Position numbers and translations under genes: made by a program. A stretch of 36,213 nt of DNA from a virus, in IMG/VR virus record IMGVR_UViG_3300042935_000737, positions 1 through 36,213 of that record; one strand, 5' to 3'. This document shows positions 1 to 36,213 of this stretch, one piece after another. A model generated the notes under the pieces. The model was not told where the DNA came from, ran no database searches, and saw nothing but the letters and a program-made list of their open reading frames with translations. Every line of letters begins with the position of its first letter. Positions within the stretch are counted from its first letter, which is position 1.

Positions 1-168
1 GCTGCGGAGTTGGTAAAAGAGATAGGTGTATTTCAACTAGCCAACTATAACAAGACATTTTTCAACCAAGATAAGATTAGCAATATTTTACGAACTTTGT
101 ACGAAGGTACTGGTGGCTATACTGCTATGAGGTATCAGAAGATATTTGACAAGGATAAGAAAGCGGAA
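1..168. repeat. Terminal overlap, left copy
   Basis: Bases 1-168 recur at 36046-36213 with only three differences, at positions 24 (a/g), 33 (t/c) and 42 (c/t). Two changes are silent and one turns Ile into Met in the head morphogenesis protein. The overlap shows that the window is a circular or circularly permuted genome opened inside a gene. The mismatches suggest mixed phage variants rather than an exact physical terminal repeat. Confidence 0.9.
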
Positions 169-714
169 GATTTTGACCTTGATCCGTTAAACATAATGGA
201 TGAGTGGTTAGCGTTTATGTTGTCCTACTGGGTTTCAATTAGTGGCCCAAAAATGTACGGCATACAAAACACAACCGATAACGAGATAGCCAAGATACTA
301 AATAATGTTATTGCTTATGGAAGGGCTAATAACCTTTCTACAAACGAAACAAACGCAATGGCTATTCAGCTTCTTAGAGAAGGGAAGATAAATGTTTCAA
401 GGAGTTTATTAATAGCAAGAACGGAATCTCATCAAGCTTTAAGCACAGGTGCGATTGGGGCAACACAAGGAATTAATATACCTTTGCTAAAACAATGGGT
501 TCACGCTGAATATGTTGGTAGTCCAAGAACTTGGCATCTAGCATTAGATAGGCAAACGAACCCTGATGATGGTGGAGTAAGAATACCTGTGAATCAACCA
601 TTCATGGTAAACACTCCTAACTACGGTGTAATTGAAATGCAATATGCACATGATGCAAGTGGTGGAGCAGCGAATAACTGCAACTGCCGATGCTGCACAG
701 TGTATGTCGCTTAA
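1..714 (+). CDS. Phage head morphogenesis protein (Mu F / SPP1 gp7-like), C-terminal part
   Basis: This is the 3' portion of a minor head protein whose 5' part lies at 35929-36045. The frame is open from base 1, so the apparent start near base 10 is not real. Joined across the circle, the protein is 276 residues. The C-terminal part carries the family's signature: a W-H-x-x-x-D-R-Q-T segment followed by a Cys-rich end, N-C-N-C-R-C-C. Proteins of this family are made next to the portal and act in capsid assembly or DNA ejection. Its position between portal and prohead protease fits. Family assignment is good; exact role is inferred. Confidence 0.85.
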   Translation, partial: AAELVKEIGVFQLANYNKTFFNQDKISNILRTLYEGTGGYTAMRYQKIFDKDKKAEDFDLDPLNIMDEWLAFMLSYWVSISGPKMYGIQNTTDNEIAKILNNVIAYGRANNLSTNETNAMAIQLLREGKINVSRSLLIARTESHQALSTGAIGATQGINIPLLKQWVHAEYVGSPRTWHLALDRQTNPDDGGVRIPVNQPFMVNTPNYGVIEMQYAHDASGGAANNCNCRCCTVYVA

Positions 715-724
715 ACAAATAAAT

Positions 725-1456
725 ATGAGTAATTTTTATAACAAAAAGTCGATTGAAGGTTCTCCAATAGATATGGAGGATGGAAGTAGAGTTATTACTA
801 TGTACTACTCTGCTTTTGGTAATGTAGATTCCGATGGTGATATAATCACACCAGGAGCATTTACTAAAACACTAAAAGAAAATGGCCCACAAGCCAAAAA
901 TAGAATTTGGCATCTAATGAACCACTCTACAGACAAGCCTATTGCTAAGCCATATGAGATGATGGAAGATGCTTATGGTTTAAAGGCAAGTGTTAAGATA
1001 CCTAATACGACTTTAGGTAATGACTTGTATGAGTTATATAAAGATGGTCATATCACAGAACATAGTATCGGATTTCAGACTATTAAGTCACAACAGAAAT
1101 CAGGGTACAATGAAATCAATGAAATAAAATTGTTTGAGGGAAGTTCAGTATTGTGGGGTGCAAACGCTAATACACCAACAGTAGGAGTTAAAAGTCAGAT
1201 TAAGTCAACTCTAGTTGATGAGATGGGTAAAACCATTAAGTCATTGAGAAATGGACACTTTACTGATGAAACTTTTGAGTTGTTAGAACTTAAACTCAAG
1301 CAATTACAACAATATCTATCTGAGATGGAAGATGAACCTTCAATCACTCCTGAGCCAACCGCTGAAGAAGCATTGCCAACTGAGGAAGCTGATCCGATGA
1401 TTTCCGTTGAACTAGAGGTAAACAAATATTTACAATCATTTAAAATTTTCAACTAA
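725..1456 (+). CDS. HK97-type prohead maturation protease
   Basis: A 243-residue serine protease of the HK97 prohead protease family (peptidase U35), which removes the capsid delta domain during maturation. The N-terminal half shows the family pattern: an F-G-N-V-D-S-D-G-D region (31-39), a probable catalytic His67 in L-M-N-H-S and a probable catalytic Ser114 in E-H-S-I-G-F. The C-terminal ~60 residues are acidic and Pro-rich. The frame is open further upstream, but the Met at 725, 11 bases after the previous stop with an A-rich leader, is the best start; ATG at 704 is an alternative. Its TAA overlaps the capsid ATG. Confidence 0.85.
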   Translation: MSNFYNKKSIEGSPIDMEDGSRVITMYYSAFGNVDSDGDIITPGAFTKTLKENGPQAKNRIWHLMNHSTDKPIAKPYEMMEDAYGLKASVKIPNTTLGNDLYELYKDGHITEHSIGFQTIKSQQKSGYNEINEIKLFEGSSVLWGANANTPTVGVKSQIKSTLVDEMGKTIKSLRNGHFTDETFELLELKLKQLQQYLSEMEDEPSITPEPTAEEALPTEEADPMISVELEVNKYLQSFKIFN

Positions 1457-2622
1457 TGGTAGAAGAAATTAAAAGTGCATTCGAAGGCATTAAATCCGAA
1501 GTAAACGGAGCAATCGAAAGTGCGAAGGCTGATAATGCTAGTGCATTAGAAAGCGTAAAGGCTGAATTAGAAGCTACTAAAGCTTCAATTACAGTTGTTA
1601 AGGATGAAATAGAAAAATTGGAAGCAAAACAAAATCGTGTTAAAATGAATCAAACAGAAGTAAAAGGGTTTAATGCTACCCTTGCTGATGCTATCGAACA
1701 AAATGGTGATGGCTTAGCGAAATTAGCTCGTGGTGAACAAAAGCGTACAAGCTTTATCTTGGACACAAAAGCAGTTGGTAATATGACAGAAGCGGTTAAC
1801 CTTACAGGTGACATCACTCGTCAATATGCTAATCAAGTATATGCTTTACCTAGTCGTAAAGTGCATATGAGAAGCTTATTACCAATCGGTAGTTTATCTC
1901 AAGGTTTATTTACTTTCCCTTACGAAAGTGGTGGAGAAGGTGCACCTGCAACTCAAACTCAAGGTTCTTCTAAAGCTCAAGTTGATTTTGATATTACAAT
2001 GAAAGATGCAGCAGCTCAGTACATCGCTGGTTATGTTCGTATCTCTCGCCAAATGTTAGATGATATACCTGCTATGACTTCTTTCTTACAATCTCGTTTG
2101 TTAGAGAAGTATTTAGTTGCTGAAGATGCTCAAATCTTAAGTGGTGATGGTACTGCTCCTAACTTACAAGGTATCCTTCCTGTAGCTACTGCTGCAACTG
2201 GTGCTGCTACTGTAGATGTTGAGCAATTAGTTCAAGCTATTGCTCAGTTAGAAACTTCTAACTATTCTGCAACAGGTATTTTAGTTAACCCAACTGATTG
2301 GGCTGCTATCATGAATACTAAGAATACTAACTCTGCTTACACTTTACCTGCTTCTACAGTTGTTACAACTGATGGTAGTGTATCTATCGCTGGTATCCCT
2401 CTTTACAAATCAACTGCAATCGCAGTAGATAAGTTTGTAGTAGGTGACTGGTCTATGGGTGCTCAAATCATGCAAAATCAAGGTATCTCAGTTCAATTCT
2501 CTGAATTTGATGCTGATAACTTTACAAAGAACATGATTACTGTAAGAGTTGAAGCTCGTATCGCTTTACCTATCTATTACGCAGGTGCGTTTATTTATGG
2601 TGATTTTGGTAATGTTGCTTAA
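1456..2622 (+). CDS. Major capsid protein, HK97 fold, with N-terminal delta domain
   Basis: This 388-residue protein starts with a ~70-residue Ala/Glu/Lys-rich coiled coil typical of the scaffolding delta domain removed by the upstream protease. A HK97-type capsid body follows, with a region rich in Gly, Ala and Thr and the family-like end I-P-L-Y-K-S-T-A-I (about 312-320). The gene overlaps the protease stop (TAATG), suggesting translational coupling. Codon use shifts visibly to codons such as GCT, GGT and CGT, as expected for the most highly expressed protein. A strong terminator follows. Confidence 0.9.
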   Translation: MVEEIKSAFEGIKSEVNGAIESAKADNASALESVKAELEATKASITVVKDEIEKLEAKQNRVKMNQTEVKGFNATLADAIEQNGDGLAKLARGEQKRTSFILDTKAVGNMTEAVNLTGDITRQYANQVYALPSRKVHMRSLLPIGSLSQGLFTFPYESGGEGAPATQTQGSSKAQVDFDITMKDAAAQYIAGYVRISRQMLDDIPAMTSFLQSRLLEKYLVAEDAQILSGDGTAPNLQGILPVATAATGAATVDVEQLVQAIAQLETSNYSATGILVNPTDWAAIMNTKNTNSAYTLPASTVVTTDGSVSIAGIPLYKSTAIAVDKFVVGDWSMGAQIMQNQGISVQFSEFDADNFTKNMITVRVEARIALPIYYAGAFIYGDFGNVA

Positions 2623-2644
2623 TCTTTAATTAGATTTACAATAC

Positions 2645-2675
2645 AAGGGATAGCCTAGAAAGCTATCCCTTTTTG
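2645..2675 (+). terminator. Rho-independent terminator after the capsid gene
   Basis: A perfect 10-bp stem, AAGGGATAGC paired with GCTATCCCTT, encloses a 7-base loop and runs into a T-rich tract. It lies 22 bases after the capsid stop codon. It probably caps or attenuates the capsid transcript, giving high capsid output relative to downstream connector genes. Confidence 0.85.
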
Positions 2676-2701
2676 TTTACACTAAATTTTAGTTATTTTT
2701 G
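2672..2701 (+). promoter_or_regulatory. Bacteroidota-type promoter before the connector gene
   Basis: TTTG at 2672-2675 and TATTTTTG at 2694-2701 are separated by 18 bases and match the Bacteroidota -33 and -7 elements. The -33 element sits inside the T tract of the preceding terminator, so transcription is stopped and restarted within about 60 bases. The expected start of transcription lies only a few bases before ATG 2716. Confidence 0.65.
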
Positions 2702-2715
2702 TAAAAATTAGCATA

Positions 2716-3261
2716 ATGCAGATACTAAGAGATGTAACGACTACAGTAGCCCCTTCGGCAACAATCGTTACCTTACAGACCGCAAAGGATTATTTAAGAG
2801 TAGATTATAGCGAAGATGATACTTTGATTACTAACCTTATAGAAACCGCTAGGATCAGATTAGAGCAGTACGCTTCAGTTGCTATGACTGCTAGAACCCT
2901 AAAGGTGGTAGCTTATGTAGATGAGTTTATAGAGCTTCCTTATGCTCCTATAAACAGTATTACATTGGTAGAATATTGGGATGGTGCAGCTTGGGTAGCA
3001 ATGGTACTTGGAGATTATAGAGTTATAGGAGATACCTACAAAAAGGTTTACTTTAATTCACCTCTTATGAGTGACTTTAGATTCACTTATACTTGTGGAT
3101 ATGCCACTACTCCAGAGTCTATGAAAACGGCTTTGTTGAAGATGGTAGGTGATTTATACGAATACAGAGAATCAAGTGTTGAAAGCTCTAAGCCTTCAGC
3201 TAACTTAACAACGGCTTACGAACTAATGAAACCTTACAAAAGGGTAAGTATTATTTTCTAA
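2716..3261 (+). CDS. Head-tail connector protein (HK97 gp6-like)
   Basis: A 181-residue protein opening with the family's helix-rich N-terminus: T-L-Q-T-A-K-D-Y-L-R-V-D followed by D-D-T-L-I-T-N-L-I-E-T-A-R. This is the gp6-like DNA-packaging/connector fold that builds a ring under the portal. The middle is beta-rich with P-Y-A-P-I-N-S-I at about 75-82. Its stop overlaps the next ATG by one base. Order and length match siphophage connector genes. Confidence 0.82.
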   Translation: MQILRDVTTTVAPSATIVTLQTAKDYLRVDYSEDDTLITNLIETARIRLEQYASVAMTARTLKVVAYVDEFIELPYAPINSITLVEYWDGAAWVAMVLGDYRVIGDTYKKVYFNSPLMSDFRFTYTCGYATTPESMKTALLKMVGDLYEYRESSVESSKPSANLTTAYELMKPYKRVSIIF

Positions 3262-3581
3262 TGATAGGACAATTAAAAAATAGGATTACATTTAATACTA
3301 AAACAAGCGTTTCTGATAGTGCAGGAGGGTTTGTCAATACTTTAGTACCATACTACACTTGCTGGGCTGAATTGGTCAATAATACCAATAGCAGAACTAA
3401 TATAACAGGTAGGGATAGTATTAACGATGGAGCTACATTTAGAATCAGATATACAACAGGAAAGACATTTACTAATGCTCTTGTAATAACTTGGAAGTCA
3501 AGGACTTATATGATTAACTCTATTATCAATGAAGCCGACTTGAATCAATATTATTTAATAGGTTGTGCAACACTTAAGTAA
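3261..3581 (+). CDS. Head closure / head-tail joining protein
   Basis: This 106-residue beta-rich protein begins M-I-G-Q-L-K-N-R-I-T-F and has the typical D-S-A-G-G-F-V and C-W-A-E-L segments of the SPP1 gp16 / phage head-tail joining family. It would plug the connector after DNA packaging. It overlaps both neighbours by one base (stop A shared with ATG), indicating tight translational coupling. Confidence 0.8.
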   Translation: MIGQLKNRITFNTKTSVSDSAGGFVNTLVPYYTCWAELVNNTNSRTNITGRDSINDGATFRIRYTTGKTFTNALVITWKSRTYMINSIINEADLNQYYLIGCATLK

Positions 3582-4054
3582 TGGAGCTAAAAGTAAGAGG
3601 CATAGAGAAATTGAAGTTAAAATTTGCAACAGGTTATGAGCAATTTAAGCAGCATACTATTAATGAATTAAATACAATGGTTGCTAATATAGCTCAAGAA
3701 GCTAGAATCGATGCTGCTGATTTACCACCTATCCCTACAGGGGCAAAAAATCCATATAAAAGAACAGGATTCTTATCAAGAAGCATTAATTCAATGCCTT
3801 ATAATGGAAGTTTTGCAGAGGTAATAGTTAATGCCAAATATGGCCCTTATGTGGAGTTTGGTACTGGTAGCGGTTTTAATGTGCCAAAAAGGAAATATAA
3901 TATAGCCAATAAAAATATTTTGCCATACGCATCTATTTTTAGAGGAAGAGGGTTAAGGAATAATAATATGCCATATAGATCGTACTTATTTTCTAATTTT
4001 GATATTGAGTACCCAAAGGCATTAAAAAGGATTAGAGCATTTAAAATCAAGTAA
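3581..4054 (+). CDS. HK97 gp10-like tail-head joining protein
   Basis: A 157-residue protein with an alpha-helical N-terminal third, a P-Y-K-R-T-G-F-L-S-R-S-I segment and Y-G-P-Y-V-E-F-G-T-G, which is the hallmark of the HK97 gp10 family (Y-x-x-x-x-E-F-G-T). The family works at the neck or tail terminator. It is coupled by a one-base overlap to the head-closure gene and ends just before a promoter-like box. Confidence 0.82.
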   Translation: MELKVRGIEKLKLKFATGYEQFKQHTINELNTMVANIAQEARIDAADLPPIPTGAKNPYKRTGFLSRSINSMPYNGSFAEVIVNAKYGPYVEFGTGSGFNVPKRKYNIANKNILPYASIFRGRGLRNNNMPYRSYLFSNFDIEYPKALKRIRAFKIK

Positions 4055-4077
4055 AAAGAAATATAAATATATTTCAT

Positions 4078-4085
4078 TAAATTTG
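4078..4085 (+). promoter_or_regulatory. TAnnTTTG -7 box, leaderless spacing
   Basis: TAAATTTG lies seven bases before ATG 4093 and is followed by GTACC. In Bacteroidota, transcription starts roughly 5-7 bases after this box, so the mRNA would begin at or within a base or two of the ATG. No clear -33 TTTG is seen, which lowers confidence. Confidence 0.5.
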
Positions 4086-4092
4086 TACCAAA

Positions 4093-4521
4093 ATGAAGGA
4101 CTGCGGATATACACTAAGGAAAGCTTATTACGATAAGTTTATCTCGGCCTCCTACTCATTAGCTGCCTATGATACCATAGCACCTGACACAGTAGAACCA
4201 CCTTTTTTGATTATCAGTAGTCAGACACAAGTGGACAATAGTAATAAGCAGAGTTTCGGCTTTGATGTTACTATCCAATTTGACATAGTATATAGGACTT
4301 TTAAAGCAGGGGAAGTAGGACAGAAAACTGTTGATACTTATGCAAATGAGTTATTAGAAATAGTAGGTGTTAGGCCACCAAGCTACCCTAGTACTGCACC
4401 TGACTTTAAAATAGTGACTTCTAAGATTAGTAGTAATATTGCTACCTTTGACTATGTGGATGAGGCTTATGTGTTTAGAAGGGTAATAACAATGGAACAT
4501 TTCGTGAATCAATTAACATAA
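4093..4521 (+). CDS. Tail terminator / tail completion protein (DUF3168-like)
   Basis: This 142-residue protein has the small alpha/beta pattern of siphophage tail terminators: an N-terminal helix, P-P-F-L-I-I-S-S-Q-T, then alternating strands including F-D-V-T-I-Q-F-D-I-V-Y. It sits between the gp10-like gene and the tail tube gene, exactly where this function is normally found. The assignment is from layout and fold pattern rather than a catalytic motif. Confidence 0.68.
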   Translation: MKDCGYTLRKAYYDKFISASYSLAAYDTIAPDTVEPPFLIISSQTQVDNSNKQSFGFDVTIQFDIVYRTFKAGEVGQKTVDTYANELLEIVGVRPPSYPSTAPDFKIVTSKISSNIATFDYVDEAYVFRRVITMEHFVNQLT

Positions 4522-4538
4522 AAGAAAAATAAAATAAA

Positions 4539-4994
4539 ATGGCAACAACAAGTGTATTTAACGGAACTTCATTAGTGGTTCTAATTGGAACTGAAGTAAT
4601 AGCATTTGCGACTTCATGTTCTTTAAGCATTGCTATCGATGCTCCTGATGCTTCTACTAAACAAAGTTTAGGATGGGCTGATGAGATTGGTGGACAAAAG
4701 TCTTGGTCTTTAACAACTGATGGATTGGCTACAGTAGTACCTGGTGCAGTTGCTACTTACATAAGCACAACTGAATTATCTAATTTAGCAATCGCTAGAA
4801 CTGCAGTTACAGTTAAATTTACTACAGTAGATAACTCTACAGTAGGTGGTGTAACTCCAGTAACAGGTGATACTATTTATTCAGGTTCAGCATTTATTGA
4901 GAGTGTAGATATGACCGCTGATATGGAGAACCCAGTTACTTACTCAGTTTCTTTTAAAGGAACAGGAGCATTAACTATCGGTACTAACGCATAG
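4539..4994 (+). CDS. Major tail tube protein
   Basis: A 151-residue beta-rich protein with the tail tube protein pattern: F-N-G-T-S-L-V-V at the start, W-S-L-T-T-D-G-L in the middle and V-T-Y-S-V-S-F-K-G-T-G near the end. It would form stacked rings of the siphophage tail. Codon use shifts toward capsid-like preferred codons, consistent with abundant expression. A related domain recurs in the protein encoded at 9984-11162. The chaperone and tape measure genes follow directly. Confidence 0.85.
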   Translation: MATTSVFNGTSLVVLIGTEVIAFATSCSLSIAIDAPDASTKQSLGWADEIGGQKSWSLTTDGLATVVPGAVATYISTTELSNLAIARTAVTVKFTTVDNSTVGGVTPVTGDTIYSGSAFIESVDMTADMENPVTYSVSFKGTGALTIGTNA

Positions 4995-5021
4995 TAAAAA
5001 CAAACCAAACAAACCAAACAT

Positions 5022-5393
5022 ATGAGAGGACAATTTGAATTAACTCTTTCCGATGGAAAGAAGATACCGATGCGTTTTTGTACTTGGAGTCTTAAAAGAT
5101 TCTGTCAATTACAAGGGATAGGGCCTTCTGACATAGGAGAAGCTTTAAGTGGCAAAGATTCACTTGATGCTATTGTTAACTTGATGAAATCGGCTGCTGA
5201 ATATCCAGTATATTCTCAAGGGATTACACCAAGCTTTACAGAAATGGAAGTGTGTGATTGGATAGATGATATGGGTGGAATGACTAGTCAAAAGTTCCAA
5301 GATGTCATGAAAACACTTTCAGATAGTATGAATAGCGGTATAGAAGATAAGCCAACAAAGTCAACTAAAAAGGATGGAGTAAAAAAAAATTAG
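5022..5393 (+). CDS. Tail assembly chaperone, short form (gpG-like)
   Basis: This 123-residue protein lies between tail tube and tape measure, the standard place for the gpG chaperone. It starts M-R-G-Q-F-E-L-T-L-S-D-G-K, a fold start common in these chaperones (K-I-P-M-R-F-C near residue 15), and ends in a Lys-rich tail. The last codons run into nine A residues immediately before the TAG stop, giving a slippery site that would join it to the next frame. The short product should be the major one. Confidence 0.8.
   Translation: MRGQFELTLSDGKKIPMRFCTWSLKRFCQLQGIGPSDIGEALSGKDSLDAIVNLMKSAAEYPVYSQGITPSFTEMEVCDWIDDMGGMTSQKFQDVMKTLSDSMNSGIEDKPTKSTKKDGVKKN
5381..5387 (+). other. Programmed -1 ribosomal frameshift site (A AAA AAA)
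   Basis: Zero-frame codons are gta aaa aaa aat tag. The heptamer at 5381-5387 fits X XXY YYZ, where both tRNAs can re-pair one base back. After slipping, reading continues aaa tta gag tgg and enters the open frame ending at 5707 with no stop between. The position between tube and tape measure matches lambda G/GT-type frameshifting. Efficiency cannot be judged from sequence. Confidence 0.8.
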
Positions 5394-5707
5394 AGTGGAT
5401 TGATATAGAAAGATATACAATGGGGGAGTGCAAAGTGCTTCCCCATTTGTTTTGGGAGATGACCATGGCTGAATTAGATTTTGTGTGGTACGGATATAGA
5501 CACGAGGAAGAGCAGAAGTGGATTAGAACGAGATGGCAAACAACGCTACTAATTAATATTCAGTTACCAAAAGGTAAGAAAGTTAAGCCACAAGAGCTTA
5601 TTGAATTAGACTGCGATACTCGTAACTTTGTAAAGCAAAGAGTAATGACGGAAGAGGAATTGCAATCAGTTCTAGAAAAATATAAAATTGTTAAACCGAT
5701 AATATAA
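5387..5707 (+). CDS. Tail assembly chaperone frameshift extension (gpT-like)
   Basis: This open frame lacks a convincing independent start: the first ATG, at 5420, lies within a reading frame open back to the slip site. As a -1 frameshift product it adds about 106 residues to the upstream chaperone, giving a fusion of about 228 residues. The extension has a W-E-M-T-M-A-E-L-D-F segment typical of T domains, which recruit the tape measure protein. Its stop touches the tape measure ATG (TAATG). Independent initiation at 5420 would give 95 residues. Confidence 0.78.
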   Translation, partial: KLEWIDIERYTMGECKVLPHLFWEMTMAELDFVWYGYRHEEEQKWIRTRWQTTLLINIQLPKGKKVKPQELIELDCDTRNFVKQRVMTEEELQSVLEKYKIVKPII

Positions 5708-8031
5708 TGGCAGCAGATGATTTAATGCAGATTAGGATAACGGCAGACTTTAAAGAAGCCGAAGGTGCATTTTTAAAAATGGCTAAAGTAGCTACTGCTT
5801 TTGAAACTGACTTTAGAAGAATCTCAAGTGGATTAAATAAAGAGTTTAATAAGATTAATGGGATGGCTGAATTGTTTGGCAATTCTACTAATGTTGTTAA
5901 GGATAAGATGGATGCTCTTAAGAGGTCAATGGAGCAATTAATGACATTGGGGCTTCAACCAATGAATCCACAAGTGCAAAAATTAAAGGCACAATATGAT
6001 GCTTTAGCTGCTAGTATAGTTCACACTACACAAGAAACAACAAAGGTCTCAAAGGCTACTAAACAAGCTGGGGATTCAGTTAAGAAATCCAATATGCAAT
6101 GGACTAACTGGGCATTAGTGTTACAGGATTTGCCTTATGGATTTAGAGGTATTCAAAATAACTTACCTGCGTTAATGGGTGGTATAGCAGGTATGGCAGG
6201 GCCATTATATTTAGTTGGTTCAGCAATCATTGCTTTATTTACGGCATGGGATCAAGGTTCTTTTAAAGCAGAACAAGCTATTGACAGAGTGGCTGAAGCA
6301 CATAAAAGGAATACAGAGGTTTTAACTAAAGGTGCAGAAGCGGAAGCGGAAGCATTGGTTGAAATGAGAAAGATGTCGGTTATTTTTGATGGTGTTAGAG
6401 ATGGAACCATTACGGCAGAAGCAGCACTTAAGACATACAATGAAACATATGGAGAAACATGGGGTATAGCAAAAGGTGTAAATGAGGCAGAAGATAGTTT
6501 TATAAAAAAATCTAGTATGTATGTAAAGGCCACTGCGTTAAGAGCAATGGCTAATGAAAAATATGCACAAGCACAAGAGGCTTTTAAAACAGGAAGATTA
6601 GCAGCAGGCGAAGACCAAACATCATTCTTAACTAAGTTTGCAGCAGGAATGGATGCACTAGACCAGGTTGGTATAATGGGACTAGACGGTGTGTCTTTAA
6701 CTAAGTTTGCAAAAGCGTTTACTAAAAACTATGCAGAATCTCAAAAGGTATTAGTAAATGACATTAAAAATTTAAGTGCATCTTCATTTGATTTATTAAT
6801 GGCACAAGGTGCTAATTTTGAAAAAGAAGCAAATAAAATGCTTTCTGATGCAGGTATTAAGCCAACAGGCAAAGGTAAAAAAGGAGCAGGAGCAGGAGGA
6901 GCAGTAAAAGATAATTTTGCATTAGATTCCTTAAGGGCTAAACAAAAAGCATATAAAGATGATATATACTTGTTTAGAGACTATGGTAATCTTATAATCA
7001 ACGAGGAAGAAAGAATAGCAGTAGCTAGAGCTATGGCAGATGGCACATATGAAAAGAATAAAAAAGATTTACGAGAAAGATATCAATCAGATAGAATAGC
7101 TAATGATAAATTATTTGAAGAAAAGTTAAATACTATATTAGATGAAAATGCTAAGAAAAGAATCGCAGCAGAAGAAAAAGAATTTAAAAGAAACCAAGAT
7201 AGCATAAAAGCTAATATAGATTTTGAAACTAAAATATATAGAGATTCTAATAGAATATGGGATCAGATACAAAAAGAAAAATCAGATGCTCAAGTTAAAT
7301 ATACTAGAGATTATATTAATAAATTAAACGAGCAATTAAGGGTTGAATTAAAGTTACATAAGAATAATGTTTTATTACAACAAGAAGATGTAAAAAATAA
7401 AATAGACCAATTAAAGTTTTTGCAATTTTTTGCAGCAGGGAATGTGGCAGCTACAGAATTAATAAATTCTGCTATTATGAAGCTTACTGGAACCATGGCT
7501 GGCTTTGGTAAAATCTCTGCTGTAATTAGTACTGTTTTAGGCGATACTTTACAATCTGCTTTTGAAGGAATTGGTGAAACTATTGGTCAGTTAATTGCCA
7601 CAGGAAAATTTGATTTTAGTATTTTAGGTAACATATTAGCAGATGCTTTAATACAAATTGGTAAAGCATTAATAATGTACTCTGCTCTTGTTAAGGCAGC
7701 AAAAGAGGCTTTAGAAAAAGGGAAGTTTAAAGCAGGATTAGTTGTGGGTGTATTAGCTATCGCTGCTGGTGTTGCATTAAAAGCATCATTAAATAAAAAG
7801 AAAGATTCTGGAGTTCAAGCATTTGCTAATGGCGGTGTTATTAGTGGGCCTACTATGGGGTTGATGGGAGAATATCCTGGTGCTAGAAGCAATCCTGAAA
7901 TAGTAGCTCCATTAGATAAGCTTAAAAACTTAATAGGAGGTGGCGGTGGAACACTTGAAGCTAGAATAAGCGGAAATGATTTACTAATTTTGATGAACAA
8001 GGCTCAAAGAAACAATAACCTATCATTCTAA
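5707..8031 (+). CDS. Tape measure protein
   Basis: At 774 residues it is the longest tail protein before the fibre. The N-terminal third is helical. Hydrophobic stretches occur near residues 155-180 (G-G-I-A-G-M-A-G-P-L-Y-L) and 600-700, with a long charged coiled coil (about 400-560) between them. The end carries the F-A-N-G-G-V-I-S-G-P-T segment common in tape measure C-termini, where assembly proteins or proteases act. Using the usual ~1.5 angstrom per residue, the tail would be roughly 115 nm, which is an inference. Confidence 0.9.
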   Translation: MAADDLMQIRITADFKEAEGAFLKMAKVATAFETDFRRISSGLNKEFNKINGMAELFGNSTNVVKDKMDALKRSMEQLMTLGLQPMNPQVQKLKAQYDALAASIVHTTQETTKVSKATKQAGDSVKKSNMQWTNWALVLQDLPYGFRGIQNNLPALMGGIAGMAGPLYLVGSAIIALFTAWDQGSFKAEQAIDRVAEAHKRNTEVLTKGAEAEAEALVEMRKMSVIFDGVRDGTITAEAALKTYNETYGETWGIAKGVNEAEDSFIKKSSMYVKATALRAMANEKYAQAQEAFKTGRLAAGEDQTSFLTKFAAGMDALDQVGIMGLDGVSLTKFAKAFTKNYAESQKVLVNDIKNLSASSFDLLMAQGANFEKEANKMLSDAGIKPTGKGKKGAGAGGAVKDNFALDSLRAKQKAYKDDIYLFRDYGNLIINEEERIAVARAMADGTYEKNKKDLRERYQSDRIANDKLFEEKLNTILDENAKKRIAAEEKEFKRNQDSIKANIDFETKIYRDSNRIWDQIQKEKSDAQVKYTRDYINKLNEQLRVELKLHKNNVLLQQEDVKNKIDQLKFLQFFAAGNVAATELINSAIMKLTGTMAGFGKISAVISTVLGDTLQSAFEGIGETIGQLIATGKFDFSILGNILADALIQIGKALIMYSALVKAAKEALEKGKFKAGLVVGVLAIAAGVALKASLNKKKDSGVQAFANGGVISGPTMGLMGEYPGARSNPEIVAPLDKLKNLIGGGGGTLEARISGNDLLILMNKAQRNNNLSF

Positions 8032-8032
8032 T

Positions 8033-9979
8033 ATGGCATTTACAACACCTAAATACGAATTAATATTTAATGATATATACCAACCACCTAGTGGTGTAGT
8101 GGATGCGTATAGAATTAGAATATATTTAGATGGATATACAGGAGATAAGTATCCATTATATGGAACTACAAGCCCAATAACAATAGAAACCATTAATGCA
8201 GATGGTGATTCTTATGTGCCTATTATAGCAACAAAGGCAACATTAAACATATACAACTCTCCTAACTTTGATATTCAAGAGTTTCTTAATGCAGATGACA
8301 ATGACATAATGATAACTGTTGAGAATGGTACTGCTTCAGGTAGTGCATTTACTGCAACAAGTGTGATATGGAGAGGAACTTTTTTACCATCAGAAAACAT
8401 ACAATTTAGCGTAGTTGACTTGGCTAGTTATTCCTTAGTATTTGTAGATGGATTAGGTAAGCTAAAGCAAAGCAGATTATACTTTGATACTTTAAACCTA
8501 TTTGGTTTTAGAGCAGGTGATAAGACATCTATTATAAAATATATATCAGGTGCTTTATCAAAATCAGACCTTTCGTTAGATATATGGGTTAATCAATTCT
8601 ATCAAACTGCAAGTGTTGCTGGTAGAAATATAGAAAGTATGTCTATTAGGAACAATTACTTTTGTACTGAGCCTGGTACATACTTAACTTATTATGAAAT
8701 ATTAGAACAGTTATGTAGAAAATATGGGTGGGAATGCTACTATAAAGATGACCATTGGCACATAGAAAGCTATGGTTGTTTAACTAGGAACGCTACACCG
8801 TCTTATTTTGTATATAATAATGCAGGTAATTATCAGTCAACTTATACGACAACATATCCTGCATCTATACAGGTAGATGGCACAAACAATTTTAAGCAAC
8901 TAAACAAATCTATGTTAATGGGATTAAATATCCCTAAAAACTCATTTAAGTTTATACATAGAATACAAAATGCCAAAAACATATTAAATGCTTATTTCCA
9001 ATCTTGGTCAGGGGCTGAACCTGATGCTTTTTATGAATTTGGGACAATGACATATAGTAAGTTGAACCCAACGGCAGGTGGTGTATTAATTACATCATAT
9101 ACTACCAATATGCTAGATACTGCTGATTACTTAAGAAGCGAGAATGTAAAAGTAAAAGCTGGTGATATATTAAATATAGAATGGAATGACATTAATATCG
9201 CAGGTAATGAGAATAGGTATAAGATTATGCTTATCCCTGATGATGTATCAAACCCATCATATTTTGTAAACGGAACTGCTACTTTTGTTGCTACAGATAC
9301 TATGCTTTATAGGTTTTCTACTTATACTTCTACATGGAAAAATCAAACTACAGTACCTGTTGATGGAACTTTGACATTGTTTATATATAATCCTTACTAT
9401 GCAGGTGGAGGCACTTTCCCATATCAAGAATTATTGTTTTTTAATATTGCACATTATGGCACATCATCTCAAGTAAACAACTTTGATTCTGTTCAATATC
9501 TATCTTATGTATTTAATAAATTTAATGCTCAAGATATGACATATGATATTGGCAATTATTTTACTAATAGTGCTCTTATAACTACCTTGAACAATTATCT
9601 TAATTATAATAATGATGATGCAGTAATGAGTTCGGTATATTTAGGAACAATGGTAGACGCTAATAATATTCATGTATTAGATGAATTTGGAAGACAAACA
9701 AATAGTACTGTACCACTTTATCAATTAGTAGCAGAAGATGTTGGGGTAGATATGCTAAAAACACAATATACAATACTAGGTGAGTTTAAGTCTTTAGGAT
9801 ATTGGATAAATAGAAGGTTTGACTATAGTTTAGGAACAAGTTATAACTATCTATTAAAAGACTTTAAGTGGGATTTAAAACAAGCGGTTCAGTCATCTTC
9901 TTTATTTAAGATTAACTATAGTGCTGCTATACCATTTAATCCTAATTTTGGAACACCTACATTAAACTTAAAAAAATAA
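8033..9979 (+). CDS. Tail tip / baseplate hub protein
   Basis: This 648-residue protein directly follows the tape measure. The N-terminal ~200 residues are beta-rich with a W-R-G-T-F-L-P segment. A middle part, Y-Y-E-I-L-E-Q-L-C-R-K-Y-G-W at about 220, with H-W-H-I-E-S after it, matches the pattern of T4 gp27-like hub proteins (helix, strand, W-x-I). It probably forms the tail tip that holds the fibres. No enzymatic motif is seen. Exact equivalence to Dit or Tal is uncertain. Confidence 0.65.
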   Translation: MAFTTPKYELIFNDIYQPPSGVVDAYRIRIYLDGYTGDKYPLYGTTSPITIETINADGDSYVPIIATKATLNIYNSPNFDIQEFLNADDNDIMITVENGTASGSAFTATSVIWRGTFLPSENIQFSVVDLASYSLVFVDGLGKLKQSRLYFDTLNLFGFRAGDKTSIIKYISGALSKSDLSLDIWVNQFYQTASVAGRNIESMSIRNNYFCTEPGTYLTYYEILEQLCRKYGWECYYKDDHWHIESYGCLTRNATPSYFVYNNAGNYQSTYTTTYPASIQVDGTNNFKQLNKSMLMGLNIPKNSFKFIHRIQNAKNILNAYFQSWSGAEPDAFYEFGTMTYSKLNPTAGGVLITSYTTNMLDTADYLRSENVKVKAGDILNIEWNDINIAGNENRYKIMLIPDDVSNPSYFVNGTATFVATDTMLYRFSTYTSTWKNQTTVPVDGTLTLFIYNPYYAGGGTFPYQELLFFNIAHYGTSSQVNNFDSVQYLSYVFNKFNAQDMTYDIGNYFTNSALITTLNNYLNYNNDDAVMSSVYLGTMVDANNIHVLDEFGRQTNSTVPLYQLVAEDVGVDMLKTQYTILGEFKSLGYWINRRFDYSLGTSYNYLLKDFKWDLKQAVQSSSLFKINYSAAIPFNPNFGTPTLNLKK

Positions 9980-9983
9980 TAAA

Positions 9984-11162
9984 ATGGCATCTGCGATTAA
10001 TGGTACGAATATAGTCTTATATGAATATGATAGTAACGCTATCTATTACTTTAATGGAGGCACTGCACAAGGCACTTTTGATAGTATTGTGTGTAAGGAA
10101 TTAAGCAGAAGCCAAGTAGCAGGAACTTCAGTTGACTTTAATAAAACAGGAGCAGGTACAATAGCTTCGTTTATTACCGATGCTCTTGATCCTGGTGTAA
10201 CAACTATACCAGCAGGTACTTGGACTTTTAGTGCTTATTATTCTATTTTAACCGCCTTTGCAAGTGCTCAAGTTCAGTACGAACTATATAAATATAATGG
10301 TAGTGTTGCTACCTTATTGTTCACATCGGCAGCAACCACTCTTACAGCCCTACCAAAGACCTTATATACTACGACAATGACAGTCACTCAAACGACTATA
10401 GCTGCCACAGATAGGCTTCTAATTAAGGTTATTTACGCAGGTACAACTACCAACCAAATTACCCTTTATACTCAATCTAGTAATGTAGCTCAAGTGACTA
10501 CAACTATACCATTAGGAACTCCGTTTGGAGCTTCAACTAATTGTACTTTTAGTACTTCTGTAGATCAGAATGAGATTACTACTTACGCCTCTAATTCATA
10601 CAAAGAGTACATAGGCTCTCAAATAAACTGGGATGTAAGTGTAGATGGCCTAATTGCCTTGTCAGGTTATTCCTATTTGTCTTTATTGAATAAGCTTCAA
10701 AACAAGCAATCAATAGAGGTTAGATTTTCAATAGATAACGATAATGCTGACGGAAGTGGTACTTATGGCTATTCTGTTATTGCAGGAACTTGTAACATAG
10801 TTTCTTTAGACATTAATGGCCCAATGGAGAACGCTTCATCTTATTCAGCTAACCTACAAGGAACAGGTGCTTATTCAATAACAGGAACTCAAGTCATAGA
10901 CGGAGGTTCTACAATATCAACTTCAAGCGTGAATAGTTTTTCTTATACGGCAGCAGGTGGTGAAACAAGTGTGACTTTCGCAGGTGCAATCGGAGGTACT
11001 TGTATATCGGTTACAAGAGGTGGTGTAGAGGTTAGAGCGATAGCTACAAGCGGTGTACCAACGGATGAGAATGTTACCTTTAATAGTGCCACAGGAGTTC
11101 TTACCTTTGCAACGGCAAGACCACTAGAAGTGGATGAGTTTGTCAGAATGATTGTAAAATAA
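9984..11162 (+). CDS. Tail tip protein with tube-like fold and large inserted domain
   Basis: In 392 residues three parts can be seen. Residues 1-23 and 181-302 together resemble the tail tube protein at 4539: I-N-G-T-N-I-V-L matches F-N-G-T-S-L-V-V, W-D-V-S-V-D-G-L matches W-S-L-T-T-D-G-L, and Y-S-A-N-L-Q-G-T-G matches Y-S-V-S-F-K-G-T-G. Residues 25-178 form a Thr-rich beta domain inserted between these halves, plausibly a carbohydrate-binding or decorating module. Residues 305-392 form a small beta domain (F-S-Y-T-A-A-G-G-E-T). It may close the tail distally or decorate it. The function is inferred. Confidence 0.6.
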   Translation: MASAINGTNIVLYEYDSNAIYYFNGGTAQGTFDSIVCKELSRSQVAGTSVDFNKTGAGTIASFITDALDPGVTTIPAGTWTFSAYYSILTAFASAQVQYELYKYNGSVATLLFTSAATTLTALPKTLYTTTMTVTQTTIAATDRLLIKVIYAGTTTNQITLYTQSSNVAQVTTTIPLGTPFGASTNCTFSTSVDQNEITTYASNSYKEYIGSQINWDVSVDGLIALSGYSYLSLLNKLQNKQSIEVRFSIDNDNADGSGTYGYSVIAGTCNIVSLDINGPMENASSYSANLQGTGAYSITGTQVIDGGSTISTSSVNSFSYTAAGGETSVTFAGAIGGTCISVTRGGVEVRAIATSGVPTDENVTFNSATGVLTFATARPLEVDEFVRMIVK

Positions 11163-11177
11163 TTAATTAGAAATAGA

Positions 11178-14100
11178 ATGAGTCAACAGATACAAATTAC
11201 TGGAGGTGCGAAAGTGAGGAATTTACAAGATGTAATTATTGGAACAAGTGGGGTATTGACTTCATTAGGATTTGATGTTGCAAATGGTGTGCCAAGACTT
11301 GATGTAAATGGTAAAATATTAGTAAGTCAGTTACCTAACTCGGTTATGGAGTACAAAGGTACTTGGAATGTATCTACAAATACACCGACTTTAGTAAATG
11401 GCACAGGAAATCAGGGGGATGTATATTTAGTTGAAGGTGCAGCGGTTGGCGGAACTGCCTTTAATTTTGGGGCTGGTCCGATTACATTTTTCAACGGAGA
11501 CCAAGCCATATATTCAGGAAGCATTTGGCAAAGGGCATCAGGAGCAACAGGAACAGTTACTAGTGTTGCGGTTACTGAAAGCGGAGATAGTTTAAACATC
11601 ACAGGCTCACCAATTACTACAAGCGGAACGATTAACATAGGATTCAACGGAACTAATTTACAATATGTAAACGGAGCAGGAAACTTAACAACCTTTCCTA
11701 TATTAACAGGGTTTGTACCATATACAGGAGCAACTACTTCAGTAGATTTAGGTGCTTTTCTTTTAACTGCTTCAGGTGTTGATTCAGTAGGATATACTGC
11801 TCGTGGTAGTGGAACTTTAAGTGGTTATTTGATATTAAAACAAGGTACTACATTTCTTGGCAATGTTGTAGGTTATAATAGTATTAATGCAAATTCAACA
11901 AAATATACATTTATTTCGGATGTTGATGGTACAAATTATAAACAAGCAAGTTTTGAATTAGGTTCATTAACAAATAATACTGCTAGAACTTATACCTTAC
12001 CTAACGCAAATGGTACTATTGCACTAACATCGGACATTCCTATTTTAACAGGCTATGTTCCCTACACAGGTGCAACTGCAAATGTTGATTTAGGTACATT
12101 TAATTTGACTGCTGATGTTATTACAGGAGCAACAGGTTCTTTTACATCAAATGGTGGTAGTGATACATTTGCTATCAATCATTCAAGCGGTGCAGGAATT
12201 GCTTTGAATATTACTAAAGGTGGTAATGGCGAAGGATTATACATAAACAAGACAAGTGGAAGCGGAAACGCAGCAACGATAATAGGTACATTAAACGCAA
12301 CTACTTTAGTAAAGAGTGGTGGCACATCAAGTCAGTTCTTAAAGGCTGATGGCACAGTTGATTCAAGCACATACGCTTTAGATTCAGCAGTAGTTCATAA
12401 TACAGGCAATGAAACAGTTGGTGGTACAAAGACTTTCTCGGATGCTACTAAAAACAACGGAGGCATATTCTTACAAAATGCTTCAAGTAACTCTTTAGCA
12501 GGATATATGAATTTAGGTGGATTGACCAATGGATTAAAGTTCACAAGTGGTGGTGGTATTAGTAATTCATTTACTTTGCCATCTGCGACAGGATATACTT
12601 TTACTTTCCCTAATGCAACAGGAACGATTGCCCTTACAAGCGATTTAACAGGGTATCTTACTGCGGTAACTGCTACATCACCTTTAAGTTCAAGTGGTGG
12701 TACAACGCCTAATATAACGATTGCACAGGCTACTACAAGCACTAATGGTTATTTATCTTCAACTGATTGGAATACTTTTAATCTTAAACAACCACAATTA
12801 AATGGTACAGGATTTGTTAAGGCTTCAGGCACTACCATTAGCTATGATAATAGTACTTATGCTTTAGATTCAGCGGTTGTTCATAATACAGGCACGGAAA
12901 CAATAGGAGGGGCAAAAACATTTTCTACTTTTACAAAGTTTGATGGTGGGGTAATATTAAAAAATAATGTTTCAGCAAGTTTAGCAGGTTATGTTGGACT
13001 TTCTGCTTATTCGGCTTCGGGAAACAAGGGTATAAATATTGACTTTGATACATATTCAAATAGTTTTTATTTTAGTGGAACTTTACCTTATCAATACACA
13101 TTCCCATCTGCAACAGGAACATTAGCTCTTACAAGTGATATACCTTCTTTAACAGGTTATGTAAATACAAGTGGTTCACCTACTACCAACTACCTACCTA
13201 AATTTACAGGTGCAAGTACAATAGGGAATAGTATCGTTAATGATAATGGAACAGGAATTGGTATAGGTATTGCAGCAGCATCTCCATTTATTCTTAATAC
13301 TTTATCAACTGATGCAACTACAAGTGGAGTTATTGGTATAATGCAAATTGGCAGAGCATCAAGCGGTACTGCCGCTAATGGTATAGGTGGTAATCTTCAA
13401 TTTACTGCACAAGATACAGCAGGTACTCAAAGAACAGCCGCATATATAACTTGGAAATTAGCAGTAGCGTCAAGTGCATCTCCTCAAGGTTATTTAGCAA
13501 TAGGAACAAGAAATGCAAGTGAAGCATTAATAATTACTGATTCAGGCAATTTAGGATTAGGAGTTACACCGAGTGCGTGGGGTAGTAATTCAAAGCCTTT
13601 ACAAATGGCTGATGGAAGTGTTTGGGGTATAAGCTCATTAACAGGTTATGTTAGTGTTGGTGGTAATTATTATTACGATGGAAATTACAAATACATTAAA
13701 ACTTCAAACGCTACTGATTATTACCAATATAATGGGCAGCACGCTTGGAGAAACGCTCCTTCAGGAACGGCAGGTAACGCTATAACCTTTACCCAAGCAA
13801 TGACCTTAACGGCAGCAGGGAGATTACTAATAGGAACACCTACGGAAGCTACATACTTGCTAGATGTTAATGGTACAGGAAGGTTTAGTGGGAATTCGGG
13901 AACACCTGTTTCATTGGCTATTAGTACTGCCAATAGTAACTGTGATGTAACAATGCAATCATCAAATAGTAGTTCAGTAAGTAGAATAAGAAATGGCACA
14001 AACGATTTACAATTTCATACTAACGGAACACTTGGTTTAACATTAGCTTCTAATCAAGCAGCTACATTTTCTTCATCAGTTACCGCAACATCATTTTTTG

Positions 14101-14354
14101 AGTCAAGTGATAGTAGATTAAAAACACTTATCCAAGATAACTACCAAACAAAAGGCATTGCATCAATAACCCCTAAACTTTACACTAAAAACGGAAAAGT
14201 TGAATTAGGTTATTATGCTCAAGATTTTATTGGCATATTAGATAGTGCTATTTCAAAAGGTAGTGATGATATGTTAAGCCTATCTTATCGTGAGGTATTA
14301 GTTGCAAAAGTGTACGCATTGGAACAAAGAATTAAAGAACTAGAAAACAAATAA
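11178..14354 (+). CDS. Tail fibre with C-terminal S74 intramolecular chaperone
   Basis: A 1058-residue Gly/Ser/Thr-rich fibre. Short modules repeat: V-P-Y-T-G-A-T followed by V-D-L-G twice, Y-A-L-D-S-A-V-V-H-N-T-G at about 399 and 561, and a (L/F)P-x-A-x-G-T-x-A-L-T-S-D unit at least three times. The last ~85 residues form a peptidase S74 domain with S-D-S-R-L-K at 977-982 (Ser977 and Lys982 are the expected dyad) and a terminal coiled coil ending K-E-L-E. S74 domains trimerise the fibre and then cleave themselves off. It is the likely main receptor-binding protein. Confidence 0.85.
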   Translation: MSQQIQITGGAKVRNLQDVIIGTSGVLTSLGFDVANGVPRLDVNGKILVSQLPNSVMEYKGTWNVSTNTPTLVNGTGNQGDVYLVEGAAVGGTAFNFGAGPITFFNGDQAIYSGSIWQRASGATGTVTSVAVTESGDSLNITGSPITTSGTINIGFNGTNLQYVNGAGNLTTFPILTGFVPYTGATTSVDLGAFLLTASGVDSVGYTARGSGTLSGYLILKQGTTFLGNVVGYNSINANSTKYTFISDVDGTNYKQASFELGSLTNNTARTYTLPNANGTIALTSDIPILTGYVPYTGATANVDLGTFNLTADVITGATGSFTSNGGSDTFAINHSSGAGIALNITKGGNGEGLYINKTSGSGNAATIIGTLNATTLVKSGGTSSQFLKADGTVDSSTYALDSAVVHNTGNETVGGTKTFSDATKNNGGIFLQNASSNSLAGYMNLGGLTNGLKFTSGGGISNSFTLPSATGYTFTFPNATGTIALTSDLTGYLTAVTATSPLSSSGGTTPNITIAQATTSTNGYLSSTDWNTFNLKQPQLNGTGFVKASGTTISYDNSTYALDSAVVHNTGTETIGGAKTFSTFTKFDGGVILKNNVSASLAGYVGLSAYSASGNKGINIDFDTYSNSFYFSGTLPYQYTFPSATGTLALTSDIPSLTGYVNTSGSPTTNYLPKFTGASTIGNSIVNDNGTGIGIGIAAASPFILNTLSTDATTSGVIGIMQIGRASSGTAANGIGGNLQFTAQDTAGTQRTAAYITWKLAVASSASPQGYLAIGTRNASEALIITDSGNLGLGVTPSAWGSNSKPLQMADGSVWGISSLTGYVSVGGNYYYDGNYKYIKTSNATDYYQYNGQHAWRNAPSGTAGNAITFTQAMTLTAAGRLLIGTPTEATYLLDVNGTGRFSGNSGTPVSLAISTANSNCDVTMQSSNSSSVSRIRNGTNDLQFHTNGTLGLTLASNQAATFSSSVTATSFFESSDSRLKTLIQDNYQTKGIASITPKLYTKNGKVELGYYAQDFIGILDSAISKGSDDMLSLSYREVLVAKVYALEQRIKELENK

Positions 14355-14355
14355 T

Positions 14356-14580
14356 ATGGCAAGTACTTGGAATGGAACGGCAGGTAATGAATTAATATCA
14401 GGTGCGGCATTAAGAGATGGTGCAGGTGTTACAGGCTTATATACAGTTGATGTAACAATACCAACAGGGGATAATACAAGATTATGTACTTCACAATACA
14501 TAACTGACCATACCACCGCATCAGGTGTTCAAACCGCATTAATGATGACAAGCAAAGATGTTTTTTTAAGTCAATTCTAA
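14356..14580 (+). CDS. Small fibre-associated protein, unknown
   Basis: This 74-residue protein directly follows the fibre gene. It has the fibre-like W-N-G-T-A-G-N-E-L start and a T-I-P-T-G-D-N-T segment but no identifiable domain. A nearly identical stretch of bases, tggaatggaacggcaggtaa, links it to fibre-type coding sequence (compare aacggcaggtaacgc in the fibre near 13765). A tail tip accessory role is possible from position only. Confidence 0.6.
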   Translation: MASTWNGTAGNELISGAALRDGAGVTGLYTVDVTIPTGDNTRLCTSQYITDHTTASGVQTALMMTSKDVFLSQF

Positions 14581-14590
14581 AATATAAAAT

Positions 14591-14965
14591 ATGAAACAAA
14601 TTTCTCCTATCCAAAGTTGGATAAACGGAAAATCAGTAACCGCAACAATCTTTACTCTTTACCCTATTGGTGGAGAGTTATTTAAGTATGCTAAATTCTA
14701 CTACGCTTTATTAGATGAAAATATGGGAGTATGTGCTAGTGGTAATCTTGATATGACAGGGGAAGCGTATCAAGCGTGGGGTAACAACGATGAGTATGCC
14801 TATACTTGGAGTGCATCACCTGAAGTACTTAACCTTACAATCATTGGGGATTATGTTCCGCCTGTACCTGAAGTAATAGTGCCTACCGAACCTACTGAAC
14901 CTTTAAATTCAATTTTAGCGGATTTAAGACAAGATGCTCCATTAGATGAAATTGTAACCGAATAG
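14591..14965 (+). CDS. Tail-associated protein of unknown function
   Basis: A 124-residue protein with a W-I-N-G-K-S-V start and Y-Y-A-L-L-D-E-N in the middle, then G-N-L-D-M-T-G-E-A-Y-Q-A-W-G. Proteins with this layout are frequent next to fibre genes in Bacteroidota phages and are usually left hypothetical. The last 40 residues are Pro/Glu-rich (P-T-E-P-T-E-P) and look like a flexible linker. No enzymatic residues are apparent. Confidence 0.65.
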   Translation: MKQISPIQSWINGKSVTATIFTLYPIGGELFKYAKFYYALLDENMGVCASGNLDMTGEAYQAWGNNDEYAYTWSASPEVLNLTIIGDYVPPVPEVIVPTEPTEPLNSILADLRQDAPLDEIVTE

Positions 14966-14968
14966 TAC

Positions 14969-14976
14969 TAATTTTG
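14969..14976 (+). promoter_or_regulatory. TAnnTTTG -7 box, leaderless spacing
   Basis: TAATTTTG begins three bases after the stop of the preceding gene and ends four bases before ATG 14981. Transcription would therefore begin at the ATG itself. It probably starts the transcript for the pre-lysis genes. A -33 TTTG is not obvious. Confidence 0.5.
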
Positions 14977-14980
14977 GCAA

Positions 14981-15199
14981 ATGGAATCAAAACAATCTGC
15001 TTGGAATAAAAATAAACCACTTTTTGCTAAAAAAGAAGTGGAGAATAAAAAAAGAGATTTGGTTATGCTTTTAAGATGGGTGCTAAAACATTATTCAACA
15101 GGTACTGATATAGAAGGGTTTTTTATGTGGGAAAATCCATTAGGAAAGGAATTTGATTCTATTGAGGTGGTTGAATATTATTTAAAAGAAAACAAATAA
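14981..15199 (+). CDS. Small charged protein, unknown
   Basis: The 72-residue product is Lys-rich at its N-terminus and has a central W-V-L-K-H-Y-S-T-G segment and a C-terminal helix (I-E-V-V-E-Y-Y-L-K). There is no signal peptide or TM segment. It follows a leaderless-type promoter and precedes another small gene by three bases. I do not recognise the family. Confidence 0.6.
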   Translation: MESKQSAWNKNKPLFAKKEVENKKRDLVMLLRWVLKHYSTGTDIEGFFMWENPLGKEFDSIEVVEYYLKENK

Positions 15200-15202
15200 C
15201 CT

Positions 15203-15403
15203 ATGGACAAGCATGATTTAGAATGGTATAAAGAAAGGATAGGCAAGAAGGTTTATAGAACTGCATCAACTTGTCCTTGTGAGGTATGTAAAAAAGTAGA
15301 AGATGTTGGTTTGTATATAGCAGATGAACTACACGCTAACTACCTCTATGATTGCCAAAATGATTTAGACCTTTATTATTTTGATGAACAACCAAACCTA
15401 TAA
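15203..15403 (+). CDS. Small Cys-motif protein, unknown
   Basis: This 66-residue protein contains C-P-C-E-V-C, three clustered Cys that could bind a metal, though no second cluster completes a zinc ribbon. The rest is acidic with several Tyr. It lies three bases after the previous gene and is followed by the first copy of an 18-base direct repeat that covers its stop. The function is unknown. Confidence 0.6.
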   Translation: MDKHDLEWYKERIGKKVYRTASTCPCEVCKKVEDVGLYIADELHANYLYDCQNDLDLYYFDEQPNL

Positions 15404-15524
15404 CAATTAACATATGTCAGCAATACCTTTAATAATAATTTTTATAATAGCAATATTAATAGGATTAAAAACTGATGATGAAAAAAGAAAAAAATGGTAC
15501 TAAAGAAAACCTATAACAATTAAC
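15394..15524 (+). repeat. Pair of 18-base direct repeats flanking a mini-gene
   Basis: AAACCTATAACAATTAAC occurs exactly at 15394-15411 and 15507-15524. The first copy lies at the stop of the upstream gene and runs into ATG 15414. The second runs into the TATATTTG promoter of the 15549 gene. The pair brackets the 29-residue membrane peptide gene, as if that unit were inserted or duplicated, or as if both copies bind the same regulator. Confidence 0.8.
15414..15503 (+). CDS. Single-TM mini-protein (29 residues)
   Basis: A tiny open frame: after M-S-A-I-P comes a run of about 14 Ile/Leu/Phe residues forming one TM helix, then a polar charged tail ending K-R-K-K-W-Y. It starts right at the end of an 18-base repeat, before the lysis region. 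A second mini-protein at 31867 has the same plan and a similar K-K-W end. A regulatory or accessory lysis role is possible but unproven. Confidence 0.5.
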   Translation: MSAIPLIIIFIIAILIGLKTDDEKRKKWY

Positions 15525-15532
15525 TATATTTG
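15525..15532 (+). promoter_or_regulatory. TAnnTTTG -7 box before the lysis region
   Basis: TATATTTG is followed by GTAAAAAATC and lies 16 bases before ATG 15549. The TTTGTA extension is shared with the boxes at 2694, 4078, 18686 and 34491. It probably drives the lysis-associated genes 15549-17878. Confidence 0.6.
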
Positions 15533-15548
15533 TAAAAAATCAAATCAA

Positions 15549-15938
15549 ATGAAATATCAACAACTCAACACCCTAGTCGCATCAATTAATGCGGTTATTG
15601 GTTCACAAGAAACTAAAGTTCAAAAGAAATTATTTAAGATTTATGAAAAAGTCAAATCCTACCACGAAAGCTATCAAGCCCAAGTTGAAGAACTCCGCCT
15701 TGATAACGCATCAACCGATGATAAAGACATTTTATTATTGGATGAAAAAGGTGGTTACAAGTTTACTAAAGAAAGTATCAAAAAGCTAACTGCTCAAGTT
15801 AAAGAACTAGGGGAGAAGGAGTTTGACTTTACACCGATTAATGTGGTTAATTCTTCAGGACTTAAAGAATTTACATTCCTTCAAGATTGGACAACAGGTA
15901 TCGCATTTATAACAGAAGAAGAAGAGGAAGAGTTATAA
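15549..15938 (+). CDS. Helical soluble protein at the start of the lysis cluster
   Basis: A 129-residue mostly helical protein with no TM segment. A coiled-coil-like N-terminal half (about 20-55), a segment Y-K-F-T-K-E-S-I-K-K-L and a strongly acidic tail of Glu residues can be seen. Its stop overlaps the next ATG (TAATG), so translation is coupled to the membrane protein that follows. The family is not recognised. Confidence 0.65.
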   Translation: MKYQQLNTLVASINAVIGSQETKVQKKLFKIYEKVKSYHESYQAQVEELRLDNASTDDKDILLLDEKGGYKFTKESIKKLTAQVKELGEKEFDFTPINVVNSSGLKEFTFLQDWTTGIAFITEEEEEEL

Positions 15939-16531
15939 TGAAGTTCATTAAGGACAATATTTTGTTCATAGCCATAGTACTACTCGTGTTATGGCTATAT
16001 TTTTTTGTTAAACCTACCTATATAAAGACTCCTCTTGACTTGTCTAAATATAAGAAGGTACAAACCATACACGATACCTTATATGCAAAAGTGTACATAA
16101 ATCGGTACAGAAAAGGAGATTCTATACCATACAAGGTTATAGATACCTTATATACGCATATATCCGATACGATACGCATAATATCCGATTATAACCAAGT
16201 AAAGGCTTATTCCGACACTATTAAGAAAGATTCTAATATCTTTGTAATAGATGATACTATCAGCCAAAATAGGATCATCAGTAGAGGCTTTAAGGCAGAT
16301 ATAACCCAAAAAACCATCGTTGTAAGAGAGTTCTACGCTAGTAAACCGACTAATACCCTTTATTGGGGCATTAGAGGCTCATACAGACCACTTGTAGGCT
16401 TGGAGGTACTAAGTCCTTCCTTGATGCTAAGTGTCAAAAATAAGGCTCTAATAGGCCTTAGCGTAGATATTAATAAAAATTACAATATTGGGTACTCTGG
16501 TGGTATCTACTTTAAAATAGGAAAAAAGTAA
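15938..16531 (+). CDS. Membrane-anchored protein with periplasmic stalk and beta-rich C-terminus; spanin candidate
   Basis: This 197-residue protein starts with one TM helix (about 6-24, I-L-F-I-A-I-V-L-L-V-L-W). A long polar region with repeated D-T-L/I-Y units (I-H-D-T-L-Y, I-D-T-L-Y-T-H) follows. The C-terminal ~60 residues alternate hydrophobic and polar residues with Gly and Tyr turns, ending Y-F-K-I-G-K-K, as in outer-membrane beta-hairpins. An inner-membrane anchor plus an outer-membrane-like end is what a one-piece spanin needs. It lies four genes before the endolysin. No lipobox is present. Confidence 0.55.
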   Translation: MKFIKDNILFIAIVLLVLWLYFFVKPTYIKTPLDLSKYKKVQTIHDTLYAKVYINRYRKGDSIPYKVIDTLYTHISDTIRIISDYNQVKAYSDTIKKDSNIFVIDDTISQNRIISRGFKADITQKTIVVREFYASKPTNTLYWGIRGSYRPLVGLEVLSPSLMLSVKNKALIGLSVDINKNYNIGYSGGIYFKIGKK

Positions 16532-16532
16532 A

Positions 16533-16838
16533 ATGGCAGTAAAAAAAGAAGGTATCTTGGGAGCAAACCCATTACCTATATCATTCAAAGATTTCGCTAA
16601 AAACCCTATTGTGGGTACATTATTCGTTGTACTTATAGGTATATCCTATTTGTATGTAGATATTAAAAGCACATTCAAAGGCCAAATACAAAGCCAGGAA
16701 TACAGAATAACCAACCTTGAGCATAAGGATTCCTTAAAAACACAAGCCCTAATAGAGTGTAAGACTGCTTTAAGTGCTACTAGTACTAAACTAGAAACAC
16801 TACAAGACTTAGGAGCTATTAAAAAATCTGTAAAATAA
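16533..16838 (+). CDS. Single-TM coiled-coil protein in the lysis cluster (i-spanin-like)
   Basis: This 101-residue protein has a polar N-terminus, one TM helix near 28-46 (V-G-T-L-F-V-V-L-I-G-I-S-Y-L-Y) and a C-terminal coiled coil. The topology would put the coiled coil in the periplasm, as in inner-membrane spanins. It starts two bases after the preceding gene. The function is inferred from topology and neighbours. Confidence 0.55.
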   Translation: MAVKKEGILGANPLPISFKDFAKNPIVGTLFVVLIGISYLYVDIKSTFKGQIQSQEYRITNLEHKDSLKTQALIECKTALSATSTKLETLQDLGAIKKSVK

Positions 16839-16843
16839 TAGCC

Positions 16844-17206
16844 ATGAAATTATTATTCTTTTCATTATTGTCAATCTTCACCTTAATAGGATATGTTAAA
16901 GTAGAAGGAGTTAAAGAACCTAAATTAACTAAAGATGACAGAGAGTTTAAACAGTTAATGAGTGATTTTAGTAAGACACTAGAACATAATAAAAAGGTTC
17001 AAATAAAAGCAGATAAGACTAAAGACAAGCTAATAATAACTACTACTAACAAGATAGCACAATTATCTAACGAGAATAAGCAGCTTAAAAATGACATAAG
17101 TGCAATGAAGATAAAAATAGATACTATTTACATTCATGATACTATTCAGATAAAAGAGAAGAAAAGCTTTTGGGGTAAGACTAAAGTAGATACAACAGGA
17201 AATTAA
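16844..17206 (+). CDS. Exported coiled-coil protein in the lysis cluster
   Basis: An N-terminal signal or anchor (L-L-F-F-S-L-L-S-I-F-T-L-I-G) is followed by a long Lys-rich coiled coil (about 35-92) and an I-D-T-I-Y-I-H-D-T-I segment. That segment resembles the D-T-I/L-Y units of the protein at 15938, hinting that the two act together in the envelope. There is no lipobox Cys after the signal. It is 120 residues and is separated from the holin candidate by one base. Confidence 0.55.
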   Translation: MKLLFFSLLSIFTLIGYVKVEGVKEPKLTKDDREFKQLMSDFSKTLEHNKKVQIKADKTKDKLIITTTNKIAQLSNENKQLKNDISAMKIKIDTIYIHDTIQIKEKKSFWGKTKVDTTGN

Positions 17207-17207
17207 T

Positions 17208-17417
17208 ATGAAACAGTTTTTTACGGAAGATAACGGAAGATTAAGCATGAAAAGATTATGTGGTTTACTATGCGTAATATCATTATGCGTTACTATGTAC
17301 CACAATAGTTTTAGTGATGAACATACTGCTCCTTCGACAATACTTGTAGAATCAGTAGCTTTGTTAGCGTTTGGTTGTTTAGGCTTAACAACAGTAGAGA
17401 AAGTATTTAAAAAATAG
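17208..17417 (+). CDS. Putative holin
   Basis: A 69-residue protein with two hydrophobic helices, about 17-32 (L-C-G-L-L-C-V-I-S-L-C-V) and 45-62 (I-L-V-E-S-V-A-L-L-A-F-G), a short polar loop between them and a basic end K-V-F-K-K. Size, two-TM topology and position two bases before the M15 endolysin gene fit a class II-like holin. No family signature is diagnostic. Confidence 0.65.
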   Translation: MKQFFTEDNGRLSMKRLCGLLCVISLCVTMYHNSFSDEHTAPSTILVESVALLAFGCLGLTTVEKVFKK

Positions 17418-17419
17418 TT

Positions 17420-17878
17420 ATGAAGTTATCAGCACATTTTGACTTATGCGAGTTCACTAGGAGTGAGTCAGCAAAGCGTGAAGGAGTTAGTAATAACCCA
17501 ACACCTGAGCATTTAGAAAACATAAAGACTTTATGCGAGAAGGTACTAGAACCTATTAGAGCAAAGTTTGGCCCTATTAATATTTCTAGTGGATACAGAA
17601 GTGCTGACCTTAACCATTTCATTGGAGGCAGTTTAAATTCAGATCATTGCAAGGGCCGTGCGGCAGATATAGATATGGATGGACATGGTGGAGAGGTAAG
17701 TAATACTGACATCTTTAATTACATAAAGGACAATCTTGATTACGACCAATTAATTTGGGAGTTCGGTAATAAAGAGAAGCCTGATTGGGTTCATGTAGGA
17801 TACAGAGGGAAAGACAATAGAAAGCAAACTTTGAGAGCAACCAAAGTAAACGGCAAGACTACTTACTCGACTTACTAA
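17420..17878 (+). CDS. Endolysin, M15-type peptidase
   Basis: This 152-residue enzyme belongs to the M15 (VanY/Ply500-like) zinc peptidases that cut peptidoglycan peptides. Zinc and catalytic residues are visible: S-D-H-C-K-G-R-A-A-D (His76, Asp83) and P-D-W-V-H-V (His125), with the I-S-S-G-Y-R substrate-side motif at 55-60. There is no signal peptide, so export depends on the holin candidate just upstream. Confidence 0.88.
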   Translation: MKLSAHFDLCEFTRSESAKREGVSNNPTPEHLENIKTLCEKVLEPIRAKFGPINISSGYRSADLNHFIGGSLNSDHCKGRAADIDMDGHGGEVSNTDIFNYIKDNLDYDQLIWEFGNKEKPDWVHVGYRGKDNRKQTLRATKVNGKTTYSTY

Positions 17879-17892
17879 CCAAACCAACCAAT

Positions 17893-18603
17893 ATGAGCAA
17901 AACCAAAAATGTGGGTGTCATAGGCGATACCCATTTTCCTTTCTGCCATCCTAAGTACCTCGACTTTTGTTATGAGGTATTCAACAAGTTTCAATGTACC
18001 GAAATAGTCCACATAGGAGATGAAGTGGACAATCATGCGATTAGCTTCCATGAGCATAACCCTAATGGGGAGTCTGCTTCTAAGGAGGCTATTATGGCTA
18101 TGCAACAACTTAACATTTGGTACAAGCGTTTCCCTAATGTAAAAGTATGTATAGGTAACCATAGTGCCCTACACAAAAGAAAGGCATTAGCGAACGGATT
18201 ACCAGAGAGATTTATCAAGTCCTATGAAGATGCTTGGGAAGCTCCTAGAGGCTGGAAATGGAGCTTAGAATGGGAAATAGATGGTGTTCTATATACCCAT
18301 GGTACAGGATCATCAGGACAAGCAGGTGCAATCAATAGAGCAAGAGATGCAAGACAATCAACTGTAATAGGTCATATTCACTCCTTTGGGGGAGTTTTGT
18401 ACTCCTCAAGTGACAAGGATATGATATTCGGTATGAATGTGGGTTGTGGCATAGATATTAATGCCTACGCAATGGAGTATTCACGACCTTTCCCCAAACG
18501 ACCAACATTAGGTTGTGGAGTTGTTTTAGATGGCGGTAGAATTGCTATATTTGTACCCATGCCATTAGGAAGCAAGATAGTAAGGCTTCCAAGCAAAAAG
18601 TAG
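17893..18603 (+). CDS. Calcineurin-like metallophosphoesterase
   Basis: This 236-residue protein carries the full metallophosphoesterase motif series: G-D-T-H (11-14), G-D-E-V-D-N-H (42-48), G-N-H (88-90), H-G-T-G (136-139) and G-H-I-H (160-163). It could act on nucleotides, cyclic nucleotides or DNA ends; the substrate cannot be told. It closes the lysis-side operon and is followed by a terminator, so it is a late gene, which is unusual for a DNA-repair-type phosphoesterase. Confidence 0.85.
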   Translation: MSKTKNVGVIGDTHFPFCHPKYLDFCYEVFNKFQCTEIVHIGDEVDNHAISFHEHNPNGESASKEAIMAMQQLNIWYKRFPNVKVCIGNHSALHKRKALANGLPERFIKSYEDAWEAPRGWKWSLEWEIDGVLYTHGTGSSGQAGAINRARDARQSTVIGHIHSFGGVLYSSSDKDMIFGMNVGCGIDINAYAMEYSRPFPKRPTLGCGVVLDGGRIAIFVPMPLGSKIVRLPSKK

Positions 18604-18622
18604 GTTAAATCCGTTATAACAT

Positions 18623-18667
18623 AAGTGTATATTTCATTGATAATCAATGATGTGTGCACTTTTTATT
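18623..18667 (+). terminator. Terminator after the metallophosphoesterase gene
   Basis: A long imperfect hairpin: AAGTG pairs with CACTT, wobble pairs follow, and an inner perfect stem CATTGA/TCAATG closes on a three-base loop. A T-rich tract comes directly after. It ends the lysis transcript before a fresh promoter at 18686. Confidence 0.75.
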
Positions 18668-18685
18668 TCTATAATAATTAAAGCG

Positions 18686-18693
18686 TAAATTTG
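18686..18693 (+). promoter_or_regulatory. TAnnTTTG -7 box, leaderless spacing
   Basis: TAAATTTG is followed by T and then ATG 18695, one base after the box. If the usual spacing to the start of transcription applies, the mRNA would begin inside this ORF, so the true first gene may be the one at 18816. It lies between two terminators, defining a two-gene unit. Confidence 0.5.
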
Positions 18694-18694
18694 T

Positions 18695-18850
18695 ATGAAG
18701 ACCAAAGCGGAACTAGAAATCGATGAGTTGATGAAAAAAAGGGATGAGTTGGAAGTAAGATTGAATTTAATAGTTCAAAAGCTTAGGTTAACAATAATAA
18801 AACATAGCATATTAAATGTTACTTCAAATAACTCAATTAACGGAAGATGA
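18695..18850 (+). CDS. Small coiled-coil protein (51 residues), tentative
   Basis: A short open frame starting M-K-T-K-A-E-L-E-I-D-E-L. The first 34 residues form a charged amphipathic helix; the remainder is less organised and overlaps the next gene by 35 bases in another frame. It may be a real leader peptide or simply mark the 5' region of the 18816 transcript, because the promoter lies so close to its ATG. Confidence 0.4.
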   Translation: MKTKAELEIDELMKKRDELEVRLNLIVQKLRLTIIKHSILNVTSNNSINGR

Positions 18851-19082
18851 TAGCTACGAGTATGGTGATGGCACAGAGCCATCAGATGCTTGGATAAATA
18901 TTCATTTAGTTGAATCCGTTACAGATGATGAAGAGGATAAAGATAAGTGCTATGTGTATATGCAATCACAGGACTACTTCTACATAGATGAGAGCTCAGA
19001 CTCTTTTATTAAGAGATATCAAGAGGCTTTATACGGAACGGTGTTAACTAGATTCTACGATAAAACAAATAGGCAAACATAA
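18816..19082 (+). CDS. Small acidic protein, last rightward gene
   Basis: An 88-residue acidic protein: after M-L-L-Q-I-T-Q-L-T-E come many Asp/Glu residues, then beta-like segments (C-Y-V-Y-M-Q-S) and a basic C-terminal helix. The plan (W-I-N-I-H-L-V-E-S-V) resembles small host-like proteins of unknown role seen widely in phages. It is the last + strand gene before the convergent terminators. Confidence 0.6.
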   Translation: MLLQITQLTEDDSYEYGDGTEPSDAWINIHLVESVTDDEEDKDKCYVYMQSQDYFYIDESSDSFIKRYQEALYGTVLTRFYDKTNRQT

Positions 19083-19115
19083 GAAGCTCTCTCATAGTTG
19101 GTGGTGTTTTGGTTT

Positions 19116-19143
19116 CCCCTCAGGTAAAATCTGGGGGGTTTTT
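19116..19143 (+). terminator. Rightward terminator at the convergent junction
   Basis: CCCCTCAG (19116-19123) pairs with CTGGGGGG (19131-19138), with one wobble pair, around a 7-base loop, followed by five T. It ends the rightward arm. Confidence 0.9.
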
Positions 19144-19146
19144 AGT

Positions 19147-19180
19147 ATAAAAAAGCTCCATCGTAGAAACGACAGAGCTT
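19147..19180 (-). terminator. Leftward terminator at the convergent junction
   Basis: Read on the minus strand, AAGCTC pairs with GAGCTT, a 2x2 internal loop follows, then TCGT/ACGA closes on a four-base loop. Six T then follow on that strand. It stops transcripts from the leftward replication arm, four bases from the rightward terminator. Confidence 0.85.
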
Positions 19181-19207
19181 ACCTTTATTTCAAAAAAACA
19201 CACAAAA

Positions 19208-19399
19208 CTATTTTTGTTTATACTCCTTTATAGCGTAAGTAATTAAACCTACTAAAGTAAGTACATATAATGATCTACTAAACCAATTCCAATGCAAAGG
19301 ATTAAACTCATTTACAATAAATGCAAATGGTAGATAAACCCCTACGAGCAAAATTAGTAAATTAACCACCACATCTTTGTAATTTGTTTTCATAATCAT
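19208..19399 (-). CDS. Two-TM small membrane protein
   Basis: A 63-residue protein with hydrophobic helices near 10-28 (V-V-V-N-L-L-I-L-L-V-G-V-Y) and 42-57 (S-L-Y-V-L-T-L-V-G-L-I-T-Y) and a basic end. It is the last gene of the leftward arm. It resembles holin or superinfection membrane peptides only in topology; the role is unknown. Confidence 0.6.
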   Translation of the reverse strand: MIMKTNYKDVVVNLLILLVGVYLPFAFIVNEFNPLHWNWFSRSLYVLTLVGLITYAIKEYKQK

Positions 19400-19402
19400 T
19401 TG

Positions 19403-19654
19403 TTAAAATGGTAAATTTTTAGCTGGTTGGCCATCTTTAACCCAAGTATCAAGCTCAATATAGAAACCTGCTTCACCTGGTGTAGAACCTTTCTTTTCTT
19501 TGATAAGGATATTAGCCCAACCATTATTAGTTGCTGCAAAATCATTCATCTTCTTTAAATCATCTGGGCCGAATGATACTTTCTTAAACTCCCCAAATGC
19601 CGTTTTCATTGTTTGTGACCTTCCTAGGAAAATCTTTTCTTTACCTGCTGCCAT
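19403..19654 (-). CDS. Small conserved-looking protein, unknown
   Basis: An 83-residue protein beginning M-A-A-G-K-E-K-I-F-L-G and containing F-G-P-D-D-L-K-K-M, N-N-G-W-A-N-I-L-I and a Y-I-E-L-D-T-W segment. The compact alpha/beta composition and the middle W-x-N pattern suggest a structured domain. It lies three bases from its downstream gene. I do not recognise the family; a replication-accessory role fits its operon. Confidence 0.6.
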   Translation of the reverse strand: MAAGKEKIFLGRSQTMKTAFGEFKKVSFGPDDLKKMNDFAATNNGWANILIKEKKGSTPGEAGFYIELDTWVKDGQPAKNLPF

Positions 19655-19672
19655 GTTATTTATTTTTGGTTA

Positions 19673-19873
19673 TTAAATACTACTGTTATTCTTTGGTTCT
19701 GCCTTTGCGTTCTGTAAGATTACTTTAAGCTGAGGTCTATGCTTTGTATCTATTGCAAAATCTACTAACACCTGATGCAAAAAATCATAGGTTTCTTGTG
19801 TAAACTCATCCTTTGCTTTCTTAACTGTCTTAGGTGCTTTCTCTATCTTGTTTTCTATTTCTACTTTTTCCAT
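19673..19873 (-). CDS. Small helical protein, unknown
   Basis: A 66-residue Lys/Glu-rich protein with a charged N-terminal helix and F-T-Q-E-T-Y-D-F-L-H-Q-V in the middle. There are no TM segments or metal motifs. It follows a 75-base spacer with a weak imperfect hairpin (CCTTGGCC...GGCCTAGG). The function is unknown. Confidence 0.55.
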   Translation of the reverse strand: MEKVEIENKIEKAPKTVKKAKDEFTQETYDFLHQVLVDFAIDTKHRPQLKVILQNAKAEPKNNSSI

Positions 19874-19948
19874 TTTACTTTGTTTTAACGACCTTGGCCT
19901 ATGTAACTTTTTGGCCTAGGACTATGTTTATTAAATGATTTCTTTGCT

Positions 19949-20323
19949 CTACCTCGTTTCCTTGAGCCGAAGCTCACTTTTGATGAACTCCCAGTCTTGA
20001 CTTTCGCCATCTTGATTATATATTTTAACTATTATTGATTCATCTCTAATCTGCTGACATAACATTGCAGTTCCTCCTGCCATAGCTAACTGCTCTAAAA
20101 ACACCATCTGATCCGAAGAGAGTCTGTCACCAATAGCTTTAATCTCGCAGCAAACAAAGTGACCATACTTCTTACTATAACCAATGATGTCAGGAACTCC
20201 TTTCCTTCCTATAAATGCTCTGCCTCTAACTGCAAGGTTATTATTCCTCCATACTTCATTGCCATTATCCTTTAGATAATCCATCATCATCTTCGTTAAA
20301 TCACTTGCAGATATGTAGGCCAT
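19949..20323 (-). CDS. VRR-NUC-type nuclease
   Basis: This 124-residue protein has the PD-(D/E)xK core of VRR-NUC nucleases: G-V-P-D-I-I-G at 42-48 (Asp45) and C-C-E-I-K-A at 58-63 (Glu60, Lys62), then Q-M-V-F-L-E-Q-L near 72. Stand-alone phage versions are thought to cut branched DNA such as Holliday junctions. A promoter box and a perfect dyad lie directly upstream, and the ATG is five bases from the box, so its message may be leaderless. Confidence 0.8.
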   Translation of the reverse strand: MAYISASDLTKMMMDYLKDNGNEVWRNNNLAVRGRAFIGRKGVPDIIGYSKKYGHFVCCEIKAIGDRLSSDQMVFLEQLAMAGGTAMLCQQIRDESIIVKIYNQDGESQDWEFIKSELRLKETR

Positions 20324-20327
20324 GTAC

Positions 20328-20335
20328 CAAAATTA
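20328..20335 (-). promoter_or_regulatory. Leftward TAnnTTTG box before the VRR-NUC gene
   Basis: On the minus strand TAATTTTG is followed by GTAC and ATG. The start of transcription would fall on or near the ATG at 20323. A CTGACAAT segment about 20 bases upstream could serve as the distal element. It overlaps a perfect inverted repeat. Confidence 0.5.
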
Positions 20336-20357
20336 CAATATATTATTAATATATTGT
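20335..20357. promoter_or_regulatory. 23-base perfect dyad, candidate operator
   Basis: ACAATATATTA and its exact inverse complement TAATATATTGT flank a single base. The stem is only A/T plus two end G/C pairs, and the single-base centre cannot form a stable RNA loop, so a DNA operator for a dimeric protein is likelier than a terminator. It occupies the space between the -7 box and the distal promoter element of the 20323 gene. Confidence 0.65.
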
Positions 20358-20722
20358 CAGTACCACCTGATTAGTTCTTCTGTTGGCATCTTAACATACT
20401 TGATTCCATCCTTAACTTTTATCTCACCTATTCTCCAGTATCTCCTTGCTTTAACCCTTAAGAACTCTGCTCTTATAAAAACTATTCTATCCCTTAAATC
20501 AAGGTTAAATGCAAAAAATTCTGCTCTTGTGTCACTTATGCCACTAGGTACACCATTATTTTCGTACTCAAGTAGGAAATACTTTTTCTTTAGTGCTTCT
20601 GTTTGATGAATAACAATAACCTTGGTGCTCTTAGCAAATAGCTTAATAGCTTGGTAAGTTCCATCCTTAGCCTTGGCTTCTTCTATCTCAAACTTTCTCC
20701 TGTTTCTATATCCCTTGGCCAT
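20357..20722 (-). CDS. Putative nuclease-fold protein, PD-(D/E)xK-related
   Basis: A 121-residue protein containing E-Y-E-N-N-G-V-P-S-G-I-S and then T-R-A-E-F-F-A-F-N-L. This arrangement (Glu, then PSGIS, then a T/A-E/D-F/Y-W/F helix) is known from small phage proteins thought to have the PD-(D/E)xK fold; here the Asp/Lys pair is not clearly visible. The last base of its stop is also the edge of the 20335-20357 dyad. Its 5' end overlaps the preceding gene by 40 bases. Confidence 0.5.
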   Translation of the reverse strand: MAKGYRNRRKFEIEEAKAKDGTYQAIKLFAKSTKVIVIHQTEALKKKYFLLEYENNGVPSGISDTRAEFFAFNLDLRDRIVFIRAEFLRVKARRYWRIGEIKVKDGIKYVKMPTEELIRWY

Positions 20723-21018
20723 GCTTTAATTGTTATTGATTCTCTAATCTCAAAGTAATCTACATCATTTGTATCTGCTAATAAAAGGATTTTTAGTACT
20801 TGCATATCGGAGTAGTCTAATTCTATTTTTTTATCGCCAATCTTAATTAAAAACCCATCTTTAATATCTTTAATCAATCCTGCTTTTTGACCATGCAGAT
20901 ATTCAGCCCATTCGCTATTACGAGAATATAGGCAAGTTCTTTTGCCATCCTCATACTTTAAGTCGTAATCGTATTCTAACGGATCACCGAGATTGTTGCT
21001 TACATACACTTGTTTCAT
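20683..21018 (-). CDS. Hypothetical protein in replication operon
   Basis: A 111-residue beta-rich protein: N-N-L-G-D-P-L-E-Y-D-Y, R-T-C-L-Y-S-R-N, D-G-F-L-I-K-I-G-D-K-K and E-I-R-E-S-I-T-I. It is transcribed 14 bases after dnaB and overlaps the next gene by 40 bases in another frame. No family is recognised. Co-location with helicase and nucleases suggests a DNA-metabolism accessory. Confidence 0.6.
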   Translation of the reverse strand: MKQVYVSNNLGDPLEYDYDLKYEDGKRTCLYSRNSEWAEYLHGQKAGLIKDIKDGFLIKIGDKKIELDYSDMQVLKILLLADTNDVDYFEIRESITIKAWPRDIETGESLR

Positions 21019-21032
21019 ATTATTTGTTTTGT

Positions 21033-22364
21033 TTATTGATAATCTTCAAATTTCATTGTTTCAGGTAAAAATCTTAATGCTATATTTTTTGTTGATCCGT
21101 GGCGATTCTTCTCAACCTTACAAACCACTAAATCGCTAGGAGAATACTCTTTACCACCAATCTCAATAGCTTCTGTCATCTCGTAGTAATGTGGTCGCAT
21201 AAGCATAATAACTGCATCAGCATCTTGTTCGATAGAACCTGATTCTCTTAAATCAGATAACTGAGGCATCTTATCTCCTCTTTCTTCTACCCTACGAGAT
21301 AATTGAGATAGGGCGATAATAGGTACTTCCAACTCTTTAGCGAGGGCTTTTAGGCTTCTACTGATGTAGCTGACCTCTTGTTCCCTGTTTTGGTTTGATT
21401 TGCCTGTACCACTCATAAGTTGGAGGTAGTCGATAAAGATTACCTTGATTCCATACTTTTGCTTTAAGATGGTGGCTTTTGCTCGGAGTTGGGTTACACT
21501 TATACCGCCCATATCTTCAATATGTATGGGGGAAGCTAATAATAAGTCATCTGTCTTTAGTAAAACCTTTCTTTGTGTAGCATCCAAAGTATTCATTCTA
21601 AGCCATTTTAAGGGCAGCCCAGAGCCGATTGACTCTAACCTTTCAACTAACTGTTCGGAGCTCATTTCAAGGCTAAAAACGGCCACAGGAACGCTATCTA
21701 AACAAGCTAGTTGGTAGATACTTGAAAGCATAAAGGCGGTTTTACCCATCCCTGGTCTTGCAGCTACGATTACTAGGTCAGGCTTAACCCATCCGCATAG
21801 GGTATTGTTTAGCTCATTAAAACCTGTGTTATAGCCCAATAAACCTCCTTTTTGAGCCATATCACGAGAATAATTGATTGATAAAATAATATCTTCCATC
21901 ATCTTCTCGTAGATATTCCCAAACTCTTGTAGCTGAATGAGTTTTTTGGATACCTCAGACATAAAGTCTATGGTATCTTCCTCGCCATTGGTCGCCCCAA
22001 CCACAAGCTCTCCACCCAGCACCACCAACATCCTACGCTTATAGAGTTCTATTATTAACTCTATATGGGCTTCTAGGTGAGCAGTTGATACCACATCTTT
22101 AGTTAACTCAGAAAGGTAGTAGGCATTTACTTGATCCGTTTGTTTAGCATCTACGATGCGTTGGTAGAGTGTAGTAATATCTATTGGGATATTCTTATCG
22201 TACATCTCTCTAATCGTTCTGAATACAAGCTTATGCTTATAGTCGTAGAATATATCCTCTTTTAAGTAGTTGATTACTAATGACAAAGATTTTTTGTCGA
22301 TTAATAACGAGCCTAGGATATTGCGTTCAATCTCTGTGTTTTTAGGCAGGTTGATTACTTGCAT
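21033..22364 (-). CDS. dnaB: Replicative DNA helicase DnaB
   Basis: At 443 residues the protein has both DnaB parts: an N-terminal helical domain (1-~110, with E-R-N-I-L-G-S-L-L) and a RecA-like motor. Walker A is R-P-G-M-G-K-T (203-209), Walker B is V-I-F-I-D-Y-L-Q-L (308-316, Asp312), and S-L-E-M-S-S precedes them in the usual place (231-236). It unwinds the fork in the 5'-3' direction as a hexamer. It lies directly after the small gene 22364-22585 and downstream of the replication protein gene at 23205. Confidence 0.95.
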   Translation of the reverse strand: MQVINLPKNTEIERNILGSLLIDKKSLSLVINYLKEDIFYDYKHKLVFRTIREMYDKNIPIDITTLYQRIVDAKQTDQVNAYYLSELTKDVVSTAHLEAHIELIIELYKRRMLVVLGGELVVGATNGEEDTIDFMSEVSKKLIQLQEFGNIYEKMMEDIILSINYSRDMAQKGGLLGYNTGFNELNNTLCGWVKPDLVIVAARPGMGKTAFMLSSIYQLACLDSVPVAVFSLEMSSEQLVERLESIGSGLPLKWLRMNTLDATQRKVLLKTDDLLLASPIHIEDMGGISVTQLRAKATILKQKYGIKVIFIDYLQLMSGTGKSNQNREQEVSYISRSLKALAKELEVPIIALSQLSRRVEERGDKMPQLSDLRESGSIEQDADAVIMLMRPHYYEMTEAIEIGGKEYSPSDLVVCKVEKNRHGSTKNIALRFLPETMKFEDYQ

Positions 22365-22585
22365 TATATTTTGTTTATTTCGTTTTTAACTTCTTGCCAA
22401 AATTCCATAGCCTCTCTTTCTGCAATTACATAATCATAAGGATGTGCTGGTTCTAAAGGACTTGAATTAATTATTTCCTCTACTGCTATTAATGCACATT
22501 GTTTAGCTTTAGATTCATAATCACATTCTCTGCAACTAAATGCCATAGCTTCTACTAATTCCCTTGCCTTTTCTTTTGGTGTCAT
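22364..22585 (-). CDS. Small Cys-containing protein, unknown
   Basis: A 73-residue protein: an N-terminal helix M-T-P-K-E-K-A-R-E-L-V, three Cys (C-R-E-C ... C) in the middle and an acidic C-terminal helix. It shares one base with the dnaB ATG and overlaps the preceding stop by four bases (ATGA). Similar small genes are common beside phage replication genes, but no function is known to me. Confidence 0.65.
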   Translation of the reverse strand: MTPKEKARELVEAMAFSCRECDYESKAKQCALIAVEEIINSSPLEPAHPYDYVIAEREAMEFWQEVKNEINKI

Positions 22586-23205
22586 TTTAGTTTTATTTTG
22601 GTGTTTTGTGTTGTTACTGGTTCAAAGTTTTTAGAGTTTTTTGTCCATGTAGCTATTCTTCTACTTATGTCAAAGAATTTTTGGTCTTGGAATCTCATCT
22701 TTCCTTTTGCATCTTCTTCTGTCCAGTAAGATAAAAAAGAATCATATTGGTTACCTAGTTTATCCTTTAGTTCATCTAACCTAGAAACAAAAGATTGCTT
22801 GTCGTTATATATCTTATTAGGTATTATATCTATATTATTAATAACTATATTATTATGTGCCAGTTTTTCGGCTGAGGGGTTAGCCGATTTTCTGGCTGAG
22901 GTGGGTTTGTTTTCTGACCTAGGTATCTCTATGTTAATTACAAGGGATCTAAAGTCAAAATCACCATTTTCTTTTAGTTTAATAATCCTACCAAGTATTT
23001 TCATATCCTCAAGCTTCTTAAGGTGGTCTTTAATCGTAGATTCACCACAATCTAAACACTCACCTAAATACCTGTTTGATGCGAAGCAATAGCCTCTTTC
23101 GTTACTTAAATTAGATATTAAAGCTATTAACAACTTTTGCTTATCTGTAAGCACCTTGCTTAATAAAACCTGTGCAGGAAGGACTGCAAACCAATTATGA
23201 TTCAT
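22582..23205 (-). CDS. Winged-helix replication protein (helicase-loader or initiator candidate)
   Basis: This 207-residue protein starts with a winged-helix domain (about 15-90): L-L-S-K-V-L-T-D-K-Q-K-L-L, then Y-L-G-E-C-L-D-C-G-E-S-T-I-K-D-H-L-K-K-L as the recognition helix and wing. The C-terminal half has K-L-G-N-Q-Y-D-S-F-L-S-Y-W and a basic tail, as in phage DnaD- or O-like proteins that bind the origin and load DnaB. It is immediately upstream of dnaB. A terminator-like hairpin sits right before its ATG. Confidence 0.7.
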   Translation of the reverse strand: MNHNWFAVLPAQVLLSKVLTDKQKLLIALISNLSNERGYCFASNRYLGECLDCGESTIKDHLKKLEDMKILGRIIKLKENGDFDFRSLVINIEIPRSENKPTSARKSANPSAEKLAHNNIVINNIDIIPNKIYNDKQSFVSRLDELKDKLGNQYDSFLSYWTEEDAKGKMRFQDQKFFDISRRIATWTKNSKNFEPVTTQNTKIKLK

Positions 23206-23211
23206 AAAAAT

Positions 23212-23265
23212 AAAAAAAGGGCTTCAGACTTACAGGAAATGCGACTTCCTGTTCATCTTCCGCCC
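23212..23265 (-). promoter_or_regulatory. Terminator-like attenuator in the leader of the replication gene
   Basis: On the minus strand GGGC (from 23265), an inner 4-bp pairing AGAT/GTCT and a perfect 7-bp stem ACAGGAA/TTCCTGT surround the loop GTCGCAT, closed by GCCC and followed by seven T. The T tract ends just before ATG 23205. It could stop readthrough from the upstream gene 23310-23525 or act as an attenuator for the replication gene. Confidence 0.65.
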
Positions 23266-23279
23266 AATAAACTCTTTTT

Positions 23280-23298
23280 TGTAATGTCGCATATTACA
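23280..23298 (-). promoter_or_regulatory. 5' leader hairpin with loop complementary to the attenuator
   Basis: On the minus strand TGTAAT pairs with ATTACA around the loop ATGCGAC. That loop is the exact reverse complement of the attenuator loop GTCGCAT at 23239-23245. The hairpin would sit at the very 5' end of a transcript starting from the box at 23302-23309. Confidence 0.65.
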
Positions 23299-23301
23299 GA
23301 G

Positions 23302-23309
23302 CAAATATA
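23302..23309 (-). promoter_or_regulatory. Leftward TAnnTTTG box before the replication operon
   Basis: The minus strand reads TATATTTG, ending six bases upstream of about 23296, the expected start of transcription. It sits right after the stop of gene 23310-23525, and its leader contains both hairpins. It probably drives 23205 through dnaB. Confidence 0.6.
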
Positions 23310-23525
23310 CTAAACTTCCTTAGATATCCTAAAAACTACTCTCCTATTATCCACTATAAAACGCTTACGAGCAACAGGGTTAAGTGATTCACGAATCACT
23401 TGTGATGCTATCTTAGTCTTACGACTAGCCGCAGCTGCCGACTTAAATAGCACCTCTTCCATAGTGTCAGTATATACCATTCTAATTGGAATAGAGTTCT
23501 CTAATCCTTTAATCTCATTCGGCAT
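23310..23525 (-). CDS. Small basic protein, unknown
   Basis: A 71-residue protein with a helix-rich middle (F-K-S-A-A-A-A-S-R-K-T-K-I-A-S-Q-V-I) that resembles a DNA-binding helix pair, then R-R-V-V-F-R-I. This is the style of short phage HTH proteins related to NUMOD1 or AraC-like modules, in which an A-S-R-x-T segment is often seen. It overlaps the preceding stop by 11 bases. Confidence 0.55.
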   Translation of the reverse strand: MPNEIKGLENSIPIRMVYTDTMEEVLFKSAAAASRKTKIASQVIRESLNPVARKRFIVDNRRVVFRISKEV

Positions 23526-23805
23526 CTGGTTTGGGTTTAAAGTGGTTTTTTAGGCCCTTGATAAATGATTGGTTTGTTTCATGGAACTCCCTTTTAGAAA
23601 AATAATTCTCATCTACCTTACCGCCATCCATTTCATTTGGGTAAACGAGTATGTCATCATCGTAAAAGTTACGCACTCTTCCTGTATCGTAACACACCAC
23701 TTTCCATATGGTGTTAGTATCAGTTCCGTAATCAATCCATGCGATTGCTTTTCCATAGCCTAGTGGGGTTAAAACATCTATTGTTTGTTCTAATTGTAGT
23801 ATCAA
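23515..23805 (-). CDS. Small hypothetical protein with TTG start
   Basis: A 96-residue protein: T-P-L-G-Y-G-K-A-I-A-W-I-D-Y-G, then I-W-K-V-V-C-Y-D-T-G and N-F-Y-D-D-D-I-L-V-Y. It is beta-rich like the small barrel proteins that bind nucleic acids in phage replication regions. The only start giving the whole domain is TTG at 23805, whose bases overlap the TGA of the mini-gene at 23802-23915, so translation is probably coupled. Confidence 0.6.
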   Translation of the reverse strand: MILQLEQTIDVLTPLGYGKAIAWIDYGTDTNTIWKVVCYDTGRVRNFYDDDILVYPNEMDGGKVDENYFSKREFHETNQSFIKGLKNHFKPKPDAE

Positions 23806-23915
23806 AATAATCGTTTTATTGCTTTGATTTTAAAATAAGTTTCACAGATTATAAATAGCAGCACCGCTATTGGTACTGCTATAAAGAAAAACTTAATGAT
23901 TGCTAATACTTTCAT
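23802..23915 (-). CDS. Single-TM mini-protein (37 residues)
   Basis: After M-K-V-L-A-I-I-K a hydrophobic stretch (F-F-F-I-A-V-P-I-A-V-L-L-F-I-I) forms one TM helix, followed by a basic tail ending K-R-L-F. It lies two bases after the gene at 23917 and overlaps the TTG of the next gene. Several such peptides exist in this genome. The function is unknown. Confidence 0.5.
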   Translation of the reverse strand: MKVLAIIKFFFIAVPIAVLLFIICETYFKIKAIKRLF

Positions 23916-23916
23916 A

Positions 23917-24378
23917 TTACTTCTTTAAGGATATTTTAAAAGTAGTCGTACTGAACTTAGGAGCAGGGTAAATCATTTCGCCAGTTTCAGGATCAACCAA
24001 TGGCTCTTTAATAGTCTTAAGTAAAGACTCTCTTTCCTTTTGCTTAAACTTAATAGCCTCAAGCTCTTGGTTATACTTAAGCCATGTATGGTCACCATCA
24101 TAGGCATACTTAACTCCTGATTCTATTCTGCTAATCTCAGCATCAAGCACGATTGCCTTGCCTTGAGGATGCAAGTCTAACTGACTAATAACATCTTCTT
24201 TTAATTCAGCTCTAATTCCTTCTAGCAACTGTACTAATGCTTCTGCTTTAACGAGCATCTCAAGGGGGTTCTCGCCTGTTTCTCTGAAATGTGATACAAC
24301 TACTTGCTTAAGTAATTCTATGCTAAATTTGGATGGTGTAATTGAATTTAATTCAATAGATGGTAGTAAATTACTCAT
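23917..24378 (-). CDS. Helical hypothetical protein, possible recombination partner
   Basis: A 153-residue mostly helical protein with a coiled-coil part around 85-120 and a conserved-looking C-terminus V-D-P-E-T-G-E-M-I-Y-P-A-P. It is encoded one base after the gene at 24380. Such pairs in phages often hold an annealing protein and a partner, but no diagnostic motif proves it here. Confidence 0.55.
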   Translation of the reverse strand: MSNLLPSIELNSITPSKFSIELLKQVVVSHFRETGENPLEMLVKAEALVQLLEGIRAELKEDVISQLDLHPQGKAIVLDAEISRIESGVKYAYDGDHTWLKYNQELEAIKFKQKERESLLKTIKEPLVDPETGEMIYPAPKFSTTTFKISLKK

Positions 24379-24379
24379 A

Positions 24380-25078
24380 TTATTTCTTTTTTGTTGTTAG
24401 CGATTCTTTTTTGCTTTTCATTAGGTTCATTAAAAATTCATCATTCTCAATGTAAGCTTTATGTGAAAAAAATACTTCTGTTAAATCTTTCATCCTAGTT
24501 ATAGCACCTATTTCATTAAGAAGTTTCACTCTATCTATTTCAACAGGAATCTCCTCTGCTACTACCTCAACTACTTTAGGTTTTTTGGTAGGTGTTTCCT
24601 CTTTAGCCCTAGCATCTGCTTTCGCATCTGCAAAGTCCATCTCTTCAGCAGGTGTCGCCTCGAATCCAGCAGCCTTCATCAACCAAGCAAGTAAGTTCCT
24701 ATAAGCCTTGCCAATCGCCCTTGTTTGTGCCATACTAAGAATAGCATATTCATCAAAGTATCTTTTAGTTTTTTCGGCATTCGAGCATAAGGCAATACCA
24801 GTAGCAACGAGCTGACCTGTCGTAATATTGCGTACCTCACAAGTCGCCATATATTTAATAGCAGTTTCATTTGATAAATCTTGAGTTGATGTGATAATAG
24901 GCATTAATCCAAGTGAAGCACCTGCGAATTGCCATCCTTCTACATTCACGAATTGCTTACCTTGGATGTTAGATGATAAGCCTTTCTCTTTTATCAACTG
25001 AGATAGTTCTGTTGATAGTTTAAGCATAGAATCCTTGTTGATTAATTCATACGAAGGATTAGTTAATTGCATTTCCAT
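24380..25078 (-). CDS. Possible ssDNA-binding/annealing-type protein, family uncertain
   Basis: In this 232-residue protein the central region has E-T-A-I-K-Y-M-A-T-C-E-V and then S-M-A-Q-T-R-A-I-G-K-A-Y-R-N-L-L-A-W, then A-G-F-E-A-T-P-A-E-E-M. That last block is a widespread phage and archaeal-virus signature often beside recombination or replication genes, but its biochemistry is not firmly known. The C-terminal ~80 residues are charged and flexible. I would not call it RecT or Erf on this evidence. It overlaps the upstream gene by 20 bases. Confidence 0.5.
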   Translation of the reverse strand: MEMQLTNPSYELINKDSMLKLSTELSQLIKEKGLSSNIQGKQFVNVEGWQFAGASLGLMPIITSTQDLSNETAIKYMATCEVRNITTGQLVATGIALCSNAEKTKRYFDEYAILSMAQTRAIGKAYRNLLAWLMKAAGFEATPAEEMDFADAKADARAKEETPTKKPKVVEVVAEEIPVEIDRVKLLNEIGAITRMKDLTEVFFSHKAYIENDEFLMNLMKSKKESLTTKKK

Positions 25079-25265
25079 TTTGTAGGGTTTTTTGGTTGAT
25101 TAAATTTTGTGTAAAAAATACTGCTTCACGAATAGGATAAGCATCCCATAGGTTTACTAATGATTGCATTAGCACTAAATTGTTCTGTGAATAGTTGATG
25201 TTGTGGATAATTTTAGCAACAAACAATCTTTGTTCTTGCTCACTCCATTTTGAAAAATCACTCAT
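25059..25265 (-). CDS. Small helical protein, unknown
   Basis: A 68-residue helical protein starting M-S-D-F-S-K-W-S-E-Q-E-Q and containing I-I-H-N-I-N-Y-S-Q and N-L-W-D-A-Y-P. It lies just after the DnaA-domain gene and contains a perfect DnaA box in its coding sequence. It overlaps the next gene by 20 bases. The family is not recognised. Confidence 0.6.
   Translation of the reverse strand: MSDFSKWSEQEQRLFVAKIIHNINYSQNNLVLMQSLVNLWDAYPIREAVFFTQNLINQKTLQNGNAIN
25202..25210 (-). promoter_or_regulatory. Perfect consensus DnaA box
   Basis: The minus strand reads TTATCCACA, the E. coli consensus. It lies 73 bases downstream of the stop of the DnaA-domain gene. One-mismatch relatives occur at 23347-23355 (TTATCCACT) and around 30572-30580 (minus-strand TTATCCACC). 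A single perfect match in 36 kb is expected less than once by chance in both strands, but coding constraint may contribute. Confidence 0.45.
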
Positions 25266-25282
25266 AGTTTTTGGTGTTTTGA

Positions 25283-25618
25283 TTATAAAATATTGATAAG
25301 GTTTTCTATGTCAGTACTAACTAACTCATCTACATCGGATTGATCCTGTATAGATGCTATGCCGTGCATAACAGTACTATGGTCACGGCCAAACAAATCG
25401 CCAATAGATTTAAGCTTTAACTTAACTCTAGTTCTTATTAGATACATAGACATATGTCTAGCCATTACAAGTGTTCTGTATCTTTTTTTACCTCTAATCT
25501 CTTCATTAGTGATGTTGTAATAGGTACAGACCTTGGCTATAATCTCATTAGCAACTGCCTCTCTTTGTCTTGGGTTGAGCTTTGTCTTACGAATAGAAGG
25601 TATAGCCCAGTAGTCCAT
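25283..25618 (-). CDS. Stand-alone DnaA domain IV protein
   Basis: This protein of about 111 residues is essentially only the DNA-binding domain of DnaA. It has I-I-A-K-V-C-T-Y-Y-N-I-T, then R-G-K-K-R-Y-R-T-L-V-M-A-R-H and the DnaA signature G-D-L-F-G-R-D-H-S-T-V-M-H (74-85). There is no AAA+ domain and no domain I. It may bind phage DnaA boxes or displace host DnaA from its sites. Starts at 25636 or 25660 are also possible; 25618 follows the preceding stop by one base. Confidence 0.85.
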   Translation of the reverse strand: MDYWAIPSIRKTKLNPRQREAVANEIIAKVCTYYNITNEEIRGKKRYRTLVMARHMSMYLIRTRVKLKLKSIGDLFGRDHSTVMHGIASIQDQSDVDELVSTDIENLINIL

Positions 25619-25619
25619 T

Positions 25620-25814
25620 TTATTCTTGATGTTCATAGATAGAGTTTTTAAGTTGTTCAATCTTTTTTGCGTAGAAGGCTTCTACAACTTCTATCATCTC
25701 CTCATCAGCCGCAGCTAAACGAGTTTTTATTAGGTAGGGTGAATAACCTGTAACCTCACAAATCTTTTTTATATCGCCATATTTTAATAGGGCACGATAA
25801 TCTCTAATCAGCAT
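25620..25814 (-). CDS. Small HTH-like protein
   Basis: A 64-residue protein: Y-G-D-I-K-K-I-C-E-V-T-G-Y-S-P-Y-L-I-K-T-R-L is a helix-turn-helix-like segment, followed by an acidic helix and coiled coil. It could be a transcriptional regulator of the leftward arm. It overlaps the upstream gene by 11 bases and nearly abuts the DnaA-domain start. Confidence 0.55.
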   Translation of the reverse strand: MLIRDYRALLKYGDIKKICEVTGYSPYLIKTRLAAADEEMIEVVEAFYAKKIEQLKNSIYEHQE

Positions 25815-25995
25815 TTTTTAGTTTTTTATATAGTTTGTAATGTCTATCGATTGAACGCATTGCTCCTTCAATAGATGTGAAATAATCTCCTCTCCAGTAG
25901 TAGAACTTATCAAGGGGTTTTTTGCTATCCCAATGGATAAACATACCACGATAGAGGTAATCCTTTTTAATCCTTTGGGCATCTATTGTGACCAT
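25804..25995 (-). CDS. Small basic hypothetical protein
   Basis: From M-V-T-I-D-A-Q-R-I it has 63 residues, many aromatic and basic: F-I-H-W-D-S-K-K-P-L, Y-Y-W-R-G-D-Y-F and a Lys-rich end. A GTG start at 26046 would add 17 residues, but the ATG at 25995 follows an A-rich leader like those of neighbouring genes. The function is unknown. Confidence 0.55.
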   Translation of the reverse strand: MVTIDAQRIKKDYLYRGMFIHWDSKKPLDKFYYWRGDYFTSIEGAMRSIDRHYKLYKKLKNAD

Positions 25996-26058
25996 AAAAT
26001 AGTCACGAAGCCCTTTTTGTTTTAGATGTGATGGGGTTGGGTGCACGATTGCAGATTT

Positions 26059-26262
26059 TTATTGGGTGATTGAATATCTAGTTTCTATTACTTGCACAAT
26101 AGGTTCAGTCTTTACTCCACTAGATATGTTTATGAATCTGTCATATGCCTTGTCCTTGTTATGACTTAAGCTATTCTCCATAAATAATTCATCTTTTCTA
26201 GTGTAATAAATTACTGCTTGTGTTACTGGATTGGTTTCCGTAACGAACTCAAATTTTGCCAT
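26059..26262 (-). CDS. Small hypothetical protein
   Basis: A 67-residue protein starting M-A-K-F-E-F-V-T-E-T-N, with beta-like V-I-Y-Y-T-R-K-D-E-L-F and an end I-E-T-R-Y-S-I-T-Q. The frame extends 25 residues upstream, but that part is low in structure and the ATG at 26262 follows the typical leader (ctaaaaaccttaaacac). No family is recognised. Confidence 0.55.
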   Translation of the reverse strand: MAKFEFVTETNPVTQAVIYYTRKDELFMENSLSHNKDKAYDRFINISSGVKTEPIVQVIETRYSITQ

Positions 26263-26375
26263 GTGTTTAAGGTTTTTAGTCAGCTTTGCTGAGTTTTTGG
26301 TGTTAAAAATATCCCTACTCCCATTGGGATAACCCACTAACGATTATAATTTGTTTAATTAGTAGGGATAGTGCT

Positions 26376-26591
26376 TTATGTGTTAGGATAAATCTTGTTA
26401 AGTTTTTTGTGTCGTTCAAAGTAGGATTGTGCCCCACGAGATTTTTGCTGACTCATAATGTTCTCGTGATACACAGGATCAAGAAAGGTTTTTGCCTCGT
26501 AGTTGTAGTAGACTTGGTCACCACGACTGAAGTTTTTGCCAGTCAGACTGCATCTGCAATCATACTTGGCGGTGATTAATTCGAAACTCAT
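26376..26591 (-). CDS. Small hypothetical protein with Cys pair
   Basis: A 71-residue protein containing Y-D-C-R-C-S-L-T-G-K-N-F-S-R-G-D-Q-V-Y-Y. The C-x-C...G-x-x-F-x-x-G-D plan resembles half of a zinc-binding treble-clef module, and such proteins are common in phage early regions. The remaining part is basic. The leader is the A-rich accaaaaaaccc type. Confidence 0.55.
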   Translation of the reverse strand: MSFELITAKYDCRCSLTGKNFSRGDQVYYNYEAKTFLDPVYHENIMSQQKSRGAQSYFERHKKLNKIYPNT

Positions 26592-26606
26592 AGATGGGTT
26601 TTTTGG

Positions 26607-26840
26607 TTAGTTATTAATTTGTGCTCTTAAATGATTAATAAAGTCTAATTGCTCCTGATACAAAGAATTTACTCTTTGCATTGCAATCTCTTCAGTAGCG
26701 TATCCCGATAAGCACATCCTATTAATCCATATGCAATAATTATAATCGGGGTTTTTGTTGTAAGTGACCTCTGCGAATTTTTTGCGACCATTCTTAACAA
26801 TGGTACTTTTGTCTGTTTTAATAAAGCTGAGTTGGTTCAT
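26607..26840 (-). CDS. Small hypothetical protein behind a repeated promoter element
   Basis: A 77-residue protein: basic start, then Y-C-I-W-I-N-R-M-C-L-S-G-Y-A-T and a C-terminal helix. The I-W-I-N-x-M-x-L pattern is a beta-strand pair, and the product looks compact. Its leader contains a copy of the 21-base element (26895-26915) and a TAATTTCA box, both also found before the 28768 and 30822 genes. Confidence 0.55.
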   Translation of the reverse strand: MNQLSFIKTDKSTIVKNGRKKFAEVTYNKNPDYNYCIWINRMCLSGYATEEIAMQRVNSLYQEQLDFINHLRAQINN

Positions 26841-26894
26841 GTGTTTTTAGTTTTGTTTGGTGAAATTAAGAAATTTTTGCTATTGTTAAGGATT

Positions 26895-26915
26895 TTTAGC
26901 AGGTTTTTTGTTAAT
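26895..26915 (-). promoter_or_regulatory. 21-base regulatory element, copy 1
   Basis: Plus-strand bases TTTAGC, then AGGTTTTTTG, then TTAAT. It aligns with copies at 28827-28847 and 30902-30922, all of equal length and ending TTGTTAAT. A TAnnTTTR-like box on the minus strand (TAATTTCA at 26861-26868) lies 26 bases downstream. Confidence 0.5.
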
Positions 26916-26921
26916 GAATCG

Positions 26922-27539
26922 TTAAATTATACATGATTTCAATATCTCAATACAAAGATCCTCTGGAATCTTGCTTCTTTCATAGGCATTAGAAAGCCCT
27001 TGTGTGCCTGTTCTTGAGCCTCTTGGTGCTGATATGTGACATGGAGATCCGTTAGAACACATAGGCCTAGGAATCCATTTATCGCTATTAGTCCATATGT
27101 CGGTTGGTTTCATCCTTGTATCTCCATACTGACAATAGGTAACTCCTTGCCTTTTAAGATGAGCCATGATGGGCATCTTCCGTAGCATCCCTCTAGGATT
27201 CTCTATGAAAAAATAGGTCGGTTTAAAATGCTCTATTATTTCGAGGGTTTTTTGGACTAGGATAAGGCCAAGTTCTGCTCTAGGATTTTTAGGTAGGTAG
27301 TCATCGCCAACTTTTGTCCAGTTCTTACCGATGGCGGCTACACTAAAGGCAGTACATGGCGGAGATGCCCAAATCACATCTGGCTTAAAAGGGATTTTTG
27401 TCACATCAAAATTGAGTATGTCGGTAACATAATCGATGCCTCCGAATTGTTCAATGTCGCTTGAGAAAGACTCAAAGAAAAGTCCATCGGCACATTTACC
27501 AATGGACTTACTACCTGCGAATAGTTCTAGTATCTGCAT
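26922..27539 (-). CDS. DNA cytosine-C5 methyltransferase
   Basis: This 205-residue enzyme has the key motifs in order: I-L-E-L-F-A-G-S (3-10, AdoMet binding), A-S-P-P-C (58-62, with Cys62 as nucleophile) and I-E-N-P-R-G (112-117). Y-G-D-T-R-M-K-P-T-D-I-W-T-N follows about 20 residues after ENPRG and is typical of short phage C5 methyltransferases. Its target recognition region is small. No restriction partner is nearby, so protection of phage DNA from host restriction is likeliest. Confidence 0.88.
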   Translation of the reverse strand: MQILELFAGSKSIGKCADGLFFESFSSDIEQFGGIDYVTDILNFDVTKIPFKPDVIWASPPCTAFSVAAIGKNWTKVGDDYLPKNPRAELGLILVQKTLEIIEHFKPTYFFIENPRGMLRKMPIMAHLKRQGVTYCQYGDTRMKPTDIWTNSDKWIPRPMCSNGSPCHISAPRGSRTGTQGLSNAYERSKIPEDLCIEILKSCII

Positions 27540-27548
27540 ATTTAATTT

Positions 27549-27839
27549 TTAACAATGACCTCCCCAAATAACCTCATCTTTAGAATTATAAACATCAAAT
27601 CTAGTTTCCTCTTCCGCCTCTTCATCATCAAAATTATCATCTAACCCAAGGCCTCCCTCAAATTCGGCTTTAGCTAAATTAATTTCAAGTTGTGAACTAT
27701 AAACATCATTGTTTATTAAATACTCATCAACTTCATCGTTAGGAATTTCAATAGGTACTTCAATAGTGACCTCTGCAATTTTGTGATAAACTACTCTTGT
27801 GCTAATAACTACTTTTTTTGTTTGTTTTGTGTTGTTCAT
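27549..27839 (-). CDS. Acidic hypothetical protein
   Basis: A 96-residue protein with basic start K-Q-T-K-K-V-V-I, beta-like A-E-V-T-I-E-V-P-I and a very acidic stretch (D-D-N-F-D-D-E-E-A-E-E-E) before a C-terminal strand. Strong acidity suggests a DNA-mimic or inhibitor type, but that is only composition-based. Confidence 0.55.
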   Translation of the reverse strand: MNNTKQTKKVVISTRVVYHKIAEVTIEVPIEIPNDEVDEYLINNDVYSSQLEINLAKAEFEGGLGLDDNFDDEEAEEETRFDVYNSKDEVIWGGHC

Positions 27840-27857
27840 TTTGTTTAATTTAATTGT

Positions 27858-28130
27858 TTATTGTAATTGTTTGTTAATTAATAATGTCCTATCAGCAAAA
27901 AAATCGCTTCTTACATTGTACTTGCAATGTATAAAGCATCCGATATTATCATCCAATCCACCAACGAATTGGAATATGTCACCTATATCGTGCATAAGCT
28001 CATCATTATCTAATCCGAAAGCATCGCTTAATACTACTAAATCGCCTTTTACCAAACTTCTGCCTTTGGCATCTGCTATTGGTTCATCGTTAAATTCTAA
28101 AATCATTGGTAAATCTCTAATTGTTTCCAT
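27858..28130 (-). CDS. Acidic hypothetical protein
   Basis: The 90-residue product starts M-E-T-I-R-D-L-P-M-I-L and has D-L-V-V-L-S-D-A-F-G-L-D and Q-F-V-G-G-L-D-D-N-I-G. It appears beta-rich and acidic. It lies 18 bases from its downstream neighbour with an A-rich leader (aataaacaaaATG). No family is recognised. Confidence 0.55.
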   Translation of the reverse strand: METIRDLPMILEFNDEPIADAKGRSLVKGDLVVLSDAFGLDNDELMHDIGDIFQFVGGLDDNIGCFIHCKYNVRSDFFADRTLLINKQLQ

Positions 28131-28142
28131 TTTGTTTATTTT

Positions 28143-28502
28143 TTAGTGGTGTGAAATTAAATTAGTAATTGATTGAATTAACTCTTCTCTAGTAATAGGT
28201 TTTTGGCCATCCTCATCAGAATCCCAAGAACCATTCCAGTCTAATGAATAAGCCATCTCGATTAATTCATCTCTGTTTAGTTTTTTTATATTGTTTTTAT
28301 TAAAATCGATATTTTGAAAAACCTGGTCACCAAAAATATTAAGTAATTGTTCTTTAACATCATCAAGTACATATTGTTGATATGGCGATATGTCACCGCT
28401 CGATGTTTTATACTTTTTATGCAATTTTGTAAATATTGCATTAATGGATGAATCTAATAACAAAGCAGCATCTTTTTTAATCTGTGATTTTAAAGGTTTC
28501 AT
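28143..28502 (-). CDS. Helical hypothetical protein
   Basis: From M-K-P-L-K-S-Q-I-K-K-D it has 119 residues. The helical N-terminal region (L-L-L-D-S-S-I-N-A-I-F) precedes a L-N-R-D-E-L-I-E-M-A segment and an acidic W-D-S-D-E-D-G. The frame extends upstream to 28595, but that extension overlaps the next gene and reads as low-complexity; the ATG at 28502 has the standard leader. Confidence 0.6.
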   Translation of the reverse strand: MKPLKSQIKKDAALLLDSSINAIFTKLHKKYKTSSGDISPYQQYVLDDVKEQLLNIFGDQVFQNIDFNKNNIKKLNRDELIEMAYSLDWNGSWDSDEDGQKPITREELIQSITNLISHH

Positions 28503-28507
28503 GTTGT

Positions 28508-28768
28508 TTAGTTTGTTTGTATGATATAAAATTGTTCGTTGTACCAATGTATAAAGGTCACATCTTCGCCATTGTACTTGTTGTCTTGAATCCAAAGTTC
28601 TTCTTTCATGTAATCGTTTGCTTCCTGGATAGAAACGACATCAGATTTCTTAAAGGTTTTTTCCCCCTCAGAAATTGCAAACTCTTTTAACAATGGTTCT
28701 AATTTAGTAATGTCATTGGCAGAAGTGTACTCACTTCTTTCTAGTAACAAATGGAATTTAGTGTTCAT
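28508..28768 (-). CDS. Small hypothetical protein
   Basis: An 86-residue protein: K-F-H-L-L-L-E-R-S-E-Y, then K-K-S-D-V-V-S-I-Q-E-A-N-D and V-T-F-I-H-W-Y-N-E-Q-F at the end. Acidic with a beta-like C-terminus. It is the first gene after a 354-base non-coding tract that carries several repeats and a promoter box. Confidence 0.6.
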   Translation of the reverse strand: MNTKFHLLLERSEYTSANDITKLEPLLKEFAISEGEKTFKKSDVVSIQEANDYMKEELWIQDNKYNGEDVTFIHWYNEQFYIIQTN

Positions 28769-28826
28769 AAATAAAGGTTTTTGTGTGATTAAAAGTAAAG
28801 AAAGTTTTTGTTATTGTTTAATATTT

Positions 28827-28847
28827 TTTAGTTAATCTTTTGTTAAT
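28827..28847 (-). promoter_or_regulatory. 21-base regulatory element, copy 2
   Basis: Plus strand TTTAGTTAA, then TCTT, then TTGTTAAT. On the minus strand it has two TTAAC units 11 bases apart. The minus-strand box TACTTTTA at 28790-28797 lies 29 bases downstream, close to the spacing at the other two copies. Confidence 0.55.
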
Positions 28848-28850
28848 CAA

Positions 28851-28925
28851 GCAGATTTTTGCCATGGATTTTTGGGGGATTTTTAGCAAGTTTTTGGCTG
28901 GAGGTTTTTGCTGGATTTTTGGCTA
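28851..28925. repeat. Degenerate CCAAAAATCC-type array
   Basis: About six units, each read on the minus strand as roughly CCAAAAAYCC or GCAAAAATC, spaced 11-14 bases. The motif resembles A-rich leaders placed before start codons in this arm (for example accaaaaaaccc), suggesting either multiplied translation-initiation leaders or protein-binding sites at about one per helical turn. Confidence 0.55.
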
Positions 28926-28944
28926 CCATATAGGATCTAACTAT

Positions 28945-28974
28945 TAGTTGCATAAACAATAGTTGCATAAACAA
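28945..28974. repeat. 15-base tandem repeat, two perfect copies
   Basis: TAGTTGCATAAACAA occurs at 28945-28959 and immediately again at 28960-28974. TTAGTTG at the left edge and CAACTAA at the right also form an inverted repeat around the block. Candidate iteron or operator upstream of the leftward promoter box. Confidence 0.8.
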
Positions 28975-29054
28975 CTAAAGTTTAAACATTAATTATTTTT
29001 TATTGCATATTGATACAATACCAATAAAATCAGTTTTAAGGCCATTTTAAGCCC

Positions 29055-29062
29055 CAAATTTA
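29055..29062 (-). promoter_or_regulatory. Leftward TAnnTTTG box
   Basis: The minus strand reads TAAATTTG. It is in the non-coding tract and faces the 28768 gene, giving a leader of nearly 290 bases that would include the tandem repeat, the AT array and a 21-base element. A long structured leader is plausible but not proven. Confidence 0.35.
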
Positions 29063-29122
29063 GATCCATTTTTTAAGGTGGTGACATTGTGTTGATTTAT
29101 TTTTTTATCGCCTTATTTCGCC

Positions 29123-29362
29123 TTATTTGGCTAAATATTCAAACCAACCTTTGCGGTGGTTTTTGTAAGTGTAAAGGCTGCAACTATTTTGCAACTCTAA
29201 AAAGTACCCTTTATTCATTGGGTACCTTAAGCGGATATAATTGTAAGCCGACTCGAAATTAGTGCGGATTACTTTCACCTCTTTTTTAGACTTTACAATA
29301 AAGCTAAAATCATCATTGTAAGTGATGACATTAAACGAGTAAACAAATTTTAAAGATGCCAT
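29123..29362 (-). CDS. Small basic hypothetical protein
   Basis: A 79-residue, Lys- and Tyr-rich protein: F-V-Y-S-F-N-V-I-T-Y-N-D-D-F-S-F, then K-K-E-V-K-V-I-R-T, and K-N-H-R-K-G-W-F-E-Y-L at the end. Probably a beta-hairpin/helix small domain. Its 5' side borders the tRNA-like element. No family is recognised. Confidence 0.55.
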   Translation of the reverse strand: MASLKFVYSFNVITYNDDFSFIVKSKKEVKVIRTNFESAYNYIRLRYPMNKGYFLELQNSCSLYTYKNHRKGWFEYLAK

Positions 29363-29388
29363 TTTGTGTTTATTTTGGTTAAAAATAG

Positions 29389-29437
29389 AGCCTTTGTAGG
29401 TGTCGAACCTATAAACCCACCGAATTGAGCAAAGGCT
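29389..29437 (-). ncRNA. tRNA-like element lacking an anticodon arm
   Basis: On the minus strand a 7-bp acceptor stem (AGCCTTT/AAAGGCT) encloses a D-loop-like CTCAATTCGGT and a T arm: TAGG, loop TTCGACA, CCTA. The loop matches the T54-T-C-R-A-N-N consensus, and the T stem abuts the acceptor strand as in tRNA. With 49 bases it has no room for an anticodon arm. Six bases separate it from the stop of the 282-residue gene. It may be a tRNA-like RNA signal, a tRNA remnant, or an attachment-type relic. Confidence 0.5.
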
Positions 29438-29442
29438 AAAAT

Positions 29443-30291
29443 TTAGGCTAATTTAGAGCCGAAATTAAGTAGATAATCTTTTGTAAAATTGTGGCAACCT
29501 ATTTTGATAATATTGCCGACCTCGTTAACCTTATAATTTAATACGCTTTCACCTACTTGCAAAGTATTTGTTTTTATTTTATTATATAACCTCTTTGCTA
29601 TTTCCATTGGTATTTGGACGGCTTGAGTAGTTTCTACTCTGTTTTCATTAATGTTAACTCTTAAAAAATCTAAATTGGAACGGCTATAAATACGGCTTGT
29701 TTCAAAATTGAGCCACTTTTTTAATATTTCCTCCTCTTTAATTTTATCCTCTTTTTGCTTTTTAGCCAACTCTAATTTTATAAGCTCGTTTTTCTTAATT
29801 AAATACTCTAAATTTTCGCTTTTATCCTTAATAGATAAAACAGCCGTAAGGCCTAAGGGTATTTCAATGTTAAAAAATTGAGCATACTCGGAAACCTCGC
29901 TATGTAGTCGGCTTAACTCGTTTAAATATAATTCAGGCTTTTTAGCCTTTATTAACTTTGTCGCCTCGTGTTCGGCTAATTGCAACCAACTTGCAAAATT
30001 ACTTGAGTGGTTTAAGCTCGGAGTATGGCAATAAAGTTTATTATATTGCCTCGTTGCATTTCTAACAATACTAATTTGTTTTCCTGTTGTGTTTGAATAT
30101 GTGCGATAAGTGAATAACATACGCTCAAGGCCGTTTTCGTTTGTCACTATTTTAGCAATAGGAAAGTGACCGCCATAGCTATAAATAGTTTTTCCCTCAA
30201 AGTAAAATGAGCCGTTTGAATTGCGTCCGCTTTGTTGCGTTTGATTTGCGTAGATGTGTGCTAGTTCTGAATTGTTAAATACTGTTTTCAT
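29443..30291 (-). CDS. Large early-region protein, unknown
   Basis: At 282 residues this is the longest unknown in the leftward arm. The N-terminal domain has F-Y-F-E-G-K-T-I-Y-S-Y-G-G-H-F-P-I-A and F-T-Y-R-T-Y-S-N-T-T-G-K-Q. A helical Lys/Glu-rich middle (about 150-200) follows, then a beta-rich end. The first part resembles a family common in metagenomic phages with no assigned role. The A-rich leader acacaaaaacacATG precedes it. It ends close to the tRNA-like element. Confidence 0.7.
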   Translation of the reverse strand: MKTVFNNSELAHIYANQTQQSGRNSNGSFYFEGKTIYSYGGHFPIAKIVTNENGLERMLFTYRTYSNTTGKQISIVRNATRQYNKLYCHTPSLNHSSNFASWLQLAEHEATKLIKAKKPELYLNELSRLHSEVSEYAQFFNIEIPLGLTAVLSIKDKSENLEYLIKKNELIKLELAKKQKEDKIKEEEILKKWLNFETSRIYSRSNLDFLRVNINENRVETTQAVQIPMEIAKRLYNKIKTNTLQVGESVLNYKVNEVGNIIKIGCHNFTKDYLLNFGSKLA

Positions 30292-30309
30292 GTGTTTTTG
30301 TGTTATTGG

Positions 30310-30453
30310 TTATTTAATATAAATAGTAAATTCAGGGCCATATGCCAAACGATACTCATTAACTAGGTATTTTGCCTCTTGTAATGTTTCGGCGGTATCA
30401 ATTTCCTCTTTGCCGTATCTTGATGAGGCCATTATTTTGTATGTTTTTTTCAT
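30310..30453 (-). CDS. Small soluble mini-protein (47 residues)
   Basis: M-K-K-T-Y-K-I-M-A-S-S-R-Y-G-K-E-E-I then a helix and Y-I-K end. The E-T-L-Q-E-A-K-Y-L-V-N-E-Y helix is like those in small phage regulators. It starts two bases after the mini-gene at 30455 ends. It is too short for ordinary ORF filters; the four tight overlaps support translation. Confidence 0.5.
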   Translation of the reverse strand: MKKTYKIMASSRYGKEEIDTAETLQEAKYLVNEYRLAYGPEFTIYIK

Positions 30454-30454
30454 G

Positions 30455-30556
30455 TTATTTATTTTTTAATGTTTGGTAAATTGTTTTAATAAGGGCATAA
30501 ACTAAAATACTAACTACGCTTATAGCTAGTAATTCAAATAAGGTTATTACTTGCAT
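30455..30556 (-). CDS. Single-TM mini-protein (33 residues)
   Basis: M-Q-V-I-T-L-F-E-L-L-A-I-S-V-V-S-I-L-V is almost all TM helix, ending basic (T-L-K-N-K). The start overlaps the end of the preceding mini-gene (30547) by ten bases. Part of a run of four mini-genes between the divergent region and the 282-residue gene. Confidence 0.5.
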   Translation of the reverse strand: MQVITLFELLAISVVSILVYALIKTIYQTLKNK

Positions 30557-30663
30557 GATTCATTTATTATAAGGTGGATAAATAAACGGCATAAAGTACC
30601 TACAAAATAGGTAACTAAGCCAATGAATAAAAGGGGCAAAATTGTTTCTGTAAGTGTGTACAT
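30547..30663 (-). CDS. Single-TM mini-protein (38 residues)
   Basis: M-Y-T-L-T-E-T-I-L then L-L-F-I-G-L-V-T-Y-F-V-G-T-L forms one TM helix, with a short polar tail. Its codons also contain a DnaA-box-like TTATCCACC. Coupled to the next mini-gene by overlap. The function is unknown. Confidence 0.5.
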   Translation of the reverse strand: MYTLTETILPLLFIGLVTYFVGTLCRLFIHLIINESCK

Positions 30664-30672
30664 GATAATAAA

Positions 30673-30822
30673 TTAAAGGTTAAAAAATTTGATAAGTTTG
30701 ACATAGGATAAAATAATAAGATAAGCTACAAAGTATTTATACTTTCTTTTACCTTGCTTTGCTAGTCTTAAATTCAATTCATGCCTTTGAAATTCAAAGG
30801 TGTTTTGTGTTTTGTTTGTCAT
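30673..30822 (-). CDS. First leftward mini-protein (49 residues), C-terminal TM
   Basis: A basic N-terminal half (M-T-N-K-T-Q-N-T-F-E-F-Q-R-H-E-L) is followed by Y-F-V-A-Y-L-I-I-L-S-Y, a probable TM or hydrophobic helix. It is the first gene after the divergent region and its promoter box (30868-30875). The leader is aaacactaacaaaATG. Confidence 0.5.
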   Translation of the reverse strand: MTNKTQNTFEFQRHELNLRLAKQGKRKYKYFVAYLIILSYVKLIKFFNL

Positions 30823-30867
30823 TTTGTTAGTGTTTAATGAGCCATAAAGATATGGACTTAATCAATA

Positions 30868-30875
30868 CAAAGTTA
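30868..30875 (-). promoter_or_regulatory. Leftward TAnnTTTG box for the early arm
   Basis: The minus strand reads TAACTTTG, 46 bases upstream of ATG 30822. A copy of the 21-base element lies 26 bases farther upstream. It is the best candidate for the first leftward promoter. Confidence 0.5.
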
Positions 30876-30901
30876 AAAAAGATTAAAAATAATTAAAAGT
30901 A

Positions 30902-30922
30902 TTTAGTTAAAATATTGTTAAT
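30902..30922 (-). promoter_or_regulatory. 21-base regulatory element, copy 3
   Basis: Plus strand TTTAGTTAA, then AATA, then TTGTTAAT. It matches copy 2 closely. A TAACTTTG box lies 26 bases downstream on the minus strand, so the element would sit just upstream of the promoter core. Confidence 0.55.
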
Positions 30923-31170
30923 TTGTTTAATTGATGAAAGTAGTATATATTATATTAGTATATACAATTATAGGTAACTTATATAATTATATACATTACT
31001 AGTAAAGTAGTAAATTATAATAGTATTAGATATTATAATTACATGGGTATATTTATATACACATTAAATAAAAGTATTTATGTTAGGTTGTTAGCTAGGG
31101 CACAAAAGAGCCTAAACAATCAATAAAGTAAAAATACATATTTTTGGGGCTGATAAGGGGTAATAAACCC

Positions 31171-31385
31171 TACGAATGTTATCGTATTTAACATAATGGT
31201 AATTATAAGCTAAAATGGGTATTGATAATCAAGGAGTTATAAAAGGATATTACTACGAAGATCCCCGTAGACCCCCTACCACTTTGTTTCGTACGTAAGT
31301 TTTCGTAGATCCCTTGTGCCCTCCAATATTCTGATATCAACCATTGTTTTAACATTTTTTGATATTTGGATTCGAAGAATACGAA
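31171..31385. repeat. Cluster of five TACGAA/TTCGTA sites
   Basis: Direct copies at 31171-31176, 31254-31259 and 31380-31385, inverted at 31288-31293 and 31302-31307. Two of them are followed by GATCCC (31260, 31308). Five occurrences of a six-mer and its inverse in 215 bases of AT-rich DNA are well above chance. Likely binding sites for a replication or early regulatory protein. Confidence 0.6.
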
Positions 31386-31432
31386 GTTGATTTTTTTTAT
31401 TTTCCATATAACCCATTATAATTTATTATAAT

Positions 31433-31669
31433 ATGAATATACCGAAAAGAGAACTAGACAAACGCTACAAGAAGGGAGTTGATACAGGAGCAATGAGCTT
31501 CCATAATGTTGAACTACCCTTAATGGGCTATACGGCCTTAAATAGACCTCTAAGTGTAACACCTAACCCTGATAAGCAAAATAGGAGAAAGGTCAGCGAT
31601 GAGGCTAAAAAGAGGTATAAAAGGGATATGAAGCTTAAGAGCAGAAAAGCCAAACTAAAAAACCAGTAA
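31433..31669 (+). CDS. Small basic protein, first rightward gene
   Basis: A 78-residue, strongly Lys/Arg-rich protein: R-E-L-D-K-R-Y-K-K-G-V-D and K-R-Y-K-R-D-M-K-L-K-S-R at the end. The high charge suggests nucleic-acid binding, perhaps with the packaging machinery or origin. It begins at the right edge of the divergent region and abuts the zinc-ribbon gene (one base between). Confidence 0.6.
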   Translation: MNIPKRELDKRYKKGVDTGAMSFHNVELPLMGYTALNRPLSVTPNPDKQNRRKVSDEAKKRYKRDMKLKSRKAKLKNQ

Positions 31670-31670
31670 T

Positions 31671-31865
31671 ATGAAAGACACAGTAGCCAAGAGAACTTAC
31701 AGATGTAAATGCGGAGTATCTACAGAGGATTATGTTTGGGATAGTTCCATAAGGGAACATACCATCAAGTGTACTAAGTGCGAAAGTGTGCTTAGCTTTG
31801 ACCATATCAAGGTAGAGAAGGTAGTACATATCACATCTATCCGAACACCAACAAAGAACCGATAA
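31671..31865 (+). CDS. Zinc-ribbon small protein
   Basis: A 64-residue protein with C-K-C (13-15) and C-T-K-C (34-37), a compact zinc-ribbon arrangement, flanked by basic residues and an H-I-K-V-E-K end. These small proteins often bind nucleic acid or another protein; the role here is unknown. It stands between the basic protein and a TM mini-gene. Confidence 0.6.
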   Translation: MKDTVAKRTYRCKCGVSTEDYVWDSSIREHTIKCTKCESVLSFDHIKVEKVVHITSIRTPTKNR

Positions 31866-31866
31866 T

Positions 31867-31971
31867 ATGGAAATATTTGTAAAAGCATACTATGATGGTA
31901 TGATGATTTTATTTTTCTCGTTTTTTATATTTTGCATAACAAGAAAAGGAGAAAGAACAAAAAAATGGTAA
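31867..31971 (+). CDS. Single-TM mini-protein (34 residues)
   Basis: M-E-I-F-V-K-A-Y-Y-D-G-M-M, then a TM helix (I-L-F-F-S-F-F-I-F-C-I) and a basic tail ending R-T-K-K-W. It begins one base after the zinc-ribbon stop and ends 15 bases before the terminase gene. Topology and ending recall the mini-protein at 15414. Confidence 0.5.
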   Translation: MEIFVKAYYDGMMILFFSFFIFCITRKGERTKKW

Positions 31972-31986
31972 CCAAAAACGATTAAT

Positions 31987-32517
31987 ATGAATGCAGAATT
32001 CAGAGATATTAGCAAAGAAGCTTTTATCATAGCTTACAAGGAGAATTTTGGCAATATCACCATTGCTTGTGAATCAGCAGGGGTTGGTAGAGGTCAGTAT
32101 AAGGCCTGGTGCGATAAAGATCCTGAGTTTAGACAAAGATTAGCTGAAATAGAGCCTGAGGAGATTATGCTTGACTTCGGTGAGCATAAGTTGATGGAAA
32201 GGATTGCTAAAGGTGATACCTTGGCCACAATGTTCCTCTTAAAAACCAAAGGTAAGCGTAGAGGCTATATCGAAAGGCAAGAGGTTGCTCATGAAGGAGA
32301 TGTGGTTAAGCAGATTACTGTCAATGTCCTAAAGGCTAGTCATGTAGAAGAATTGTCTAATGGTGTTCAGCAGTTAGATGGGGATGAGAATGCTGCCATC
32401 GAGGATAGCGGATTCGTGGTTCCAGCTACCGAAGCTGCTAATATTCAAGATATTCCACTTTACGAGTTCGATAAAGAGGTAGAACTACCGAATGAGATGG
32501 ATATTTACGAAGAATAA
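31987..32517 (+). CDS. Terminase small subunit
   Basis: A 176-residue protein starting with a helix-turn-helix domain: F-G-N-I-T-I-A-C-E-S-A-G-V-G-R-G-Q-Y-K-A-W is the classic phage small terminase HTH (about 18-38), followed by D-P-E-F-R-Q-R and a long C-terminal acidic tail. It recognises the packaging site on phage DNA. It is separated from the large subunit by 820 non-coding bases, unlike most phages, in which the two genes abut. Confidence 0.8.
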   Translation: MNAEFRDISKEAFIIAYKENFGNITIACESAGVGRGQYKAWCDKDPEFRQRLAEIEPEEIMLDFGEHKLMERIAKGDTLATMFLLKTKGKRRGYIERQEVAHEGDVVKQITVNVLKASHVEELSNGVQQLDGDENAAIEDSGFVVPATEAANIQDIPLYEFDKEVELPNEMDIYEE

Positions 32518-32650
32518 ATCCGTAGGATATGAAAATAGGGCTATTTAGCATTTTAAGGCGATTCTAGGGCATATCTGCTTTTCAGTAGTACTATCTATCC
32601 AAAAAGGGGTAGAGTGTCTTAAAACGCTTTTAAATGCCCTTTAATTAGAT

Positions 32651-32679
32651 TGCATGAATTTTTCCGAATTATTCATGCA
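32651..32679. repeat. 9-bp inverted repeat in the inter-terminase region
   Basis: TGCATGAAT and its exact inverse ATTCATGCA are separated by 11 bases. As RNA or cruciform it gives a clean hairpin without a T tract, so it is not a usual terminator. Confidence 0.75.
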
Positions 32680-33101
32680 GATTTGCCAAAGTCGGTAGTG
32701 AAACTTGGGCAATATCCGAATTAGTGTCACCAATTTATATAAATATGTGACATAGTTAGGGGTAACTCTGTTAATTGTTGTAACATTATTATGGCAGATA
32801 TGTTACTGATTTATATAGGATTGTAACAGAATTTGTTAATTCTTTAAATTGGGCTTGTTATATCTTGTAACATATAAAGGGCAGATTTGTTACGAAATAG
32901 GTGCAAATGAATATAAATAGGTGCAAAGTTATACTCACAGTATAAAAATAGGAGTAATACTACTCTATTATCAAAAAATGTAAACTCTGCAAGTTTTGAT
33001 AGTGAACTGTCCGATTTTTTAGGATAGTTGTATTATAAAATCCTGTTGTACTTAAATTATAAAAATCTGCTTTACTCAATCGACTGAGTAATTTTACTCA
33101 A

Positions 33102-33130
33102 TGAGCCGTAAATGATTGATAAACGGCTCA
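33102..33130. repeat. 8-bp inverted repeat next to tandem 13-mers
   Basis: TGAGCCGT pairs with ACGGCTCA around a 13-base loop that carries one copy of AATGATTGATAAA; the second copy starts at 33133. A preceding hairpin, TTACTCA/TGAGTAA, lies at 33072-33091. Confidence 0.75.
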
Positions 33131-33240
33131 AGAATGATTGATAAAGTGCTATATAATGCACAAAAGCATATCAGAATGTGCATTTTATGACGCATTATGC
33201 ACTCATTAGTGTCAAATAATGCACTTTATGGTGTATGTTC

Positions 33241-33256
33241 CCGACATTGATGTCGG
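33241..33256. repeat. Near-perfect palindrome CCGACAT..ATGTCGG
   Basis: CCGACAT and ATGTCGG are exact inverses separated by two bases, so this is one of the few G+C-richer spots of the region. It lies 85 bases before the terL ATG and could be a terminase cleavage or binding site, or an operator. Confidence 0.75.
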
Positions 33257-33340
33257 AGAGATACAAGCAACCCCTACTTTCCTATAAAACCAAAAAGATT
33301 AGCTTTGTCTTGAGCAAACCAAAATTTTTAATTTATTTCT

Positions 33341-34477
33341 ATGGAAGTAACCACCAATGTTGTCTTTGAGGTACTAAACAACTCAAAGAAGAGAATCTCT
33401 GTTATGCAAGGAGGTACGAGGTCAGGAAAGACTTACAATGTGCTTACCTGGTTTATAGTTAAGCTTTTGCAAGAAAGAGGTAAAACCCTAACAATTTGCC
33501 GTTCATCCCTGCCAAGTATCAAGGGATCGGTCATGAGGGATTTTATTGAGATACTATCGAAGTATAAACTCTACTCGGAGGAGAAGCACAACAAATCAGA
33601 GAACTTATACTTCCTTAATGGCAATACGGTAGAATTTGTATCTACAGACCAACCGCAGAAGATTAGAGGTCGTAAAAGGCACTATCTGTTTATTAACGAG
33701 GCAAACGAGGTTAACTACGAATCTTGGATGCAATTAGCCCTAAGAACTACGGATAAAATCGTACTTGACTATAATCCTTCCGATTATTACTCTTGGATTT
33801 ACGATAAGGTCATTCCTAGGGAAGATACCGACTTTACCATCACGACTTACAAGGATAATCCGTTTTTAGATAAAACCATTATTGCCGAGATTGAAAGATT
33901 GAAGGATGCTGACCACGAATACTGGAGAGTTTATGGATTAGGCGAAAGAGCAATTAGTGAAGCTACGATTTATAGCCATTGGAGAAGAAGAAGGAACTTT
34001 CCAGAGGGTGGAGATGTTTTCTACGGCCTTGACTTTGGTTATAACAACCAGACTGCCCTTGTAAGGTGTAAGAACTTCGATGGTGACATTTATGTCGAGC
34101 AACTGATATATGATACTAAGATGTCAACCTCACTCCTAATAGACCGATTAAAGTCTATGGGGCTATCTCGTAGAGATGAGATATTCGCAGATGCTGCTGA
34201 ACCCAAAACAATAGCTGAGGTAAATAAAGCAGGGTTTAATTTAAAGTCAGCTACCAAAGATGTGTTCGCAGGAATTAATAAGGTGAAATCATTTCCATTG
34301 TTTATAAAATCAGAATCTTTAGATTTGTTAGATGAGATTAAAAACTATAAGTGGAAAACGGATCATGATGGCAACACAATGGATGAGCCTGTTAAGTTTC
34401 GTGACCACTTGATGGATGCTATGCGTTATGCTATCTACTCAAAATATGCGAAAGCAAAAAGAGGATGGGTGGTTTAG
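33341..34477 (+). CDS. terL: Terminase large subunit
   Basis: A 378-residue packaging motor and nuclease. Walker A is G-G-T-R-S-G-K-T (24-31), Walker B is L-F-I-N-E (116-120) with catalytic Glu120. The C-terminal RNase H-like nuclease shows G-L-D-F-G (229-233, Asp231), F-A-D-A-A (282-286, Asp284) and D-H-L-M-D-A (355-360, Asp359), its acidic metal site. The gene is followed by a promoter box and the portal gene. It is slightly shorter than many terminases, but every motif is present. Confidence 0.93.
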   Translation: MEVTTNVVFEVLNNSKKRISVMQGGTRSGKTYNVLTWFIVKLLQERGKTLTICRSSLPSIKGSVMRDFIEILSKYKLYSEEKHNKSENLYFLNGNTVEFVSTDQPQKIRGRKRHYLFINEANEVNYESWMQLALRTTDKIVLDYNPSDYYSWIYDKVIPREDTDFTITTYKDNPFLDKTIIAEIERLKDADHEYWRVYGLGERAISEATIYSHWRRRRNFPEGGDVFYGLDFGYNNQTALVRCKNFDGDIYVEQLIYDTKMSTSLLIDRLKSMGLSRRDEIFADAAEPKTIAEVNKAGFNLKSATKDVFAGINKVKSFPLFIKSESLDLLDEIKNYKWKTDHDGNTMDEPVKFRDHLMDAMRYAIYSKYAKAKRGWVV

Positions 34478-34490
34478 GTTAAAAATTTGT

Positions 34491-34498
34491 TACTTTTG
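34491..34498 (+). promoter_or_regulatory. TAnnTTTG -7 box before the portal gene
   Basis: TACTTTTG is followed by GTAAAAATATC and lies 15 bases before the GTG of the portal gene. It resembles the boxes at 2694 and 15525 in both core and A-rich downstream sequence. Confidence 0.6.
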
Positions 34499-34513
34499 TA
34501 AAAATATCATATA

Positions 34514-35923
34514 GTGAAGTTAACGGACATACTAAGTGCGGTTAATCCTTTTAAACAAAAGGCAGCCCCTAGAAAAAATACGAACCTTAATAACCCATTT
34601 GGTGATTTTGGTGGTTTAATAGGCGGTAGAACGCTTTACCCAAATTTAGACTATGCCAAGTTCGTACAGGATTACGATAACAATAGCGAAGTCTATTCTA
34701 TCATAAAGCGTATCTCAAAAACAATCTCTACAGTTCCATTCTATGTTTATAAGGTTAAGAGCAAGAAAGACTTGAACACTTATAAATCTATGATGGCTAA
34801 CGCATCAAGCGGAGCAGATATTGCTCGTGCGGAGTTAATGAGAATCAAAGCAGTTGATGAGATTGCTGATAGTCCGCTAAACAAATTATTAGAAAGACCG
34901 AATCCATACCAATCATTCTCTGAGTTTATTGAGAATATCATTGGCTATAAACTTATTACAGGTAACTCTTACATATGGGCTAATAGATTAGCTAGTGGTA
35001 AAGTTGCTGAACTTGTTACTCTCCCATCCCAATATGTCGCTATCATTAGCGATGGTACTATCAATGGGGTTGAAGGCTACTCTTTCACATTAGTTGGGTG
35101 GGATCAGTTGGATGCTAAAGATGTAATCCACTTAAAATACTTCAACCCCTACTTCAACACTAATGGACAACAACTATATGGACTATCGCCTTTACAAGCT
35201 GCTTACAGAACTGTTCAACGCAGTAACGATGCTAAGGATACCTCTGTAGGTATGTTGCAGAATCAAGGGCCTAAGGGTATCTTGTATGCAGATGAATCAA
35301 ATGATTTCGGCCCTGAACAAGCTGGTAAGTTAAAAGAAGATTTCTACAATCAGTACGGAACTAAAACGCAAGGAGGCATTATTCAAAATGCTGGTAAGAT
35401 TTTAATTGCAGGTGCTAAATTGGGTTGGGTTAATATGGGATTATCTCCTGTTGACCTTCAGTTGTTAGAATCAGAGAAGATTACGCTTCGTGAGTTGTGT
35501 AATGTGTACGGAGTTAACTCTGCACTATTTAACGATCCTGATAATAAGACTTACAATAACATGAAAGAGGCTAAAAAGGAAATGCTTACTCAAGTAGTAC
35601 TTCCTGAATTAGTTTTGATTCGTGATGCGTTCAATAGGTTTTTTGAAGGTGAAATAGGTAGCGGATATTATATTGATTTCGATATTACTGTGTTCCCAGA
35701 GTTGCAAGAGGATATGAAAGAGTTATCTGCTATCCTTTCTCAATCATGGTGGATTACACCTAACGAAAAAAGACAAGCAATGAGATACGATACTGTTCAA
35801 GATGATGTCATGAACGCTATCTACATACCTGCTGGTTACTTACCTATCGATGAGTTAACAATGTTGCAGAATCCAAGAGATGCTCAACAACAAGGAGATT
35901 ATAATTTGCCTCCTGTAAAATAA
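34514..35923 (+). CDS. Portal protein
   Basis: The 469-residue product belongs to the HK97 portal family. N-terminal wing features are Y-S-I-I-K-R-I-S-K-T-I and L-L-E-R-P-N-P-Y-Q-S (about 117-126). A central A-G-A-K-L-G-W-V-N-M-G-L-S-P-V-D-L-Q part is followed by V-N-S-A-L-F-N-D-P-D-N-K-T-Y-N-N-M, the signature of phage portals (A-L-F..N..T-Y-N-N). It forms the ring through which DNA enters. The start is GTG, 36 bases after terL. Confidence 0.92.
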   Translation: MKLTDILSAVNPFKQKAAPRKNTNLNNPFGDFGGLIGGRTLYPNLDYAKFVQDYDNNSEVYSIIKRISKTISTVPFYVYKVKSKKDLNTYKSMMANASSGADIARAELMRIKAVDEIADSPLNKLLERPNPYQSFSEFIENIIGYKLITGNSYIWANRLASGKVAELVTLPSQYVAIISDGTINGVEGYSFTLVGWDQLDAKDVIHLKYFNPYFNTNGQQLYGLSPLQAAYRTVQRSNDAKDTSVGMLQNQGPKGILYADESNDFGPEQAGKLKEDFYNQYGTKTQGGIIQNAGKILIAGAKLGWVNMGLSPVDLQLLESEKITLRELCNVYGVNSALFNDPDNKTYNNMKEAKKEMLTQVVLPELVLIRDAFNRFFEGEIGSGYYIDFDITVFPELQEDMKELSAILSQSWWITPNEKRQAMRYDTVQDDVMNAIYIPAGYLPIDELTMLQNPRDAQQQGDYNLPPVK

Positions 35924-35928
35924 TATGG

Positions 35929-36213
35929 ATGTCCAAGATATTACAACCTTCTCAGCAATTCAATTTGCAACAAACCATAGCGAGGAAGTCCATCACGGAG
36001 TTTAGGCCACAAATAGAAAAGGCCTTACAAAGTGATTTTAACAAAGCTGCGGAGTTGGTAAAAGAGATGGGTGTATTCCAACTAGCTAACTATAACAAGA
36101 CATTTTTCAACCAAGATAAGATTAGCAATATTTTACGAACTTTGTACGAAGGTACTGGTGGCTATACTGCTATGAGGTATCAGAAGATATTTGACAAGGA
36201 TAAGAAAGCGGAA
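35929..36213 (+). CDS. Head morphogenesis protein, N-terminal part (continues at base 1)
   Basis: The true start of the split minor head gene is ATG 35929, in the frame M-S-K-I-L-Q-P-S-Q-Q-F-N, five bases after the portal stop. The N-terminal helix-rich part (A-R-K-S-I-T-E-F-R-P-Q-I) reads through the junction into the segment starting at base 1. A different frame beginning at ATG 35925 ends after 26 codons and is not the gene. Confidence 0.85.
   Translation, partial: MSKILQPSQQFNLQQTIARKSITEFRPQIEKALQSDFNKAAELVKEMGVFQLANYNKTFFNQDKISNILRTLYEGTGGYTAMRYQKIFDKDKKAE
36046..36213. repeat. Terminal overlap, right copy
   Basis: Matches bases 1-168 apart from three substitutions. It carries atg (Met) where the left copy has ata (Ile), plus two silent changes. 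Confidence 0.9.

Follow-up and report, generated by a model that had tools for sequence, protein, structure and literature searches.

Covarying kissing loops before phage replication genes point to a putative RNA-based control of replication with recognition codes of its own

Comparison of related phages reveals a structured RNA module that is linked to a promoter and to replication genes and whose two loops form a helix under selection. Judging from the joint changes of its two hairpin loops, the kissing interaction between them is almost certainly real. The leader most likely controls readthrough into the replication genes, with loop specificity between RNA copies acting as dosage feedback or exclusion, and the evidence points to a previously undescribed RNA control of replication that would carry its own recognition codes. 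Our literature search found no paper on the element, with most subscription journals outside that search.

The leader and its gene block in the window

The window, by which we mean the whole stretch of DNA that was analysed (36,213 nucleotides), is IMG/VR record IMGVR_UViG_3300042935_000737, positions 1 to 36,213, and its leader is read leftward, on the minus strand. The features are as follows.

23302..23309, minus strand: -7 promoter box TATATTTG of the Bacteroidota type (TAnnTTTG), from a motif scan with the consensus of PMC7366714
23280..23298, minus strand: hairpin B, loop 23286-23292 (RNA AUGCGAC), from sequence, folding and stem covariation
23266..23279, minus strand: AU-rich linker of 14 nt joining hairpins B and A; loop spacing is constant in the IMG/VR leaders
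23219..23265, minus strand: hairpin A, loop 23239-23245 (RNA GUCGCAU); fold z-score -4.5 against shuffles, and its stems covary
23212..23218, minus strand: seven-T tail (seven A on the plus strand), from sequence; a T-rich tail occurs in all IMG/VR leaders
22582..23205, minus strand: replication initiation protein (HTH_36), 207 aa; phrog_428 E=4.5e-14, Pfam HTH_36 E=1.5e-10
22364..22585, minus strand: small ORF in the initiator's gene block, from a match to phrog_21441
21033..22364, minus strand: DnaB-like replicative helicase in the initiator's gene block; phrog_19 E=1e-105, DnaB_C E=5.2e-86

Leftward, the order is TATATTTG, hairpin B, linker, hairpin A, seven U and start codon, with the initiator ATG at 23205 (minus strand) a few bases past the T tail. 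The RNA module is about 87 nt long in the window, and we call its longer hairpin A and its 5' hairpin B. The stem of hairpin B is formed by 23280-23285 and 23293-23298, around a loop that reads GTCGCAT on the plus strand (23286-23292). Hairpin A has an apical stem (23232-23238/23246-23252), an outer stem GGGC/GCCC (23219-23222/23262-23265) and two purine-rich internal loops, and its own loop reads ATGCGAC on the plus strand (23239-23245). A sequence-only reading of this stretch had described the two loops as exact reverse complements, placed hairpin B at the 5' end of the leftward RNA and called hairpin A terminator-like, with a T tail just ahead of the initiator. On inspection of the window sequence the complementarity and all coordinates proved right, hairpin B is located where the 5' end of the RNA is predicted, and hairpin A with its T tail does look like an intrinsic terminator. 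The whole leader, taken as 86 nt, has a folding z-score of -4.1 against shuffles. Minimum free energy folding without pseudoknots gives hairpin A a loop of 3 nt, via two weak pairs added inside the 7-nt loop; the 7-nt form is, judging by the comparison of leaders, the form kept by evolution.

In Bacteroidota promoters TAnnTTTG serves as the -7 element; this was confirmed for Flavobacterium johnsoniae, in which no -33 motif was seen (PMC7366714). With the box centred at -7, transcription would start at hairpin B or within a few bases of it (+1 near 23298), which would put the 5' end of the RNA at or near that hairpin. The leader box is the sole TAnnTTTG on the minus strand of the window between 20335 and 27596. 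On the plus strand the motif is absent between 21461 and 24324, and sigma-70-like sites that might serve an opposite-strand antisense RNA are no more frequent than in shuffles. Such an antisense RNA was considered and rejected, there being no promoter box near the leader on the opposite strand. Within the same leftward gene block the window also encodes a small protein with a DnaA C-terminal DNA-binding domain (25283-25660, minus strand; Bac_DnaA_C, E=1.3e-24); Cellulophaga phi10:1 likewise has such a protein, annotated as DnaA.

Joint change of the two loops in relatives

The window by itself offers modest, only suggestive evidence for the loop match. On its minus strand, 2 of 3,669 nearby pairs of hairpins with 7-nt loops are fully complementary, where about 0.2 would be expected by chance, and the second of these pairs is AT-only. 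A search with the initiator protein gave 52 IMG/VR loci, and the leader is present in all 49 that have a usable upstream region; in these 49 leaders, found by the initiator protein alone, the loops are without exception exact reverse complements, despite their differing sequences. Leaders of the GAGT-N7-ACTC form have complementary loops in 162 of 162 cases, and the only non-complementary strings retrieved with this pattern are unrelated sequence. Wider protein and DNA-pattern scans of IMG/VR yielded about 155 distinct leaders, most of them found independently of loop complementarity, through a protein match or through DNA patterns that put no constraint on the loop. These hold eight loop-B sequences (ATGCGAC, GTACGAG, GTCGGAT, GTTGCAG, ATTGCAG, GAGCGAG, GTACCAG and GGACGAG), in loop pairs such as ATGCGAC/GTCGCAT, GTACGAG/CTCGTAC and GTCGGAT/ATCCGAC, and none of the 155 breaks the pairing. 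The relatives' leaders show covarying stems with both loops kept complementary, and a leader in which one loop had changed alone was sought among them and not found. The loops change jointly in every relative, which strongly supports the 7-bp kissing interaction that the sequence-only reading had proposed.

Covariation was counted on 17 distinct hairpin pairs placed in register, the two hairpins being concatenated for counting only. In these the kissing cells are 100% standard pairs, all of them Watson-Crick, with no G-U in any type. Two-sided changes occur at six of the seven kissing pairs, the seventh being always A-U, and the observed covariation score was reached by 0 of 500 shuffles and by no slid register. 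The stem of hairpin B and the apical and outer stems of hairpin A covary as well. Complementarity is confined to the seven loop bases, ending at the loop borders, in 122 of the 155 leaders. The stem TTGGTA/TACCAG is found with the loops CTGCAAC and CTCGTCC and, conversely, one loop is found with different stems; it is therefore the loop pair itself that varies, jointly.

The borders of the module are regular throughout the IMG/VR set. TAnnTTTG is present in 155 of 155 leaders and ends 8-9 nt before loop B in 154 of them, the distance from loop to loop is 44-48 nt in all 155, and 7-13 nt separate the beginning of the T run from the start codon. All of these leaders have a GC stem and a T-rich tail, of varying quality, the T tract being imperfect in several types; among the cultured phages described below, Cellulophaga phi10:1 and FCV-3 of F. 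columnare have a weak one.

Cultured phages were reached with a covariance model built without the kissing pairs, and then by BLAST from the phi10:1 region and from Flavobacterium phage morran9-1. With an E value of 0.12, the model matched Cellulophaga phage phi10:1 weakly, in the gap that precedes the genes leading to the TOPRIM primase/helicase. Loop B begins GTACGAC there and loop A contains GTCGTAC, an exact match that the model had no means of favouring. BLAST gave further leaders ahead of replication genes, and the loop pairs are as follows.

phi19:1: same code as phi10:1
Flavobacterium phage morran9-1: GTGAGAAG/CTTCTCAC
lillamy/filifjonk/hemulen: GTGAGACG/CGTCTCAC
mumin/snusmum: GTGGAACG/CGTTCCAC
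F. columnare FCV-3: GTAGAGAG/CTCTCTAC
phi18:3: CTTCTGAC/GTCAGAAG
Olleya Harreka_1: GTGGTGG/CCACCAC
Cellulophaga Nekkels_1: GTCTAAC/GTTAGAC, the 5' partner not clearly in a hairpin

The cultured phages add eight complementary pairs, found without using the loops, and bring the total to at least 16 distinct pairs. Morran and lillamy are one compensated pair apart, with leaders that are otherwise similar. The cultured set has weak sequence similarity to the window's group, and its leaders may be related to those of that group by common descent or analogous to them by parallel origin. Neither the covariance model nor a strict scan detected a leader in Flavobacterium 11b, Fpv5, Cellulophaga phi12:1 or phi17:1; not all phages of Bacteroidota therefore have the device.

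A chance match of two loops within one phage could draw on the many hairpins that can be compared and on the other, AT-only 7-base match on the window's minus strand. Against it stands complementarity that is kept across the eight codes of the relatives and also across the eight further ones of the cultured phages; the comparison of relatives rules it out, and we attach a negligible probability to it.

Other scans around the leader were also made. Leader DNA searched by BLAST against INPHARED and PLSDB gave only short irrelevant matches, the hairpin pattern TTTG-GTAAT-N7-ATTAC gave no new leader-like loop pairs among the matches listed, and the linker pattern retrieved one known locus and four coding matches. 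Immediately ahead of the first gene that follows the leader, a stretch around GGTAATCTTAAAACC is conserved across genera (L400:10339-10384, morran, lillamy and other Flavobacterium phages). Runs of short TTTTTG-rich repeats (e.g. GAGTTTTTGCATTGGGTTTTTGGCAGG) are present in the DNA of related phages, in L146 near 4532, in L174 near 7313, and in L185 and L259.

Exchange of codes, second leaders and downstream genes

Over 500 bases upstream and 600 downstream of the leader, the window and locus L006 share 90-100% identity in each 50-base bin, in most of them 98%, whereas the leader itself is only 58-67% identical, with the code GTACGAG in L006 and ATGCGAC in the window. A different loop type despite a shared initiator (at least 95%) and a shared upstream flank (at least 80%) was found in 34 locus pairs. 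On this comparison, the leader is exchanged as a cassette between near-identical phages. Predicted pairing energies are -7 to -11 kcal/mol for cognate 7-mers and weaker than -6 for non-cognate ones, with the exception of the related codes GTTGCAG and ATTGCAG, which are one compensated pair apart. One sample (3300020042) contains contigs of three loop types (L016, L090 and L115/L270).

Most phages have one leader. Two are present in L021 and L214, and the shorter contig L026 also holds both codes; in the two-leader phages the initiator is preceded by the code GTCGGAT and an HNH gene by GTACCAG, the two codes being orthogonal. Such phages are few, and all carry the same two-code combination. The gene behind the GTACCAG leader is NUMOD4/HNH homing-endonuclease-like in L232 (contig 3300043775_000392), L026 and L214, and this leader is located away from the initiator leader. 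Beyond chance, no further hairpins with a loop of the phage's own type were found in the leader loci. An avoidance of own-type hairpins, suggested by a first count, was dropped when the signal disappeared after removal of duplicates.

The genes that flank the leaders vary both upstream and downstream. Among the products of the genes that come first after the leader are HTH_36 initiators, Lin1244_N proteins and DnaD/DnaA-like replisome organisers, so that the downstream initiators span several unrelated replication-initiation families; a few phages have a methyltransferase or HNH gene in this place. DNA methyltransferase-like genes lie directly 3' of the leader in L078, L108 and L244, and in L078 and L108 the initiator comes after them, as if they had been inserted behind the promoter.

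Possible modes of action, life style and known systems

Taken as a whole, the sequence-only reading is partly supported. That the loop interaction chooses between termination and readthrough, as it proposed, is something that we also infer, and the diversified loop code and the cassette exchange suggest recognition between RNA molecules, beyond a purely internal switch. Our best explanation, on which as a whole we are evenly divided, is an attenuating leader with kissing of B and A and trans action of terminated leaders. Hairpin A would terminate or block part of the transcripts, and the module would thereby set the amount of initiator (and DnaB). Kissing between B and A, formed once loop A emerges, would compete with the closing of A and favour readthrough. 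Other genome copies would supply short, terminated leaders bearing the same two loops, and these could pair in trans with hairpin B or hairpin A of a leader still being transcribed and make its termination more likely. The more genome copies in the cell, the less initiator would then be made, and a phage that co-infects with an identical loop code would be restrained.

If selection acted on trans recognition, this would account for the large number of codes and for their exchange as cassettes. We infer the trans part from code diversification, exchange and second leaders with a different code, which is an evolutionary argument, and it should be read with some caution. The second code of the two-leader phages precedes an HNH gene and not the initiator, and cis-only pairing with compensatory drift also yields covarying loops. 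Pairing in cis may be kinetically favoured over pairing in trans, and kissing could act the other way round, favouring termination where we have it opposed. A more specific proposal, which we put forward tentatively, is self-recognition by virulent phages: terminated leader RNA would gauge the number of same-code genomes per cell and lower initiator synthesis, and the loop code, diversifying under frequency-dependent selection, would serve as a tag of kinship or incompatibility, with no need of a separate regulator gene.

The main rival, somewhat doubtful in our estimation, is a cis-only riboregulator whose kissing fold would set or switch termination transcript by transcript, with no trans RNA; its cue would be transcription speed, temperature, a protein or a ligand, and loop diversity would be neutral compensatory drift spread by recombination. 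Both loops always lie on one transcript at a fixed spacing, no other target hairpin is found in the phage, and GTTGCAG differs from ATTGCAG by one compensated pair, as expected from drift. Such an element fits poorly with the large code jumps in near-identical backgrounds with constant flanks, with perfect Watson-Crick pairing from which G-U is absent in every type, and with a second leader that uses another code in one phage. Hairpin A and the kissing fold might also act after transcription, on translation initiation or mRNA stability of the initiator, as the short distance of 7-13 nt from the start of the T run to the start codon and the weak T tails of some relatives would allow. We consider this improbable: the T tail after the GC stem is kept in most leaders while the neighbouring sequence changes, and an element of the full-length mRNA would not need it.

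The same module could be seen as a DNA-level element, either a replication origin or a protein-binding inverted repeat, its repeats being read by a protein or forming hairpins in single-stranded DNA. It adjoins replication genes, and in DNA the two loops are a 7-bp inverted repeat. However, the stems around each loop covary and keep the hairpins, the module has a single orientation relative to the promoter box, T tail and start codon that anchor it, and at other places in the genome it is found before HNH genes as well, all of which makes this possibility very remote. Scarcely credible is a leader-peptide attenuator, in which a short ORF across the hairpins would couple translation to termination. 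Although an ATG near loop B opens 9-37 codons in some types, this start codon is missing in many leaders (it is present in 10 of 28 GTCGGAT leaders), and frames, stops and peptides differ between types; the candidate was rejected because start codons and frames are not conserved.

Portal and terminase proteins are closest (29-36%) to those of Cellulophaga, Flavobacterium and Bacteroides phages. Phage_integrase had no match in 17 long contigs, which are possibly incomplete, while all 14 control genomes were positive, and no HTH_3 repressor scored above the cut-off in the long contigs. No genuine leader of the GAGT/ACTC form occurs in 84,980 bacterial and archaeal genomes, where the pattern gave two unrelated matches only, and a host search by protein against bacterial and archaeal genome contigs gave no match. 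Phages of the mumin group are reported to be virulent (PMC7077304). Given no integrase, no leader in bacterial genomes and a virulent mumin group, classical prophage immunity is therefore unlikely, and control during lytic growth fits better.

By analogy, the working mode would be most like that of P4 CI RNA and of plasmid rep attenuators. CI RNA derives from the leader of the P4 replication operon, pairs with seqA/seqC there and drives premature termination (PMC4825925). As in P4, complementary segments lie in the untranslated leader of the replication operon, here in all leaders. P4, however, is temperate, and its CI is processed into a separate RNA with target sequences on either side, whereas the leader described here has two hairpin loops only, a T-tail hairpin and at least 16 codes, and its carriers have no detected integrase or are reported virulent, with sequences unrelated to P4. 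In plasmid attenuators of the pT181/pIP501 type, RNA-RNA pairing decides termination in the rep leader and so controls copy number (PMC8383071; PMC3753616). The likeness lies in a terminator-like hairpin A between promoter and initiator start, with termination itself predicted only; the difference is that their antisense RNA comes from the opposite strand, while both partners are here on one RNA. Recognition in the plasmid systems begins with a loop-loop contact of two RNA molecules; in the phage leaders the loops pair, judging by covariation, and may do so within one RNA or between two. The leader lacks defining features of both P4 CI and the plasmid attenuators, with no sign of lysogeny, no Rfam family and no opposite-strand antisense RNA. 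Engineered orthogonal attenuators required changes in both stem and loop to become orthogonal (PMC3753616), and the seven loop bases may thus not be the whole code.

Rfam 15 gave no match at the gathering score in the window or in the other leader types, and none at E<=0.5 in the cultured-phage leaders. The best weak match over the window leader was rli59, with 16.8 bits against 100, and identity with a known RNA family was rejected for want of an Rfam match. C4 of the temperate phages P1 and P7 is an antisense RNA that shares one transcript with its target; it targets antirepressor mRNA, and its specificity differs between related phages. Both pairing partners are on one transcript here too, but the leaders have no Rfam match. 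In the purine riboswitch, L2-L3 joins two hairpins of one RNA by 7-nt loops, a pairing conserved in support of the ligand pocket; the loop code here diversifies, in contrast, and a conserved ligand-pocket sequence was not seen.

If the proposed control is correct, a very small RNA device whose specificity resides in seven or eight bases would control replication in a large group of phages of Bacteroidota, cultured phages of Flavobacterium, Cellulophaga and Olleya among them, and would offer a natural collection of many loop codes for RNA regulation. The idea of copy-number and immunity RNAs would then extend from plasmids and temperate phages to apparently virulent phages. Existing isolates would allow phage-phage exclusion in lytic co-infection to be tested directly, and some of them share a host: phages with three codes infect Flavobacterium sp. 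LMO9.
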